DNA of 64,000 nt, from contig NZ_BEVZ01000007.1 of NCBI RefSeq assembly GCF_003112515.1, positions 124,001 to 188,000 on the forward strand. The letters are read 5' to 3'. Below, piece by piece: positions 1-64,000 of this stretch. The translations under genes and the position numbers were made by a program. This DNA is from Streptomyces fragilis (GTDB lineage: Bacteria; Actinomycetota; Actinomycetes; Streptomycetales; Streptomycetaceae). Under the pieces are notes generated by a model. That model worked only from the letters and a program-made list of their open reading frames with translations, did no database searches and was not told the DNA's origin. Numbering within the stretch: the first letter of the stretch is position 1; each line of letters starts with the position of its first letter.

Positions 1-315
1 CGGGTGGAGCTGGTGGAGCGCCGCGGCGCCCTCGGCCGGTACCGGCTGCTGCCGGAGACGGGGCAGACGCACCAGCTGCGCGTCCACCTGTGCGCGCTCG
101 GGGTGCCGATCCTCTGGGACCCGCTCTACCCCGAGGTGGCGCCGCGGACGGCCCCCGGCGACTTCTCCCGGCCGCTGCAGCTGCTGGCCCGCGAGCTGCG
201 CTTCACCGATCCGGTGACGGGGCTGCGGCACGCGTTCCGCAGCGGGCGCGAGCTGGAGGGCATGCCCCCGCGGCCCGCGCCCCGCGAACGCGTCGGTCAG
301 CCCACCGAGGAGTAG
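1..315 (+). CDS. RluA-family pseudouridine synthase, C-terminal fragment
   Basis: This is the last ~104 codons of a gene that begins before the window. The segment GQTHQLRVHL at about residues 21-30 is the conserved block that follows the catalytic core of RluA/RluD-type pseudouridine synthases, which convert specific uridines in rRNA or tRNA. The catalytic Asp motif would lie upstream and is not visible, so activity cannot be judged. The stop codon TAG (313-315) overlaps the end of the convergent helicase gene by 19 bases. The exact RNA target is unknown. Confidence 0.8.
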   Translation, partial: RVELVERRGALGRYRLLPETGQTHQLRVHLCALGVPILWDPLYPEVAPRTAPGDFSRPLQLLARELRFTDPVTGLRHAFRSGRELEGMPPRPAPRERVGQPTEE

Positions 316-3104
316 GCGACCACGCCGCGCAGCAGCGCGTCGACCGCCTTGCGCGCCGTCCTCGGCACGGTCGATCCCTCGGAGGGGGCCGCCGCGGCGA
401 TCTGGCCGAGCACGTCGATGACCTGCTTGCACCAGCGCACGAAGTCGCCGGCCGGCATCTCCGCCTCCCGCAGCACCTCGTCGAGCCCCTTGCCCGAGGC
501 CCACATGTAGGCCGCCCAGGCGAAGCCCAGGTCCGGCTGGCGCTGGCCCACGCCCTCGGTCTGCCGGATGCGGAAGTCCTCCTCCAGCGCGTCGAGCCTG
601 CCCCAGATGCGGACCGTCTCGTCGAGCGCGGCCTTGGCCTTGCCGGAGGGCACCTTGGGGGCCAGGGCGTCGTCCGCGGCGCGGGACTCGTAGACCAGCG
701 CCGACGCGCAGGCCGCCAGCTCGGCGGGGAGCAACCCCTCCCAGACGCCGGCCCGCAGGCATTCGCTGGAGAGCAGGTCCAGCTCGCCGTAGAGGCGGGC
801 CAGCCGCTTGCCGTGCTCGGTGACCTCGTTGCCGCGCAGGTAGTCCAGCTCGGTCAGCAGGGCGACGATCCGGTCGAAGGTGCGGGCGATGGTGTTGGTC
901 CGGCCCTCGATCCGCCGCTCCAGCTGCGAGGTGTCGCGCAGCAGCCGGTGGTAGCGCTCGGCCCACCGGGCGTGGTCCTCGCGGTCGTCGCAGCCGTGGC
1001 AGGGGTGCGCCCGCAGGGCGGTGCGCAGCCGCTTGATCTCACGGTCGTCGGCGGCCTCGGCGCGGCGCTTGCGGTGCCGCTCGGGCGCGATGTGACCGGC
1101 CTTGGTGCGCAGCGCGGAGGCCAGGTCGCGGCGCGACTGCGGGGAGCGCGCGTTGAACGACCGGGGGATGCGCATCCGGTCCAGCGCCTCCACCGGCACC
1201 GGGAAGTCCATCTCGGCCAGCCGCTTGACCTGGCGCTCGGCGGTCAGCACCAGCGGGCGCGGGCCGTCGTGCCGGTCGAGCCCGCGGTGGCCGCCCGTCC
1301 GCCCCGCGGGCAGGCCCGGGTCGAGGACCAGGGCGAGCCCGGCGTACTTGCCGGTCGGCACGTGGATGATGTCGCCCGGCTTCAGCTTCTCCAGGGAGGC
1401 GGCCGCCTCCGCCCGGCGCACGTGGGCGCCCTGCCGGGCCAGCTCGTTCTCCCGGTCCTTCAGCTCACGGCGCAGCCGGGCGTACTCGTCGAAGTCGCCC
1501 AGGTGGCAGGTCATGGCCTCCTTGTAGCCGGAGAGGCCCTCCTCGTTCTTCTGCACCTGCCGGGAGATCCCGACCACCGACTTGTCGGCCTGGAACTGGG
1601 CGAAGGAGGTCTCCAGCAGCTCGCGCGAGCGGTGCCGGCCGAACTGCTCGACCAGGTTGACGGCCATGTTGTACGACGGCTTGAAGCTGGAGCGCAGCGG
1701 ATAGGTGCGGGTGCCCGCGAGACCGGCCAGGTGCTCGGGGTTCATCCCGCGCTGCCACAGGACCACGGCGTGGCCCTCGACGTCGATGCCGCGGCGGCCG
1801 GCCCGGCCGGTGAGCTGGGTGTACTCGCCGGGGGTGATGTCGGCGTGGGTCTCGCCGTTCCACTTGACCAGCTTCTCCAGCACCACGGAACGGGCGGGCA
1901 TGTTGATGCCGAGCGCCAGCGTCTCGGTGGCGAAGACCGCCTTGACCAGGCCGCGGACGAAGAGCTCCTCGACGACCTCCTTGAAGGTCGGCAGCATGCC
2001 GGCGTGGTGGGCGGCGATGCCGCGCTCGAGGCCCTCCAGCCACTCGTAGTAGCCGAGGACGTGCAGGTCCTCCGCCGGGATGGAGGCGGTGCGTTCCTCG
2101 ACCAGGTCGCGGACCTTCTGGCGGGCCTCCTCGTCGTTGAGCCGCAGCCCGGCGTACAGGCACTGCTGGACGGCGGCCTCGCAGCCGGCCCGGCTGAAGA
2201 TGAAGGTGATCGCGGGGAGCAGGCCCTCGGCGTCCAGGCGCTCGATGACCTCCGCCCGGCTGGGCGTCCAGACGCGGGCGCGTGATCGCCGCTCGCGCTC
2301 CCGGTCGGCCTCGCGCATCATCTTGCCGCGACGGCGCTCCTGGTAGGACGGGCGACTGGCCTCCAGCCGGGCCATCCGGGTCAGGTCCGGGTTGACGGCC
2401 TTGCGGCTGCCCTCGGCCTCCTCGAACAGGTCGTACATCCGGCGGCCGGCCAGCACGTGCTGGAACAGCGGCACGGGGCGGTGCTCGGAGACGATCACCT
2501 GGGTGTCGCCGCGCACGGTGTCCAGCCAGTCGCCGAACTCCTCGGCGTTGGAGACGGTCGCGGACAGGGAGACCAGGGTGACGGACTCCGGGAGGTGGAT
2601 GATCACTTCCTCCCACACCGCGCCGCGGAAGCGGTCGGAGAGGTAGTGCACCTCGTCCATCACCACGTAGCCGAGGCCGAGCAGGGTCTGCGACCCGGCG
2701 TAGAGCATGTTCCGCAGCACCTCGGTGGTCATCACGACCACCGGGGCGTCGGAGTTCACGCTGTTGTCGCCGGTGAGCAGGCCGACCTTGTCGGCGCCGT
2801 AGCGGCGGCACAGGTCGGAGTACTTCTGGTTGGAGAGCGCCTTGATGGGCGTGGTGTAGAAACACTTCTTGCCCTGGCCCAGGGCGAGGTGGACGGCGAA
2901 CTCGCCGACGATCGTCTTGCCGGAGCCGGTGGGGGCCGCGACCAGCACGCCCTTGCCGGCCTCCAGCGCCTTGCACGCCTCTGTCTGGAACGGATCGAGG
3001 CCGAAGTCGTACATCTCGCGGAACGTGCCGAGTGCCGTGGCCTGCTCCGCGGCGCGCCTGCGGGCTGCCGCGTACCGCTCGGCGGGAGAGAGATCCTCTG
3101 TCAT
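297..3104 (-). CDS. helY: DEAD/DEAH-box RNA helicase, Mtr4/Ski2-like (HelY type)
   Basis: A 935-residue superfamily 2 helicase. Walker A (APTGSGKT) is at residues 57-64, the DEVH box at 150-153, and the motif VI block QLTGRAGRRG in the second RecA-like domain; a long C-terminal region follows as in Ski2/Mtr4 proteins. Actinobacterial HelY proteins are presumed RNA helicases acting in RNA turnover. The ATG at 3104 is chosen because it begins MTEDLSPAER just before the helicase fold; the upstream 46 in-frame codons are Arg/Ala/Pro-rich without homology-like character. The gene is transcribed away from the lipid kinase region with its own upstream gap of 165 bases. Family assignment is firm; the RNA substrate is inferred. 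Confidence 0.93.
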   Translation of the reverse strand: MTEDLSPAERYAAARRRAAEQATALGTFREMYDFGLDPFQTEACKALEAGKGVLVAAPTGSGKTIVGEFAVHLALGQGKKCFYTTPIKALSNQKYSDLCRRYGADKVGLLTGDNSVNSDAPVVVMTTEVLRNMLYAGSQTLLGLGYVVMDEVHYLSDRFRGAVWEEVIIHLPESVTLVSLSATVSNAEEFGDWLDTVRGDTQVIVSEHRPVPLFQHVLAGRRMYDLFEEAEGSRKAVNPDLTRMARLEASRPSYQERRRGKMMREADRERERRSRARVWTPSRAEVIERLDAEGLLPAITFIFSRAGCEAAVQQCLYAGLRLNDEEARQKVRDLVEERTASIPAEDLHVLGYYEWLEGLERGIAAHHAGMLPTFKEVVEELFVRGLVKAVFATETLALGINMPARSVVLEKLVKWNGETHADITPGEYTQLTGRAGRRGIDVEGHAVVLWQRGMNPEHLAGLAGTRTYPLRSSFKPSYNMAVNLVEQFGRHRSRELLETSFAQFQADKSVVGISRQVQKNEEGLSGYKEAMTCHLGDFDEYARLRRELKDRENELARQGAHVRRAEAAASLEKLKPGDIIHVPTGKYAGLALVLDPGLPAGRTGGHRGLDRHDGPRPLVLTAERQVKRLAEMDFPVPVEALDRMRIPRSFNARSPQSRRDLASALRTKAGHIAPERHRKRRAEAADDREIKRLRTALRAHPCHGCDDREDHARWAERYHRLLRDTSQLERRIEGRTNTIARTFDRIVALLTELDYLRGNEVTEHGKRLARLYGELDLLSSECLRAGVWEGLLPAELAACASALVYESRAADDALAPKVPSGKAKAALDETVRIWGRLDALEEDFRIRQTEGVGQRQPDLGFAWAAYMWASGKGLDEVLREAEMPAGDFVRWCKQVIDVLGQIAAAAPSEGSTVPRTARKAVDALLRGVVAYSSVG

Positions 3105-3184
3105 CGTACGTTCGAGCGTACCGGGCGCCGCCGACAACGGACGATCTTTTGCGGGGCCCACTCGTCGACCCGTCGGCCGCGGCG

Positions 3185-3212
3185 CGGCAGGCCCGGCCTG
3201 GGCGGCCTGCCG
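3185..3212 (-). terminator. hairpin downstream of the diacylglycerol-kinase-like gene
   Basis: A 9-bp perfect stem (3185-3193 with 3204-3212) and a 10-base loop lie about 58 bases past the stop codon of the lipid kinase gene and before the helicase start. There is no U-tract, which is usual for high-GC actinobacteria. Confidence 0.45.
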
Positions 3213-3269
3213 GCTTCCGGCCCCGGTTCCGGCCCGGCGCACTCCGCGCCGGCCCGGCGGACGCCGCCG

Positions 3270-4163
3270 TCAGGCGGCTCCCGCCACCCGCACCGCGCCG
3301 GGGACGCACTCCGCGGTGATCGGCAGCGGACCGAGCCGCTCCCCGTCGACGTAGGCGGTCAGCCCCGGCGCCATCAGCTCGATCCGCGAGGCGCGGTGGG
3401 TGGTGACGACCGGGTGGTCGACGTGCGTCCCCCGGTAGACGCGGGGGAAGACCTTGAGCAGCGTGGTGCGGCCGCAGGCGCCGACGACGGTGACGTCGAA
3501 GAGCCCGTCGCGCAGGTCGGCGCCCGGGCAGATGCGCATGCCGCCGCCGTAGGAGGAGCCGTTGCCGACGGCGACCAGGGTGGCCTCGACGTCGCGCGTC
3601 CCGCCTCCGTCGAGGGTGAGCCGGTACGGCAGGGGTTTGAAGGCGGCGAGCTCCGCGACGATCGCCAGGTCGTAGCGGAAGCGGCCGACCGGCAGCCTCA
3701 TCCGGTTCCCGCGGTCGTTGACCCGCGAGTCGAAGCCGGTGGCGATCACGGTGCCGAACCAGCGCCCGTTCACCCGGCCCAGGTCGATCGCGGTGAGCCG
3801 GGACTCCTTCAGCGCGCCGGCGATCCGCCGCGCCGCGGCCGCCGGGTCGCGCAGCGGGAGGCCGAGGGCGCCCGCGAAGTCGTTGCCGGTGCCGACCGCC
3901 ACCACCCCGAGGGGGGTGTCGGTGCCGGCCACCGCCTGCAGCGCGAGGTGAACCAGCCCGTCGCCGCCGACGGCGACCAGGGCGCCCGTGCCGCCGGCCA
4001 CCGCCTCGCGGGCCCGGTCAAGCGCGTCGTCGGCGTCGAGGCCGACGATCGTGCGCACGGAGAAGCCCGCGTCCCGGAACGCCGACGCGGCCGGCTGCGC
4101 CGCCTGGGCGCCCCGGCCGCGTCCCGCGGTGGGGTTGACGAAGAGCACTATCTCGCTGGTCAC
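3270..4163 (-). CDS. diacylglycerol/lipid kinase family protein (DagK/YegS-like)
   Basis: 297 residues with the DAGK catalytic domain: an N-terminal FVNPTAGRGRG nucleotide-loop (residues 8-18), the GGDG motif (66-69) and the GTGNDFA segment that marks the ATP-binding site. These enzymes phosphorylate diacylglycerol or related lipids at the membrane. The start is GTG at 4163. There is no ribosome binding site, but TAGGGT lies six bases upstream, so a leaderless mRNA is possible. It lies 41 bases after tatC on the same strand and could also be read from the tat transcript. The natural lipid substrate cannot be told from sequence. Confidence 0.9.
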   Translation of the reverse strand: MTSEIVLFVNPTAGRGRGAQAAQPAASAFRDAGFSVRTIVGLDADDALDRAREAVAGGTGALVAVGGDGLVHLALQAVAGTDTPLGVVAVGTGNDFAGALGLPLRDPAAAARRIAGALKESRLTAIDLGRVNGRWFGTVIATGFDSRVNDRGNRMRLPVGRFRYDLAIVAELAAFKPLPYRLTLDGGGTRDVEATLVAVGNGSSYGGGMRICPGADLRDGLFDVTVVGACGRTTLLKVFPRVYRGTHVDHPVVTTHRASRIELMAPGLTAYVDGERLGPLPITAECVPGAVRVAGAA

Positions 4164-4169
4164 GGCGGC

Positions 4170-4175
4170 ACCCTA
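4170..4175 (-). promoter_or_regulatory. candidate -10 box (TAGGGT) for a leaderless lipid-kinase mRNA
   Basis: TAGGGT on the minus strand sits 6 bases before the GTG start at 4163. That spacing would place transcription initiation at or next to the start codon. No -35 element is obvious. Confidence 0.4.
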
Positions 4176-4204
4176 CGAGGTCCGCGTGGCGGAGGGGAGC
4201 CCGG

Positions 4205-5170
4205 TCAGGTCACGTCGTCGTAACCGTTGATCCCCTCGGGCCTGCCCGTGCGCCCGCCGTCGGCCTGCTCGGGGAGCATCGGCGCCGCGGCGACCGGTTC
4301 CACCGCCTCGACCGGCTCGGGCGTCAGGTCCAGCTCGGAGGCCTCGTCGTCCGCCGGGCCCAGTGCGTCGCGGCGCGTGCGGCGCCGGTCGTTGACCAGG
4401 GCGATGCCGGCAGCGGCGAAGTACAGGACCCAGATGGGGCCGGCCAGCGCCAGCATGGAGAGCGGGTCGGTGCTGGGCGTGGCGATCGCCGCGAAGAGCG
4501 TGATGCCGAGGATCATGCCCCGCCACCAGCCGGCGATCTTCTTGCCGGAGAGCACCCCGCCGAAGTTCAGCATGACCAGCAGGAGCGGCAGCTCGAAGGA
4601 GAGGCCGAACACGATGACCATCCGCATGATCAGCTGCAGGAGGTCGTCGAGCGGCAGCTGGTTGTCGCTACCGATGATCGAGAACTCCAGCATGACCGAG
4701 GCCATCTTGGGCAGCGACCAGTAGGCGAAGTAGCCGCCCATGGTGAACAGCGGGAACCCGGCCGCCACGAAGGCGTAGGCGTACCGCTTCTCGTGGCGGT
4801 GGAGGCCCGGGGCGAGGAAGCCCCAGAGCTGGAACAGCCACACCGGTGCGGCGAGCACCACGCCGGACGTCAGGGCGACCGTGAGGGCGAGCGTGAACGG
4901 GCTCAGCAGGCCGTTCTGCACGATCCTCGCGCACGTCGTCTCGTTGGTGTTCTCCGCGAGCTCCGCGAAGCTGTAGTCGCAGCCGACCGCCTCGAGGACG
5001 GGATCCGTGAAGAACTGGATGACGTCCTTGTAGAAGAAGGCGGCGACGACCGTGGCGACGACGATGGCCAGCAGGGACTTGACGAGCCGGTTGCGCAGCT
5101 CACGCAGGTGCTCCGCGAGGGGCATCCGCCCCTCGGGGTCCCTCTCCTGTTTGCGGGCAGACTTGAGCAA
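4205..5170 (-). CDS. tatC: Sec-independent protein translocase TatC
   Basis: 321 residues with six predicted membrane segments. The TatC signature near the N-terminus (MPLAEHLRELRNRL, residues 16-29) is the region that recognises twin-arginine signal peptides. The start is TTG at 5170 with a GAGG element upstream; an ATG at residue 16 is the alternative but would trim the conserved lead. The C-terminal ~60 residues are hydrophilic and acidic. It lies 53 bases downstream of tatA with a hairpin between them. TatC and TatA together export folded proteins; NamZ at 61.5 kb carries a matching Tat signal. Confidence 0.96.
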   Translation of the reverse strand: MLKSARKQERDPEGRMPLAEHLRELRNRLVKSLLAIVVATVVAAFFYKDVIQFFTDPVLEAVGCDYSFAELAENTNETTCARIVQNGLLSPFTLALTVALTSGVVLAAPVWLFQLWGFLAPGLHRHEKRYAYAFVAAGFPLFTMGGYFAYWSLPKMASVMLEFSIIGSDNQLPLDDLLQLIMRMVIVFGLSFELPLLLVMLNFGGVLSGKKIAGWWRGMILGITLFAAIATPSTDPLSMLALAGPIWVLYFAAAGIALVNDRRRTRRDALGPADDEASELDLTPEPVEAVEPVAAAPMLPEQADGGRTGRPEGINGYDDVT

Positions 5171-5192
5171 CCCACGTCCTCATCTCGTGCGG

Positions 5193-5219
5193 CGGACCGG
5201 AGACTTGGGCTCCGGTCCG
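5193..5219 (-). terminator. hairpin between tatA and tatC
   Basis: A perfect 10-bp stem (5193-5202 with 5210-5219) and a 7-base loop begin about 5 bases after the tatA stop. It is probably a partial terminator or a 3'-end stabiliser. Confidence 0.55.
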
Positions 5220-5223
5220 GACG

Positions 5224-5508
5224 TCAGCGCTTGGTCGTGTCGGTCGGCTCGCTCACCGGACGCGAGCTGGTCACGTCGCCGGGGGCGGCCTGGATGACAC
5301 GCGGCGCCGGCTCCTCGGAGGCGGGCGGACCGGCGGGGGCCGCCTCGTCCTTCTTGCCCTCTTCCTTCATCGCCTTGGCCTCGCTCTTGAGGATGCGGGC
5401 GGACTTGCCCAGGGAGCGCGCCATGTCCGGCAGCTTCTTGGCGCCGAACAGCAGCAGGATGACGACGAGGATCAGAATGATCTCGGTAGGTCCGAGCCGT
5501 CCGAACAT
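5224..5508 (-). CDS. tatA: Sec-independent protein translocase TatA
   Basis: 94 residues: a short N-terminus, one membrane helix (about residues 9-21), the [11 protein letters not shown] hinge that starts the amphipathic helix, then a charged, Lys/Glu/Ala-rich tail. This is the standard TatA layout; the protein oligomerises to form the translocation pathway next to TatC. An ATG start ([10 protein letters not shown]) is clear. It precedes tatC on the same strand. TatB is not seen in this window. Confidence 0.95.
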
Positions 5509-5740
5509 GTCTTTACCTTCTCACCGAGGCCAGTGGGGGTGTGTGGCTGACGGGGCGGACCGGGTCCGGCCTCCGTAAGCGATCGTAACGTCCGGGCATG
5601 AACGACAGGCATCCCACGGACGTACTCCCGGTCACACGAGCCGATGCCTCGTTCCCCGGCCCGCGAAGATGCAGCGTACCTGGCGCCGCCCCCGCTCGAA
5701 CAGGGTCGGTCGGGTGGTCCCGCCGCGTGTGCGGGCCTTC

Positions 5741-5779
5741 GGCGCTCACCGGAACGAAGGCTTCCCACAGGTGAGCGCC
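5741..5779 (-). terminator. hairpin ending the pafB-pafC transcription unit
   Basis: A perfect 10-bp stem (5741-5750 with 5770-5779), extended by an internal GGAA/TTCC pair, starts 8 bases after the stop of the 68-residue membrane protein gene. Confidence 0.65.
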
Positions 5780-5787
5780 CTGACGGC

Positions 5788-5994
5788 TCACAGGCTCCGG
5801 GCCGCCCGGGCGGTGCGCTCGGCGGCCCGCTCGAGGTCGGCCGAGGCCACGGAGATCCGGCGGGCCGAGGCCTCCACCTGCGCCCCCAGCCGCCGGGCCT
5901 CGACGAACACCCGTACGGCCAGCACGCCGAGCACGGCCGTGCCGAGGAAACCGAGGGCGACCGCGAGCATCGCCCAGAACATCGCACCGGACAT
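5788..5994 (-). CDS. small membrane protein, function unknown
   Basis: 68 residues starting MSGAMFWAML. One N-terminal membrane helix (about residues 6-29) is followed by a charged amphipathic helix rich in Ala, Arg and Glu (about 32-66), so it is probably a membrane-anchored cytoplasmic coiled segment. The start ATG is 10 bases after the pafC stop codon, so it is the last gene of the pafB-pafC unit. I recognise no family; the DUF948-like architecture (single helix plus amphipathic tail) is only a resemblance. Confidence 0.75.
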   Translation of the reverse strand: MSGAMFWAMLAVALGFLGTAVLGVLAVRVFVEARRLGAQVEASARRISVASADLERAAERTARAARSL

Positions 5995-6004
5995 GGGCAG
6001 GAGC

Positions 6005-7108
6005 CTACGCGCCCGCCGGGGCGGCGCCCGCACCGGCGGGGTCGGCCGGGGCGGTGGTGCCCTCGGACACGGTGGCGCCGGCCGCGCCCAGCGCCTCCGC
6101 GGCGTCGAACAGGTCCTCGCCGCCGCCCTCGCCGTAGGCGGCCAGCGCCTCGCGGGCGGCCCGCCGGGCGCTCTCCGCCAGCTCCACGGGGGCGACGATC
6201 CGCCCGTCGGGGCCAAGCCGCAGCGCCAGGCGGCGCAGCGACTCGGGGGCGGGGGTGCGGATGGTGATCCGCAGCCCGCCGTCGGGCAGTTCCTCGGCGG
6301 CCTCGTGCGGGTAGTACTCGGCGACCCAGCGGCCGGCCGGGCCCACCTCGACCACGACCTCCGGGTCGTCGGCGGAGGGCTGGACCAGCCCGGCGGACAG
6401 GTCGCGTGGCTCGATCCGCGGCGGCTCGGAGGGCTCGTCGAGGATGCTGATCTCGGCCACCCGGTCCAGCCGGAAGGTGCGGCGCGCCTCGGAGCGGCGG
6501 CACCAGGCCTCGACGTAGGTGTGGCCGACGCTCACCAGGCGGATCGGGTCGATCTCCCGCTCGCTGACCTCGTCGCGGGCGGGCGACCAGTAGCGGATCC
6601 GCAGCCGGCGGCCCTCGGAGATGGCCCGGTCGACGTCGGCGAAGACGCCGCCCTCGGACTCGAAGGTCACCGACAGGCGGGAACTGGCCTCGGCGCTCTC
6701 CCCCGCGGCGGCCTCCACCTTGGCGGTGGCGCGCAGCAGCGCCTGCCGGTCGCCCTCCCGCAGGCCGGGCAGCGTGGCGACGGCACGGGCGGCGACCAGC
6801 AGGGCGGTGGCCTCGTCGGAGGCGAGCCGCAGCGGCTGGGCGGCCTCGGCGCCCAGCGCGGCCGGGTTGTGCCACCAGATGTGCTCGCCGTCGGTGTCGA
6901 TGTCGAGCAGGTCGCCGCCGCGGAAGCTGGTGCCGCACATGGGCAGCAGCTCGAGGTCGGCGATCAGCTCGTCCCCGCTGACGCCGAAGGCGCGGGCCAC
7001 GTCGGCGACCCGGGCGCCGGGGCGCTCGCGCAGGTAGGTGACCAGGGAGAGCATCCGGCGGGTCTGGTCGATGGCGTTGGCGGGGCGGTTCCCCCGGCTG
7101 GTCGTCAT
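6005..7108 (-). CDS. pafC: WYL-domain transcriptional regulator PafC
   Basis: 367 residues: an N-terminal winged-helix region (about 15-75), a WYL domain in the middle (around residues 160-225, with RIRYWSPARDE) and a C-terminal WCX-type domain. In mycobacteria PafB and PafC form a heterodimer that activates the LexA/RecA-independent DNA-damage response; the WYL domain is thought to sense a nucleic-acid ligand. The start ATG overlaps the stop of the preceding 53-codon frame (ATGA). The C-terminal 30 residues are low-complexity Ala/Gly/Pro. It is paired with pafB just upstream. Confidence 0.92.
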   Translation of the reverse strand: MTTSRGNRPANAIDQTRRMLSLVTYLRERPGARVADVARAFGVSGDELIADLELLPMCGTSFRGGDLLDIDTDGEHIWWHNPAALGAEAAQPLRLASDEATALLVAARAVATLPGLREGDRQALLRATAKVEAAAGESAEASSRLSVTFESEGGVFADVDRAISEGRRLRIRYWSPARDEVSEREIDPIRLVSVGHTYVEAWCRRSEARRTFRLDRVAEISILDEPSEPPRIEPRDLSAGLVQPSADDPEVVVEVGPAGRWVAEYYPHEAAEELPDGGLRITIRTPAPESLRRLALRLGPDGRIVAPVELAESARRAAREALAAYGEGGGEDLFDAAEALGAAGATVSEGTTAPADPAGAGAAPAGA

Positions 7109-7266
7109 GCTCGCCTTCCCCTCGTCGATGCGGCCCGCGTCGGTGCCGGCCTTCCCCTCGTCACTGCGGCGCCCGTCAGCGCGGCGCCCAACGTTGCGGC
7201 GCCCATCGTCGCGGCACTCATCGCTGCGGCGCCCGTCGTCACGGCGCTCGTCGTGGTGGCACTCAT
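7105..7266 (-). CDS. 53-codon repetitive frame between pafB and pafC
   Basis: An open frame from ATG 7266 to a TGA that overlaps the pafC start as ATGA. GAGGGG lies about 9 bases before the ATG. The product has five 5-residue units of the form x-x-(G/S)-A-A (residues 10-34) and an Arg/Pro/Thr-rich tail. The frame is the same as pafB: only the pafB TGA and four codons separate them, so readthrough would extend PafB by 57 residues. I know no matching family. It may be a translated coupling leader, an eroded PafB tail, or repeat DNA that happens to be open. Confidence 0.4.
   Translation of the reverse strand: MSATTTSAVTTGAAAMSAATMGAATLGAALTGAAVTRGRPAPTRAASTRGRRA
7165..7239 (-). repeat. five tandem 15-base units in the pafB-pafC gap
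   Basis: Five consecutive degenerate 15-base units with the common core GGCGCCGC (one has AGTGCCGC) lie in phase with the reading frame. A second, unrelated duplication of AGGGGAAGGC occurs at about 7112-7121 and 7148-7157 just before pafC. Confidence 0.7.
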
Positions 7267-7278
7267 CGCCGGCGCCCC

Positions 7279-8232
7279 TCAGCCCTTGGCCACGGCGCGC
7301 AGCCGGTCGATCACGTCGGCCCGCAGCTCGGCCGGCTCCAGGGCCACCACGTCGGGCCCGAACTCGACCAGCAGGGCGTCGAGGCCGCGGCCGTACGGGA
7401 TCTCGACCTCGTCCCAGCCGTCACCGAGCGGGCGGACGGCGGTGGCGCGGGCGCGCAACGGGTAACCGCAGCCGGCCCGGAGGCGGATCAGCGCGGAGCG
7501 CTCGGCGCTCTCCCCCGCCCAGCGGGCCACCGTCTCGCGGACGCGGACCACGTCGGGGACCTCGGCGGTGAACGCGCCGGCGCGGGTGCGGACCTTGCCG
7601 GTGATGCGGGAGAGGCGGAAGACCCGCTCGGCGCCGCGGTCGCGGTCCCAGCCGGCCAGGTACCAGTGGCCGCGCCAGCACTCGAGCGCCCAGGGCTCGA
7701 CCTGGCGGGGCTCGGGGGCGGCGGCGGTGGCCTTGCGGTAGTCGAAGACGACCGGACGGCGGTCGCGGCAGGCCAGCATCAACGGCTCGAAGGCGGCCTC
7801 GTGGACGGGGATGCGCGGCTCGAGGGCGCCGTGGGCGGCGTACGGGTCGACGTCCTCGGGCAGTCCGGCGGCGCGCAGCTTCTGCAGGGCGCCGCTGGCC
7901 GCTCCGGCGAGCCGGGCCTGCTGCCAGACGCTGGCGGCCAGGCCGAGGGCGGCGGCCTCCTCGGCGTCCAGGGTGATGGGCGGCAGCTGGTTGGAGTCGT
8001 GGCGGGCGAGGTAGCCGACCTCGCCGTCGAGGTTCTCGACGGTCTCGATGACCAGTCCGAGCTCCCGGAGGTCGTCCTTGTCCCGCTCGAACATACGGTT
8101 GAACGACTCGTCGGTGGTGGCCTCCATGTAGGCCTCCAGGGACGCGCGCAGTTCACGCTTGCTCAGCGGGCGCCGGGTGCCCAGCAGGCACAGTGCCAGG
8201 TTCATCAGCCGCTCTGCCTTGGCAATCGCCAT
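7279..8232 (-). CDS. pafB: WYL-domain transcriptional regulator PafB
   Basis: 317 residues with the same layout as PafC: an N-terminal winged helix (KAERLMNLALCLLGTRRPLS, residues 5-24), a central WYL domain (PVVFDYRKA, with ALECWRGHWYLAGWDRDRGA) and a C-terminal WCX domain. The known role of the family is as one half of the PafBC DNA-damage activator. ATG start at 8232. It is the first gene of a unit running pafB, a 53-codon frame, pafC and a small membrane protein. The name is historical (proteasome accessory factor); it does not act on Pup. Confidence 0.92.
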   Translation of the reverse strand: MAIAKAERLMNLALCLLGTRRPLSKRELRASLEAYMEATTDESFNRMFERDKDDLRELGLVIETVENLDGEVGYLARHDSNQLPPITLDAEEAAALGLAASVWQQARLAGAASGALQKLRAAGLPEDVDPYAAHGALEPRIPVHEAAFEPLMLACRDRRPVVFDYRKATAAAPEPRQVEPWALECWRGHWYLAGWDRDRGAERVFRLSRITGKVRTRAGAFTAEVPDVVRVRETVARWAGESAERSALIRLRAGCGYPLRARATAVRPLGDGWDEVEIPYGRGLDALLVEFGPDVVALEPAELRADVIDRLRAVAKG

Positions 8233-8426
8233 CGACGACCTACGCCCTCTCCCTCGTCACTTCCGACGGCCGACCGTACCGCTCCGGAGGGCTGGGGGGG
8301 AAATTCCGCAGGCCCTTGGTACGGCATTCCGCGGCCCCCGGTACGGCACGTGGAAAGGCACAGGGTCCGCGCCCGGACGGACACGGACCCTGAGGAGCCC
8401 ACTGCGGTCGTTCCCGATCACGCTCC

Positions 8427-8444
8427 GACCGCCCGGAGGCGGTC
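8427..8444 (-). terminator. short hairpin after the FKBP gene
   Basis: A 7-bp stem (8427-8433 with 8438-8444) and a 4-base loop lie 5 bases after the stop codon of the single-domain FKBP gene. The remaining ~200 bases up to pafB should hold the pafB promoter, but I could not assign it. Confidence 0.4.
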
Positions 8445-8449
8445 GCGGA

Positions 8450-8821
8450 TCAGACCGAGACCAGGTCGCAGACGAAGATCAGCGTCTCGCCGGGGCCGAT
8501 GGCGCGGCCCGCGCCGCGGTCGCCGTACGCCAGGTGCGGCGGGATGATCAGCTGGCGGCGGCCGCCGACCTTCATGCCCTGCACGCCCTGGTCCCAGCCG
8601 GTGATGACCTGACCGACACCGAGCTGGAAGCGCAGCGGGGTGCCGCGGTTCCAGGACGAGTCGAACTCCTCGCCGGACGAGAAGGACACGCCCACGTAGT
8701 GGACGGAGACGACGTCGCCCGCCTTGGCCTCCTCGCCGTCGCCCTCCCAGATGTCCTTGATCTCGAGGTTCGCCGGCGGCTCGCCGCCCGGGAAGTCGAC
8801 CTCGGGCTTCTCGATGCTCAC
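8450..8821 (-). CDS. FKBP-type peptidyl-prolyl cis-trans isomerase
   Basis: 123 residues making a single complete FKBP domain: VSVHYVG, FDSSWNRGTPLRFQLG, VITGWDQGVQGMKVGGRR and the IPPHLAYGDRG block. It has no signal peptide, so it is cytoplasmic. FKBPs speed up Xaa-Pro isomerisation during folding. The start is GTG at 8821 with AGGAG upstream. It follows a secreted two-domain FKBP gene by 60 bases on the same strand. Confidence 0.95.
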   Translation of the reverse strand: MSIEKPEVDFPGGEPPANLEIKDIWEGDGEEAKAGDVVSVHYVGVSFSSGEEFDSSWNRGTPLRFQLGVGQVITGWDQGVQGMKVGGRRQLIIPPHLAYGDRGAGRAIGPGETLIFVCDLVSV

Positions 8822-8881
8822 GAATCTGTCTCCTGCTGATGGACGAAAAGATGCAACGGGATCAGTCTCCCATCCCGGGCG

Positions 8882-9880
8882 TCACATCTTCGCCAGCAGG
8901 TCCACGGTGAAGACGAGCGTCGAGTCCTTCTTGATGGTGCTTCCCTGCGGCGGGTTGTCGCCGTAGCCGAGGTCCGGCGGGATGACGATCAGGACGCGGC
9001 TGCCGACCTTCTTGCCGGCCAGGCCCTGCGCCCAGCCGGGCACGACCTGCTGCAGCGAGAACGAGGTCAGCTGGCCGCGGCTGTAGGTGGAGTCGAACTC
9101 CTTGCCGTCGGCCCACAGCACGCCCTTGTACTGGACGAGGACGGTGCTGTCCTTCGCCACCTCGGGGCCGTCGCCCTCGATGACGTACTCGGAGACCAGC
9201 TTCTTCGGCGGGTCGCTCTTGGGGACCTCGACCGAGGGGGCCTTGCCGTCGGTGTTGGTGCCGACCTTCGGCAGCGCGGCGTCGGAGGAGGCGACCGTCC
9301 TGCCCTTGGCGGAGCTGCGGGAGTTGAAGGTGTTCTCGATGTCCACGACGAAGACCAGGGTGTCGTCGCCCTTGATGCCGGCCTGCTCGTTGCCCTGCTC
9401 GCCGTAGCCCCAGGTGGGCGGGACGGCCATCATCACGCGGCTGCCGGCCTTCTTGCCGCTCAGCCCGTAGCGCCAGCCGTCGATGATGCCGCCCTGGGCG
9501 AGCTGGATGACGATCGGCGTCTTGCGGTCGTAGGAGTTGTCGAAGACCTTGGCGTCGTCCCAGGTCTGGCCGAGGTACTGCGCCTGGATGAAGTCGTTCT
9601 CGGCGACCGTGCGGCCGTTGCCGGCGATCAGCGTGCGCACGGCGAGGTCCTTCGAGGGCGCGCCGTTGCCCTTGGCCACCGTCGGCTTCTGCCCGAACTC
9701 GGTGCCGCTGGTGATCTTGGGGAGCGGACCGTCGACGATCTTCGGCGACGGCGCCGGGGTGGGGGACTGGGCGGACGGCTTGCCGGACGGGTCCGCCTCC
9801 TTGTCCGACGAGTCGGAGCCGCAGGCGGAGAGGGTGGCCAGTCCCGCGGGAACGGCCAGGAGGAGTGAGCGTCGGCGCAC
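8882..9880 (-). CDS. lipoprotein with two FKBP-type isomerase domains
   Basis: 332 residues. An N-terminal lipoprotein signal with lipobox L-S-A-C (Cys20) and a Ser/Pro-rich linker are followed by two FKBP domains, about residues 80-190 and 225-332. Both keep the GW-x-x-GL-x-GKK core and a PP-x-x-GYG loop. It should act outside the membrane on exported proteins. GTG start at 9880 with GAGG upstream. Domain one is more divergent than domain two. Confidence 0.93.
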   Translation of the reverse strand: MRRRSLLLAVPAGLATLSACGSDSSDKEADPSGKPSAQSPTPAPSPKIVDGPLPKITSGTEFGQKPTVAKGNGAPSKDLAVRTLIAGNGRTVAENDFIQAQYLGQTWDDAKVFDNSYDRKTPIVIQLAQGGIIDGWRYGLSGKKAGSRVMMAVPPTWGYGEQGNEQAGIKGDDTLVFVVDIENTFNSRSSAKGRTVASSDAALPKVGTNTDGKAPSVEVPKSDPPKKLVSEYVIEGDGPEVAKDSTVLVQYKGVLWADGKEFDSTYSRGQLTSFSLQQVVPGWAQGLAGKKVGSRVLIVIPPDLGYGDNPPQGSTIKKDSTLVFTVDLLAKM

Positions 9881-9944
9881 GATGGGGGCCTCTATCGATC
9901 GATCTTCGAGTTGGCTTCCCGCGTCACTCTACGGTGTTCGGACC

Positions 9945-9996
9945 CCGCGGCCCCCGTACGAGCACGCGGGGGCCGCGGATCGGATCCGCGGCCCCC
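9945..9996 (-). terminator. three-arm terminator region after pafA
   Basis: The arm GGGGGCCGCGG at 9968-9978 can pair perfectly (11 bp) with 9945-9955 or with 9986-9996, giving two mutually exclusive hairpins. It lies 33-84 bases past the pafA stop. Confidence 0.65.
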
Positions 9997-10028
9997 GCGA
10001 GCGGTACGGCCGTCGTGCACCGGTGCGG

Positions 10029-11390
10029 TTACATGCCGGCGATCAGCTTCTCCACCCGGTCGTCGACGGACCGGAACGGGTCCTTGCACAGGACCGTGCG
10101 CTGGGCCTGGTCGTTGAGCTTGAGGTGGACCCAGTCCACCGTGAAGTCGCGGCGCTGTTCCTGGGCGCGCTTGATGAAGTCGCCGCGCAGCCGGGCCCGC
10201 GTGGTCTGCGGCGGCACCGACTTGCCCTCGAAGATCTTGACGTCGTTGCAGATCCGCTTGGCCTGGCCGTTGCGCTCCAGCAGGTAGTAGAGGCCCCGGC
10301 GGCGGTGGATGTCGTGGTACGCGAGGTCTATCTGGGCGACCCGCGGGTTCGACATGGTCATGTTGTGCTTGGCGCGGTAGCGCTCCAGCAGCTTGTACTT
10401 GATCACCCAGTCGATCTCGGTGGCGACCCGGTCCAGGTCCTCCTCCTCGATCGCTTCCAGGGTGCGGCCCCACAGCTCCAGGACCTGCTCGACGACGCCG
10501 GTGCGGATGCCCCGCCGGGCGACGAACTCGCAGGCCTTCTCGTAGTACTCGCGCTGCACCTCGAGCGCCGAGGCCTCCCGGCCGCTGGCCAGGCGCACCT
10601 TGCGGCGGCCGGTGAGGTCGTGGCTGACCTCGCGGATGGCCCGGATCGGGTTCTCCAGGGTGAGGTCGCGCATGACCGTGCCGGCCTCGATCATGCGCAG
10701 CACCAGGTCGGTGGCCCCGACCTTGAGCAGCATGGTCGTCTCCGACATGTTGGAGTCGCCGACGATCACGTGGAGCCGGCGGTAGCGCTCGGCGTCCGCG
10801 TGCGGCTCGTCACGGGTGTTGATGATGGGCCTCGAGCGGGTGGTCGCCGAGGAGACGCCCTCCCAGATGTGCTCGGCGCGCTGGCTGACGCAGTACACCG
10901 CGCCGCGCGGGGTCTGGAGGACCTTGCCCGCGCCGCAGAGCAGCTGCCGGGTGACCAGGAACGGGATCAGGATGTCCGCCAGCCGGGAGAACTCGCCGTG
11001 GCGGGCCACCAGATAGTTCTCGTGGCAGCCGTACGAGTTGCCGGCGGAGTCGGTGTTGTTCTTGAAGAGATAGACGTCGCCCGCGATTCCTTCCTCGTGC
11101 AGGCGGCGTTCCGCGTCGACGAGAAGTCCTTCGAGAATGCGCTCGCCGGCCTTGTCGTGGGTGACGAGCTCCGTCACGTTGTCGCATTCGGGTGTCGCGT
11201 ATTCCGGATGCGAACCCACGTCGAGATAGAGGCGGGCGCCGTTTCGCAGAAACACGTTGCTGCTGCGGCCCCATGACACGACACGCCGGAAGAGGTACCG
11301 CGCCACCTCGTCAGGCGACAGACGGCGCTGTCCCCTGAACGTGCACGTGACGCCGTACTCGTTCTCCAGCCCGAAAATTCGGCGGTCCAT
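10029..11390 (-). CDS. pafA: Pup--protein ligase PafA
   Basis: 453 residues of the glutamine-synthetase-like carboxylate-amine ligase fold. GLENEYGV (7-14) holds the Mg/ATP-binding glutamates and Asp57 in [10 protein letters not shown] matches the catalytic aspartate; [17 protein letters not shown] and the C-terminal domain are typical. It joins the C-terminal Glu of Pup to substrate lysines. The start lies 9 bases after the MFS transporter stop. No ribosome binding site precedes the ATG; instead TAATGT sits 6 bases upstream, suggesting a leaderless mRNA inside the transporter's 3' end. It is separated from prcBA-pup-dop-arc by the MFS/LacI pair. Confidence 0.97.
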
Positions 11391-11396
11391 GTCTGA

Positions 11397-11402
11397 ACAT
11401 TA
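11397..11402 (-). promoter_or_regulatory. candidate -10 box (TAATGT) for leaderless pafA
   Basis: TAATGT on the minus strand overlaps the MFS stop codon and ends 6 bases before the pafA ATG. A weak TTTCAG lies 16 bases further upstream. Confidence 0.45.
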
Positions 11403-12665
11403 CGCCCGATCACCCGAGCTGAAACGGGGTTCGACGGTCCGATTCGGATCATTTTCCGATCCGGCGGCGACTCTCCCGAGATTCCTCGGCCTGGCGAGCA
11501 CGCCGCGGGAGGCGAGCAGGACGGCCAGCGACACCGTTCCGGCGACGGCCGGGACGGCGAAACCGGCGCGGGTGCCGAGGCTCTCCAGGACCGGTCCGGC
11601 GATGCCGGTGCCGACCGAGGAGCCGACGGTGAAGGTGGTGACCAGCCAGGAGAACGCCTCGGTGACCGTGCCGCGCGGGGCGTGCCGGTCCACCAGGACG
11701 AAGGCGCAGGCGATGGTGGGCGCCAGGAACACTCCGGCGAGCGCGGCCAGCAGGGTCATGGGCGCGGGTGCGGGCATCGCGATCAGCGGGAGGTAGCCGA
11801 GGGCGAGGGCGGCGACCAGGCCCTTCAGGCGCCGCTCGGGGGCCCCGGCCCACTCGCGGGCTCCGTAGAGCCCGCCGCCGACCAGGGCGCCGAAGCCGAG
11901 CGCCGCGAGCAGGACGGCGTACACGGCGTCGCCGTCGGGGCCGGTGCGGTCGGCGTAGGCGGCCGCGGCGACGGTGATGGAGCCGAGGGCGATGCCGACG
12001 AAGAACAGCGCGCCCAGCAGCACCAGCAGCCCGCCCGAGCGCAGGGCGCCCAGCCAGTGCGCCTCCCGGGGCGCGGACCGCCAGGCCCGCGAGGGCGGCG
12101 AGAGGACCACGGACAGGGCGCCGAGCACGCCGATCGCGTTCAGCGCCAGCAGCGCGGCCATCGGCGACCACAGGGCCACGAAGAGGGAGACCAGCAGCGG
12201 GCCGACGGTGAACATCACCTCCTGCGCCACCGCGTCCATGGCGTAGGCGGTGTGGATCTGGTCGTCGCGGCGCAGCACGGAGGGCCACAGGGCGCGCAGT
12301 CCGCCCTCCAGCGGCGGGGTGAACAGGCCCGCGCCGGCCGTGGCCAGGTAGGCGACGGGCAGCGGGTCCAGGCCGGTGACGGCGAAGACGGCCATCGACG
12401 CGGCGGCCAGCACGGCGGCGGGCAGCTGCACCCGCGGCTGGCCGTGCAGGTCCACCAGGCGGCCCAGGACCGGCTGGCCGACGGCGTTGGCGACGCCGTA
12501 CACGGCGGCCAGCACGCCGGCCAGGCTGTAGGAGCCGCCCTCGGCGCGGACGAACAGGACGATGGCGATCGCCGAGGTGGCGTTGGGCAGCCGCCCCACG
12601 AGCGTTCCCGTCAGCAGACGCGCGGCATGCCGGGCCTTGAGGATCTCCAGGTACCGCGAAAACAT
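11400..12665 (-). CDS. MFS transporter, probable efflux
   Basis: 421 residues with about 12 hydrophobic helices and the loop motif GRLVDLHGQPR between early helices, resembling the MFS A-motif. ATG at 12665 is preceded by GGAGGGG at good spacing; the longer upstream frame is rejected because it runs through the divergent promoter. It is divergent from a LacI-type regulator with a 26-base palindrome between them, so repression by that protein is likely. The TAA stop is 9 bases before pafA. The substrate is unknown. Confidence 0.9.
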   Translation of the reverse strand: MFSRYLEILKARHAARLLTGTLVGRLPNATSAIAIVLFVRAEGGSYSLAGVLAAVYGVANAVGQPVLGRLVDLHGQPRVQLPAAVLAAASMAVFAVTGLDPLPVAYLATAGAGLFTPPLEGGLRALWPSVLRRDDQIHTAYAMDAVAQEVMFTVGPLLVSLFVALWSPMAALLALNAIGVLGALSVVLSPPSRAWRSAPREAHWLGALRSGGLLVLLGALFFVGIALGSITVAAAAYADRTGPDGDAVYAVLLAALGFGALVGGGLYGAREWAGAPERRLKGLVAALALGYLPLIAMPAPAPMTLLAALAGVFLAPTIACAFVLVDRHAPRGTVTEAFSWLVTTFTVGSSVGTGIAGPVLESLGTRAGFAVPAVAGTVSLAVLLASRGVLARPRNLGRVAAGSENDPNRTVEPRFSSGDRA

Positions 12666-12682
12666 GCAGCGCCCCTCCGTTT

Positions 12683-12708
12683 TACGTATAACGTGAACGT
12701 CATACGTA
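12683..12708. promoter_or_regulatory. 26-base palindromic operator between MFS and LacI-type genes
   Basis: Two 12-base arms (12683-12694 and 12697-12708) with a 2-base centre match as an inverted repeat at 11 of 12 positions. It lies 18-43 bases before the MFS start and 46-71 before the lacI-type start, the place expected for a shared autoregulatory operator. Confidence 0.7.
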
Positions 12709-12753
12709 GCATGGTCGACGACCCGTAGTCCAGACCGGAGAAGTGCGCCGACG

Positions 12754-13773
12754 ATGCCCTCACCAGGCAGGACCCGCCCGACGAGCCGCGACGTGGCCCG
12801 AGTTGCCGGCGTCTCGCAGGCCTCCGTCTCCCTCGTCCTGGGGGGCAAGTGGCACGGCCGGATCTCCGCGCCCACCGCGGAGCGGGTACGGGAGGCCGCC
12901 CGCACCCTCGGTTACCGGCCCAACCTGGCGGCGCGGAACCTGCGCACCGGCAGCGCCCGGACGGTCCTGCTGGTGGTCCCCTCGCTGACCACGCACTTCT
13001 TCGCGGGGGTGCACACCGGCGCCGCCCGGGTGGCCGCGGCGCACGGGTTCTCGATCGTGCTGTACCCGTCCCCGGCCGGCGTGGGCCCGGCACGCGACCC
13101 CTTCGCCTCGGCCCCGGCCGCGCTGGACGGCGTGCTGGCCTCCTCCATGGCCGCCCAGGCGCTCACCGTGCTGCGCGGCGACCGGCTCCCCCTGGTGATG
13201 CTGGACAGCGAGCCCGACGCCACCCCGGGCACCGCCACGGTCAACCTGGACATCGCCGACGGCGTGCGCCAGGTGGCCGACCACCTGCTGGGCCTGGGCC
13301 ACCGCCGCTTCCTCCACCTGCGGGCCGACGTGCCCTCCTGGACCTTCGCCCAGCGGGCCCGCGCCCTCGAGGAACGGCTCGCCGCCGTGCCGGGCGCCAC
13401 GCTGCGCACCGCGGCCTCCTCGATGACCGCCGACCACGGCCGCGCCGCCGTGGAGGGCGCGCTGAGCGCCCCGGGCCCCCGGCCGACCGCCGTGGTCTGC
13501 GACGACGACATGCTCGCGGTGGGCGCCTACAAGGCGGCCCGCCGGCTGGGGCTGCGGGTGCCGCACGACCTCTCGGTCACCGGGGTGGACGACCAGGTCC
13601 TGGCGATGGCCCTGGAGCCGGAGCTCACCACCGTCCGGCTGGACGCCGAGCTGACCGGGGAGCGCGGCATGGAGGCGCTGCTGTCGGTGATCGAGGGCCG
13701 CGCCCCGGTGACCCACGACATCCCGGTGGAACTGGTCGTCCGCGGCTCGACGGGGCCCGCGCCCCGGACATGA
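12754..13773 (+). CDS. LacI-family transcriptional regulator
   Basis: 339 residues. An N-terminal LacI helix-turn-helix (SRDVARVAGVSQASVSLVLG, residues 11-30) and hinge helix region are followed by a periplasmic-binding-like effector domain with PTAVVCDDDMLAVGAYKA and GVDDQVLA near the C-terminus. It most likely controls the divergent MFS gene and, by read-through, could touch pafA. ATG 12754 keeps the full HTH. The ligand is unknown. Confidence 0.93.
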   Translation: MPSPGRTRPTSRDVARVAGVSQASVSLVLGGKWHGRISAPTAERVREAARTLGYRPNLAARNLRTGSARTVLLVVPSLTTHFFAGVHTGAARVAAAHGFSIVLYPSPAGVGPARDPFASAPAALDGVLASSMAAQALTVLRGDRLPLVMLDSEPDATPGTATVNLDIADGVRQVADHLLGLGHRRFLHLRADVPSWTFAQRARALEERLAAVPGATLRTAASSMTADHGRAAVEGALSAPGPRPTAVVCDDDMLAVGAYKAARRLGLRVPHDLSVTGVDDQVLAMALEPELTTVRLDAELTGERGMEALLSVIEGRAPVTHDIPVELVVRGSTGPAPRT

Positions 13774-13821
13774 CGGTGCCGCGCGGTCACGGCGCACAGC
13801 CGTCACCACGCGGCACGGTCA
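13771..13821. terminator. bidirectional terminator between lacI-type gene and prcA
   Basis: 23-base arms (13771-13793 and 13799-13821) pair with three mismatches around a 5-base loop. The left arm starts on the TGA stop of the lacI-type gene and serves both convergent genes. Confidence 0.7.
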
Positions 13822-13852
13822 CGTCCTTCCGGCCGGGGCCGCCCGGACCGGG

Positions 13853-14620
13853 TCACTCCTCGGAGGCGTCCTCCGGGTCCTCGCCCTTCCCGGCGTCCGT
13901 CGCCGCGGCGCCGCCCTCGCCGCCGCCCGCGAGCAGCCGCTCTAGGCGCGGGCCGGTGATCCGGCGGAACTTCCTGCGCTGCGGCCGGGTGCGGTCCAGC
14001 ACGGCCACCTCGAGGCGCTCGGCGGGGATCTCCCGCTCCGAACCGCTGGTGTCGCGGGAGAGGGCCTGCACGGCCAGCTTGAGGGCCTCGGCGAGGGTCA
14101 TGCCCTCCCGGTGGCGCTGGTCCAGGTAGGAGCTGATCTGCTCCGCGTTGCCGCCGACCGCGACCGAGCCGTGCTCGTCGACGATCGAGCCGTCGTGCGG
14201 CAGCCGGTAGATCTGGTCGCCCTCGGGGGTCTCCCCGACCTCGGCCACCACCAGCTCGACCTCGTAGGGCTTCTCCCCCGCGCTGGAGAAGATGGTGCCC
14301 AGCGTCTGCGCGTACACGTTGGCCAGGCCGCGCGCGGTCACGTCGCCCCGGTCGTAGGTGTAGCCGCGCAGGTCCGCGTAGCGCACGCCGCCGATGCGGA
14401 GGTTCTCGTACTCGTTGTACTTGCCCGCCGCGGCGAAACCGATCCGGTCGTAGATCTCGCTGAACTTGTGCAGCGCGCGGGACGGGTTCTCACCGACGAA
14501 GACGATGCCGTCGGCGTACTGCAGCACGACCAGACTGCGGCCGCGCGCGATGCCCTTGCGGGCGTATTCCGCCCGGTCCGCCATCGCCTGCTGGGGTGAG
14601 ACATAGAACGGCGTCGACAC
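13853..14620 (-). CDS. prcA: 20S proteasome alpha subunit PrcA
   Basis: 255 residues. The N-terminal [20 protein letters not shown] helix is the alpha-ring gate region, followed by the Ntn-hydrolase fold without a catalytic Thr. The C-terminal ~40 residues are acidic, Gly/Ala-rich and probably disordered. GTG start at 14620. Alpha rings cap the two beta rings and bind ARC. It lies 90 bases downstream of prcB, so prcBA form one unit closed by the hairpin at 13771-13821. Confidence 0.97.
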
Positions 14621-14710
14621 CGGTTATCCGTCCCTTTCCGTCGATTCCGTCGAAGAGTCTGTAGGGGTCACAGGGATCGTCCTGAAGGTCCGTGGTTCCG
14701 CGACGGGCCG

Positions 14711-15559
14711 TCAGAGCAGCGCCGCACGAGGGCCGTCGGGCTCCTCGAGCCGGCGGTCCAGGACCGAGCGGGCGATCTGCGAGGACTCCTGGTCCGTCAG
14801 CCGGCGGAACCCGTCCTCGGTGATCACGGTGACGATCGGGAAGATCCGGCGGGCCATGTCGGGGCCGCCCGTCGCCGAGTCGTCGTCAGCCGCGTCGTAC
14901 AGCGCTTGGACGACCAGGGTGGTGGCCTGTTCCTCCGTCAGGTCCTCGCGGTAGAGCTTCTTCATCGAGCCGCGCGCGAACAGCGAGCCGGAGCCCGTGG
15001 CCGCGAAGCCCGCCTGCTCGTCGGAGCGGCCGCCCGTGACGTCGTAGGAGAAGATCCGGCCCTTGCGGCGGTCGAGGTCGTACCCCGCGAACAGCGGCAC
15101 CACGGCCAGGCCCTGCATGGCCATGCCGAGGTTGGAACGGATCATCGTCGACAGCCGGTTGGCCTTGCCCTCCAGCGAGAGCTGGGCGCCCTCGACCTTC
15201 TCGAAGTGCTCCAGCTCCAGCTGGAACAGCTTCACCATCTCCACGGCGAGACCGGCGGTGCCGGCGATGCCCACCGCGGAGTACTCGTCGGCCGGGAACA
15301 CCTTCTCGATGTCGCGCTGCGCGATCACGTTGCCCATGGTGGCGCGCCGGTCACCGGCCAGGACCACGCCGCCGGGGAAGGTGACGGCCACGATGGTGGT
15401 GCCGTGCGGCGCCTCGATCACGCCCTGGGTGGGCGGCAACTGCCGGTTCCCGGGCAGCATGTCCGGCTGGTGTCCCGCCAGGAAGTCCATGAAGGAGGAG
15501 GATCCCGGAGTCAGGAAGGCGGCCGGCAGTCGCCCGGTGTCACGAGTGTTGGCTTCCAC
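14711..15559 (-). CDS. prcB: 20S proteasome beta subunit PrcB
   Basis: 282 residues starting with GTG at 15559, preceded by GGAAGG. The propeptide of 53 residues ends at the autocleavage site G|TTIVAV, making Thr54 the catalytic N-terminal nucleophile; the downstream GDRRATMG and the SGSLFARG block are typical beta-subunit segments. Seven copies per ring form the proteolytic chamber. It is separated from pup by 198 bases that hold a pup terminator and a candidate prcB promoter. Confidence 0.97.
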
Positions 15560-15642
15560 GCAATTCCTTCCGAAGAACACGGCGTCCGCGCCGCGGTCGA
15601 ATCACAGCCGCGCGGTTGGCAAGCTGCAGCACAGTTGTGTCA

Positions 15643-15652
15643 CGGACCCTAC
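15643..15652 (-). promoter_or_regulatory. candidate prcBA promoter element GTAGGGTCCG
   Basis: A -10-like TAGGGT (15646-15651) lies 86 bases before the prcB start. The 10-base context differs by one base from the identical elements before pup and arc. Confidence 0.4.
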
Positions 15653-15684
15653 CCGCACGGCGGCGATGATCCACCTCCGAACGG

Positions 15685-15724
15685 CGAAGCACGGGGGCCA
15701 CCCAGGAGCAGTCCCCGTGCTTCG
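15685..15724 (-). terminator. pup terminator
   Basis: A perfect 12-bp stem (15685-15696 with 15713-15724) and 16-base loop lie 33 bases past the pup stop. This separates pup from prcBA. Confidence 0.65.
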
Positions 15725-15757
15725 GCACTGTGCCTTCGCTTCGAAGGCCCTCCGGCC

Positions 15758-15976
15758 TTACTGGCCGCCCTTCTGGACGAACGAACGCACGAATTCCTCG
15801 GCATTGGACTCGAGTACGTCGTCGATCTCGTCGAGGACGGAGTCGACGTCGTCGCTCAGCGCCTCCTGCCGTTCCTTCAGGTCCTCGCTCGCCTGCGCGT
15901 CCTGCGCCTGCTCGTCGACCTCCTCGGTCGACCGCGTGGCCTTCTGCTGTCCGCCGCCGGTGTCCTTGGTCGCCAT
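15758..15976 (-). CDS. pup: prokaryotic ubiquitin-like protein Pup
   Basis: 72 residues, highly charged and without a fold core, with the coiled ARC-binding stretch around residues 27-60. The C-terminus is Val-Gln-Lys-Gly-Gly-Gln: the Gln form must be deamidated to Glu by Dop before PafA can ligate it. ATG 15976 is chosen; a GTG three codons upstream (15985) is an alternative that would place GTGAGGG within the coding sequence. The gene sits between dop and prcB with its own promoter-like element and terminator. Confidence 0.97.
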   Translation of the reverse strand: MATKDTGGGQQKATRSTEEVDEQAQDAQASEDLKERQEALSDDVDSVLDEIDDVLESNAEEFVRSFVQKGGQ

Positions 15977-16009
15977 AACCCTCACCCCGCTCGGTTCGAC
16001 GTTCTTGAT

Positions 16010-16029
16010 CAGACCCTACAAGCAGGGTC
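16010..16029 (-). promoter_or_regulatory. candidate pup promoter within an inverted repeat
   Basis: GTAGGGTCTG (minus strand of 16010-16019) contains the -10-like TAGGGT, 36 bases before the start. It overlaps a perfect 6-bp inverted repeat (16012-16017 with 16024-16029, 6-base spacer) that could be an operator. Confidence 0.45.
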
Positions 16030-16124
16030 CGACATCGACCCCACAGTTCCCACACACGGAGAAACCATCCCGATGATTCCCCTTCGGGACCCGTCCCACC
16101 CCGCATCCGGGGGTGGAAGATCGC

Positions 16125-17639
16125 TCAGTTGTTGCCGCTCAGCACCTTGACCAGGTCCTCCGCCGTCCGGCAGCGGTCCAGCAGCTCCTTCACGTGCGCC
16201 CGGGTGCCGCGCAGCGGCTCCAGCGTGGGCACCCGTTGCAGCGAGTCACGGCCCGGCAGGTCGAAGATCACCGAGTCCCAGGAGGCCGCCGCCACGTCGT
16301 CCGCGTACTGCTCCAGACAGCGGCCCCGGAAGTAGGCCCTGGTGTCCTCAGGGGGCTGTGTGACGGCCCGGAGCACGTCCTGCTCGTCCAGCAGCCGCTT
16401 CATCCGCCCGCGGGCCGCCAGGCGGTTGTACAGGCCCTTGTCGGGCCGCACGTCGGCGTACTGCAGGTCGACCAGGTGGAGCCTGGGGGCGTCCCAGTCC
16501 AGGGAGTCCCGGCGGCGGTAGCCCTCCATGAGCTCCCGCTTGGCCACCCAGTCCAGCTCGCCGGCCAGGCTCATCGGGTCCCTCTCGAGCCGGCCCAGGA
16601 CGTCCTCCCAGCGGGTGAGCACGTCCCTGGTCTGGTCGTCCGCGTCGGCCCCGAAGCGCTCCTCGACGTACTTGCGGGCCAGCTCGTAGTACTCCATCTG
16701 GAGCTGCACCGCGGTCAGCCTGCGCCCGCTGCGCAGCTCGACCAGCCGCTTGAGCGACGGATCGTGCGAAACCTGGTGCAGGGTGCGCACCGGCTGGTCC
16801 ACGGCCAGGTCGACGGCGATGAAACCGTCCTCGATCATGGAGAGGACCAGGGAGGTGGTGCCGAGCTTGAGGTAGGTGGAGATCTCCGAGAGGTTGGCGT
16901 CGCCGATGATCACGTGCAGGCGGCGGTACCGCTCCGCGTCCGCGTGCGGCTCGTCGCGGGTGTTGATGATGGGCCGCTTGAGGGTGGTCTCCAGCCCCAC
17001 CTCGACCTCGAAGTAGTCCGCCCGCTGGCTCAGCTGGAATCCGTGCTCGTTGCCGTCCTGGCCGATGCCGACCCGGCCCGCGCCCGCGAAGACCTGGCGG
17101 GAGACGAAGAAGGGCGTCAGGTGGCGCACGATGTCCGAGAAGGCGGTTTCCCGCTTCATCAGGTAGTTCTCGTGCGTCCCGTAGGAGGCGCCCTTGTTGT
17201 CGGTGTTGTTCTTGTAGAGGTGGATGGGCTGCGCGCCGGGCAGCTGGGCGGCCCGCTCGGCCGCCTCGGCCATGATCCGCTCGCCGGCCTTGTCCCACAG
17301 CACGGCGTCCCGCGGGTTGGTGACCTCCGGGGAGCTGTACTCGGGGTGGGCGTGGTCCACGTAGAGACGGGCGCCGTTGGTCAGGATCACGTTGGCGAGG
17401 CCGATGTCCTCGTCCGTCAGCTGGCTGGAGTCGGCCACCTCCCGCGCCAGGTCGAAGCCACGCGCGTCCCGCAGCGGGTTCTCCTCCTCGAAGTCCCAGC
17501 GGGCCCGGCGGGCCCGGTGCATCGCCGCCGCGTAGGCGTTGACGATCTGGGACGAGGTGAGCATGGCATTGGCGTTCGGGTGGCCCGGAACGGAGATCCC
17601 GTACTCCGTCTCGATCCCCATCACTCGCCGTACGGTCAT
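16125..17639 (-). CDS. dop: Pup deamidase/depupylase Dop
   Basis: 504 residues, paralogous to PafA. The signature [20 protein letters not shown] (7-26) has the metal/ATP-binding glutamates; the loop with [12 protein letters not shown] places the catalytic Asp at residue 95. Dop converts Pup-Gln to Pup-Glu and removes Pup from substrates. ATG 17639 is preferred over an in-frame start 18 codons upstream because it begins directly at the conserved fold. It lies between pup and arc on the same strand. A TAGGCT at 17756-17761 is a possible -10 box. Confidence 0.96.
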
Positions 17640-17755
17640 GCGGCCCTCCTTGCCCGGCGGCGCCCTCGGTCGGGGGCGGCCCTGAAGTACCACCCGTGCT
17701 CCGGCGCAGGTCCGCGTTCCGGTCGGCCCGCTGCGGCGGAGCGGCGGTACCGGAA

Positions 17756-17761
17756 AGCCTA
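17756..17761 (-). promoter_or_regulatory. candidate dop -10 box (TAGGCT)
   Basis: TAGGCT on the minus strand, 116 bases before the dop ATG, fits the streptomycete housekeeping -10 pattern TAGRRT loosely. No clear -35 box was found. Confidence 0.3.
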
Positions 17762-17856
17762 GAACGCGACCGCGCCGGCGGGGAGATCATTTGCCTCTTT
17801 GCCACGCCCGCCGCGCCCGGCCGGGCGAGCGTCTGCCGGACGCCGCGGGAGTGACA

Positions 17857-17894
17857 GGCGGCCGCGGACGCCCCTACGGGCACCCGCGGCCGCC
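17857..17894 (-). terminator. arc terminator
   Basis: A perfect 11-bp outer stem (17857-17867 with 17884-17894) encloses an inner GCCC/GGGC stem. It begins 9 bases past the arc stop codon. Confidence 0.7.
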
Positions 17895-17903
17895 CCCTTC
17901 TCG

Positions 17904-19670
17904 CTACAGGTACTGACCGGTGTTGGCCACCGTGTCGATGGACCGTCCGGTGTCCGCGCCCTGCTTCCCGGTGATCAGGGTGCGGATGTACACGATCCGC
18001 TCGCCCTTCTTGCCGGAGATACGGGCCCAGTCGTCCGGGTTGGTCGTGTTGGGCAGGTCCTCGTTCTCCTTGAACTCGTCCACGCACGCCTGGAGGAGGT
18101 GGGAGACCCGCAGACCCTTCTGGTCCTTGTCCAGGAAGTCCTTGATCGCCATCTTCTTGGCCCGGCCCACGATGTTCTCGATCATGGCGCCGGAGTTGAA
18201 GTCCTTGAAGTACAGGACCTCCTTGTCGCCGTTGGCGTAGGTGACCTCCAGGAAGCGGTTCTCCTCGGACTCCGCGTACATGTGCTCCACCGCGGACTGG
18301 ATCATGGCCTGGACCGTGGCGGACTTGTCGCCACCGTGCTCGGTCAGGTCGTCCCCGTGGAGCGGCAGGCGCTCGGTGAGGTACTTGCCGAAGATGTCCT
18401 TGGCCGCCTCGGCGTCCGGACGCTCGATCTTGATCTTCACGTCGAGCCGGCCGGGACGCAGGATGGCCGGGTCGATCATGTCCTCACGGTTGGAGGCGCC
18501 GATCACGACCACGTTCTGCAGGCCCTCGACGCCGTCGATCTCGGCGAGGAGCTGCGGGACGATGGTGTTCTCCACGTCGGAGCTGACGCCGGAACCGCGG
18601 GTGCGGAAGAGGGACTCCATCTCGTCGAAGAACACGATGACGGGCGTGCCCTCGCTGGCCTTCTCACGGGCCCGCTGGAAGACCAGGCGGATCTGCCGCT
18701 CGGTCTCGCCGACGTACTTGTTGAGCAGCTCGGGGCCCTTGATGTTGAGGAAGAAGCTCTTGCCCGCCGCCTGGCCGGTGACCTCGGCGACCTTCTTGGC
18801 CAGCGAGTTCGCCACCGCCTTGGCGATGAGCGTCTTGCCGCATCCGGGCGGGCCGTAGAGCAGGACGCCCTTGGGCGGGCGCAGCTCGTGCTCCTTGAAC
18901 AGGTCGGGGTACAGGTAGGGGAGCTCGACCGCGTCCCGGATCGCCTCGATCTGGCCGCCGAGGCCGCCGATCTGGTCGTAGCCGATGTCGGGGACCTCTT
19001 CGAGGACCAGCTCCTCGACCTCGCTCTTGGGCACGACCTCGTAGACGTACCCGGAGCGGGGCTCGAGCAGCAGGGCGTCGCCGGCCCGGATGGTGACGTC
19101 GAGCAGCGGTTCGGCGAGCCGGACCACCTTCTCCTCGTCGGTGTGCCCGATCACCAGGGCCCGCTCGCCGTCCTCCAGGACCTCCTTGAGGGTGACGATC
19201 TCACCGACGCGCTCGAAGTGCATGGCCTCGACCACGTTGAGCGCCTCGTTGAGCATCACCTCCTGGCCGCGCCGGAGCTCGTCGAGGTCGATGCTGGGAC
19301 TGACGTTCACCCGGAGCTTGCGGCCGCCGGTGAAGATGTCGGCGGTGCCGTCCTCGTTCGCCGCGAGGAACACTCCGAACCCGGCCGGCGGCTGGGCGAG
19401 CCGGTCGACCTCCTCCTTGAGGGCCACGATCTGGTCGCGGGCCTCACGGAGCGTGCCGGCCAGCCGCTCGTTCTGCGCGGACACGCCGGCCAGATTGGTC
19501 TGCAGTTCGACGATCCGCTCTTCGAGAAGCCTCGTGTGTCGCGGAGAGTCGGCGAGCTTGCGTCGCAGGACGGCGATCTCCTGCTCAAGGTAGGCGATCT
19601 GCCCGGCCGGGTCCTCGGACCCTCGACCCGGGCGGATGCCGCGGTTCATGTCGTCGTCGTGGGCTGCCAC
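17904..19670 (-). CDS. arc: proteasome-associated AAA ATPase ARC (Mpa)
   Basis: 588 residues from GTG 19670, which has AGGAGGT upstream and starts [10 protein letters not shown]. The layout is an N-terminal coiled coil that captures Pup (about 25-95), two OB domains (about 97-230), and one AAA domain with Walker A GPPGCGKT (273-280), Walker [12 protein letters not shown] and arginine finger region. The C-terminus is Thr-Gly-Gln-Tyr-Leu; the penultimate Tyr motif opens the 20S gate. The longer upstream open frame is rejected because it lacks these features. Confidence 0.97.
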
Positions 19671-19705
19671 GGTCCTCACCTCCTCCAAAGGGAGCTGGAC
19701 GCTTC

Positions 19706-19715
19706 CAGACCCTAC
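19706..19715 (-). promoter_or_regulatory. candidate arc promoter element GTAGGGTCTG
   Basis: The same 10 bases as before pup; TAGGGT (19709-19714) lies 38 bases before the arc GTG. TTTCAA lies 16 bases further upstream as a weak -35. Confidence 0.45.
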
Positions 19716-19875
19716 CTGGGCGGGTGTCGATTGAAACCCTAGATCACGAACACCGTCGGAAGGTGTCCCATCTTCACCCTTGCGCTCTCCCTCACTGCCT
19801 GGGAGATACCCAAGGAACGCGGATCGAAAGCAGTGAACATCAACGGCTGTGACCGGGCGGCAGACGGCGTGGGGC

Positions 19876-20472
19876 TCAGACCTGTTCGGTCGCCTCCGGC
19901 GAACCGCGGTGGAACGCGCCGTCGGCCCAGCGCCAGTTGACGTCCTCCTCGACGTCGGGGCAGCAACTGGGCACGTCCTTCGAGGAGTACCCGAGCACGG
20001 TGGCCTCGACCTGTCCGTCCCGCACGGTGAGGGCGGTGACCGTGCGGCGCTCCTTGTGCCCCACCAGCGTGGCGACCAGGCGCGGCTTGCCGGTGTCGGC
20101 CGCACGGGTGATGACGTAGACGGCGTCCGGCGGCGTCCCCATCGCGCTGTCGCAGTGCACCGCGGCGACCGTCTCCGGGCTGCCGTCGCCGTCGAGGTCG
20201 CCGGCGGCCTGCCGGGCCACGACGGGCTCGGCGACCTCGCCGCACTCGAGCGGGAAGGACACGGCGTCCGCCTCGGGCGCCGGGCGGGCCGGGGCGGCCG
20301 GCGCGGCGGCCACCGCCTTGCCGTCCCGGGGCTGCGCCGCGGTGGCGTGGCCGGGCTGCACCAGGGAGGACAGGGCCATCACGCCGGCCACGGCGGTGGC
20401 CGTGGCGAGCCAGTGGACGGGGCGGGGGGAGGCGTGCGCGTGCGCCAGTTCCGGGACGTCGGGATGCTGCAC
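19876..20472 (-). CDS. putative membrane-anchored or secreted protein, unknown function
   Basis: 198 residues from GTG 20472, which has GGGAG about 9 bases upstream; an ATG at 20520 is a possible longer start but lacks a ribosome binding site. A hydrophobic segment lies at about residues 21-40, followed by an Ala/Pro-rich stretch and a C-terminal domain with [15 protein letters not shown], which resembles an FG-GAP/EF-hand-like calcium loop (DLDGDGSPE), and two adjacent Cys (SCCPD). The domain would be outside the cell. The role is unknown. Confidence 0.65.
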
Positions 20473-20662
20473 GAGTGGGTGTCTCCCGTGGAGGGACGGT
20501 GCCGGTGGGATGCCCTGCATCGTGCCACACGTCACAGTTTCGCGGAACCGCGGGGTCACCGTGCGCGGGCCCTCCACGGGGCGGGCACCGCGCGTCGACC
20601 CGCCGGGCACCGCACGTCGACGTGCGGCGACGCGCGACGACGGGGCGCCGCCAACGACAGGA

Positions 20663-20709
20663 CGCACCTGCCGGGTTGCCGTGCGGGGCGCGGCAACCCG
20701 GCAGGTGCG
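20663..20709 (-). terminator. trmI terminator
   Basis: A perfect 19-bp stem (20663-20681 with 20691-20709) and a 9-base loop lie 57 bases after the trmI stop codon. The rest of the 294-base gap between trmI and the secreted-protein gene shows no other recognised element. Confidence 0.8.
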
Positions 20710-20766
20710 CCGGGGAGTTGCGGGAGCGTGCGGGTGGAGCCCGCGCGCCGGGGGTGGGCGGTCCGG

Positions 20767-21666
20767 CTAGCGGGAGCCGCCGTCGGCGTTGGGGCCGGCG
20801 TAGTCCTCGCCGTAGGCGCCCTTGGCGGGGCGGCGGCGGCGCATGGGCGGCTCGACGCCGTCCGCGAGGCGGCGGGCGGTGAGCAGGAAGCCGGTGTGGC
20901 CGATCATCCGGTGGTCCGGGCGGACCGCGAGGCCCTCGATGTGCCAGTTGCGGATCATCGACTCCCATGCGGTCGGCTCGTTGAAGCAGCCGATCTCACG
21001 GATGGACTCGACGGTGCGGGCCAGCTGCGTGGTGGTGGCCACGTAGCAGCAGAGGATGCCGCCGGGGACGAGCGCCTTGGAGACGGCCTCCAGGCACTCC
21101 CAGGGGGCCAGCATGTCGAGGATGACCCGGTCGACCTCGGTGTCGCTCAGGTTGTCCTGGAGGTCGCCCACGGTGAGCTGCCAGGCGGGGTGCTCGCCTC
21201 CGAAGTAGCGCTCCACGTTCTGCTTCGCGATGTCGGCGAAGTCCTCGCGGCGCTCGTAGGAGTGGAGCATGCCCTGGTCGCCGATGGCGCGCAGCAGGAA
21301 GGAGCTGAGCGATCCGGAGCCGACGCCGGCCTCCACGACGCGGGCGCCGGGGAAGATGTCGGCGAAGGCCAGGATCTGCCCCGCGTCCTTGGGGTAGACC
21401 ACGGCGGCGCCGCGGGGCATGGACAGGACGTAGTCGGGGAGCAGGGGGCGCAGCGCCAGATAGGCGACGTTCCCCGTGGTGCGGACAACGCTGCCCTCGG
21501 GGGCGCCGATCAGCTCGTCGTGCGGGAAGGAACCCTTGTGGGTGTGGAAGTTCTTTCCCGCTTCCAGCGTGAACGTGTAGTGGCGGCCCTTGGGGTCGGT
21601 CAGCTGAACCTGGTCCCCGACCTTGAAGGGCCCGCGCCTGCGGGCGGCACCGGTCGGTTCGGACAT
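20767..21666 (-). CDS. trmI: tRNA (adenine-N1)-methyltransferase TrmI
   Basis: 299 residues. An N-terminal beta domain (FKVGDQVQLTDPKGRHYTF) is followed by a Rossmann methyltransferase with VVEAGVGSGSLS binding AdoMet and DRVILDMLAPWECL near the active site. It methylates A58 (and in some species A57) in the T-loop of tRNAs as a tetramer. The C-terminal ~30 residues are basic then Gly-rich. ATG 21666 is clear. The M50 protease gene lies 44 bases upstream on the same strand. Next to the proteasome genes this is a conserved actinobacterial arrangement. Confidence 0.94.
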   Translation of the reverse strand: MSEPTGAARRRGPFKVGDQVQLTDPKGRHYTFTLEAGKNFHTHKGSFPHDELIGAPEGSVVRTTGNVAYLALRPLLPDYVLSMPRGAAVVYPKDAGQILAFADIFPGARVVEAGVGSGSLSSFLLRAIGDQGMLHSYERREDFADIAKQNVERYFGGEHPAWQLTVGDLQDNLSDTEVDRVILDMLAPWECLEAVSKALVPGGILCCYVATTTQLARTVESIREIGCFNEPTAWESMIRNWHIEGLAVRPDHRMIGHTGFLLTARRLADGVEPPMRRRRPAKGAYGEDYAGPNADGGSR

Positions 21667-21710
21667 GTGACCAGCCTACCGGTCCGTGACGGGTGTCCCG
21701 ACCGGGCCGG

Positions 21711-23369
21711 TCAGCCGCGGCGGGCCATCGCCTTCACGAAGGCCTTCTCGACGTCGGCGGCCGACAGGACGCCGTAGATCGCGCCGGACTCCTCCACCAC
21801 CAGGTACTCGGTGGCGGGGGCGGCCCGCAGGGCCTCCAGCAGTTCCTCGCCGTCCAGCTCGGCGGAGACCCGCATGCCCTCGGTGAGGTCGGTCGCCAGG
21901 GTGCTCACCGCGACCCAGGGGCGCCGGTGCTCGGGGACGCCGGCGATGCCGGTCTCGCGCACCAGGGACAGCGGCTCGCCCGCGGCGTCCACCACGACCA
22001 GCGCGCGGGCGCCGGCGGCGTTGGCGCGGCGCAGCGCCTCGGAGACGGGGGTGTCCGGCTGCACGGGGACGGCCCGGCGGGTGAGGGTGCGGGCGCGCAG
22101 CTCGGGCAGGCGCTCGCGCAGCCGGGCCATGCGGAGGCTGTTGCCCGCGCCGGTCCACATGATCGCGGCGACGACGGCGGCCAGCAGCGCGTCCAGGACG
22201 GTGTCCATGCCGTCCGTCTCGGCCTGCCCGACGGCGCCGGAGCGGGTGAGCAGCGGGAAGCCGATGAGGACGGCGACGGCCAGTGCCCGGCCGACCCACG
22301 CGGCGGCGACGGTGCCGGCCATGGGCCTGCCGGTGATCTTCCAGACCACGGCGCGGAGCATCCGGCCGCCGTCCAGGGGCAGGCCGGGGAGCAGGTTGAA
22401 GGCGGCGACGATCAGGTTGGAGATCATCAGGCCGGCCAGCAGGACGCCGGGCACGGTGCCGGGCTCCACGGCGAACAGGGCCAGGTAGAAGACGCCTCCC
22501 AGCACCAGGGAGAGCAGCGGGCCGACGAAGGCCAGCACGAACTCCCGGCCGGGGGTCTCCGACTCCTTGCCGATGTCGGAGTAGCCGCCGAAGAACTGGA
22601 GCTGGATGCGGCGCACCGGCAGCTGGAAGCGGAGGGCGGCGACGGTGTGCGCCAGCTCGTGCACCAGCACGGAGGCGTAGAGGGCGACGGCGAAGAACAG
22701 CGAGACCAGGTAACGGGCGGCGCCGAGGTCGGGGAGGATCCGCTCGAGCTGGTTGCCGAAGACCCAGGTGATCAGTGCGGCGACGAGGAACCAGCTGGGC
22801 GACACGTAGACGGGCACGCCGAAGGGGCGTCCCATCAGCAGCCCGCCGCGGGTCTCCTTCCCGTGGTCCTCCGGTCCGCCCGGCCGCCGCGGGCCCTCGG
22901 GGGCGGGGCCGTGGCCCTGGGCGAGCGTCCGTCCCGAGGGGGTGACCGGCGCCTGGGCGGGCGGCTCCTGCGCCCCGGGCGCCCCCCGCTCCTCCTCGCC
23001 GGACCGTTCCTCCTCCGCCGCACCCGCGCCGGCCCCGGGGGGCTCGACGCCACCCGGCTCGGCGGGACGGGGCTCGGTGGGACGGGGCTCCGTGGGACGG
23101 GGCTCGTTGCCGCCCGGCTCGGCGGGACGGCCGGCGGAGGCGGTCCCCGCGTCACCCGGCTCGGCGGCACGGGAGCCGCCCGACTCGGGCCCGGTGTCGG
23201 CGGCGCCCGCGGGCTCCGGCCCGCGCCCGGCGTCGTGGGCCCCGGGCTCCCCGGCCGCGCCCGCGCCGGACTCCTCGGGCAGCGGCGCGGGGGCGGGCTT
23301 CGCGGACGGGGCGGGCGGCGTGGCGTCGCCCTCGGGCCGCGGATCCTCGCTCGCGCCGCTCTGCTCCAC
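21711..23369 (-). CDS. site-2 protease (M50 family) with CBS pair
   Basis: 552 residues. HELAH (237-241) gives the zinc ligands and catalytic Glu, and LPLDGGRML later supplies the third ligand Asp, so the protease appears intact. About six membrane helices span residues 188-415; a CBS-domain pair (about 430-545) forms the cytoplasmic tail. Residues 1-178 are an unusual Pro/Glu/Gly/Ala-rich extension with PRPTEP repeats. GTG 23369 has GAGGGG upstream; a start at Met179 would remove the whole extension. Related Rip proteases cut membrane anti-sigma factors. The substrate is unknown. Confidence 0.88.
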   Translation of the reverse strand: MEQSGASEDPRPEGDATPPAPSAKPAPAPLPEESGAGAAGEPGAHDAGRGPEPAGAADTGPESGGSRAAEPGDAGTASAGRPAEPGGNEPRPTEPRPTEPRPAEPGGVEPPGAGAGAAEEERSGEEERGAPGAQEPPAQAPVTPSGRTLAQGHGPAPEGPRRPGGPEDHGKETRGGLLMGRPFGVPVYVSPSWFLVAALITWVFGNQLERILPDLGAARYLVSLFFAVALYASVLVHELAHTVAALRFQLPVRRIQLQFFGGYSDIGKESETPGREFVLAFVGPLLSLVLGGVFYLALFAVEPGTVPGVLLAGLMISNLIVAAFNLLPGLPLDGGRMLRAVVWKITGRPMAGTVAAAWVGRALAVAVLIGFPLLTRSGAVGQAETDGMDTVLDALLAAVVAAIMWTGAGNSLRMARLRERLPELRARTLTRRAVPVQPDTPVSEALRRANAAGARALVVVDAAGEPLSLVRETGIAGVPEHRRPWVAVSTLATDLTEGMRVSAELDGEELLEALRAAPATEYLVVEESGAIYGVLSAADVEKAFVKAMARRG

Positions 23370-23560
23370 GCCGTCAGTCCCCTCGATCGATGAGCGTCGC
23401 CCTCCACGCGCCCGCGTGCGGTGGAGCGGCTCGAGGTCGATGGTATGCGGCGGAGCCCGCTTCGCACGCCTTGGCGCCCCCCTGAGCCCTTCCCCCTGTG
23501 ACCATGCCCATGTCCGGCCCGTGCCCCCGCTGTCCGCGCCGGGCCGTAAGGTCTGAGGCC

Positions 23561-24529
23561 ATGGAGACCAGCACCGCCGACCCCGCCGGGACCCCGGACG
23601 CCACGCCGGGCGCCACGCCGGACGCCACGCCGGGCGCCGCCTCGGAGAACACGCCGGGAACCGCCCCGGACGCCCCGGCCGGCACCCGTGCCCCCGCGCC
23701 GCCGCGGTCGCTGTCCCCCTCGCGCGCCGCGGACTTCATGCGGTGCCCGCTGCTCTACCGCTTCCGGGTGATCGACCGGCTGCCGGAGAAGCCCAGCGAG
23801 GCGGCCACCCGCGGCACGCTGGTGCACGCGGTGCTGGAGCGCCTCTTCGACGCGCCCGCCGCCGAGCGCACCGCGCCCCGCGCCCGTGACCTGCTGCCCG
23901 GACAGTGGCAGCGGCTGCGCGAGAGCCGCCCGGAGGTCGCGGAGCTGTTCGCCGACGACCCCGGCGGCGTCCGCCTCGCCCGCTGGCTGGAGGAGGCCGA
24001 GCGGCTGGTGGAGCGCTGGTTCACGCTGGAGGACCCGACGCTCCTGGAGCCGGTGGAGCGCGAGTTCACGGTGGAGACGGAGCTGGAGTCCGGCCTGCGG
24101 CTGCGCGGCATCATCGACCGGGTCGACGTGGCGCCCACCGGCGAGGTCCGGATCGTCGACTACAAGACCGGCAAGGCCCCCCGCCCGCAGTACGCGGAGG
24201 AGGCCCTGTTCCAGATGAAGTTCTACGCCCTGGTGGTGTGGCGCCTGAAGCGGGTGCTGCCGCGCCGGCTGCAGCTGGTGTACCTCGGCAGCGGCGACGT
24301 GGTGACGTACGACCCGGTCCCCGAGGACCTGCGGCGGGTCGAGCGCAAGCTGCTCGCGCTGTGGGAGGCGATCGCGCAGGCGACCGCGACCGGCGACTGG
24401 CGGCCGCGCCGCGGGAAGCTGTGCGACTGGTGCGACCACCAGGCGCGCTGCCCCGAGTTCGGCGGCACTCCCCCGCCGTACCCGCTGCCGGTCACCCTGC
24501 CCACGCCCCGGCCGCGCACGGCAGAATGA
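23561..24529 (+). CDS. RecB-family nuclease with iron-sulfur cluster (PD-(D/E)XK)
   Basis: 322 residues. After a repetitive Thr/Pro/Ala-rich N-terminus (residues 8-33) comes a PD-(D/E)XK nuclease: GIIDRVD and VDYKTGK hold the metal-binding acids and Lys. Cys62 together with Cys288, Cys291 and Cys297 matches the four-Cys 4Fe-4S pattern of AddB/Cas4-type nucleases. ATG 23561 is chosen for its position just before the conserved lead; a frame start 21 codons upstream is possible. It is divergent from the M50 protease. A role in DNA end processing or repair is inferred from family only. Confidence 0.88.
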   Translation: METSTADPAGTPDATPGATPDATPGAASENTPGTAPDAPAGTRAPAPPRSLSPSRAADFMRCPLLYRFRVIDRLPEKPSEAATRGTLVHAVLERLFDAPAAERTAPRARDLLPGQWQRLRESRPEVAELFADDPGGVRLARWLEEAERLVERWFTLEDPTLLEPVEREFTVETELESGLRLRGIIDRVDVAPTGEVRIVDYKTGKAPRPQYAEEALFQMKFYALVVWRLKRVLPRRLQLVYLGSGDVVTYDPVPEDLRRVERKLLALWEAIAQATATGDWRPRRGKLCDWCDHQARCPEFGGTPPPYPLPVTLPTPRPRTAE

Positions 24530-24584
24530 GCCGGGGCCGGCCGCCGGGGGACGCGTGCCGGCCGATGAACGAGGGAGATCTCAG

Positions 24585-25256
24585 GTGGCGATCCGTGTCC
24601 TGCTGGTGGACGACCAGCCTCTGCTGCGCACCGGCTTCCGGATGATCCTGGAGGCCGAACAGGACATCGCCGTCGTCGGCGAGGCCGGTGACGGCCGCCA
24701 GGCGGTGGAGCAGGTCCGGGCGCTGCAGCCGGACGTGGTGCTGATGGACATCCGGATGCCGCGGATGGACGGCGTGGAGGCGACCCGGCGCATCACCGGA
24801 CCGGAGCGGGACGGCCCGGCCAAGGTGCTGGTGCTGACCACCTTCGACCTGGACGAGTACGTGGTGGAGGCGCTGCGCGCGGGCGCCGGCGGCTTCCTGC
24901 TGAAGGACGCCCCGGCGCACGAGCTGGTGCAGGCGATCCGTGTGGTGGCGGCCGGCGAGGCGATGCTGGCGCCCAGCGTGACCCGGCGGCTGCTCGACAA
25001 GTACGCCACCCACCTGCCGTCCGGCGAGGAGACCGTGCCGGACGCGCTGCGCACGCTGACCGAGCGTGAGGTGGAGGTGCTGAAGCTGGTGGCGCGCGGG
25101 CTGTCCAACGCGGAGATCGCCGCGGACCTGTTCGTCGGCGAGACCACGGTGAAGACCCACGTCGGCCACGTGCTGACCAAGCTCGGGCTGCGCGACCGGG
25201 TGCAGGCCGCGGTCTACGCCTACGAGAGCGGCCTGGTGCGCCCCGGCGGCCGCTGA
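24585..25256 (+). CDS. NarL/LuxR-type two-component response regulator
   Basis: 223 residues. An N-terminal receiver domain with phosphoacceptor Asp55 (VLMDIRMPRMDG) and conserved Lys in LKDAP is joined to a C-terminal LuxR helix-turn-helix (LTEREVEVLKLVARGLSNAE). GTG 24585 is preceded by GAGGGAG. No sensor kinase gene lies within reach, so it is an orphan here; its partner may be elsewhere. It follows the RecB-like nuclease by 55 bases and may be co-transcribed with it. A strong terminator follows. Confidence 0.93.
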   Translation: MAIRVLLVDDQPLLRTGFRMILEAEQDIAVVGEAGDGRQAVEQVRALQPDVVLMDIRMPRMDGVEATRRITGPERDGPAKVLVLTTFDLDEYVVEALRAGAGGFLLKDAPAHELVQAIRVVAAGEAMLAPSVTRRLLDKYATHLPSGEETVPDALRTLTEREVEVLKLVARGLSNAEIAADLFVGETTVKTHVGHVLTKLGLRDRVQAAVYAYESGLVRPGGR

Positions 25257-25289
25257 CGGCGCCCCCGCCGCCCGGCCCGGGCCGCGCGT

Positions 25290-25344
25290 ACGACGACGGC
25301 GCCCCCGCCACCCGGTCTCCGGGTGGCGGGGGCGCCGTCGTCGT
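25290..25344. terminator. strong bidirectional terminator
   Basis: A perfect 26-bp stem (25290-25315 with 25319-25344) and a 3-base loop between the convergent response regulator and solute-binding protein genes. Confidence 0.88.
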
Positions 25345-25355
25345 GGTGCGTGCGA

Positions 25356-25408
25356 TCAGCCGCGCGAGGTACGTGCCGTCAGCCGCGCGAGGTGCGTGGG
25401 ATCAGCCG
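25356..25408. repeat. 23-base tandem repeat anchored on a stop codon
   Basis: TCAGCCG recurs at 25356, 25379 and 25402 with exactly 23-base spacing. The copy at 25402 contains the TGA stop (minus strand) of the solute-binding protein gene, and each copy keeps the TGA. Confidence 0.7.
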
Positions 25409-26991
25409 GTGCCCTTGCTGATCTCCCAGAACCGGAAGACCGTCGAGGCGTCCAGGCACTTCTCCAGGCCGTACACGCCGTCGCGGACGACCGCGTACTG
25501 CTTGGCCTGCCAGATCGGCAGGAGCGGCAGCTCCTCGGCGACGATGTCCTGCAGCTCCCCGTAGTCGCGGGTGGTGGACGCCCGCTCCCGCTGGGCACCG
25601 GTCGCCGGGATCAGCTTCTCGGTGATGGTCTTGTTCTCGTAGTTGTTGTCGAGGACGTTGCCCTCGCCGAAGAACGGGGCGGTGAAGTTCTCCGGGTCCG
25701 GGTAGTCCGGCACCCAGCCCTTGACGTAGACGCCGTACTTGCCGGCGGCAATGTTCTTCTCGTAGGTGTCGAACTTCACCGACTTGACGTCCGCCTGGAA
25801 CAGCCCGCTGTCGTTGAGCTGTTTGGCGATCGCCTCGAACTCCTGGTCCGTGGACGGGCCGTAGCGGTCCGGGGTGGACCACAGCGTCAGCTTCACCTTG
25901 CTGGTGATGCCCGCCTCGGTCAGCGCCTGCCGGGCGGCGGCCTTGGAGGGCTTGCCGCCGTAGGTGTCGAAGAAGGCGGTGTTGTGGCCGTTGATGCCCG
26001 CCGGGACGATCGAGTAGAGCGGCGTGGCGGTCTGCTCGTAGACCTGGTCCATCAGGGCCTCGCGGTCGAGCAGGTAGGCGATGGCCTTGCGCACGCCCAG
26101 ATTGCCGACGACCGGGTCCTTGACGTTGAAGACCAGGTGCTGGACCTCGGCGCTGGAGCCCTCCAGGACCGATATCTCCTCGTGGCGGTCGGCGCTCTCC
26201 TCGATGTCCGCGATGTCCCCGGCGGACAGGCCTCGGTAGGCGACGTCCACCTCGCCCTCGGTCAGGGCGTCCTTCAGGTGCGCGCGGTCGCCGTGGAAGA
26301 GCTTGAGGGTGACGCCCTCGTTGCGCGTCTGCGCGGTGCCCTTGTAGCCCTCGTTGAGGGAGAAGACGGCCTCGTCGTCGTCGAAGGAGTCGAGCCGGTA
26401 GGGGCCCGAGCCGACGGCCTTGCCGTCCTCACGCAGCTTGTCGGCCGGGTACTCGCCCCGCGGCACGATCGATCCGGCGCCCGAGGCGATCTTGCTGGGG
26501 AAGGTCGCGTCGGGGAACTTCAGGCGGAAGACGACCTTCGTGTCCTCCGGCGCCTCGACCTTGTCCAGCGCGGCGAACATCACGGCGGGGCCGGACGGGT
26601 CGTCGATCTTCAGCATGCGGTCGAAGGTGAACTTCACGTCCTCGGACGTGAAGGGGTCGCCGTTGCTGAACTCCAGGCCCTCACGCAGGGTGCACTCGAA
26701 GACCTGCGCCTTGTCGTCGGCGAAGTGACACTCCTCCGCCGCCTCCGGCTCCGGCTCGATGGCGCCGCGCGGGAAGGACAGCAGCGACTGGAAGACGTTG
26801 TTGAACAACAGCCAGGAACCCGGGTCGTAGCCCGAGGCCGGGTCGGTGGCGAGCACGTCGTCGGTCATGCCGACGACGACCTCGGAGTCGGTGCTCTGCG
26901 CCGACTCCTCCCCCGTGCCGCAACCCGCGAGCAGGACGGCCGCCAATGCGACCGACGCGGGCATTACCGGCCACCGATGATGTCTCTTCAC
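25402..26991 (-). CDS. ABC transporter solute-binding lipoprotein, family 5
   Basis: 529 residues. A lipoprotein signal (LLAGC, Cys24) precedes a family 5 (peptide/nickel) binding protein: FSNGDPFTSEDVKFTFDRML and the C-terminal WVPDYPDPENFTAPFF are conserved SBP-5 blocks. It is anchored outside the membrane and should bind oligopeptides or similar ligands. No permease or ATPase genes flank it. It is a paralogue of the next gene (27100-28707), which it follows by 108 bases, with a terminator between them. Confidence 0.93.
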   Translation of the reverse strand: MKRHHRWPVMPASVALAAVLLAGCGTGEESAQSTDSEVVVGMTDDVLATDPASGYDPGSWLLFNNVFQSLLSFPRGAIEPEPEAAEECHFADDKAQVFECTLREGLEFSNGDPFTSEDVKFTFDRMLKIDDPSGPAVMFAALDKVEAPEDTKVVFRLKFPDATFPSKIASGAGSIVPRGEYPADKLREDGKAVGSGPYRLDSFDDDEAVFSLNEGYKGTAQTRNEGVTLKLFHGDRAHLKDALTEGEVDVAYRGLSAGDIADIEESADRHEEISVLEGSSAEVQHLVFNVKDPVVGNLGVRKAIAYLLDREALMDQVYEQTATPLYSIVPAGINGHNTAFFDTYGGKPSKAAARQALTEAGITSKVKLTLWSTPDRYGPSTDQEFEAIAKQLNDSGLFQADVKSVKFDTYEKNIAAGKYGVYVKGWVPDYPDPENFTAPFFGEGNVLDNNYENKTITEKLIPATGAQRERASTTRDYGELQDIVAEELPLLPIWQAKQYAVVRDGVYGLEKCLDASTVFRFWEISKGTG

Positions 26992-27063
26992 GTGATGTGC
27001 CTTGTCATGCGTTCGAAACGGAAGCCGGGCTCGGCCGAGCCCGGTCGCGGTGCGGGGGGACGG

Positions 27064-27093
27064 CTCCCGCCGGTCCCCGGGGACCGGCGGGAG
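27064..27093 (-). terminator. terminator between the two solute-binding protein genes
   Basis: A perfect 30-base palindrome (27064-27078 with 27079-27093) starts 6 bases after the stop of the upstream paralogue, so the two genes probably make separate mRNAs. Confidence 0.7.
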
Positions 27094-27099
27094 GGTGGG

Positions 27100-28707
27100 T
27101 CACTGGGAGCCGACGCCTCGGCTCAGCTCCCACAGCTGGAGGTTGGAGGAACTGTTGAGCGCGTAGGCCGTGCCGGTGACACCGTCGCGGGCGGCGATGT
27201 ACTGCTTGCCCTGCCACAGCGGCAGCACCGGGACGTCCTCGGCGACGATCTCCTGCATCTCGGTCAGGCTCAGCACGGCGTCGGACCGGTCGCGCTCGCG
27301 GCGCGACTGGGGAATCAGCACCTGCTGTGCCTTGCGGCTGGAGTAGGGGGAACCGAGGAAGTTCTTCTTCTCGAGGAAGGGAGCGAGGTAGTTGTCCGCG
27401 TCCGGGAAGTCGGGGAACCAGCCCATGCCCCAGACCTCGTAGCGGCCCTTCATGGACGCGGGGCGGAACTCCTTCCACTTCGCGCCCTTGGGGTCGGCGA
27501 CCTTGAACAGCCCGCTCTCGCGGAGCTGTTCGGCCAGCACGTCGAACTCCTTGGACGTGGCGGAGCCGTAGTGGTCCACCGTGTAGTGGAGGTCGATCGG
27601 CACCGGGGTGCTGATGCCGGCGTCGGCGAGGATCTTGGCGGCCTTGGTGGTGCTGGGCTCGCCGTACTTGTTGAAGAAGCTGTTGGAGTGCCCGGTGAGG
27701 GTGGCCGGCACCAGCGAGTACAGCGGCTCGGCCTGCGCGCCGTACACCCGGGCGATCAGCTCGCTGCGGTCCACGACCTGCGCCACCGCCTGGCGGACCG
27801 CCTTGTTCTGGACGGCCGGGGCGTCGGTGTCGAAGGCCAGGTAGCGGATGTCGAGGCCGGACATCTCGACGAGCTCGATGCCGTCGTCCTTCGTGGCGTC
27901 CAGCTTCGTGACCTGCTCGGGCGTCATGGTGCGGGACATGACGTCGATCTCGCCGTCGGTCATCGCCGCGCTCATCGCCTCGGCGTCGGCGAAGGAGACC
28001 AGTTCCGCCTGCTCGTTGGCCACCTCGAGGGAGCCCCGGTAGTGCGGGTTGCGGGTGAAGACGGCCTTCACCAGGACGCCGTCCTCGACGTCGGACTCGA
28101 GGGTGTACGGGCCCGAGCCGTCCACGGCGAAGCCCTCGCGGAGCTCGGAGGCGGGGTACTCGTCCGGGTCGACGATGGAGGCGACCGGGGTGGAGAGCTT
28201 GTACGGGAAGGTGGCGTCGGCGGCCTTCAGGTGGAAGACCACTTCGCGCTCGCCCCGGGTCTCCACGGCGTCCACGCCGTTCAGCAGGCCCGCCACGCCG
28301 CTGTCCGAGTCGATCCGCAGCACGCGCTCGACGGAGTACTTCACGTCCTCGGCGGTCACGGCGTCGCCGTCGGTGAACTTCAGGCCCTTGCGCAGGGTGC
28401 AGGAGTAGCGCTCGTTGCCGGTGTCGGTGAAGCGGCAGTCCTCGGCGGCCTCGGGCTGCGGGTCGCCGCCGCCCCTCGGCTGCACCAGGAGGGTCTGCAG
28501 CGACTGGCGCAGGACGTTCCAGGAACCGACGTCGTAGGCGTAGGCGGGATCGAGCGGTGCGGGGGCCTCCGCCGAGGAGGCGACCTGGTCCGTGGTCCCG
28601 ACCTTGACCGGCGCGTCGCCCGAACCGCCGTCGGATCCGCCACAGGCGGCCATCAGCGGAGCGACCAGACCGATCACGGCCGGCAGCACCAGAGTCTTGC
28701 GGTTCAT
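27100..28707 (-). CDS. ABC transporter solute-binding lipoprotein, family 5 (paralogue)
   Basis: 535 residues from ATG 28707 (MNRKTLVLPA). The lipobox gives Cys22. The family 5 blocks are kept: FTDGDAVTAEDVKYSVERVL and a C-terminal WFPDFPDADNYLAPF. It is similar along its whole length to the 25402-26991 product, so the pair arose by duplication. An in-frame start 19 codons upstream is rejected since it lies before a normal lipoprotein signal. No transport partner genes are in the window. Confidence 0.93.
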   Translation of the reverse strand: MNRKTLVLPAVIGLVAPLMAACGGSDGGSGDAPVKVGTTDQVASSAEAPAPLDPAYAYDVGSWNVLRQSLQTLLVQPRGGGDPQPEAAEDCRFTDTGNERYSCTLRKGLKFTDGDAVTAEDVKYSVERVLRIDSDSGVAGLLNGVDAVETRGEREVVFHLKAADATFPYKLSTPVASIVDPDEYPASELREGFAVDGSGPYTLESDVEDGVLVKAVFTRNPHYRGSLEVANEQAELVSFADAEAMSAAMTDGEIDVMSRTMTPEQVTKLDATKDDGIELVEMSGLDIRYLAFDTDAPAVQNKAVRQAVAQVVDRSELIARVYGAQAEPLYSLVPATLTGHSNSFFNKYGEPSTTKAAKILADAGISTPVPIDLHYTVDHYGSATSKEFDVLAEQLRESGLFKVADPKGAKWKEFRPASMKGRYEVWGMGWFPDFPDADNYLAPFLEKKNFLGSPYSSRKAQQVLIPQSRRERDRSDAVLSLTEMQEIVAEDVPVLPLWQGKQYIAARDGVTGTAYALNSSSNLQLWELSRGVGSQ

Positions 28708-28838
28708 GCTCGGACGTCTCCAGGCTGTCTGTTTCCACGGGTTCCGTCGGCCGGGGTGTGGCACGTCGGGCCGCGGGAGTGGGGGGAATGTTTCTCGCGG
28801 CCGACATTAGCCGCCGCCCCCGGGGCCCTTCGAAGCGA

Positions 28839-28872
28839 CCGGTTCCGAATTGCCGTCACGCTTCGGAACCGG
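28839..28872. promoter_or_regulatory. inverted repeat upstream of the solute-binding protein gene
   Basis: CCGGTTCCGAA (28839-28849) and TTCGGAACCGG (28862-28872) are perfect inverted arms with a 12-base spacer, 132 bases before the start. No gene ends here, so an operator is more likely than a terminator. Confidence 0.45.
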
Positions 28873-29032
28873 CCGTGGACGCTACGGCAAGGCTCTCGGG
28901 GAAGGATTCGTGCGGCAGTTCCCCAAAACGGGCGCGAACGACCTGCGCGGACAGGCGGATCGGGCCCTTCTGTCCGGATCACCGCAGGTGCCGGACCCTC
29001 TCGACGTGGTGAAGGTCACAGAATGAATCGCG

Positions 29033-29069
29033 GGAAAGAGGGCCGCCCACGCAGGCGCCGCCTCTTTCC
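29033..29069 (-). terminator. possible terminator of the HAD phosphatase gene
   Basis: A 9-bp stem (29033-29041 with 29061-29069) about 93 bases after the HAD stop codon. The distance makes it uncertain. Confidence 0.35.
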
Positions 29070-29161
29070 GGTATTCCGCGGAAGCGACGCCCGTCATTGC
29101 CCCGCCCAGGGGAGGTGAGCAATTCGTGAACGGGCTGGGCCTATTGCGTGGGGGCGTTCCC

Positions 29162-29860
29162 TCAGCGGGAGTGGATCAGCGAGCGCAGGAATCCCAGGTC
29201 GACTTCTTCCAGCGACTTCACGACGGTGCGCCGCGGCCCCGGGTGCATCGGGGTGACGGAGGGCACCGCGACCACCCGGCAGCCGGCCGCCTCCGCGGCG
29301 GCGACCCCGGTGGGGGTGTCCTCGACGACCGCGCAGCGGGCCGGATCGGCGCCGAGTCCGGCCGCGGCCCGCAGGTAGGGGTCGGGGTGCGGCTTGGTGC
29401 GCGGCACCTCGTCGCCGGCCACGGTGAGGCGGAAGTGGTGGGCGCCCAGCGCGGTGAGCACCCGGTCGATGACCCGGCGGTGGGAGGCGGAGACCAGCGC
29501 CGTCGGGACGTCGTGGGCGTGCAGTTCGGCGAGCAGGCGGGCCGCGCCCGGCATCAGCGGCAGGTGCTCCTCGATGCGCGCCTCGAAGCCCTGGTTGAGC
29601 AGGACGGACAGCTCCTCCAGCGCGATGTCCGCGCCGGTGGCCCGGATGAGGAAGCCGGCGCTGCGGCTCATCGGCCCGCCGACCACCACCTCACGCCAGG
29701 ACTCGTCCAGCCGGTGCCCCAGCGCTCCGAAGACCTCCCTCTCCACGTCCCACCAGAAGCCCTCCGTGTCGACGAGGGTGCCGTCCATGTCGAGCAGTAC
29801 CGCCTGGAGGCCCGACTCCTCGGCCGTCCGGGTCGTGGTGGCGGGGACCGTGCTGGTCAT
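29162..29860 (-). CDS. HAD-superfamily phosphatase (beta-phosphoglucomutase-like)
   Basis: 232 residues. The nucleophile motif DMDGTLVD puts Asp24 and Asp26 at the active site; a helical cap follows (about 36-100), then VSASHRR (motif II), TKPHPDPYL (motif III Lys) and VVEDTPTGV (motif IV). Such subclass I HADs are phosphatases or phosphomutases on small sugar phosphates. ATG 29860 has GGAGGT 8 bases upstream; the far longer open frame through metH is an artefact. It follows metH by 161 bases with a hairpin between. The substrate cannot be told. Confidence 0.92.
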   Translation of the reverse strand: MTSTVPATTTRTAEESGLQAVLLDMDGTLVDTEGFWWDVEREVFGALGHRLDESWREVVVGGPMSRSAGFLIRATGADIALEELSVLLNQGFEARIEEHLPLMPGAARLLAELHAHDVPTALVSASHRRVIDRVLTALGAHHFRLTVAGDEVPRTKPHPDPYLRAAAGLGADPARCAVVEDTPTGVAAAEAAGCRVVAVPSVTPMHPGPRRTVVKSLEEVDLGFLRSLIHSR

Positions 29861-29906
29861 CCGTGGAGACCTCCTCGCGATAGAGCCTGCTGCCGACGGG
29901 GGCCGA

Positions 29907-29948
29907 CAGGCCGGCCGCCCTCCCCGAGCGGGGAGAACGACCGGCCTG
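29907..29948 (-). terminator. metH terminator
   Basis: An 8-bp outer stem (29907-29914 with 29941-29948) plus an inner CTCCCC/GGGGAG stem (29920-29935), about 74 bases past the metH stop. Confidence 0.55.
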
Positions 29949-30021
29949 CGGCGGATCGACCAGTGTACGACCGGTTCGCGCCGATCGCCCGTCGGAAACG
30001 GCGGGAGCGGGCGCGGGCGGC

Positions 30022-33000
30022 TCAGCGGGCGTTGAAGTACTTCGCCTCGGGGTGGTGGATGACGATGGCGTCGGTGGACTGCTCCGGGTGGAGCTGGAAC
30101 TCCTCGGAGAGGTGGACGCCGATGCGCTCCGGCTTCAGCAGCTCCGCGATCTTCGCCCGGTCCTCGAGGTCGGGGCAGGCCCCGTAGCCCAGGGAGAAGC
30201 GGGCGCCGCGGTACTTGAGCTCGAACATGCCGCTCATGTCGTCCGGGTCCTCGCCGGCGTAGCCGAGCTCGGAGCGGACCCGGGCGTGCCAGTACTCGGC
30301 GAGCGCCTCGGCGAGCTGCACGGACAGGCCGTGCAGCTCCAGGTACTCGCGGTAGGAGTCGGCGGCGAACAGCCGGGCGGTCTCCTCGCCGATCCGCGAG
30401 CCGACGGTGACGACCTGCAGGCCGACCACGTCCGTCTCGCCGGACTCCTGGGGGCGGAAGAAGTCCGCCAGGCAGAGCCGGCGGCCGCGGCGCTGGCGGG
30501 GGAAGGTGAAGCGGGTGCGCTCGCCGCCGTCCTCGTCCAGCAGGATCAGGTCGTCGCCCTTGGAGACGCAGGGGAAGTAGCCGTACACGACGGCGGCCTC
30601 CAGCAGGTTCTCCGTCTGCAGCCGGTCCAGCAGGCCGCGCAGCCGCGGCCGACCCTCGGTCTCGACCAGTTCCTCGTACGACGGGCCGTCGCCGGTGCGG
30701 GCCTGCTTGAGGCCCCACTGGCCCTTGAACAGCGCGCCCTCGTCGAGCCAGGAGGCGTACTCCTTGAGCTGGATGCCCTTGACCACGCGGGTGCCCCGGA
30801 AGGGCGGGGTCGGCACCGGGTTGTCGGTGGCCACGTCGGAGCGGACCGGCCCCTCGTCCTGGCGCTCCTCCACCTGGAGGGCGGGGGCGGCCTTCACCCG
30901 GCGCTGCCGCAGTTCCGGCAGCTTGGCGCCGGGCACGCCGCGCTTGATGCCGATCAGGGCGTCCATCAGGCGCAGGCCCTCGAAGGCGTCGCGGGCGTAG
31001 CGGACCTCGCCCTGGTAGATCTCGTGCAGGTCCTGCTCGACGTAGGCGCGGGTGAGGGCGGCGCCGCCGAGGATCACCGGGTAGCGGGCGGCCAGCTCGC
31101 GCTGGTTCAGCTCCTCCAGGTTCTCCTTCATGATCACCGTGGACTTCACCAGCAGGCCGGACATGCCGATGACGTCGGCCTTGTGCTCCTCGGCCGCCTC
31201 CAGGATGGCGGAGACCGGCTGCTTGATGCCGAGGTTCACGACGTTGTAGCCGTTGTTGGACAGGATGATGTCGACCAGGTTCTTGCCGATGTCGTGGACG
31301 TCGCCGCGGACGGTGGCCAGGACGATGGTGCCCTTGCCTGCCGTGTCCTCGCCGTCCGCGACTTTCTCCATGTGCGGCTCGAGGTGCGCCACGGCCGTCT
31401 TCATGACCTCGGCGGACTGCAGGACGAACGGCAGCTGCATCTGGCCGGAGCCGAACAGCTCGCCGACCACCTTCATGCCGTCCAGCAGCGTGTCGTTGAC
31501 GATGTCGAGCGCCTTGCGGGTGGTCAGCGCCTCGTCGAGGTCGGCCTCCAGCCCGTTCTTCTCGCCGTCGATGATCCGCCGCTTGAGGCGCTCGTCCAGC
31601 GGCAGGGCCGCCAGCTCCTCGGCCCTGCCGGCCTTGAGCGACTTGGCGGTGGCGCCCTCGAAGAGCTGCATCAGCTTCTGCAGCGGGTCGTAGCCCTCGC
31701 TGCGGCGGTCGTACACCAGGTCGAGGGCGGTGGTGACCTCCTCCTCGCTGAACCGGGCGATCGGGAGGATCTTGCTGGCGTGCACGATCGCCGAGTCCAG
31801 ACCGGCCTTGACGCACTCGTCCAGGAAGACGGAGTTGAGCAGGATGCGCGCGGCCGGGTTGAGGCCGAAGGAGATGTTGGACAGGCCGAGCGTGGTCTGC
31901 ACGTCCGGGCGGCGGCGCTTGAGCTCGCGGATCGCCTCGATGGTGGCGACGCCGTCCTTGCGGGACTCCTCCTGACCGGTACAGATGGTGAAGGTCAGGC
32001 AGTCGACCAGGATGTCCGACTCGTGGATGCCGTAGTTGCCCGTCAGGTCGTCGATCAGCCGCTCGGCGATCTCGACCTTCTTCTCCGCCGTGCGGGCCTG
32101 GCCCTCCTCGTCGATGGTCAGCGCGATCAGCGCGGCGCCGTGCTCCCGGGCGAGCTCGGTGACCTTGGCGAAACGCGACTCGGGGCCGGCGCCGTCCTCG
32201 TAGTTGACGGAGTTGAGCACGGCGCGCCCGCCGAGCTTCTCCAGACCGGCCCGCAGCACGTCCACCTCGGTGGAGTCCAGCACGATCGGCAGGGTGGAGG
32301 CGGTGGCGAAGCGGCCGGCCAGCTCCGCCATGTCGGCGACGCCGTCGCGGCCCACGTAGTCCACGCACAGGTCGAGCATGTGCGCGCCCTCGCGGATCTG
32401 CTCGCGGGCCATCTCCACGCAGTCGTCCCAGCGGCCCTCGAGCATGGCCTCGCGGAACTTCTTGGAGCCGTTGGCGTTGGTGCGCTCACCGATGGCGAGG
32501 TACGAGGTGTCCTGGCGGAACGGCACCGTCTGGTAGAGCGAGGCGGCGCCGGGCTCCGGGCGCGGCGCGCGCTCGACCGGGGTGGCGCTCTGGACGCGCT
32601 CGACGAGCTGCCGCAGGTGTTCCGGCGTGGTGCCGCAGCAGCCGCCGACCAGGGACAGGCCGTAGTCGCGGACGAAGTCCTGCTGGGCGTCGGCCAGCCC
32701 CTCGGCGTCCAGCGGGAAGTGCGCGCCGTCCTTGGTGAGCACGGGCAGGCCGGCGTTGGGCATGCACAGCAGCGGGATGCGGGAGTGGCGGGCCAGGTAG
32801 CGCAGGTGCTCGGTCATCTCGGCGGGGCCGGTCGAGCAGTTCAGGCCGATCATGTCGATGCCGAGCGGCTCCAGCGCGGTGAGCGCGGCGCCGATCTCGG
32901 AGCCGAGCAGCATGGTGCCGGTGGTCTCGAACGCCATCGACACCATCAGCGGCACCTGGACGCCGGTGGCCTCCATGGCGCGGCGGGCTCCGACGACGGC

Positions 33001-33549
33001 GGCCTTGGTCTGCAGCAGGTCCTGGGTGGTCTCCACGATCAGCGCGTCGGCGCCCCCGCCGAGCAGGCCCTCGGCGTTGGCCTGGAAGCCGTCGCGGACG
33101 ACCCCGTAGCCGATGTGCCCGAGGGTGGGCAGCTTGGTGCCGGGGCCCATGGAGCCCAGCACCCAGCGCTGCCGGCCGGTGCGCGCGGTGAAGTCGTCGG
33201 CCGCCTCACGGGCGATGCGGGCACCCGCCTCGGAGAGCTCGTGGATCCGGCCGGCGATGTCGTACTCGGCGGCGGCCGAGTGGTTGGCGCCGAAGGTGTT
33301 GGTCTCGACGCAGTCGACGCCCACCTCGAGGTAGGCGTCGTGGACCGAGCGCACGATGTCGGGACGGGTGACGTTCAGGATCTCGTTGCAGCCCTCGAGC
33401 TCCTGGAAGTCCTCCAGGGTCGGGTCCTGCGCCTGGAGCATCGTGCCCATCGCCCCGTCGGCGACCACCACACGGGTGGCCAGGGCCTCTCGGAGGGCGG
33501 ACACGCGGGCACGGGCGTCGGCTGTGGACGGGGACGGCGACGAGGCCAT
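30022..33549 (-). CDS. metH: cobalamin-dependent methionine synthase MetH
   Basis: 1175 residues with all four modules: a homocysteine-binding TIM barrel (about 15-330, with the zinc-ligand [10 protein letters not shown]), a pterin domain (about 345-610), the cap plus B12-binding domain with [13 protein letters not shown] (DxHxxG His ligates cobalt), and the AdoMet-dependent reactivation domain at the C-terminus. It makes methionine from homocysteine and methyltetrahydrofolate. ATG 33549 with GGGAG upstream. It is divergent from glpF. I see no cobalamin riboswitch box in the 301-base leader region. Confidence 0.97.
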
Positions 33550-33625
33550 GGAGAAGCTCCCTGGGATGCGACGGCTGTCGGCTTTGCGCGGTCGCGGACC
33601 GATTCCGCGGGGTGCGCACCAGCTC

Positions 33626-33631
33626 AGCCTA
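33626..33631 (-). promoter_or_regulatory. candidate metH -10 box (TAGGCT)
   Basis: TAGGCT on the minus strand, 76 bases before the metH ATG, fits a streptomycete -10 box. No good -35 partner is visible. Confidence 0.35.
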
Positions 33632-33837
33632 GCCGGGGTGTCCGCACGGTGGCGCTCCGGTCCACTGTGCGGACGCCGCCGGACGGCCGTACGGCGGACC
33701 CGCGAAGGGCGTAGGGGCGGCGCGCCGCGGACGCGTGGGCGGGGCCCGGCGGAGGTGGACGGGAGGGCGGTGGGCAGGCCGGGATCTTGGCGTAATCACG
33801 CCATCACCCTCAGGTATCGCCCCTGGGGTCCCGTCGT

Positions 33838-33843
33838 TACCAT
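33838..33843 (+). promoter_or_regulatory. candidate -10 box (TACCAT) for leaderless glpF
   Basis: TACCAT ends 7 bases before the ATG at 33851. The only purine-rich element, GAAGG, directly abuts the ATG and is too close to act as a ribosome binding site. Confidence 0.45.
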
Positions 33844-33850
33844 CCGAAGG

Positions 33851-34657
33851 ATGACGAGCTCCCAGATCTTCATCGGCGAGACAGTAGGGACGGCTCTTCT
33901 CATCCTCCTCGGCGGCGGCGTGTGCGCCGCCGTCACACTCAAGGCGTCCAAGGCCCGTAACGCCGGATGGCTCTCCATCGCCTTCGGCTGGGGCCTGGCC
34001 GTGATGGTCGCGGTCTACGCCACGGGCCCCGTGTCCGGGGCCCACCTCAATCCGGCGGTCACCCTGGCCCTGGCCCTGAACGGCGGCACCGCCTGGGCGG
34101 ACCTGCCGCTGTACTGGGCCGGGCAGATGCTCGGCGCGATGATCGGCGCGGCCCTCGTCTGGGTCGCCTACTACGGGCAGTTCCACGCCCATCTGACCGA
34201 CCACGAGATCGTCGGCGGTCCCGGCGCGCAGAGGACGCCGACCGCCGAGGGCAAGGCGGTCGAGGCGCGGGAACCGGCCGCCGGACCGGTGCTGGGCGTC
34301 TTCTCCACCGGCCCGGAGATCCGCAAACCGCTGCAGAACCTCCTGACGGAGATCATCGGCACCGTGGTCCTGCTGCTCGGCGTGCTCACCCAGGGCCTGA
34401 ACGCCGACGGCGACGGCCTGGGTCCGATGGGCGGTCTGGTCACCGCCCTGCTCGTGGTCGCGATCGGCCTGTCGCTGGGCGGCCCGACCGGCTACGCCAT
34501 CAACCCGGCCCGCGACCTGGGCCCCCGGGTGACGCACGCGCTCCTGCCCCTGCCCAACAAGGGCGGCTCCGACTGGGGGTACGCCTGGGTGCCGGTGGCC
34601 GGTCCCCTGATCGGGGCGGTGGTCGCGGCGGGTCTCTACCGGTGGCTGTTCCCCTGA
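33851..34657 (+). CDS. glpF: glycerol facilitator (aquaglyceroporin) GlpF
   Basis: 268 residues with six helices and the two half-helix signatures HLNPAVT and [11 protein letters not shown]; the Asp after NPAR is typical of glycerol-conducting members. A longer than usual hydrophilic loop of about 50 residues (around 115-165) lies between helices 3 and 4. It lets glycerol into the cell for GlpK. Start ATG 33851 agrees with the first helix; longer upstream frames are rejected. It is followed by glpK after 77 bases, forming a glpFK unit with no regulator next to it. Confidence 0.94.
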
Positions 34658-34734
34658 GAGACCATGCGCACGCCGCGGTGGAGCAGACGCACCGACCCGC
34701 ACGTACCACGTCCGCAGACCTCGGGGAGTGACAA

Positions 34735-36285
34735 GTGACCGACCAGCAGCCAGTGACCCAAGGACGCAGCGCCGGCCCGTACATCGCGGCCATCGACCAG
34801 GGCACCACGTCGACCCGCTGCATCGTCTTCGACCGCGACGGCCGGATCGTCGCGGTGGACCAGAAGGAGCACGAACAGATCCTCCCCAGGCCGGGGTGGG
34901 TCGAGCACGACGCGATGGAGATCTGGGCCAACCTGGAGGAGGTGGTCGCCGGCGCGATCGGCGCGGCGGGCGTCACCCGGGACGACATCGTGGCGATCGG
35001 CATCACCAACCAGCGCGAGACGACCGTGCTGTGGGACCGGCACACCGGCCGCCCGGTGCACAACGCGATCGTCTGGCAGGACACCCGCACCGACGCGCTC
35101 TGCCGCGAGCTGGGCCGCAACGTGGGCCAGGACCGCTTCCGCCGGGAGACCGGCCTGCCGCTGGCGTCCTACTTCGCCGGGCCCAAGGCGCGCTGGCTGC
35201 TGGACCGGGTGGACGGCCTGCGGGAGCGGGCGGAGGCCGGGGACATCCTCTTCGGCACGATGGACAGCTGGGTGATCTGGAACCTGACCGGCGGGGTGGA
35301 CGGCGGGCGGCACGTCACCGACGTCACCAACGCCTCCCGCACCCTGCTGATGAACCTGCGCACCCTCGACTGGGACGAGCGGATCTGCGAGTCGATCGGC
35401 GTGCCCGCCGCGATGCTGCCGGAGATCCGCTCCTCCGCCGAGGAGTACGGGAAGATCAGGGGCGGTCGCCTGGGCCACCTGCTGGGCGGCATCCCGGTGG
35501 CCTCGGCGCTGGGCGACCAGCAGGCCGCGCTGTTCGGCCAGACCTGCTTCGCCGAGGGCGAGGGCAAGTCGACCTACGGCACCGGCACCTTCCTGCTGAT
35601 GAACACCGGCGAGAAGATCATCAACTCCTACAGCGGCCTGATCACCACGGTCGGCTACCGGATCGGCGCCCAGAAGCCGGTCTACGCGCTGGAGGGGTCC
35701 ATCGCGGTCACCGGCTCGCTGGTGCAGTGGATGCGCGACCAGATGGGGATGATCTCCAGCGCGGCCGAGATCGAGCCGCTGGCCGCCTCGGTGGAGGACA
35801 ACGGCGGCGCGTACTTCGTGCCGGCGTTCTCCGGCCTGTTCGCCCCGTACTGGCGCTCCGACGCCCGCGGGGTGATCGCCGGGCTCACCCGGTACGTCAC
35901 CAAGGCGCACCTGGCGCGCGCGGTGCTGGAGGCCACCGCCTGGCAGACCCGCGAGATCACCGACGCCATGGCCAAGGACTCCGGCGTCCAGTTGGCGACG
36001 CTGCGGGTGGACGGCGGCATGACCGCCAACGACCTGCTGATGCAAATCCTCGCGGACTGCCTGGACGCGCCGGTGGTGCGTCCCGAGGTGTCCGAGACGA
36101 CCTGTCTGGGCGCGGCCTACGCGGCGGGCCTGGCGGTCGGCTTCTGGAAGAGCGTGGACGAGCTGCGCGCCAACTGGCGCCAGGACGCCGAGTGGACGCC
36201 CGGGATGGACCCGGCGGTCCGCGACCGCGAGTACCGCAACTGGCACAAGGCGGTGCAGCGGACGATGGACTGGGTCGAGGAGTGA
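34735..36285 (+). CDS. glpK: glycerol kinase GlpK
   Basis: 516 residues of the FGGY family: the N-terminal DQGTTSTR phosphate loop, WQDTRTD and the C-terminal ATAWQTREI with [13 protein letters not shown]. It makes glycerol 3-phosphate. GTG 34735 with GGGGAG 8 bases upstream. It is downstream of glpF, so import and trapping are coupled. A hairpin at 36300-36343 follows. Confidence 0.97.
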
Positions 36286-36299
36286 GCGGGTGACGTCCG

Positions 36300-36343
36300 G
36301 GCGGCCCCGGCGCGCGGGAAACCGGTCGGCGCCCGGGGCCGCC
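36300..36343 (+). terminator. glpK terminator
   Basis: An 11-bp stem (36300-36310 with 36333-36343) and 22-base loop, 14 bases past the glpK stop codon. Confidence 0.6.
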
Positions 36344-36471
36344 GGGGCGGGTGTGCACTCCTTCCTCTCGGGGCAGTGATCGCTCACGGGCCCCTCGAGG
36401 GGCTGCGGGCAGTGCCCTCGATGGCCGTAAGGTTGTGGCGTACGCGAGGGATCGTCGGAAGGAGGCGCTGG

Positions 36472-37425
36472 GTGATCGAGCTCGAGGGGGTTCCCGAGCT
36501 GATCGACCCGGTCATGGTGGCCGCGTTCGAAGGCTGGAACGATGCCGGTGACGCCGCCTCCGCCGCGGTCGCGCATCTCGAGAAGGAGTGGAAGGGCGAG
36601 GTGTTCGCGGCGCTGGACGCCGAGGACTACTACGACTTCCAGGTCAACCGGCCCACCGTGTGGCTGGACAACGGGGTCCGCAAGATCACCTGGCCGACGA
36701 CCCGGCTGTCGGTGGTGCGCGTGGGCGGGGACAAGCCGCGCGACCTGGTGCTGGTCCGCGGCATCGAGCCGTCGATGCGCTGGCGCACCTTCTGCAACGA
36801 GCTGCTCGGCTTCGCGCACGAGCTGGGCGTGGAGCTGGTGGTGATCCTGGGCGCGCTGCTCGGCGACACCCCGCACACCCGGCCGGTGCCGATCAGCGGG
36901 ACCACCTCCGACGCCGACCTGGCGCGGCGGATGGACCTGGAGGAGACCAAGTACGAGGGTCCCACCGGCATCGTGGGCGTGCTGCAGGAGGCCTGCACGC
37001 ACGCCGGGGTGCCGGCGGTGAGCCTGTGGGCGGCGGTGCCGCACTACGTGTCGCAGCCGCCGAACCCGAAGGCCTCGCTGGCGCTGCTGAACCGGCTGGA
37101 GGACCTGATCGACATCCGCGTCCCGCTGGGCGAGCTCCCGGAGGACGCGCGCGCCTGGCAGGTCGGCGTGGACCAGCTGGCCGCCGAGGACAGCGAGGTC
37201 GCCGAGTACGTGCAGACCCTGGAGGAGGCGCGGGACACCGCGGACCTCCCCGAGGCATCCGGCGAGGCGATCGCGCGCGAGTTCGAGCGGTACCTGCGCC
37301 GCCGGGACACCCCGGGCGGACGCTCCCGCCCCGGGAAGCCGCCGCGGGCAGGGGACGACGAGGACCCGCCGCAGGGACCCGGTCCGGGGCCCGGCGCGGG
37401 TCCGGGCGCGGGCTCGGAGGACTGA
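36472..37425 (+). CDS. PAC2-family protein (proteasome assembly chaperone-like)
   Basis: 317 residues. The N-terminus IELEGVPELIDPVMVAAFEGWNDAGD and central GALLGDTPHTRPVPISGT are the PAC2 family core, an alpha/beta fold shared with eukaryotic proteasome assembly chaperone 2 and archaeal relatives. The C-terminal ~50 residues are Gly/Pro-rich and disordered. GTG 36472 has GGAGG at proper spacing and is preferred to an upstream ATG. Function in actinobacteria is not established; its presence in a genome with a 20S proteasome, 17 kb from arc, is suggestive only. Confidence 0.85.
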   Translation: MIELEGVPELIDPVMVAAFEGWNDAGDAASAAVAHLEKEWKGEVFAALDAEDYYDFQVNRPTVWLDNGVRKITWPTTRLSVVRVGGDKPRDLVLVRGIEPSMRWRTFCNELLGFAHELGVELVVILGALLGDTPHTRPVPISGTTSDADLARRMDLEETKYEGPTGIVGVLQEACTHAGVPAVSLWAAVPHYVSQPPNPKASLALLNRLEDLIDIRVPLGELPEDARAWQVGVDQLAAEDSEVAEYVQTLEEARDTADLPEASGEAIAREFERYLRRRDTPGGRSRPGKPPRAGDDEDPPQGPGPGPGAGPGAGSED

Positions 37426-37452
37426 CCCGGTCGCCGCCGCGGGACGACCGGA

Positions 37453-37498
37453 ACGAGGGAGGCTCCCCACGCCGTCGGGCGTGGGGAGCCTCCCTCGT
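37453..37498. terminator. bidirectional terminator between PAC2 gene and mshC
   Basis: A perfect 21-bp stem (37453-37473 with 37478-37498) and 4-base loop between the convergent genes. Confidence 0.87.
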
Positions 37499-37514
37499 GC
37501 GTGTCCGCCGGCCC

Positions 37515-38744
37515 TTACAGCGCGACGCCGAGCAGGGCGTCGACCGCGCGGGTGACCACGCCGGGGGCGCCGATGTCCTGGCCGCCGGTGCTGTGCTGGA
37601 CGGCGGCCCAGCGGTCCACCGCGGCCAGCGCGGCGGGGGCGTCGAGGTCGTCGGCGAGGGCGTCGCGGATCTCCTCGACCAGCGCGTCGGCGGGCGGGCC
37701 GTCCGGCCGGGAGACGGCTGCGCGCCAGCGGTCCAGGCGCTCGACGGCGTCCCGCAGGACCTGGTCGGTCCACTCCCAGTCGCTGCGGTAGTGGTGCGCG
37801 AGCAGGGCCAGCCGTATGGCGGCCGGGTCGACGCCGTCCGCGCGCAGCCGGGAGACGAAGACCAGGTTGCCCCTGGACTTCGACATCTTCTCGCCGTCCA
37901 GGCCGACCATGCCGGCGTGGACATACGCCTTGGCCATGGGGTACTCGCCGGTCAGCACCTGGGCGTGCGAGGCGCCCATCTCGTGGTGCGGGAAGGCGAG
38001 GTCGGAGCCGCCGCCCTGCACGTCGAAGCCCATGCCGAGGTGGTCCAGGGCGATGGCGACGCACTCGATGTGCCAGCCCGGGCGGCCGCGGCCGAGGCTG
38101 CCGCCGTCCCAGCTGGGCTCGCCCTCGCGGGCGGCCATCCACAGCATCGGGTCGAGGGGGTTCTTCTTGCCGGGGCGCTCCGGGTCGCCGCCGCGCTCGG
38201 CGGACAGCAGCCGCATCGCGGCGGCGTCGAGGTTCGACACCTGCCCGAAGTGCGGGTCGGACTCGACGGAGAAGTAGACGTCGCCCTCGAGCTCGTAGGC
38301 CGCGCCGGCCGCGAGCAGGCGCTCCACCAGCGGGACGATGCCGGGGATGGCCTCCACGGCGCCGATGTAGTGCTTCGGCGGCAGCATCCGCAGGGCCGTC
38401 ATGTCCTCGCGGAACAGGGCCGTCTCGCGCTCGGCGAGGGCCACCCAGTCGACGTCGTCGCGCTGGGCGCGCTCGAGCAGGGGGTCGTCGACGTCGGTGA
38501 CGTTCTGGACGTAGTGGACCTGGCGCTTGGTGTCCAGCCAGACGCGCTGGACGAGATCGAACGCGTTGTAGGTCGCCGCGTGACCCATGTGGGTGGCGTC
38601 GTAGGGCGTGATGCCGCAGACGTAGATGCGGGCGACGGGGCCGGGGGTGAGGGTGACGCGACCACCGGTCGCGGTGTCGTGGATCCTCAGGTCGCGGCCC
38701 TGACCGGGCAGGGCGGGGACGTCGGAAGCGGGCCAGGCATGCAT
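37515..38744 (-). CDS. mshC: L-cysteine:1D-myo-inositol 2-amino-2-deoxy-glucopyranoside ligase MshC
   Basis: 409 residues, a class I aminoacyl-tRNA-synthetase-like ligase related to Cys[11 protein letters not shown] is the HIGH motif, EKMSKSRGN the KMSKS loop, and the active-site Cys lies in [14 protein letters not shown]. It joins cysteine to GlcN-inositol in mycothiol synthesis. ATG 38744 has no ribosome binding site, but TAGTCT sits 6 bases upstream, so it may be leaderless. It is 134 bases after the three-gene set at 38.9-41.0 kb. Confidence 0.96.
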
Positions 38745-38750
38745 GTCACG

Positions 38751-38756
38751 AGACTA
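38751..38756 (-). promoter_or_regulatory. candidate -10 box (TAGTCT) for leaderless mshC
   Basis: TAGTCT on the minus strand ends 6 bases before the mshC ATG; nothing resembling a ribosome binding site intervenes. Confidence 0.45.
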
Positions 38757-38878
38757 ACCGGACAGGTGTTCCGGCCACGAACCGGTCCGCGCCACACGGC
38801 CTCCACGTGACCGAAGAGGCACTCTTGCGTGATCGCCTCCACCGTGCACCCGGCCGTCGGGCGGCCCGGCGCGGGCCG

Positions 38879-39709
38879 TCAGATCGGGGGCCACGGCAGG
38901 GCGGGCCACTCGCCGCCCGGCTGCGGATGCGTCCCGCTCTCCAGGAGGGCGGCGATCCGCGCCCGGGTGGCGTCCAGCTCCGCGGCGGTGATCAGGGGGG
39001 CGAGGCGCCCGGTGAGGGGGCCGTCGTCGGCCAGCGCGGCCGACAGGCCGCGCAGGGCCTCCACGGCCTCCGGCGGGAGCGGCTCGCCGGCCCAGCCCCA
39101 CAGCAGCGTGCGCAGCTTGTCCTCGGTGTGGAAGGTCACCCCGTGGTCGATGCCGTACAGCTCCCCGCCGGGCCCCCTCAGCAGGTGGCCGCCCTTGCGG
39201 TCGGCGTTGTTGATCACCGCGTCCAGCACGGCGAGCCGCCGCAGGCGCGCGTCGTCGGCGTGCACCAGCAGGGCGGTGCGCCCTTCCCCCACCTCGGCGA
39301 GGCCGATCTCCTTCCAGCCCGGCCCTGGATTCGCCGGGTCGACCAGGGCGAGCAGTTCGCTGCCCGGCTCCGGCTCGTCCGGCTGCTCGATCCACAGCTG
39401 GCACATGCCCTCGCCGTAGGGCCCCTCGCGCAGCACGGTGGGCGGGACCAGCCCCCAGCCGGTGGCCTCGGACACCTCGTAGGCGGCCACCTCGCGGCGG
39501 GCGAGGTTCCCGTCGGGGAAGTCCCACAGCGGGCGCTCCCCCGCCACCGGCTTGTAGACGCACGCCGCCTCCTGCCCGTCGAGCGCGACGGTGCAGTACA
39601 GGGCGGCGTTGGACGCCTCCGGGATCCGGCCGCGCACGGTGAGCCCGCCGCGGGCCAGCAGCTCGGCGGGCGGCAGGCTCAGCGCCGGTATCCGTTCTGG
39701 CGCGGACAT
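38879..39709 (-). CDS. SCO1664-family protein with PI3/PI4-kinase-like motifs
   Basis: 276 residues. The sequence has a kinase-like arrangement: Lys in ACVYKPVAGE, a catalytic-loop-like DAVINNADRKGGHLL, and GIDHGVTF as a DFG equivalent. This fits the actinobacterial SCO1664 family, which is distantly related to phosphatidylinositol 3/4-kinases; the substrate is unknown. ATG 39709 has GAGGGA upstream and lies inside the end of the DUF3090 gene (31-base overlap), so the two are translationally coupled. It is the third gene of a conserved set with DUF3090 and a histidine phosphatase, just before mshC. Confidence 0.85.
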   Translation of the reverse strand: MSAPERIPALSLPPAELLARGGLTVRGRIPEASNAALYCTVALDGQEAACVYKPVAGERPLWDFPDGNLARREVAAYEVSEATGWGLVPPTVLREGPYGEGMCQLWIEQPDEPEPGSELLALVDPANPGPGWKEIGLAEVGEGRTALLVHADDARLRRLAVLDAVINNADRKGGHLLRGPGGELYGIDHGVTFHTEDKLRTLLWGWAGEPLPPEAVEALRGLSAALADDGPLTGRLAPLITAAELDATRARIAALLESGTHPQPGGEWPALPWPPI

Positions 39710-40263
39710 ACGTGTCCCTCCGGGTCGAGCGGCAGGCTGCACAGGGGGCACGGCGGGCGCCCCGCGTCGACGACCTCCATGGCGCGCTTGGCGAACGATC
39801 TCGCCTGCGCCCCGGTGAGCCGCACCCGCAGCACGGGCGGGCCGTTCTCCTCGTCCTGGAGCATCTGCTCCTCGGCGGCGGCCAGGTCCTCGTCGGTCTC
39901 CGCCTCCAGCTCGACCAGGGCCTGCGCCTCGACGACCATGCGCTGGTCGGAGCCGTCCCAGGCCAGGGCCATGGTGCCGACCCGGAACTCCTCGTCCACC
40001 GGTGTCTGCAGGGGCGCGGTGTCCAGGACGTCGGCGGGAGCGACCGCGGGGACGGAGGCGCTGCCGCCGCTGCGGCGCACCACCTCGTCCAGCAGCTCGT
40101 CCATCCGCTCGGCGAGCGCGGCGACCTGGGTCTTCTCCAGCGCGACGCTGGTCACCCGGGTCCCGGCGCTGGCCTGGAGGTAGAACGTACGGCGCCCGGG
40201 CAGCCCCACCGTGCCGGCCACGAAGCGGTCCGGCGGATCGTAGAGGAACACCTGACGTGACAC
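39679..40263 (-). CDS. DUF3090 family protein
   Basis: 194 residues from GTG 40263, preceded by AGGAGAC. The N-terminus SRQVFLYDPPDRFVAGTVG is the family hallmark. The C-terminus has CPLCSLPLDPEGHVC, a compact Cys/His cluster that may bind zinc. No catalytic motif is visible. It starts 64 bases after the histidine phosphatase gene and overlaps the kinase-like gene. The function is unknown; co-occurrence of the three genes in actinobacteria is established family knowledge. Confidence 0.87.
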   Translation of the reverse strand: MSRQVFLYDPPDRFVAGTVGLPGRRTFYLQASAGTRVTSVALEKTQVAALAERMDELLDEVVRRSGGSASVPAVAPADVLDTAPLQTPVDEEFRVGTMALAWDGSDQRMVVEAQALVELEAETDEDLAAAEEQMLQDEENGPPVLRVRLTGAQARSFAKRAMEVVDAGRPPCPLCSLPLDPEGHVCPRQNGYRR

Positions 40264-40327
40264 GTCCTGTCTCCTGGGATTCGTCGTCGGGTACGGGCTG
40301 ACGCGGTTCACCCTACTGCGGGGACGA

Positions 40328-41026
40328 TCACGGTGCCCCGGCGCCGCCCCCGACCGTGGCGTCGCCGCCGGACGCCTCCGGCGCCCGGTCCGGGCGCGGG
40401 ATCAGCGAGGCGAAGTCGCCGGTGTCGCCGAGGCGCACCAGGAAGGGCCGGGTGCGGGTGTAACGCACCACGGTCACCGAACAGGGCTCGACGGAGATCC
40501 GCTGGAACTGGTCGAGGTGCAGCCCCAGCGCGTCCGCGGCCAGCGACTTGATGATGTCGCCGTGGGAGCACATCAGGTAGACGGCGTCGGCACCGTGCTC
40601 GTCCTCGATCCGCCGGTTCCACTCCCGGACCGCCTCGGCGGCCCGGTGCTGCATGGCGCGCATCGACTCGCCGCCGGGGAACGCGGCGGCGGTGGGGTGG
40701 GCCTGCACGATCTCCATCAGCGGCTCGCCGGCCAGCTTGTCCAGCTTGCGGCCGGTCCAGTCGCCGTAGTCGCACTCGGTGATGCCGTCCTCGGTGTGGA
40801 CGCGCAGCCCCGGGCGGGCGGCCAGCAGCGGCTGGACCGTCTCCCGGCAGCGCCGCAGCGGACTGGTGACGACCTCGGCCAGCGGCACCCCCTCCAGACG
40901 GGCCGGCAGGGCGGCGGCCTGCGCGGCGCCGCGTTCGTCGAGCGTCACACCGGGCATGCGTCCGGCGAGCAGTCCCGCGGTGTTGGCGGTGGAACGTCCG
41001 TGCCGGACCAGGATGAGCGTGGGCAT
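40328..41026 (-). CDS. histidine phosphatase / phosphomutase, MSMEG_4193 family
   Basis: 232 residues of the phosphoglycerate-mutase superfamily. LVRHGRSTANTAG (6-18) has the phosphohistidine His9; the second active-site His is in MCSHGDIIK and the acid in ECDYGDW. It is either a phosphatase or a phosphomutase. It is the first gene of the three-gene set. ATG 41026 has no ribosome binding site; TACCCT sits 7 bases upstream, consistent with a leaderless mRNA. The C-terminal tail is Gly/Ala/Pro-rich. The substrate is unknown. Confidence 0.9.
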   Translation of the reverse strand: MPTLILVRHGRSTANTAGLLAGRMPGVTLDERGAAQAAALPARLEGVPLAEVVTSPLRRCRETVQPLLAARPGLRVHTEDGITECDYGDWTGRKLDKLAGEPLMEIVQAHPTAAAFPGGESMRAMQHRAAEAVREWNRRIEDEHGADAVYLMCSHGDIIKSLAADALGLHLDQFQRISVEPCSVTVVRYTRTRPFLVRLGDTGDFASLIPRPDRAPEASGGDATVGGGAGAP

Positions 41027-41033
41027 GTCGCCC

Positions 41034-41039
41034 AGGGTA
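41034..41039 (-). promoter_or_regulatory. candidate -10 box (TACCCT) for the three-gene set
   Basis: TACCCT on the minus strand ends 7 bases before the ATG at 41026. The divergent corA start lies about 65 bases away, so this short gap holds both promoters. Confidence 0.45.
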
Positions 41040-41102
41040 GGGGTACCAGGGACTGCGAGGGCCTCACCGTGGGGTCCGTCGGGACGAGGGAGAACGCACC
41101 AG

Positions 41103-42104
41103 GTGATCGTCGACTGCGCCGTCTACCGGGACGGGAAGCGGATCCCGGCCGAGGAGGACTACTCCGACGCCCTGGCACAGGCGCGCGCCGCAGGCAGCGG
41201 CTCGTCGTTCGTCTGGATCGGGCTGCACCAGCCCACCCCGGAGGAGTTCGACCTGGTCGCCAGCGAGTTCGGGCTCCACCCGCTGGCCGTCGAGGACGCC
41301 CTCAAGGCGCACCAGCGGCCGAAGCTGGAGGTCTACGACGACTCGCTCTTCGTGGTGCTCAAGCCGGTGGTCTACGAACCGCGCAGCGACCAGGTCTCCA
41401 CGGGCGAGATCATGATCTTCCTGGGCGACGCCTTCGTGGTCACCGTCCGGCACGGCGACACACCGCTGCACGCGGTGCGCGACCGGCTGGAGCGGGAGCC
41501 GGACACCCTGGGGCGCGGTCCGACGGCGGTGCTGTACGCCATCGCCGACACCGTGGTCGACCACTACCTGGAGGTGGGGCGCGAGCTGCACACCGACCTG
41601 GAGGAGGTCGAGGCGGAGGTCTTCTCCCCGTCGGCGGGCGGCTCGCGGAACACCGCGGAGCGGATCTACACCTTCAAGCGGCAGGTCCTGGAGTTCCGCC
41701 GGGCCACCGGGCCGCTGACCGCCCCCGTGCTGCGGCTGGCCGAGAACGGCCGCGGCGGCAGCAGGGTGCCGTTCGTCGACGACGAGGCCCGGCCGTTCTT
41801 CCGTGACGTCGGCGACCACCTGATGCGGGTCAACGAGTCGGTGGAGGGGCTGGACCGCCTGATCTCCGACATCCTCTCGGCGCACCTGGCGCAGATGAGT
41901 GTCCGGCAGAACGACGACATGCGGAAGATCTCCGCCTGGGCGGCCATGGCCGCGGTGCCGACGATGATCGCCGGCATCTACGGGATGAACTTCGAGCACA
42001 TGCCGGAGCTGACCTGGACCTGGTCCTACCCCGCGGTGATCGCGGTCATGGCGGTCATGGAGTACTTCCTCTTCCGGCTCTTCAAGAAGCGCGACTGGCT
42101 CTGA
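41103..42104 (+). CDS. corA: CorA-family magnesium/cobalt transporter
   Basis: 333 residues. A large N-terminal cytoplasmic domain with a long helix is followed by two C-terminal membrane helices; YGMNFEHMPE after the first helix is the pore signature GMN. It forms a homopentameric divalent cation channel. GTG 41103 is chosen with GAGGGAG about 12 bases upstream. It is divergent from the histidine phosphatase gene. Confidence 0.94.
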   Translation: MIVDCAVYRDGKRIPAEEDYSDALAQARAAGSGSSFVWIGLHQPTPEEFDLVASEFGLHPLAVEDALKAHQRPKLEVYDDSLFVVLKPVVYEPRSDQVSTGEIMIFLGDAFVVTVRHGDTPLHAVRDRLEREPDTLGRGPTAVLYAIADTVVDHYLEVGRELHTDLEEVEAEVFSPSAGGSRNTAERIYTFKRQVLEFRRATGPLTAPVLRLAENGRGGSRVPFVDDEARPFFRDVGDHLMRVNESVEGLDRLISDILSAHLAQMSVRQNDDMRKISAWAAMAAVPTMIAGIYGMNFEHMPELTWTWSYPAVIAVMAVMEYFLFRLFKKRDWL

Positions 42105-42133
42105 CCGCCCGCCGCGGCGGGACGCGGCAACGC

Positions 42134-42166
42134 CGAAGGGCCGCGGTCGTCGACCGCGGCCCTTCG
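42134..42166. terminator. terminator between corA and tRNA-Leu
   Basis: A near-perfect palindrome (16-base arms 42134-42149 and 42151-42166 around one T) 29 bases after corA and 2 bases from the tRNA 3' end. It can end both transcripts. Confidence 0.8.
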
Positions 42167-42168
42167 TG

Positions 42169-42256
42169 TGGTGTCCGAGGGGGGACTTGAACCCCCACGC
42201 CCGATAAAGGGCACTAGCACCTCAAGCTAGCGCGTCTGCCATTCCGCCACCCGGAC
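42169..42256 (-). tRNA. tRNA-Leu (anticodon GAG)
   Basis: Read on the minus strand from 42256. The acceptor stem pairs GTCCGGG with CTCGGAC; the anticodon stem CTAGC/GCTAG holds the loop TTGAGGT with anticodon GAG (reads CUC). A long variable arm marks a class II tRNA, and GTTCAAGTC gives the T-loop. CCA is encoded (42169-42171). Confidence 0.95.
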
Positions 42257-42419
42257 AAGGTGTCTGTCGCTGCTGAGGGGTTTCTCTGTTCCCCTCGCGG
42301 CGACAGGAGAAACATTACCAGGCTTTCCAGGGTGCCCGATCACGCCCCCTCTCGTCCGTGTGGGCCAGGAGGGGGAGGATGTGGCAGGACCACATCCGGA
42401 CGACAGCGGGAGGTAGCGC

Positions 42420-43730
42420 GTGAGCGAGAAGGTCACCGGGGAGGACGAGGTCGTCGACCTCTGCCGGGAGCTGATCCGGATCGACACCAGCAACTACGGC
42501 GACGGCTCGGGGCCGGGCGAGCGCAAGGCCGCCGAGTACGTGGCCGAGAAGCTCGCCGAGGTGGGCCTGGAGCCGAAGATCATCGAGTCGCGCCCCGGCC
42601 GGGCCTCCACCGTGGCGCGCATCGAGGGCGAGGACTCCTCCCGGCCGGCGCTGCTCATCCACGGCCACACCGACGTCGTCCCCGCCAACGCGGACGACTG
42701 GACGCACCACCCCTTCGCCGGGGAGATCGCCGACGGCTGCGTCTGGGGGCGCGGCGCGGTGGACATGCAGGACATGAACGCGATGACCCTGGCCGTGGTC
42801 CGCGAGCGCCTGCGCACCGGCCGCAAGCCCCCGCGGGACGTCGTGCTGGCGTTCCTGGCCGACGAGGAGGCCGGCGGCACCTACGGCGCGCGGCACCTGG
42901 TGGACAACCACCCGGACCTCTTCGAGGGCGTCACGGAGGCGATCGGCGAGGTCGGCGGCTTCTCCTTCACGGTCAACGAGAAGCTGCGGCTCTACCTGGT
43001 CGAGACGGCCCAGAAGGGCATGCACTGGATGCGGCTGACCGTGGACGGCACGGCCGGCCACGGTTCGATGACCAACCACGACAACGCGGTCACCGAACTG
43101 TGCGAGGCGGTCGGGCGGCTCGGCCGGCACACCTGGCCGGTGCGGGTGACCAAGACCGTCCGCTCGTTCCTGGACGAGCTCTCCGACGCCCTGGGCACCG
43201 AGCTCGACCCGGAGAACATGGAGGAGACGCTGGCCAAGCTGGGCGGCATCGCCAAGATGGTCGGCGCCACCCTGCGCAACTCGGCCGCGCCCACCATGCT
43301 CGGCGCCGGCTACAAGGTGAACGTCATCCCCGGCCAGGCGACCGCCCACGTCGACGGCCGCTTCCTGCCGGGCTACGAGGAGGAGTTCCTCGCCGACCTG
43401 GACCGGCTCCTCGGCCCCCGGGTACGGCGGGAGGACGTGCACGCGGACAAGGCCCTGGAGACGGACTTCGACGGCCGGCTGGTGGACGCCATGCAGAGCT
43501 CGCTGGTGGCGGAGGACCCCATCGCGCGGGCGGTGCCGTACATGCTTTCCGGCGGCACCGATGCCAAGTCCTTCGACGACCTGGGGATCCGCTGCTTCGG
43601 CTTCGCGCCGCTGAAGCTGCCCCCGGAGCTGGACTTCGCCGGGATGTTCCACGGCGTGGACGAGCGGGTGCCGGTCGACGGACTGAAGTTCGGGGTGCGG
43701 GTACTGGACCGCTTCCTCGACGCCTGCTGA
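42420..43730 (+). CDS. M20-family metallopeptidase (DapE/ArgE/ACY1-like)
   Basis: 436 residues. Zinc-ligand and active-site motifs are intact: HGHTDVVP, WGRGAVDMQDMNA and FLADEEAGG, with later SGGTDAKSF and the MFHGVDERVP ligand His. The dimerisation domain lies about residues 190-330. GTG 42420 with GGGAGG upstream. This subgroup (M20/M25/M40) hydrolyses dipeptides or N-acyl amino acids; the exact substrate is unknown. It stands alone between the tRNA and the chaplins. Confidence 0.92.
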   Translation: MSEKVTGEDEVVDLCRELIRIDTSNYGDGSGPGERKAAEYVAEKLAEVGLEPKIIESRPGRASTVARIEGEDSSRPALLIHGHTDVVPANADDWTHHPFAGEIADGCVWGRGAVDMQDMNAMTLAVVRERLRTGRKPPRDVVLAFLADEEAGGTYGARHLVDNHPDLFEGVTEAIGEVGGFSFTVNEKLRLYLVETAQKGMHWMRLTVDGTAGHGSMTNHDNAVTELCEAVGRLGRHTWPVRVTKTVRSFLDELSDALGTELDPENMEETLAKLGGIAKMVGATLRNSAAPTMLGAGYKVNVIPGQATAHVDGRFLPGYEEEFLADLDRLLGPRVRREDVHADKALETDFDGRLVDAMQSSLVAEDPIARAVPYMLSGGTDAKSFDDLGIRCFGFAPLKLPPELDFAGMFHGVDERVPVDGLKFGVRVLDRFLDAC

Positions 43731-43790
43731 TCCGTCAATTCGGTCAGACGTCCAGCAGCCTCCCGGGACGGGTGAATGCGCTCATAGGCT

Positions 43791-43818
43791 CGTAGCCCTA
43801 TTAGCCCTTCCTCGTTAC
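43791..43818 (+). promoter_or_regulatory. candidate sigma-BldN-type promoter of the short chaplin gene
   Basis: CGTAGC (43791-43796) and CGTTAC (43813-43818) are separated by 16 bases, resembling the CGTAAC-N16-CGTTG pattern I recall for BldN promoters. A leader of 48 bases follows with a 6-bp stem-loop (43826-43844). Confidence 0.5.
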
Positions 43819-43866
43819 AGGTGATGCGACCGCACTTGGGTCGCGTTTGCCTTTCCAGGAGGAATC

Positions 43867-44100
43867 ATGATCAAGAAGATCGTCGCCGCCGCCGCTGCCA
43901 CCGGTGGACTCGTGCTGGCCGGTGCGGGCATGGCCGCCGCCGACGCGGGAGCCGAGGGCGCCGCGGTCGGCTCCCCCGGTGTCGTCTCCGGCAACGTCAT
44001 CCAGGTGCCCGTCCACGTGCCGGTGAACGTCTGCGGCAACACGATCAACGTCATCGGCCTGCTGAACCCGGCCTTCGGCAACGCCTGCGTCAACGGCTGA
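43867..44100 (+). CDS. chpH: short chaplin (ChpH-like)
   Basis: 77 residues: a signal peptide (about 1-25), then a single chaplin domain with GSPGVVSGNVIQVP and NVCGNTINVIG. Cys56 and Cys74 can form the family's disulfide. Chaplins assemble into amyloid-like hydrophobic films on aerial hyphae and spores. AGGAGG precedes the ATG. It lies before a long chaplin gene on the same strand, the arrangement known for chpH and chpC in streptomycetes. Confidence 0.95.
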   Translation: MIKKIVAAAAATGGLVLAGAGMAAADAGAEGAAVGSPGVVSGNVIQVPVHVPVNVCGNTINVIGLLNPAFGNACVNG

Positions 44101-44130
44101 CACTCGCTCCGTTCCACACGGCGCCGAGAC

Positions 44131-44161
44131 GGCCGGCCCCGGGTTTCCCCCGGGGCCGGCC
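44131..44161 (+). terminator. hairpin between the two chaplin genes
   Basis: A perfect 13-bp stem (44131-44143 with 44149-44161) and 5-base loop, 30 bases past the short chaplin stop. No new promoter is obvious in the 53 bases before the long chaplin, so it may act as an attenuator. Confidence 0.65.
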
Positions 44162-44214
44162 CGTCGGCCGCCCTCTCAGGTACCAGACAAGGTCGAAGGC
44201 AGGAAGTTCTCAGA

Positions 44215-45018
44215 ATGCGACACGTCACCCGCAAGGGCCTGATGACCGTGGCGGCGGCGACCGGTGTCATCGCCGCGGCCGGAGGTCAGGCTCACGCCGA
44301 CGCCCACGCCGGCGGCTCCGCGGCCAACTCCCCCGGCGTGCTGTCGGGGAACACCGTGCAGGTGCCGGTGAACATCGGCGTCGACGTCTGCGGCAACACC
44401 GTGAACGTCGTGGGTCTGCTCAACCCCGCGGCCGGCAACGGCTGCGCGATCGGCGGCGGCCACGGCTCCGGCAAGCACGACGGCGGCAAGCACGACGGCG
44501 GGAAGCACGGCGGTGGCAAGCACCGCGGTGGCCACGACGGCCACGGTGGCGCGCACGCCGACGGCCGGAGCTCCGGCTCGCCCGGCGTGGGATCCGGCAA
44601 CACCGTCCAGGTGCCGGTGGACGTTCCGGTGAACGTCTGCGGCAACAGCGTCGACGTGGTCGGCCTCGGTAACGCCGCCGTGGGCAACGACTGCGTCAAC
44701 GAGGGCACCGGCCGCCACCGCAAGCCCCCGGCCACGCCGGAGCGGCCCGACGAGCCGGGGAAGCCCGGAAAGCCGGACACCCCCGACACTCCGGGCAAGC
44801 CCGGGAAGCCCGGCAAGCCGGGGACCCCGGACAGGCCCGACACACCCGGTTCCCCCGCGACCCCGGACACCCCCGGAGGACCCGCCCCGCACGGTGGCAC
44901 CCCGCCGCAGCTCGCCGAGACCGGCGCGGGCGTCCCGGCGGGAGCCGTGCTGCCGATCGGCGCGGGCGCGCTGCTGGCCGGCGTGATGCTCTTCCGCCGG
45001 GCGCGCGCCGCGGTGTGA
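44215..45018 (+). CDS. chpC: long chaplin with sortase signal (ChpC-like)
   Basis: 267 residues: a signal peptide (about 1-28), chaplin domain 1 (about 39-77), a His/Lys/Gly linker (79-117, four GKH units five residues apart), chaplin domain 2 (about 122-160), a Pro/Thr/Asp-rich wall-spanning segment with GKPGKP repeats (170-222), LAETG (233-237), a membrane helix and an RRARAAV tail. Sortase should anchor it to peptidoglycan, where it nucleates chaplin films. AGGAAG precedes the ATG. Confidence 0.95.
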   Translation: MRHVTRKGLMTVAAATGVIAAAGGQAHADAHAGGSAANSPGVLSGNTVQVPVNIGVDVCGNTVNVVGLLNPAAGNGCAIGGGHGSGKHDGGKHDGGKHGGGKHRGGHDGHGGAHADGRSSGSPGVGSGNTVQVPVDVPVNVCGNSVDVVGLGNAAVGNDCVNEGTGRHRKPPATPERPDEPGKPGKPDTPDTPGKPGKPGKPGTPDRPDTPGSPATPDTPGGPAPHGGTPPQLAETGAGVPAGAVLPIGAGALLAGVMLFRRARAAV

Positions 45019-45050
45019 GACACGTCTCCCCTCGGGAGACCTCCCAGGAC

Positions 45051-45090
45051 GGGTGAAGCGGGCTCCGCCGAGGCGGGGCCCGCTTCACCC
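45051..45090. terminator. bidirectional terminator after the long chaplin
   Basis: 19-base arms (45051-45069 with 45072-45090) pair with one G-T wobble. It sits between the convergent chaplin and DUF5703 genes. Confidence 0.8.
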
Positions 45091-45092
45091 GT

Positions 45093-45281
45093 TCACCATG
45101 TCGCGCGTACCTGTCGGATGATCCGTCTGCGGAGGCGCACCCTGCGGCTGCCGTCCCGCATGAGGCTGAGGCGGTACAACTCCCAGTGCCCGTACTCCGC
45201 GTGGTCCGTCAGCAGGCGTGCCGTGTCCTTGCGGGAGACCCCGCGCGGTACGTACACGTCGACAAATTCGTATTCGGCCAT
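45093..45281 (-). CDS. small conserved actinobacterial protein (DUF5703-like)
   Basis: 62 residues starting MAEYEFVDVY from ATG 45281; an ATG three codons upstream (45290) is an equal alternative. The product is basic, with an Arg-rich C-terminal half (RRVRLRRRIIRQVR) and no membrane segment. The sequence fits the DUF5703 family of short streptomycete proteins, whose function is unknown. It is divergent from the acidic protein gene at 45329. Confidence 0.8.
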   Translation of the reverse strand: MAEYEFVDVYVPRGVSRKDTARLLTDHAEYGHWELYRLSLMRDGSRRVRLRRRIIRQVRATW

Positions 45282-45315
45282 CCCATCCATTGTGCGGGCA
45301 CCCGCCCGGTACGGA

Positions 45316-45321
45316 TAGCGT
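45316..45321 (+). promoter_or_regulatory. candidate -10 box (TAGCGT) for a leaderless mRNA
   Basis: TAGCGT ends 7 bases before the ATG at 45329, with no ribosome binding site between. Confidence 0.45.
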
Positions 45322-45328
45322 CTGCACC

Positions 45329-45964
45329 ATGTCTGATGCTGCGCAGCCCACCGCTGCCGAGGTCCGTGCCGCCGTCGAGGCGGTCAAGGTCGCGCTCGAC
45401 CGTCACCTTGCGGCGGTCGAACGGCGGTCGGGTGAGGACGACCCGGCCGTCCACGAGGCGTTCAACCAGCTGGCCGCGGCGGCCGAGGTCTACGACGAGC
45501 TGCTGTACACCGTCCACGACGAGGTGACGCCGTTCGAGATTCCGGGGATCGAGGAGTCGCTCCCGCCGTACGAGGGACCGGCCGAGCCGCAGGCGGTCGG
45601 CGTGCTGATCCGGCGGGACTACACCGTCGTCGAGCCGCAGCGGCTGCTGGCCGCGGCGCGCCGGATCGAGGAGGCGGACGAGGACGTGGCCGACGACCTC
45701 GGCGACGACGCGTTCTCCCGGACGACGCACGGCGCGCTGGGGCTGCTGTTCGGCGAGTACGAGCCGGACGAGATCGCCTCGCGGCACCGGGAGTTCGGGC
45801 TGGAGGAGGGTGACTCCACGCTCTGGGTGACGGCGCAGGAGGAGCCCGCCGAGCCCGGTGAGTGGCTCGCCGCCCCCTTCGAGGCCGCGGACCCCGCCCA
45901 GGTCGTCTGCCGCTTCGACGTCTCCGCGGTGTTCGACGACGACCCCGACGACGACCTGGGCTGA
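45329..45964 (+). CDS. conserved hypothetical protein, acidic
   Basis: 211 residues from ATG 45329 (MSDAAQPTAA). Soluble, acidic, no signal peptide or membrane helix, with an Asp-rich tail (DDDPDDDLG). The N-terminal half looks helical; no catalytic motif stands out. I do not recognise the family. It may be leaderless. A terminator follows at 46054-46092. Confidence 0.8.
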   Translation: MSDAAQPTAAEVRAAVEAVKVALDRHLAAVERRSGEDDPAVHEAFNQLAAAAEVYDELLYTVHDEVTPFEIPGIEESLPPYEGPAEPQAVGVLIRRDYTVVEPQRLLAAARRIEEADEDVADDLGDDAFSRTTHGALGLLFGEYEPDEIASRHREFGLEEGDSTLWVTAQEEPAEPGEWLAAPFEAADPAQVVCRFDVSAVFDDDPDDDLG

Positions 45965-46053
45965 CGGGACCGCCGCGCGGGCCCCGCGCGGCGGGTGCGG
46001 CCCGCGGCAGCGACGCGCGCGGCACCCCCTTCGCCCCGCAGAACCCCCACGGG

Positions 46054-46092
46054 CCCCGTGGGCGGCCCGGACCTCCCGGACCGCCCGCGGGG
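46054..46092. terminator. bidirectional terminator
   Basis: 17-base arms (46054-46070 with 46076-46092) pair with one mismatch and one wobble around a 5-base loop, between convergent genes. Confidence 0.7.
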
Positions 46093-46105
46093 CTCTCCGC
46101 TTCCG

Positions 46106-48454
46106 TCAGGCCTGGCGGGCGGCCCGCAGGAGGGCCGGGAGGCGGGTCGTGCGGGGCCTGGGCACGCCGGAGGCGACCGCCTCGGCGAGGGCCGGGCCGA
46201 CGCCCTGGACGACGGAGAGGTGCCGCTCCGCCCGGCCGAAGGCGGTGTACACCCACGCCCGGTCGAGCGCGGCCCCGGCGTCCCCGGGCAGCACCGCGAC
46301 GACGGCGGGCCAGCGCTGCCCGACCGCCTGGTGGGCCGTCACGGCCCAGCCGTGGCGCAGGGTGCGCTCGACGGCGTCCGGCGGGACCACGACGGCCGCT
46401 CCGGCCAGGTCGAGGTGGAGTCCTTCGGCGTCCCCCTTGGCGACGCGCCCCAGGACCGTGCGCCCCGGCTCCGGCGACCAGGCGACGCGGTCCCCGGGGT
46501 CGAAGCCGCCGAAGCGGCCGGGACCGGGGTTGAACCGCTCCTTGAGCGCGGCGTTCAGCACCCGGGTGCCGACCGCGCCGCCGTGGCCGGGGGTGAGGAC
46601 CTGGGTCTGCTCGGACGGGATCCCGATGGCCCGGGGCACCGAGTCCGCGATCAGCTGCACCGTCCGGTGCACCGCCTCGCGGGGGTCCCGGACCGGCACG
46701 ACGGCGACCTCGTGACCGGGCGACTCGACGGCGATCAGCTCGCCCACCCCGATCGCGGAGACCAGCTCCCCGACCGGCCCGGGGTCGGGCGTCCGGGAGG
46801 CCACCTGCGGGCAGACCTTGGCGGCCAGCAGGTCGGCGAAGACCCGGCCGGGCCCGGCCGACCACAGCACCCCCGGATCGCCGGTGAGCACCAGCCGGGC
46901 GCCGTCCGGCAGCGACTCCACCAGCACGGCGGCGCTCTCCACGCCGAGCTGGGGCGCGTCGAGCACCACCAGCAGGTCGAGGCCGAGCGCCCCGTCGGCG
47001 TCCCGGCCCGGGCCCTGGGCCCCGGACAGCAGCCCGGCGGTGGTGACGACGGCCCGCTCGTCCACGGGAGAGCCGGCCAGCGCGGCGCGCAGCCGGCGGC
47101 GGCCGTCCGCGGTGTGGGTGACGGCACAGACCCGCAGCCCCAGGGAGGCCGCGGCGGCGAGCAGCGCGGCGGGTTCGGCGCGGGCCGCCTCACCGCCGGT
47201 GTGCAGCACCAGCGCGTGGCCGGCGACGGCGCGGACCAGGTCCGCGGCGGAGCCGCGGAGCCGCGCGGCGGCGGCCTCCCAGCCGTCCGCCGAGCCGGTG
47301 GGCGTGGTGTTGACCAGGCGGGCCAGGCCGTCGGCGAGGCTCTCCTCGGCCAGGGCGTACCGCTCGAGTCCGACCAGCACCCGCACCGGGTGCTCCTCCT
47401 CGCCCTCCTGCTGGTCCCCCTCCGCGGCCGCGGACGGCGCGGGGGCGGGGGCGGGGACGGGGGTCGCGGCGGGCACGTCGTCCAGGGCGTCCTGGAACAC
47501 CAGCACGTCTCCCTCGGCCACGGCGCTCCGCACGGCGGCGTCCGGCTCGGGCACGCCCTGCGCGCCGAGGGCGGCGGCGAGAGCGGGCGCCTCCAGGGCG
47601 GTGTGCCCGGACAACGCCGCCCGCTCCAGCGCCCGGACCGTGAGGGCACGGCCGCGGCGCTCGTCGTCGGGACCGGCCTCGGATCCCAGCAGGGCGCGGG
47701 CGAAGGCGTCGGCGTGCTCCGGCCGCACTCCCTCGACCCGCAGCAGCTGCCAGGGGTCCTCGCGCAGCAGCGCGTCGGCGCCCTCGCCGAGCACGGCGGC
47801 GGCGGAGGGCGCGAGCGCCTCGGGGGCTCCCCCGGCCGCCAGGACGGCGCGGACGGCCTCCACGGCGGCCGGGTCGGGGCCGGTGGGGGCGGCGGCGGGC
47901 CGGGGGGCCGGGCGCTGCCGCTCGGGCTCCGGCACGGCGGGCCGGCGCGGGGCGGGCGGCTCACTGAACACGCTGCCCGCGGGCTTCTCGCCCTTCTCGA
48001 CGGCGCGCACCGCGGCGAGCAGCTCGGCGGCGGTGCCGGACAGCTTCCCGCCGGCCTCCACCGGGCCCTGCCTGGCCGCCTTGCGGCGCTCGATCCGCTC
48101 CCGCTCCAGCTTCTGCGCGAGCAGCTCGGCCTCCGCCTCGGACATCTCCGGCGCGGCGGCCTGCTCCCCGGCCGCGGGCGCCTCGCCCTCCCCGGACTCC
48201 GCCTCCGCGCCGCCCCCGGCGTCCTCCCCGGGCTCGGCCTCCTCGCTGCCACCCGCCTCCCCGGACTCCGCCTCCGCGCTGCCACCGGCCTCCCCGGGCT
48301 CCGGCTCGGCGCCGCCGCCCTCCCCGGCGGCGTCCTCCGAAGCCTCCTCCGCGACCGCCCCGGGGGTCTCGTCGGCGGGCCCGGTGGCGGTCCCGGCGCC
48401 CTCGTCCCGCGGCCCCGGCTCGGGTTGCTCCGTGGTCTCGGGGTCCGTCGTCAC
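46106..48454 (-). CDS. RecD2/TraA-like helicase homologue with degenerate ATPase motifs
   Basis: 782 residues. Residues 1-190 are acidic, Gly/Glu/Ala-rich and low-complexity. A helix-hairpin-helix-like segment (LLREDPWQLLRVEGV, about 229-243) and a RecD2-like fold follow, but motif I reads TGGEAARAEP (419-428) without the P-loop Lys, and the Walker B region reads VVLDAPQ (496-502) where RecD2 has V-V-D-E-A-S. GDPGVLWSAGPG (525-536) still echoes motif III, and a degenerate UvrD-like C-terminus (TAHQAVGQRWPAVVAVLPG) remains. It probably binds DNA without unwinding it. GTG 48454 overlaps the aldo/keto reductase stop (GTGA), so the two are coupled. Confidence 0.8.
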   Translation of the reverse strand: MTTDPETTEQPEPGPRDEGAGTATGPADETPGAVAEEASEDAAGEGGGAEPEPGEAGGSAEAESGEAGGSEEAEPGEDAGGGAEAESGEGEAPAAGEQAAAPEMSEAEAELLAQKLERERIERRKAARQGPVEAGGKLSGTAAELLAAVRAVEKGEKPAGSVFSEPPAPRRPAVPEPERQRPAPRPAAAPTGPDPAAVEAVRAVLAAGGAPEALAPSAAAVLGEGADALLREDPWQLLRVEGVRPEHADAFARALLGSEAGPDDERRGRALTVRALERAALSGHTALEAPALAAALGAQGVPEPDAAVRSAVAEGDVLVFQDALDDVPAATPVPAPAPAPSAAAEGDQQEGEEEHPVRVLVGLERYALAEESLADGLARLVNTTPTGSADGWEAAAARLRGSAADLVRAVAGHALVLHTGGEAARAEPAALLAAAASLGLRVCAVTHTADGRRRLRAALAGSPVDERAVVTTAGLLSGAQGPGRDADGALGLDLLVVLDAPQLGVESAAVLVESLPDGARLVLTGDPGVLWSAGPGRVFADLLAAKVCPQVASRTPDPGPVGELVSAIGVGELIAVESPGHEVAVVPVRDPREAVHRTVQLIADSVPRAIGIPSEQTQVLTPGHGGAVGTRVLNAALKERFNPGPGRFGGFDPGDRVAWSPEPGRTVLGRVAKGDAEGLHLDLAGAAVVVPPDAVERTLRHGWAVTAHQAVGQRWPAVVAVLPGDAGAALDRAWVYTAFGRAERHLSVVQGVGPALAEAVASGVPRPRTTRLPALLRAARQA

Positions 48455-49434
48455 AGCGTGCTCCAGTCGTGATCGGGATAGCGGTGCTCGGGCGCCGACA
48501 CGTCGTCGAGAGCCCTGCAGATCTCGTCCGGAAGCGTAAGCGTCTCCACCGACAGTGCCGCCTCCAGCTGCTGCGGCGTGCGCGCCCCGACGATCGGGGC
48601 GGTCACTCCGGGCCGGTCGCGGATCCAGGCCAGCGACACCTGGAGCGGCGTGACCGCCAGCCCGTCGGCGGCGGTGGCGACCGCGTCGACGATGCGCGCG
48701 GCGGCGTCGTCGAGGTACGGGGCGACGAAGGGGGCGAGCTGCTCGGAGCCGCCGCGCGAGTCGGCGGGAGTGCCGGTGCGGTACTTGCCGGTGAGCACGC
48801 CGCGCCCGAGCGGCGAGGACGGCAGCAGGCCGATCCCGAGCTCCTTCGCGGCGGGCAGCACCTCGCGCTCGACGCCGCGCTGCAGCAGCGAGTACTCCAT
48901 CTGGGTGCCGGCGAGCGCGGTCCGCGCGCCGGGGGCGGCGAGCTGCCAGGTGGCCGCCCGCGCGAGCTGCCAGCCGCAGAAGTTGGAGACCCCTACGTAG
49001 CGGGCCCGGCCGCTGGTCACGGCGATGTCGAGGGCCTGCAGCGTCTCCTCGAGCGGGGTGCAGTCGTCGTACGCGTGCACCTGCCACAGGTCGACGTGGT
49101 CGGTGCCGAGGCGGGCGAGCGAGGCGTCGAGGGCGGCCAGCAGGTGGCCGCGCGAGCCGTCGACCCGGCGCTCGGGGTCCGGCACGCTGCCCGCCTTGGT
49201 GGAGATGACCAGGTCCTCGCGCGGCACGAGGTCGGCGAGCAGCCTGCCCAGCAGGTACTCGGCCTCGCCCCCGCCGTATATGTCGGCGGTGTCGACCAGG
49301 GTGCCGCCGGCCTCCCAGAACGTCCTCAACAGGTCGGCCGCCTCGTGCTCCTCGGTGTCCCGGCCCCAGGTGAGGGTGCCGAGCCCGATGCGGGACACGC
49401 GCAGGCCGGTCCGGCCGAGATGCCTCTGCTTCAT
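48451..49434 (-). CDS. aldo/keto reductase
   Basis: 327 residues of the AKR TIM-barrel family. The catalytic tetrad is visible: Asp and Tyr in DTADIYGGGEAEYLLG, Lys in VISTKAG, and His in WQVHAYDD; PIVGARTPQQLE at the C-terminus binds NADPH. ATG 49434 (MKQRHLGRTGL) matches the family N-terminus; upstream ATGs give short extensions. The stop overlaps the RecD2-like gene. The substrate is unknown. Confidence 0.93.
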   Translation of the reverse strand: MKQRHLGRTGLRVSRIGLGTLTWGRDTEEHEAADLLRTFWEAGGTLVDTADIYGGGEAEYLLGRLLADLVPREDLVISTKAGSVPDPERRVDGSRGHLLAALDASLARLGTDHVDLWQVHAYDDCTPLEETLQALDIAVTSGRARYVGVSNFCGWQLARAATWQLAAPGARTALAGTQMEYSLLQRGVEREVLPAAKELGIGLLPSSPLGRGVLTGKYRTGTPADSRGGSEQLAPFVAPYLDDAAARIVDAVATAADGLAVTPLQVSLAWIRDRPGVTAPIVGARTPQQLEAALSVETLTLPDEICRALDDVSAPEHRYPDHDWSTL

Positions 49435-49617
49435 GGACGCGCACATTACTGGCCGGATTCCTCTCCCGGGGAACCCTGTGGACAACCCGGGCCCTGCCCT
49501 TACCGGCAGTCACCCTCCGACGTGACCCGCGTCGCCCCCTCCCCCGCTCCCCACCGGGCCCTTCGCGCGCTAGGGTCCTGCTGGACAGGGACGTTACTGA
49601 TCGGTAAGGGGAGCGGT

Positions 49618-50673
49618 ATGCGGCTCGGGATCAACCTCGGCTACTGGGGCGCCGGAATGGACTTGGACAACCTGGAGGTGGCCAAGGAGGCCGACCGTCT
49701 GGGTTACTCCGTCTGCTGGGCCGCGGAGGCCTACGGCTCCGACGCCGCCACGGTGCTCAGCTGGGTCGCGGCCCAGACGGAGCGCATCGACGTGGGTTCG
49801 GCGATCTTCCAGATCCCGGCCCGTCAGCCCGCGATGACGGCGATGACCGCGGCCACCCTGGACTCCCTCTCCGGCGGCCGTTTCCGCCTGGGTCTGGGCG
49901 TCTCGGGCCCGCAGGTCTCCGAGGGCTGGTACGGCGTCAAGTTCGACAAGCCGCTCGCCCGTACGCGTGAGTACGTGGAGATCATCCGCAAGGCGATGAC
50001 CCGTGAGCGCCTGTCCTACGAGGGCCAGCACTGGACGCTGCCGCTGCCGGGCGGCCCGGGCAAGCCGCTGAAGCTGACCGTGCACCCGGAGCGCGAGCAC
50101 ATCCCGGTCTACATCGCGGCGATCGGCCCGAAGAACCTGGAGCAGACCGGCGAGATCGCGGACGGCGCGCTGCTGATCTTCCCGTCGGCCGACCACCTCG
50201 AGGAGACGGCGGTCCAGCACATCCGCGCGGGCCGCGAGAAGGTGGGCAAGACGCTGGAGGGCTTCGACATCGTCCCCACGCTGCCGCTGGCCGTGGGCGA
50301 GGACAAGGACGTCCCGGCGCTGGCCGACGCCTTCCGCCCCTACACCGCGCTGTACGTCGGCGGCATGGGCAGCCGGAAGCAGAACTTCTACAACCAGCTC
50401 GCCCAGCGCATGGGCTACGAGGAGGCCGCCGCCGCGATCCAGGACAAGTACCTGGCCGGCGACAAGGACGGCGCGGCCGCCGCGGTTCCGCAGGACCTGA
50501 TCGACAGCACCACCCTGCTGGGCTCCGTGGACCGGATCGCCGACCGGATGAAGGCCTACGCCGCCGCCGGCGTCACCACCCTGACCCTGGCCCCGGCCGG
50601 CTTCACGCTCGAGGAGCGGATCACCGCGCTGCGCGCCGGCATGGAGGCCCTGGAGCGCGCCGGCCTCGCCTGA
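49618..50673 (+). CDS. LLM-class F420-dependent oxidoreductase
   Basis: 351 residues of the luciferase-like monooxygenase TIM barrel, of the subgroup that uses cofactor F420 in actinobacteria (LGINLGYWG start, WAAEAYGSDAATVLSWVAA, SGGRFRLGLGVSGPQV). ATG 49618 has AAGGGGAG upstream. It stands alone, so its substrate cannot be inferred. A TAGGGT at 49571-49576 may be its -10 box. F420 dependence is inferred from family, not shown. Confidence 0.9.
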   Translation: MRLGINLGYWGAGMDLDNLEVAKEADRLGYSVCWAAEAYGSDAATVLSWVAAQTERIDVGSAIFQIPARQPAMTAMTAATLDSLSGGRFRLGLGVSGPQVSEGWYGVKFDKPLARTREYVEIIRKAMTRERLSYEGQHWTLPLPGGPGKPLKLTVHPEREHIPVYIAAIGPKNLEQTGEIADGALLIFPSADHLEETAVQHIRAGREKVGKTLEGFDIVPTLPLAVGEDKDVPALADAFRPYTALYVGGMGSRKQNFYNQLAQRMGYEEAAAAIQDKYLAGDKDGAAAAVPQDLIDSTTLLGSVDRIADRMKAYAAAGVTTLTLAPAGFTLEERITALRAGMEALERAGLA

Positions 50674-50682
50674 GACCGGCGC

Positions 50683-50789
50683 CGGACGCCCGGTCACCGA
50701 GGCCGGCGTCCGAGGCCCGGTACGCGAGCCGGTGCGCGAGGAAGTCCTGCGGCCGTGGTGGGGGCTCGGGGGTCCTCCCCGCCACGGCC
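50683..50789 (+). terminator. two successive hairpins after the F420-type oxidoreductase
   Basis: Stem 1 is 8 bp (50683-50690 with 50705-50712), 9 bases past the stop codon; stem 2 is 13 bp with one wobble (50751-50763 with 50777-50789). The rest of the 281-base gap shows nothing further that I recognise. Confidence 0.55.
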
Positions 50790-50954
50790 GTCACGGGGAA
50801 CAACGCGCCGGCGGCGCGCCGGTTACGTGCGGGCGCCGTCCGCCGGTCCTCCGATCGGCCCACGGGCCGCCCGGAGCTGTTGCGGCGCCGGTGCCCCGGC
50901 CGTTGACTCGGTCTCCGGGGGTCCGCGTCCGTGTCCTCGGAAGAGGGGTGCTCC

Positions 50955-51749
50955 ATGCTGTCCGCCAGGAGTCTGTTCCAGGAGATCTTCGACAACGACG
51001 AGGCGTTCCGCCTGTTCTGTTCCGTCGCCGCCGGCGGCGAGGCGCAGGGCGGCTGGGAGAACGCCCGGATCGCGGCGCTGGTGCCGGCCGAGGAGCGGGA
51101 GATGGCGCCCCGGATCGCGCGCCACGGCGCGGACGAGGACAAGCACGGGCGGATCTTCACCGCGCTGCTGCGCAAGCGCGGGCTCGAGGCGGTGGAGGTC
51201 CCGACGGACGTCGATTACACGATGCTGCTGGAGCGCGACGGCATCGGGCTCCCGCACCACAAGCTGCGCCGCGAGGAGCAGCTGAGCGTCCGGGACCTCG
51301 TGGTGTACCTCGCGCACAGCCGCGTCACCGAGCAGCGGGCGTCGGAGCAGATGCGGCTGCTGTGCGGGGTCTTCGGCGACCACCCGGACGTCGGGCGGGC
51401 GGTGCGGATGATCTCCGCCGACGAGGAGAACCACCTGGCCTACTGCCACGAGGAGCTGTTGCGGCTGTCGGCTGCCGGGTACGGGCGGCTGATCCGGCGG
51501 ACGCTGCGCACGACGGCGCTGGCCGAGATCGCGGTCTACCGGGACGTCAGCCTCGCGGTGATGGCCCGCATGGGCCGGATCCTGGGCTGGTCCGCCCCCA
51601 AGCGTGCCGCGCTGGCCGCGGGCGTCCACGCGGTGTACGCCGTCGAGCGGGCGGGCGGCTGGCGGCGCATGGTCACCCTGCGGATGCCGGAGCCCGCGAT
51701 GCGCAACGCCCTGGGCGGCCCCTCCGTCCCGGCCCCCGAGTTCGCCTGA
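50955..51749 (+). CDS. ferritin-like superfamily protein
   Basis: 264 residues, mostly helical. Carboxylate/His pairs EDKHGR and DEENHLAYCHEEL look like E-x-x-H iron ligands of the ferritin/rubrerythrin-like four-helix bundle. It has no signal peptide. ATG 50955 has GAGGGG upstream; an in-frame start 8 codons earlier is possible. Function could be diiron oxidation or iron handling; no partner gene gives a hint. Confidence 0.78.
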   Translation: MLSARSLFQEIFDNDEAFRLFCSVAAGGEAQGGWENARIAALVPAEEREMAPRIARHGADEDKHGRIFTALLRKRGLEAVEVPTDVDYTMLLERDGIGLPHHKLRREEQLSVRDLVVYLAHSRVTEQRASEQMRLLCGVFGDHPDVGRAVRMISADEENHLAYCHEELLRLSAAGYGRLIRRTLRTTALAEIAVYRDVSLAVMARMGRILGWSAPKRAALAAGVHAVYAVERAGGWRRMVTLRMPEPAMRNALGGPSVPAPEFA

Positions 51750-51786
51750 GCCCACGCCACGCCCCGGGGGCGGGCACAATGGGCGC

Positions 51787-52173
51787 ATGTCCACCGCGCG
51801 TTCCTGCCCCTGCGGGCTGCCCCAGCCGTACGACGCCTGCTGCGGGCGGTTCCACTCCGGTTCCGCCGTCGCGGCCACCGCCGAGCAGCTGATGCGCTCC
51901 CGGTACAGCGCCTTCGTGCGGCTCGAGGCGGGGTACCTGCTGCGCACCTGGCATCCGCGGACCCGTCCGGCGGAGCTCGACCTGGATCCCGGCACCCGCT
52001 GGACGGGGCTGGAGATCCTGGCCACGGAGGGCGGGTCCGCCTTCCACTCGACCGGCACGGTCACCTTCCGCGCCTCCTACCGCGGCGGCGCGATGACCGA
52101 GCACAGCCGCTTCGAGCGGGAGCGGGGCGGCTCGGGCGGCTGGCTGTACGTGGACGGCGACGTCTCCGGCTGA
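51787..52173 (+). CDS. YchJ-like protein with SEC-C motif (UPF0225)
   Basis: 128 residues. The N-terminus SCPCGLPQPYDACCGRFHSG is a SEC-C type zinc motif and is followed by the YchJ core (AEQLMRSRYSAFVRL, YLLRTWHP). The family function is unknown; a metal-binding NTF2-like fold is expected. ATG 51787 is chosen at the conserved Cys cluster. It lies 37 bases after the ferritin-like gene. Confidence 0.9.
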   Translation: MSTARSCPCGLPQPYDACCGRFHSGSAVAATAEQLMRSRYSAFVRLEAGYLLRTWHPRTRPAELDLDPGTRWTGLEILATEGGSAFHSTGTVTFRASYRGGAMTEHSRFERERGGSGGWLYVDGDVSG

Positions 52174-52198
52174 CCTCGGGTCCGGGGCCCGGAGCCGC

Positions 52199-52774
52199 TC
52201 AGGCGCGCCCGCGGAACTCGCGCAGCCGGTGGTGGGCGGCCAGGCCGTCCGGCACCCAGTCCCAGACGCCGACGCGCGCCTCCAGCTCCTCCTCCGTGAG
52301 GAAGGCGTGCCAGGCGACCTCCTCGGGCTGTGGCCTCACCGGCTGCTCGCAGCGGACCTGGTACACGGCCGACCACCAGCTGTGGCCGGCGCCGTCGTCG
52401 TAGAGGAAGGTGAAGAGGAACTCCGGCTGCGGCAGCCCGCTCACCCCCAGCTCCTCCTCGGCCTCGCGCAGGGCGGCCACCTCGTAGGACTCCCCCGCGC
52501 CGACCACCCCGCCCACGAACATGTCGTACAGGGACGGGTACACGAGCTTGGTGGCCGTCCTGCGGTGGACGAAGATCCGGTCCTCGGCGTCCCGCGCCTC
52601 GACGAAGACGCACCGGTGCCGCAGCCCTCGCGCGTACACCTCCCCGCGCGGCCGCCGGCCGACGACCCGGTCGTGCTCGTCGACGACGTCGAGGATCTCC
52701 TCCGCGGAACGCGCGGCGTGGGCGGCCAGGAGGTCCGCGGCGTCGGACGGGTGCTCGGCTCCGGTACCAGTCAT
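52199..52774 (-). CDS. NUDIX hydrolase
   Basis: 191 residues. The Nudix box spans GGVVGAGESYEVAALREAEEELGV (G-x5-E-x7-REAEEELG) with all catalytic glutamates. An N-terminal EILDVVDEHDRVVGRRPRGE resembles isopentenyl-diphosphate isomerase/Nudix proteins of the YfcD type. ATG 52774 is preferred over a start 7 codons upstream. Substrate unknown. Confidence 0.92.
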   Translation of the reverse strand: MTGTGAEHPSDAADLLAAHAARSAEEILDVVDEHDRVVGRRPRGEVYARGLRHRCVFVEARDAEDRIFVHRRTATKLVYPSLYDMFVGGVVGAGESYEVAALREAEEELGVSGLPQPEFLFTFLYDDGAGHSWWSAVYQVRCEQPVRPQPEEVAWHAFLTEEELEARVGVWDWVPDGLAAHHRLREFRGRA

Positions 52775-52808
52775 GCCGACATCCAACCGCACCACGCGGC
52801 GGCGAAAG

Positions 52809-52851
52809 CGCCCGCGGCCCCGGGAGCGTCAGGAACCCGGGACCGCGGGCG
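52809..52851 (-). terminator. terminator of the GntP permease gene
   Basis: 16-base arms (52809-52824 with 52836-52851) pair with one mismatch, 44 bases past the permease stop codon. Confidence 0.7.
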
Positions 52852-52867
52852 GTCGGAAGGAGGCGGC

Positions 52868-52904
52868 GTGCCTCGCTGGACGAACGGTGCCTCGCTAGAC
52901 GAAC
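52868..52904. repeat. 19-base tandem duplication across the permease stop codon
   Basis: GTGCCTCGCTGGACGAAC (52868-52885) and GTGCCTCGCTAGACGAAC (52887-52904) differ by one base. The copy at 52887 contains the TAG stop (as CTA on the plus strand); the other has CAG in that place. Confidence 0.75.
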
Positions 52905-54295
52905 AACGACAGCAGCAGCACCGTCGCCCCGCCGACCACGGAGATCAGCGTCTCCATCACCGACCAGGTCTTGATCGTCTGGCCGACGGAGAGCCCGAAG
53001 TACTCCTTGACCAGCCAGAACCCGGCGTCGTTGACGTGGCTGAAGAAGACCGAGCCGGCGCCGATCGCCAGGACCAGCAGCGCCGTCTCCGCCGGGGACA
53101 TGCCCGCCGCGAGCGGGGCGACCAGGCCGGCCGCCGAGATGGTGGCGACGGTCGCCGAGCCGGTGGCCAGGCGGATCACCACGGCGATGAGCCAGGCGAG
53201 CAGCAGCGCCGGGATCGACCAGTTCTCGGATATCTCGAGGATCATCTGCCCGACACCCGAGTCGATCAGGGTCTGCTTGAAGCCGCCGCCCGCGCCGACG
53301 ATCAGCAGGATGCCGGCGATCGGGGCGAGGGACTTCTCGACGGTGCTGGAGAGGCGCTCCTTGGTGAAGCCGGCCGCGCGGCCCAGCGTGAACAGGCCCA
53401 CGAGCACGGCGGCGAGCAGGGCGATCATCGGGGAGCCGACGACGTCGAAGACGCGCTGGACGGAGTTCTCCGGGTCGTCGACCACGATGTCGACCAGCGC
53501 CTTGGCCAGCATCAGCACCACCGGCAGCAGCATGGTGGCGAGGGTGGGGCCGAAGCCGGGGCGCTTGTCGGGGTCCTGGTCCTCGTCGACGACGGGGACC
53601 ATCCGCTCGGGGGCGGGGACGTCCACCCAGCGGGCGGCGTAGCGGGAGAAGAGCGGACCGGCGACGATCACCGTGGGGATCGCGACGATCAGGCCCAGGG
53701 CCAGCGTGAGGCCGAGGTCCGCGTCGACCGCGTCGATGGCGGCCAGCGGCCCGGGGTGCGGCGGGATCAGGCCGTGCATCACGGAGAGGCCCGCGAGGGC
53801 GGGGATGCCGATCCGCATCAGCGAGAAGTTGCCGCGGCGGGCCACCATCAGCACCACCGGGATCAGCAGGACCACGCCGACCTCGAAGAACAGCGGCAGG
53901 CCGATCACCGAGGCGATCAGCACCATCGCCCACGGCATGGCCCGGCCGTTCGCCCTGGCCAGGATGGTGTCCACGATCCGGTCGGCGCCGCCGGAGTCGG
54001 CCAGCAGCTTGCCGAGGACGGCGCCCAGGGCGATCAGCACGCCGACGCCGGAGACGGTGGAGCCCAGGCCGGTGGTGAAGCTGGCGATGGTCTTGTCCAG
54101 CGGGGCGCCCGCGAAGGCGCCGAGGGCGAGCGAGCCGACGGTCAGCGCCAGGAAGGCGTGCAGCTTGAACTTGGTGATGAGCACGACGATGACGGCGATG
54201 CCCGCGAGCACGGCGAGGCCCAGGTGGGCATGGCCGGCCGAGGTGATCGGCTCGACGGCGTCCGCCGCCAGAGTCTCGACGCTGAGTCTGGTCAC
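52895..54295 (-). CDS. GntP-family gluconate:H+ symporter
   Basis: 466 residues with about 12-14 membrane helices. Family blocks include PLFFEVGVVLLIPV and HGLIPPHPGPLAAID. It imports gluconate or a related sugar acid with protons. The gene is downstream of gntK (99-base gap with G-rich DNA) and the pair is divergent from a GntR regulator. GTG start at 54295. Stop lies inside a tandem duplication. Confidence 0.94.
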   Translation of the reverse strand: MTRLSVETLAADAVEPITSAGHAHLGLAVLAGIAVIVVLITKFKLHAFLALTVGSLALGAFAGAPLDKTIASFTTGLGSTVSGVGVLIALGAVLGKLLADSGGADRIVDTILARANGRAMPWAMVLIASVIGLPLFFEVGVVLLIPVVLMVARRGNFSLMRIGIPALAGLSVMHGLIPPHPGPLAAIDAVDADLGLTLALGLIVAIPTVIVAGPLFSRYAARWVDVPAPERMVPVVDEDQDPDKRPGFGPTLATMLLPVVLMLAKALVDIVVDDPENSVQRVFDVVGSPMIALLAAVLVGLFTLGRAAGFTKERLSSTVEKSLAPIAGILLIVGAGGGFKQTLIDSGVGQMILEISENWSIPALLLAWLIAVVIRLATGSATVATISAAGLVAPLAAGMSPAETALLVLAIGAGSVFFSHVNDAGFWLVKEYFGLSVGQTIKTWSVMETLISVVGGATVLLLSLFV

Positions 54296-54310
54296 GGTGG
54301 TTCCTTGCGA

Positions 54311-54376
54311 GGGGGGGTGTGGGGCCTGGTGTGGGGGTGGGTGGGGCGGGGTGGGCCGTGGGGACCCGTGGGGGGG
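54311..54376 (+). other. G-tract cluster (G-quadruplex-prone) between gntK and permease
   Basis: At least eight runs of three to seven G occur within 66 bases on the plus strand. The mRNA of the gntK-permease unit would be C-rich here. Confidence 0.7.
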
Positions 54377-54394
54377 AGGTTCGGGGGCCGGCGG

Positions 54395-54919
54395 TCAGGA
54401 GGCGGCGCGCACGGCGGCCTCGGCCGTCCGGGCGATCTCCTCCGGCTGCGCCGCGAGGTCGACGACGACGCCGGCCTCGTCCGGCTGGAGCGGCTCGAGG
54501 GTGGCGAACTGGGAGTCCAGCAGCGAGCCGGGCATGAAGTGGCCCGTGCGGCCCGCCATCCGCCGCTCGACGAGGGCGCGGTCGCCGCTGAGGTGGACGA
54601 AGAAGAGGCCGGGGTCCGCGGCCCGCAGACGGTCGCGGTAGGCCCGCTTGAGGGCCGAGCAGCTGACCACGCCGCCGGTGGCGCGGCGCTCGTGCGCCCA
54701 GGCGCCGATCAGGTCCAGCCAGGGGGCCCGGTCCTGGTCGTCCAGCGGGGTGCCGGCCGTCATCTTGGCGATGTTGGAGGGCGGGTGGAACTCGTCGCCT
54801 TCGGCGTAGGGGACGCCGAGGATCTCGGCGAGGCGGCGGCCGATCGTGGTCTTGCCGGTGCCGGCGACCCCCATGACCACCACGACCGGTGGGACGGGCT
54901 GGGCGGGTTCAGGGGCCAT
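54395..54919 (-). CDS. gntK: gluconokinase
   Basis: 174 residues. The P-loop GVAGTGKT is at 17-24, followed by EGDEFHPPSNIAKMTAGTPL, the substrate segment of GntK. It phosphorylates gluconate to 6-phosphogluconate. ATG 54919. It lies between the GntR gene and the GntP permease gene and probably shares a transcript with the permease. Confidence 0.96.
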   Translation of the reverse strand: MAPEPAQPVPPVVVVMGVAGTGKTTIGRRLAEILGVPYAEGDEFHPPSNIAKMTAGTPLDDQDRAPWLDLIGAWAHERRATGGVVSCSALKRAYRDRLRAADPGLFFVHLSGDRALVERRMAGRTGHFMPGSLLDSQFATLEPLQPDEAGVVVDLAAQPEEIARTAEAAVRAAS

Positions 54920-55003
54920 GGTCTTCTCGCAGTCTTCGTCGACTTCCGTTGCCGGGGGACACTGAAACCCATGTGATGTGACAAATTCAAGACCTCGACG
55001 CTA

Positions 55004-55018
55004 AAAAGTCTGACTTTT
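55004..55018. promoter_or_regulatory. palindromic GntR-type operator
   Basis: A perfect 15-base palindrome: AAAAGTC (55004-55010), one T, GACTTTT (55012-55018). The GTC-N-GAC core fits FadR-subfamily GntR operators. It lies 31-45 bases before the regulator start and 85 bases before gntK. Confidence 0.65.
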
Positions 55019-55036
55019 GAGGTGTGCGACATCCCA

Positions 55037-55042
55037 TACCCT
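55037..55042 (+). promoter_or_regulatory. candidate -10 box (TACCCT) for leaderless gntR
   Basis: TACCCT ends 6 bases before the ATG at 55049; no ribosome binding site is present. Confidence 0.45.
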
Positions 55043-55048
55043 GATGCC

Positions 55049-55750
55049 ATGACCGTCCAGGCCCGAGGGCTGCACGCACAGGTACTCGACCGCCTCGGGC
55101 CCGCGATCACCGCGGGGGAGCACCCGCCCGGCAGCGTGCTGCGCACCGACGAGCTCGCCCAGGAGTACGGGGTGTCGAGGTCGGTGATGCGCGAGGCGGT
55201 GCGGGTCCTGGAGTCGATGCAGCTGGTCGCCTCCCGCCGCCGGGTCGGCGTGACGGTGCGGCCGGTGGAGGAGTGGAACGTCTACGACCCGCAGGTCATC
55301 CGCTGGCGGCTGGCCGGCGCCGACCGCGCCCGGCAGCTCCGCTCGCTCACCGTCCTGCGTTCCGCCGTCGAGCCGGCCGCGGCCGGCCTGGCCGCGCGCC
55401 ACGCCTCGCCGGAGCAGTGCGCGGAGCTGACGCGGTGCGCGCTGGGCATGGTGGCCACCTCCCGCGGGCAGCGGCTGGCGGAGTACCTGGTCCACGACGT
55501 GGCCTTCCACCGGGTGATCCTGAGCGCCTCGGGCAACGAGATGTTCGCCCGCCTCGGCGACGTGGTGGCCGAGGTCCTCAGCGGACGCACCCGCCACGAG
55601 GTGATGTTCGAGGACCCGGATCCGGCCGCCGTGACGCTCCACGTGCGCGTGGCGGAGGCGGTCCGCGAGGGCGACGCGGCGGAGGCGGAGCGTCTGACCC
55701 GGGAGATCACCGTGGGCGCACTGCGCGAGCTGGACGTGCTGGCGCCCTGA
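55049..55750 (+). CDS. GntR-family regulator, FadR subfamily
   Basis: 233 residues. The N-terminal winged helix (LAQEYGVSRSVMREAVRVLESM) is joined to a helical FCD effector domain with metal-ligand candidates in DVAFHRVIL and TLHVRVAEAV. It is divergent from gntK and should sense gluconate or a derivative. ATG 55049 keeps the whole fold. Confidence 0.93.
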   Translation: MTVQARGLHAQVLDRLGPAITAGEHPPGSVLRTDELAQEYGVSRSVMREAVRVLESMQLVASRRRVGVTVRPVEEWNVYDPQVIRWRLAGADRARQLRSLTVLRSAVEPAAAGLAARHASPEQCAELTRCALGMVATSRGQRLAEYLVHDVAFHRVILSASGNEMFARLGDVVAEVLSGRTRHEVMFEDPDPAAVTLHVRVAEAVREGDAAEAERLTREITVGALRELDVLAP

Positions 55751-55903
55751 CCGCGACGGCGCGCGGAGGCCCGCGGACCCGCGCGAAGGTACACGGCGAC
55801 GGAAGTTGTTCCCGTCACGTTGGGTTCCGGCTATGGACGGCATACCGACCGGTCGGCATCATGATCTGGTGTCTTCGTCGTCGTCGCCCGAAGGAGCTCG
55901 AGA

Positions 55904-56929
55904 ATGAGCCGCCCCGACCATCCGCCAGGCCTCGATCCGGTCCGGCTGCGCGATCTGCTCGAGCGCGAGCGGCCCGGCCTGCTGCAGGGTGAGCTGTCCG
56001 CCCGCCTCATCGAGGGCGGCCGGTCGAACCTCACCTACCACGTCACCGACGGCGTCGGCCGCTGGGTGGTCCGCCGTCCGCCGCTGGGGCACGTGCTGGC
56101 CACCGCGCACGACATGCGCCGTGAGCACCGGGTGATCAGCGCCCTGCACCCGACGGCCGTGCCGGTGCCCGCCCCGGTCCTGTTCTGCGAGGACGAGGAG
56201 GTGCTGGGCGCGCCGTTCTACGTGATGGAGTTCGTCGCCGGCACGCCGTACCGGACCGCGGAGCAGCTCGCCCCGCTCGGCCCCGGGCGCACCCGTGAGG
56301 CAGTGCTGGGGCTGGTCGACACGCTCGTGGAGCTGCACGCGCTGGACCCGGAGGCGATCGCCCTGGGCGACTTCGGACGCCCCGAGGGCTTCCTGGAGCG
56401 CCAGCTGCGCCGCTGGGGCAAGCAGCTGGCCGCCTCCCGCAGCCGCGAGCTGCCCGGCATCGACGAGCTGCACGCCGCGCTGGGCGCCCGGCTGCCGGAC
56501 TCCCCCGCGCCCGCCGTGGTGCACGGCGACTACCGCCTGGACAACGTGCTGATCGGCGATGACGACCGGATCAAGGCCGTCCTGGACTGGGAGATGTCCA
56601 CCCTGGGCGACCCGCTGACCGACCTCGGCCTGCTGGTCATGTACAGCACGCCGCACGGGCTGCCGGGCTCCCCCGTCTCCACCACCGCCGAGGCCGCGGG
56701 ACACCCCGCGCCGTCCGAGCTGGTGGAGCGGTACGCGGCGCTGTCCGGCCGCGACGTGTCGGCCGTCTCCTGGTACACGGCCTTCGCCTGGTTCAAGCTC
56801 GCGGTGATCCTCGAGGGCATCCACTACCGCTACACGCTCGGCCAGACCGTCGGCGGCGGCTTCGACCGCATCGGCGACCTGGTGCCCTACTTCATCGAGC
56901 AAGGCCTCACCACTCTGCAGGAAGGCTGA
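55904..56929 (+). CDS. APH-type kinase, ACAD10/LvaA-like
   Basis: 341 residues of the aminoglycoside-phosphotransferase fold. VVHGDYRLDNVLIG is the catalytic loop with Asp, and VLDWEMSTLGDPLTDLG carries the metal-binding Asp. This is the subgroup found fused to acyl-CoA dehydrogenase in ACAD10/11 or paired with it in bacteria, where it phosphorylates the 4-hydroxyl of 4-hydroxyacyl-CoA (P. putida LvaA). ATG 55904. It is two bases from the acyl-CoA dehydrogenase gene, so the two are coupled. Confidence 0.9.
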   Translation: MSRPDHPPGLDPVRLRDLLERERPGLLQGELSARLIEGGRSNLTYHVTDGVGRWVVRRPPLGHVLATAHDMRREHRVISALHPTAVPVPAPVLFCEDEEVLGAPFYVMEFVAGTPYRTAEQLAPLGPGRTREAVLGLVDTLVELHALDPEAIALGDFGRPEGFLERQLRRWGKQLAASRSRELPGIDELHAALGARLPDSPAPAVVHGDYRLDNVLIGDDDRIKAVLDWEMSTLGDPLTDLGLLVMYSTPHGLPGSPVSTTAEAAGHPAPSELVERYAALSGRDVSAVSWYTAFAWFKLAVILEGIHYRYTLGQTVGGGFDRIGDLVPYFIEQGLTTLQEG

Positions 56930-56931
56930 TC

Positions 56932-58146
<1,215 letters not shown>

Positions 58147-58157
58147 GCGCACGGACC

Positions 58158-58205
58158 AAGGCGCGGGGCGGGGACGAGATCGATCTCGTCCCCGCCCCGC
58201 GCCTT
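58158..58205. terminator. 24-bp perfect palindrome between convergent units
   Basis: Arms 58158-58181 and 58182-58205 are perfectly complementary and the plus strand runs into TTT. It closes both the dehydrogenase transcript and the TetR gene. Confidence 0.9.
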
Positions 58206-58216
58206 TCGGCCGTCCC

Positions 58217-58810
58217 TCAGGGCCGCAGCGCGCGCAGCAGCAGGTCCGCCAGGTGGTCGGCCACCTCGCGGGGGCTCAGCGGTCCGTTGGGCCGGTACCA
58301 CGTCGACAGGTGGTGGATGGAGCCGAAGTGGTAGTCGACCACCAGGCTGGCCGGGGTGGCGCGGGAGAAGACGCCCGCCTCCTGGCCCTCCTCGATGAGC
58401 CCCTTGAACTGCTCGTGGTAGCGCCGCCGCTCGGCCCGCACCTGCTTGTTCTTCTCCGGGCTGAGGTGGTGGATCGACTGAAAGAAGATCGACGCGTCGT
58501 CGAGGTTCTCGATGGTCGTCACCACCACGTCGGCGGCCGCCTCGCGCAGCCGCCGGTCCACCGGGGCGTCCAGCCGGGCGAAGTGGTCCAGCCGCTCCTG
58601 CTGGAGCCGCAGCACCCGGGCGTAGACCTCGTGGAGCAGGTCCTCCTTGGAGCCGAAGTAGTGGTACAGCGCGCCCTTGGTGACGCCGGCCGCCTCCACG
58701 ATCTCCTGCACGGAGGTGCGGTCGTAGCCGCGCTCCGCGAAGAGGCGGGTGGCGGCGGCCAGCAGCCGCTGGGGAACGGGCGTGCCGTCTCCGTCCGTCG
58801 TCCTGGCCAT
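58217..58810 (-). CDS. TetR-family regulator
   Basis: 197 residues. A TetR helix-turn-helix at the N-terminus (TSVQEIVEAAGVTKGALYHY) and a helical ligand domain with the FadR/KstR2-like SSPEKNKQ-type middle (HHLSPEKNKQVRAERRRY). ATG 58810. It follows the acyl-CoA synthetase gene by 50 bases on the same strand and probably controls the surrounding acyl-CoA genes in response to an acyl-CoA. Confidence 0.93.
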   Translation of the reverse strand: MARTTDGDGTPVPQRLLAAATRLFAERGYDRTSVQEIVEAAGVTKGALYHYFGSKEDLLHEVYARVLRLQQERLDHFARLDAPVDRRLREAAADVVVTTIENLDDASIFFQSIHHLSPEKNKQVRAERRRYHEQFKGLIEEGQEAGVFSRATPASLVVDYHFGSIHHLSTWYRPNGPLSPREVADHLADLLLRALRP

Positions 58811-58860
58811 CGTGCCGCCACCTGTCCTTCCGTTTCCTTCGTCGTACGCGTGTGCGGGAA

Positions 58861-60516
58861 CTACTTCGCTCGCAGTTCCCTGCGCAGGATCTTGCCAGTC
58901 GCCGTCTTCGGCAGGTCGGGCAGGATCTCGACCAGCCGCGGGTACTTGTACGCGGCCAGGCGCTCCTTGCAGTATGCGGCGAGGTCCTCGCCGGTGGCCT
59001 CGGCCCCCGGGCGCAGCGAGATGTACGCCTTCACCGTCTCCCCGCGGTAGCCGTCGGGGACGCCGACCACGGCCGCCTCGCGTACCGCCGGGTGGGTGTA
59101 GAGCACGTCCTCGACCTCGCGCGGCCACACCTTGAAGCCGGAGGCGTTGATCATGTCCTTCTTGCGGTCGACGACGTACAGCCAGCCCTGCTCGTCCATG
59201 AAGCCGATGTCGCCGGTGCGCAGCTCGCCGTCGGGGAAGGTCTCGGCGGTGGCCTCGGGGCGGCGCCAGTAGCCGGGGACGACCTGCGGGCCCTTGACGA
59301 CGATCTCGCCCTGCTCGCCGAAGGGGACCTCCTGGCCCTGGTCGTCCAGGATGCGCACCACGGTGTCGGCGCCGGGGACGCCGACGGCCAGGGTGCCGGA
59401 GACCGGGTCGACGGGGGCCCGCAGGCCTCCGGTGACCGAGGCGCAGGGGGCGCTGCACTCGGTGAGCCCGTAGCCGTTCTGGATGTACGGGCCGAAGGCG
59501 GCCTCGAACTTGTCCACGAGCGCGGGCGGCAGCGGGGCGCCGCCGGAGGAGATCTGCGCGAAGGAGGTGAAGTGGTCGCGGCCGACCGACGGGTGGGCGG
59601 CCAGCGCCATGAAGGCGGTGGACGGGCCGACGGTGTAGGCCGGGCGGTGCTCGGTGAAGGCGTCCAGGACCACGCCGGCCTCGAAGCGGTAGGCGAGCAC
59701 CAGGCTGCCGGCGCTGTTCAGGGCGGCCAGGAACTGGCAGACCATGCCGGTGATGTGGAAGAGCGGGGCGAGCGCGAAGTAGGCGGCGTGCTCGGGCAGT
59801 CCGAGGCCGGTGGCCTGGCGCTCGGCGTTGTACATCAGGTTGCCGTGGGTGTTGGTGGCGCCCTTGGGGGTGCCGCTGGTGCCCGAGGTGTAGCTGATCA
59901 GCGCGATGTCCTGGGGGCCGGTCTCGCGGCCCTCGGGCGCGGGGTGGCCGGCCCGGGCGGCCTCGGTGAGGTCCTCCGCGTCGGCGGCCACGGGCAGCCG
60001 CTCGAAGTCGAGGACGCGCTTGTCGTCGCGGCTCTGGAAGTCCAGCTCGCAGGCGGTGAGGGCGAACTCGACGGGGGTGCCGTCGGCGGCGTCGCGCAGG
60101 TAGGCCTCCCAGGCGCGGTCGGAGCAGATCAGCGCCCTGACCTCGCCGTCGGTGAGGACGTGCCTGACCTCTCCGGTCTTGTACATGGGGTTGACCGGCA
60201 GCACGATCGCGCCGGCCTTCCACGCGCCCAGGACGGCGAGCACGAAGGCCGGGGAGTTCTGCAGCAGCACGGCGACCCGGTCGCCCTTGGCGACGCCGCG
60301 GGCGGCGAGGCGGCCGGCCACCGAGTCGGTGAGCGCGTCGACCTCGCGGTAGGTCAGGCGGCCGTCGAAGTAGGTGAGGAAGGTCTCGTCCGCGCGGGTG
60401 GCCAGGGCGCGCTCCAGGGCGTGCACCGCGCCGGCCGGCGGGGTGAGGGGGGCCTTCTGAGCGTCGGTCAGAAGGGCCAGCCAGGGCTTGGCCGCGTACC
60501 GGGATTCGGTCGTCAT
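58861..60516 (-). CDS. acyl-CoA synthetase (AMP-binding)
   Basis: 551 residues of the ANL superfamily. SYTSGTSGTPKG is the P-loop (A3), GYGLTECSAP is A5, GELRTGDIGF is A7 and KTATGKILRREL holds the catalytic Lys of A10. It activates a fatty or short-chain acid to its CoA ester. ATG 60516 overlaps the SDR stop (ATGA), so translation is coupled. The much longer frame through the SDR is rejected. Confidence 0.94.
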   Translation of the reverse strand: MTTESRYAAKPWLALLTDAQKAPLTPPAGAVHALERALATRADETFLTYFDGRLTYREVDALTDSVAGRLAARGVAKGDRVAVLLQNSPAFVLAVLGAWKAGAIVLPVNPMYKTGEVRHVLTDGEVRALICSDRAWEAYLRDAADGTPVEFALTACELDFQSRDDKRVLDFERLPVAADAEDLTEAARAGHPAPEGRETGPQDIALISYTSGTSGTPKGATNTHGNLMYNAERQATGLGLPEHAAYFALAPLFHITGMVCQFLAALNSAGSLVLAYRFEAGVVLDAFTEHRPAYTVGPSTAFMALAAHPSVGRDHFTSFAQISSGGAPLPPALVDKFEAAFGPYIQNGYGLTECSAPCASVTGGLRAPVDPVSGTLAVGVPGADTVVRILDDQGQEVPFGEQGEIVVKGPQVVPGYWRRPEATAETFPDGELRTGDIGFMDEQGWLYVVDRKKDMINASGFKVWPREVEDVLYTHPAVREAAVVGVPDGYRGETVKAYISLRPGAEATGEDLAAYCKERLAAYKYPRLVEILPDLPKTATGKILRRELRAK

Positions 60517-61280
60517 CGGATGCTCTCCCACTTCTGGTGCAGACGGTTCATGTGCGTCAGCCAGCGCTCCGGGTCGGCCGCCCGGGCCGCGTAGTACTCG
60601 GCGACCTCCGGGTGCGGGAGGATCAGGAAGCGGTCCTCCGCGATGCCCTTGAAGAGGGCGTCGGCCACGTCCTCGGGCTCGATCGCGGTGGGGGCGAGGA
60701 CCAGGTCGCCCGCGCTGCCGGAGCCGGCCAGCATGTCGGTGCGCACGCCCTGGGGGCAGATCGCGTGCACCTTGATCCCGCGGTGGCGGTAGGTGAGCGA
60801 GAGCCATTCCGCGTGGGCGTAGGCGGCGTGCTTGGTGGCGCTGTAGGGGGCAGCGCCGATCATGGTGAGCAGGCCGGCCGCGGAGACGGTGGCCACGAAG
60901 CGGCCCCCGCCGCGCTCCAGCCACTCGGGCACCAGGGCGCGGGCGGCGCGTACGTGCGCCATCACGTTGACGTCCCAGGCGCGCTCCCACGCCTCGTCGT
61001 CCGGGGCGAGGCTGCCGTCGCTGCCGGCGATGCCGGCGTTGGCGCAGAAGACGTCGATCCCCCCGCCCAGGGCCTCGCGGGCGGGCTCCAGCACCGCCGA
61101 GGCGTCTCCCGGGACGGCCGTGGCGCCGATCTCCCCCGCCACCGCCTGCGCCTTGTCCGCGTCCAGGTCGTTGACCACGACCCGGGCCCCCTCGGCGACG
61201 AAGCGCCGGGCCATCGCGGCTCCGATGCCGCCCCCCGCCCCGGTGACGACGACACGGGCATCTCGCACGGCTTCCACCAT
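60513..61280 (-). CDS. short-chain dehydrogenase/reductase
   Basis: 255 residues. A GAGGGIGAA dinucleotide loop (14-22), NAG (80-82 region, CANAGIAG), Ser in TVSAAG and the YSATK active site are intact. It oxidises or reduces an alcohol/ketone with NAD(P). Start GTG or ATG at 61280. It is the first gene of an SDR, synthetase, TetR unit. Confidence 0.93.
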   Translation of the reverse strand: MVEAVRDARVVVTGAGGGIGAAMARRFVAEGARVVVNDLDADKAQAVAGEIGATAVPGDASAVLEPAREALGGGIDVFCANAGIAGSDGSLAPDDEAWERAWDVNVMAHVRAARALVPEWLERGGGRFVATVSAAGLLTMIGAAPYSATKHAAYAHAEWLSLTYRHRGIKVHAICPQGVRTDMLAGSGSAGDLVLAPTAIEPEDVADALFKGIAEDRFLILPHPEVAEYYAARAADPERWLTHMNRLHQKWESIR

Positions 61281-61526
61281 CGGTTACCTCCGGCACGACG
61301 TGACACGGCGCTGTCGCCGCTGACTGCGGCGTCAGACTAACCGGTCGGTATGTTGCGCGGAAGGGGTAGCGCAGGGCCGTTCGGGGACATCGGGCCCGCG
61401 CGGGGGGTGGACCAACTCCCGCGTGGGCATGACACTCGGCACCGGCCGCCCCACAAGGGCGCCGCGGCACCGTCCGTCAGCGAGAAGAGCCGGGCACCAC
61501 CCCACGATCCACGGAGGTCACGCACC

Positions 61527-62801
61527 ATGAGACTGTCCAGACGAGGCCTGCTCACCGCCGCCACGGCAGCCCTGTCCGCCACCGCGGCCGGCGCCGCGCA
61601 GGCGGCCGAGCCCTCCGCGCCGCCGGTCGGCGACACCCCGCCCTCGGGCGGGCGGCCGCTGCGCACCGGGTTCGAGCGCCTCGTCGCGGACGGGTACGCG
61701 CCGCTCGCCGGCCGGAAGGTCGGCGTCGTCACCAACCCGACGGGCATCACCCGCGACGCCACGCACATCGTCGACGTGATGCACGCCGACGACCGGGTCG
61801 ACCTGACGGCGGTCTTCGGGCCCGAGCACGGCTTCCGCGGCACCGCGCAGGCCGGCGGCTCCGAGGGCTTCTACGAGGACCCCGCCACCGGGCTCCCGGT
61901 GTACGACACCTACCTCAAGAGCGGCCAGGCGCTGGCGGGCGTCTTCACCGCCTCGGGCGTGGACACCGTGGTCTTCGACATCCAGGACGCAGGCGCCCGC
62001 TTCTACACCTACATCTGGACCCTGTACGACTGCATGGAGGCCGCCGCCCTGGCCGGCAAGCGGTTCGTGGTGCTGGACCGGCCCAACCCGGTGTCCGGCC
62101 GCTCGGCCGAAGGTCCGGTGATGCACCCGCAGTTCGCCACCTTCGTCGGCCGCAAGCCGATCTCCCAGCAGCACGGCATGACGGTGGCGGAGCTGGCCCT
62201 GCTCTTCAACGGGGAGTTCCTGTCCACCCCGGTGGAACTGGAGACGGTCCGGATGACCGGGTGGCGGCGCGACGAGTTCTACGACGCCTCCGGGCTGCCG
62301 TGGGTGCCGCCGAGTCCCAACATGCCGACCCCGGACACCGCGCTGGTCTACCCGGGCACCTGCCTCTTCGAGGGCACCAACCTTTCCGAGGGCCGCGGCA
62401 CCACCCGCCCCTTCGAACTGCTGGGCGCGCCGGGCGTCGACGGGTCCTGGGCGGCGGCAGCCAACGAACTGGGCCTGCCCGGCGTCCGGTTCAGGGAGGC
62501 GTATTTCCAGCCGACCTTCAGCAAGTATTCCGGCCAGACCGTCGGCGGCGTCCAGGTCCACGTGCACGACCGCGCCGCGTTCGAGCCGGTGCGCACCGGC
62601 ATCGGCCTGCTGATCACCGCCCGGGCCACCTGGAGCGGCTTCGCCTGGCGCGCGGACAACTGGATCGACAAGCTCACCGGCTCGACCGGGGTCCGCGACC
62701 GGATCGACGCGGGCGCCGGCCTCGACGAGGTGGTGGCCGGCTGGCGGGACGAACTGGCCGCCTTCCGCGCCACCCGGAAGCGGTATCTCCTGTACCGCTG
62801 A
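61527..62801 (+). CDS. NamZ-like exo-beta-N-acetylmuramidase (DUF1343), Tat-exported
   Basis: 424 residues. The N-terminal signal MRLSRRGLLTAATAAL has the twin arginine pair followed by a hydrophobic stretch and an AQA cleavage site, so export via Tat is expected. The mature part is a full DUF1343 domain (VVTNPTGITRDATHIVD, FGPEHGFRG, DIQDAGARFYTY, ERPNP-type DRPNPVSG). Characterised NamZ releases N-acetylmuramic acid from peptidoglycan fragments. ATG 61527 has GGAGGT upstream. Confidence 0.93.
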   Translation: MRLSRRGLLTAATAALSATAAGAAQAAEPSAPPVGDTPPSGGRPLRTGFERLVADGYAPLAGRKVGVVTNPTGITRDATHIVDVMHADDRVDLTAVFGPEHGFRGTAQAGGSEGFYEDPATGLPVYDTYLKSGQALAGVFTASGVDTVVFDIQDAGARFYTYIWTLYDCMEAAALAGKRFVVLDRPNPVSGRSAEGPVMHPQFATFVGRKPISQQHGMTVAELALLFNGEFLSTPVELETVRMTGWRRDEFYDASGLPWVPPSPNMPTPDTALVYPGTCLFEGTNLSEGRGTTRPFELLGAPGVDGSWAAAANELGLPGVRFREAYFQPTFSKYSGQTVGGVQVHVHDRAAFEPVRTGIGLLITARATWSGFAWRADNWIDKLTGSTGVRDRIDAGAGLDEVVAGWRDELAAFRATRKRYLLYR

Positions 62802-62816
62802 GCCGGGTTGACGGAC

Positions 62817-62850
62817 ACGGGCGGGCCGCGGACCGACGCGGCCCGCCCGT
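62817..62850 (+). terminator. terminator of the NamZ-like gene
   Basis: A perfect 14-bp stem (62817-62830 with 62837-62850) and 6-base loop 15 bases past the stop, followed by a T-rich TCTGTT. Confidence 0.75.
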
Positions 62851-63049
62851 TCTGTTCGCTCTTGTCGCGCATAGTCCCGCCGTCAACAGGAACCCGCATA
62901 GGTGTGTCGTCCCGCTTATGGCAGACCCCGGCCGAACCGATGGAGCCGGTTGGGCGGTCGGCACGTCCCATCGGCGACAGCCTTGCGGGGACGCCGAGTT
63001 GGACGACGTTGGACAGCAGTCGAGGGCACGTGCGACGGAGGTACGGTCG

Positions 63050-63655
63050 ATGGCGGGATTCCGGAGTCTGGCGAGACAAGTGCGTGACCAGCGGTGCGAC
63101 CTGGCGTTGCGGCGGTACTCGCTGCGCAAGTGCCTGGAGAGGTTCGCGCCCTACGGCCACCGGGCGACCTGGGACCACCTGTGCGTCACCTGGGGGTTCG
63201 GCCCGGAGGACCGGTCCCCCGATCCGCGCCGGCTGGTGGGCGCGGTGGCGGAGCTGGAGCAGGCCCGGGAGATCTGGCTGCGCTACGAGGTGGCCTTCGC
63301 GCAGCGGCGGCGCCGGGAGAAGCACGACGGTCTGCGCCGGCCCGGGTCGGTGGACGACTGGCACCGCAGGACCTGGGGCGGGTTCGGGATCGCCTGGTGC
63401 GACGATCCCCGCGTCCACCCCGCGGACCCGCTGCCGGAGGTGCTGCGCCGGCTGATCGGGGCACTGGAGCGGGAGCCGGGGAGGAGCTGCCCGGTCTGCG
63501 GCGACGAGGACCTGGCCTGGCGTCACGGCATGAACCACGAGCCGTCCAGCGGACCGGTGTGCGTCGGGTGCGGGATCCTCGTCCCGCTGCCGGTGCTCAC
63601 TCCGGAGGCCGTGGAGACGGCGCGGCGGGGACGGCGGCAGCTGGCCGCCGTGTGA
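63050..63655 (+). CDS. hypothetical protein with zinc-ribbon-like Cys pairs
   Basis: 201 residues, basic. The C-terminal part has CPVCGDEDLAW and, further on, CVGCG: two C-x2-C pairs, plausibly a zinc ribbon. The middle has Trp-rich segments (RYEVAFAQRRRREKH, WHRRTWGGFG) without a family I recognise. ATG 63050 has GGAGGT 8 bases upstream. It is convergent with a TM2 protein gene. Confidence 0.75.
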   Translation: MAGFRSLARQVRDQRCDLALRRYSLRKCLERFAPYGHRATWDHLCVTWGFGPEDRSPDPRRLVGAVAELEQAREIWLRYEVAFAQRRRREKHDGLRRPGSVDDWHRRTWGGFGIAWCDDPRVHPADPLPEVLRRLIGALEREPGRSCPVCGDEDLAWRHGMNHEPSSGPVCVGCGILVPLPVLTPEAVETARRGRRQLAAV

Positions 63656-63715
63656 CGGCACGTCCGCGCCGCCCTCGGCGGCGGGCGCCGCGAGGGGCGT
63701 CCGCCGCCGGGGCCT

Positions 63716-63787
63716 GTCCGTGCCCGCGCGGGAGCGGCGGTCCGTGCTCGCGCCGGACCGGCGGTCCGTGCCCGCGCGGGAGCGGCA
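63716..63787. repeat. three tandem 24-base units
   Basis: Units 63716-63739, 63740-63763 and 63764-63787; the outer two are identical but for the last base, the middle one differs at about four positions. Each has a CCCGCGCGGG-like palindrome. The block ends 4 bases from the TM2 stop codon. Confidence 0.75.
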
Positions 63788-63791
63788 GGGA

Positions 63792-64000
63792 TCAGCCGCG
63801 GAGCGGGCGGCCCTGCGCGTCGGTGTGGTCGCCGGCCAGCAGCAGGATGCCGTCGACCAGCGACCAGATCCCGAGGCCGCCACAGGTGAAGAGCTGCGCG
63901 AGGGCGATGCCGACGTGGCCGGTGTAGAACCGGCCGACCCCGAAGCCGCCGAGGAAGAGCTGCAGCAGACCGGCGGCCAGCTTCGACTTGTCCGAGTAGG
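63792..64000 (-). CDS. TM2-domain membrane protein, C-terminal fragment
   Basis: The last 68 codons of a gene cut by the right window edge. It reads YSDKSKLAAGLLQLFLGGFG, then VGRFYTGHVGIALAQ and GIWSLVDGILLLAGD: two membrane helices with the Gly/Arg/Phe-Tyr turn of the TM2 family. The protein has no known function; the N-terminal part is outside the window. Stop TGA at 63792-63794 (minus strand). Confidence 0.85.
   Translation of the reverse strand, partial: YSDKSKLAAGLLQLFLGGFGVGRFYTGHVGIALAQLFTCGGLGIWSLVDGILLLAGDHTDAQGRPLRG

Follow-up and report, generated by a model that had tools for sequence, protein, structure and literature searches.

Why would a bacterium keep a helicase that has lost its motor? 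The question is raised by a gene in the window analysed here, a stretch of 64,000 nucleotides from a Streptomyces fragilis contig. The gene (46106..48454, minus strand) starts with a GTG codon and encodes, in an uninterrupted frame, a protein of 782 aa derived from RecD2 and devoid of Walker A and B residues. Its nearest relative is found in S. abyssomicinicus (78% identity in the initial search, 83% in the full-length alignment). An earlier note on this DNA described the product as a RecD2-like helicase without ATPase motifs and proposed that it serves as a DNA-bound scaffold or as the partner of an active helicase, a role which is plausible.

The kinship with RecD2 was borne out by both profile and structure comparisons. 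A Pfam scan gave matches above the cut-off to HHH_RecD2 (39.5 bits; residues 198-285, 47600..47863, minus strand) and UvrD_C_2 (29.8 bits; residues 701-749, 46208..46354, minus strand), the latter including motif VI, VYTAFGRAERHL, with its Arg retained; an AAA_30 match of 21.5 bits lay below the cut-off of 27. A search of the PDB returned Deinococcus radiodurans RecD2 (3e1s, E 1.7e-15). The score against the NCBIfam RecD2 profile TIGR01448 was 96.3 bits in the protein scan and 80.2 bits in the genome scan, and did not reach the cut-off of 500. An AlphaFold (AF2) model of the core (residues 189-782), built with 34 orthologues, had a mean pLDDT of 85 and a pTM of 0.84. Its best matches among solved structures were all RecD2: 3e1s (Z 30.3, rmsd 2.9, 478 residues aligned), 3gp8 (Z 28.6) and 3gpl (Z 28.4); the first match outside RecD2 was RecD of RecBCD (Z 20.5). 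The predicted structure thus comprises the helical domain and the SF1B fold, and the protein retains two RecA-like domains, the SH3 insert and the RecD2 helical domain. The N-terminal OB domain (OB_YrrC) and the first tandem HhH region gave no Pfam match, while the normal RecD2 of the same genome matches both OB_YrrC and HHH_5. The gene is therefore open, as the earlier note had stated, but not full length by the standard of RecD2.

The residues of the motor are indeed missing. Aligned with the normal RecD2 of its own genome, the former P-loop (TGGEAARAEP, residues 419-428; 47171..47200, minus strand) has Ala for the Walker A Lys and Glu for the Ser, and is two residues shorter than in intact forms. 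The former Walker B motif (VVLDAPQ, residues 496-502; 46949..46969, minus strand) has Leu for Asp and Asp for Glu. Gln of motif III (GDPGVLWSAGPGRV, residues 525-538; 46841..46882, minus strand) is replaced by Val, with Gly-Asp retained, and Glu of motif V (TAHQAVGQRWP, residues 706-716; 46307..46339, minus strand) is replaced by Arg, with Thr, His and Gly retained. Both motif readings of the earlier note, a P-loop without Lys-Thr and a Walker B without Asp-Glu, are hereby confirmed. Misreading or misalignment of the P-loop was ruled out, as GxxxxGK[ST] occurs nowhere else in the frame of any motor-less row (0 of 65 members of the clade).

These changes, which the earlier note proposed to follow among orthologues, are fixed across Streptomyces. 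The P-loop signature is missing in all 28 loci of the first search and in all 31 rows of the second alignment, and those 28 loci as well as each of 25 further sampled genomes carry the same replaced motifs, TGGEA[AS]RxEP and DAPQ, with minor variants. In 31/31 Streptomyces other residues stand in place of Lys and Ser of Walker A, Asp and Glu of Walker B, Gln of motif III and Glu of motif V (the last replaced by Arg in every one scored), while all six are intact in all scorable orthologues of other families, here called RecD2b (n=22; motif V n=21). Streptomyces retain Gly-Asp of motif III, Arg of motif IV, Thr (30/31), His and Gly of motif V, and Arg of motif VI; their motif Ia is degraded. The residues lost here face ATP in SF1 helicases, and motif V Thr and His face DNA. 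ATPase activity has, to judge by these replacements, most probably gone. The mean modal frequency within the genus is 0.91 for former motif I and 0.92 for former motif II, compared with 0.79 for the core. Among the Nocardiopsis-type sequences (family f17) the motif V His is gone in 19/19, so the residues of the DNA cleft are not kept across the whole motor-less clade.

The gene was found in 41/41 genomes of the window's order. Relatives were sought in a wider sample of 246 genomes of the class, whose families are cited here by code. Dead forms occur in Streptomyces, in f2 and f3 of the same order, in f17 (Nocardiopsis- and Streptomonospora-type sequences) and in one f10 genome. The replacement residues of the relatives in the window's order and in Nocardiopsis/Streptomonospora differ from those of Streptomyces; nine f3 rows even keep Lys-Thr (APGIAKTA), but the glycines on either side of it are gone, as is Walker B. 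The gene is intact at every motif in f9, f14, f16 and f18, and in f12 as far as the copy runs, which ends before motif V. It is missing in 9 of 24 sampled f17 genomes and is therefore dispensable there; in one single-contig genome (G170) only the normal RecD2 was seen.

In a tree rooted on normal RecD2 and computed without the columns of motifs I and II, the 44 dead rows come together on a single branch (support 100/100) that arises from within the intact ones. Once every motif region is masked (354 columns, the long row L105 excluded) they still group as one (95/98; 93% of bootstrap trees), and we reject the view that the clustering is an artefact of the motif columns. Since the dead proteins remain one clade even without these columns, the simplest reading is that ATPase activity was lost once, before the two orders split, and that each lineage then decayed separately, although two losses in neighbouring branches are possible. 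The earlier note held that orthologues with intact P-loops would mark this copy as a decaying allele. Such orthologues do exist in other actinobacterial families, in four of them at the same AKR locus, but no Streptomyces copy was seen intact, and they hence speak for descent from a working helicase, whose activity is suggested by its motifs. The nearest intact relatives in the tree, RecD2b of f9, f12, f14 and f16, score 325-437 bits against TIGR01448 and share the lack of an OB domain; they differ in having all catalytic residues and, in most cases, an HhH-like region that precedes the HHH domain. Two dead copies, L120 and L105, are highly divergent and sit on long branches; L105 retains the Streptomyces gene order, although its genome carries the code f10.

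Based on these observations, we suggest that the protein very probably has a useful job for which no motor is needed, and we consider it probable that it is an ancient, fixed pseudohelicase, most likely working without a motor as a module for binding DNA (single-stranded or forked), a partner in repair or replication, or both. The starting point would have been a second actinobacterial SF1B helicase of the RecD2 type, RecD2b, encoded beside an aldo/keto reductase (AKR) gene. It would have lost the residues for ATP binding and hydrolysis together with the N-terminal tandem HhH, most simply in a single event that preceded the separation of the window's order from the Nocardiopsis type, and a separate normal RecD2 would have stayed in the cell for motor work. 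What remained could bind DNA or a partner without translocation, and SSB, RecA and the normal RecD2 are candidate partners by analogy with RecD2; that it binds DNA, with which partner and in which pathway it works, is what we infer. We favour such an adaptor because RecD2 of Bacillus subtilis binds to ssDNA and to forks and reportedly associates with SSB and RecA (PMC12143592), and because PriA of D. radiodurans, which has lost motifs I and II and has no ATPase, still binds DNA and DnaB (PMC4504706). Several observations count against this reading: the first tandem HhH region, a likely DNA-binding part of RecD2, is gone, motif Ia has decayed in Streptomyces, f17 has lost the motif V His and in part the gene itself, and evolution is faster than in the intact form. 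Tentatively, one may also picture a RecD2 paralogue turned, before two actinobacterial orders parted, into a dedicated non-motor DNA-maintenance factor, the former ATP site (TGGEAxRxEP/DAPQ) having become a new conserved binding surface and the reductase being co-translated. An equally tentative part of this picture is that the conversion was RecC-like or PriA-like, with intact orthologues still at the same locus elsewhere.

The AKR gene (48451..49434, minus strand) lies directly upstream. Its stop codon TGA (48451-48453) overlaps the first codon of the pseudohelicase (48452-48454) as GTGA (48451..48454, minus strand), and an overlap of this type was seen in 21 of 25 Streptomyces loci checked, which agrees with the translational coupling proposed in the earlier note. 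Divergent from the AKR gene runs a flavin/F420-type oxidoreductase gene, identified by resemblance rather than by a profile scan (49618..50673, plus strand). The AKR partner is conserved in the dead lineages and in most intact lineages other than f18, whose intact gene is without this neighbourhood. In f9, f12, f14 and f16 the intact gene adjoins the same AKR gene directly, or lies about 1 kb off in a few cases, which makes orthology strong; the F420-type oxidoreductase holds the same position in dead and several intact lineages and most often accompanies the AKR locus of these four families. The pairing with AKR predates the loss of the motor, and the link alone therefore does not explain the dead form.

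This old pairing, conserved across families, would nevertheless suit an account that we regard as rather unlikely, namely that the fold has become a protein-protein scaffold or a regulator that does not bind DNA and perhaps shares a pathway with the co-translated AKR. Degradation of the DNA-facing motif Ia (and, in the Nocardiopsis type, of motif V), the net acidity of domain 1A plus HHH and the new conservation of former P-loop residues all point in the same direction. However, Streptomyces retain Thr, His and Gly of motif V, the Arg of motif VI and the 2A/SH3 block, domain 1A is similarly acidic in intact orthologues, and the intact forms adjoin the same AKR, so that the pairing requires no new role away from DNA.

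A normal RecD2 is encoded elsewhere in the window's genome (TIGR01448, 835 bits in the genome scan). A second, RecD2-type match was present in 26/26 Streptomyces genomes searched, the window's own included, where it was confirmed as a normal RecD2, and all tested genomes of f2, f3, f17 and f18 have a normal RecD2 above the family cut-off. None of the 11 tested genomes of f9, f12, f14 and f16 has a normal RecD2 above that cut-off, and intact RecD2b is their best RecD2-type protein. This distribution, with a normal RecD2 in the dead lineages and none above cut-off in the 11 genomes that have intact RecD2b only, would fit a dead paralogue acting as partner or negative regulator of the normal enzyme, by competing for forks or pairing with it. 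We find this improbable, as f18 possesses a normal RecD2 alongside an intact RecD2b, showing that coexistence needs no dead partner, and as the one f10 genome, a fragmented assembly, carries a dead copy but no RecD2 of the normal kind above cut-off. Redundancy may thus permit the loss of the motor, but, since f18 keeps both proteins intact, does not dictate it. Besides the usual RecD2 and the dead RecD2b, f3 genomes carry an extra RecD2 above the cut-off (637-697 bits; G013:C43:24141-26303, G007:C103:2656-4761 and G017:C1:9231869-9234016).

Is the gene simply on its way out? When the window core was compared with six Streptomyces orthologues, NG86 dN/dS was 0.21-0.30, against 0.11-0.21 for AKR and 0.17-0.47 for a downstream gene of 212 aa, all values being rough in such GC-rich DNA. 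Constraint is present but looser than in intact relatives: where AKR identity is 0.75-0.80, the core reaches an identity of 0.62 in Streptomyces, compared with 0.70 in intact lineages, and of 0.41 in f2/f3, meaning that the dead form evolves somewhat faster than the intact one, with some relaxation, and much faster in f2/f3. This acceleration, the absence from part of f17 and apparent frameshifts at two loci are what a functionless relic drifting to loss would leave, an idea that we consider very improbable. The frame is open in essentially all sampled Streptomyces, dN/dS is 0.2-0.3, and the gene is present in all 41 genomes of the order, with its start/stop overlap kept and its former motif residues near-invariant. 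A decaying allele is rejected on the same grounds, and a decaying pseudogene with disrupted frames and patchy presence in the genus is not what was found. The long retention of a motor-less helicase fold, on which the earlier note had built its case, is accordingly substantiated by motifs fixed in the genus, a clade spanning two orders, purifying selection and a former P-loop conserved above the core average. The two apparently broken frames are in Streptomyces sp. I6 (L026 4001-6011) and in one f17 genome (G232; L125 3786-5637), each a frameshift or a sequencing error.

That nucleotide is still bound or hydrolysed at a non-canonical site is hardly credible: the strongly conserved replacement loop TGGEAxRxE and the motif IV and VI Arg kept in Streptomyces might suggest it, but none of Lys, Ser/Thr, Asp and Glu remains, the loop has shrunk by two residues and motif V Glu is Arg in all scored Streptomyces.

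The acidic head of 190 residues that the earlier note had singled out shrinks on inspection. Only residues 1-100 (48155..48454, minus strand) are strongly acidic (net charge -28) and of low complexity, and residues 101-194 are near neutral. Among Streptomyces the acidic stretch varies from about 4 to 125 residues, and in the full-length model residues 1-100 have a pLDDT below 40 and are predicted to be disordered; a shared functional domain was therefore rejected as a general feature. Two helices are predicted at residues 106-127 and 141-153, inside the region 104-160 (47975..48145, minus strand), the second of which (AAELLAAVRAVEsGek) is conserved even in proteins without an acidic head.

Pseudohelicases as a class are already known. 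RecC and AddB are motor-dead SF1 folds in RecBCD and AddAB, where they are SF1A-derived subunits of nuclease complexes, and they resemble the present protein in being dead SF1 helicase folds retained for something other than motor work; no RecBCD/AddAB-type partner genes were seen beside the pseudohelicase locus. PriA is an SF2-type primosome protein. The D. radiodurans PriA is likewise a bacterial helicase with lineage-wide loss of motifs I and II and offers a precedent for retained DNA binding, but the present lineage retains a normal paralogue and its losses are more extensive. With RecD2 itself (TIGR01448; 3e1s/3gp8, B. subtilis) the protein has in common the HHH/1A/2A/SH3 fold, motif III Gly-Asp, motif V Thr/His/Gly and motif VI Arg; it differs by the absence of Walker A/B residues, OB and first HhH pair, by 80-96 bits against a cut-off of 500, and by the separate normal RecD2 in its genome. 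The literature searched, mostly openly readable papers, held no description of a RecD2 pseudohelicase, although an earlier report is possible; a search on SCO1670-SCO1673, which we take to be the Streptomyces coelicolor locus, gave nothing. Annotation of the gene as "helicase" would be wrong. It is a nearly universal candidate DNA-maintenance factor of an industrially important genus, for which no study was found. Intact and dead orthologues share one neighbourhood, the dead clade is single and supported, and the cell also has a normal paralogue; together this amounts to a natural experiment, in which the worth of a helicase fold without its motor is directly testable.

The 212-aa gene (45329..45964, plus strand) encodes a conserved protein of unassigned family, with no match in Pfam or NCBIfam. 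In nearly all Streptomyces loci it runs convergently to the pseudohelicase, and it is weakly present in several f2/f3 loci and in f10. On contig NZ_LOHS01000036.1 of S. jeddahensis two loci (L014 and L016) are inverted, equal-scoring and overlapping in range, representing either an inverted duplication or an assembly artefact. Elsewhere in the window, 44215-45018 (plus strand) encodes, by eye, a long secreted protein that resembles chaplins, with two repeats of chaplin type and a tail, LAETG, of sortase-like type; most of the Streptomyces loci that extend far enough have a gene of this kind near the pseudohelicase, and f2 (L075) and f10 (L105) have it weakly.
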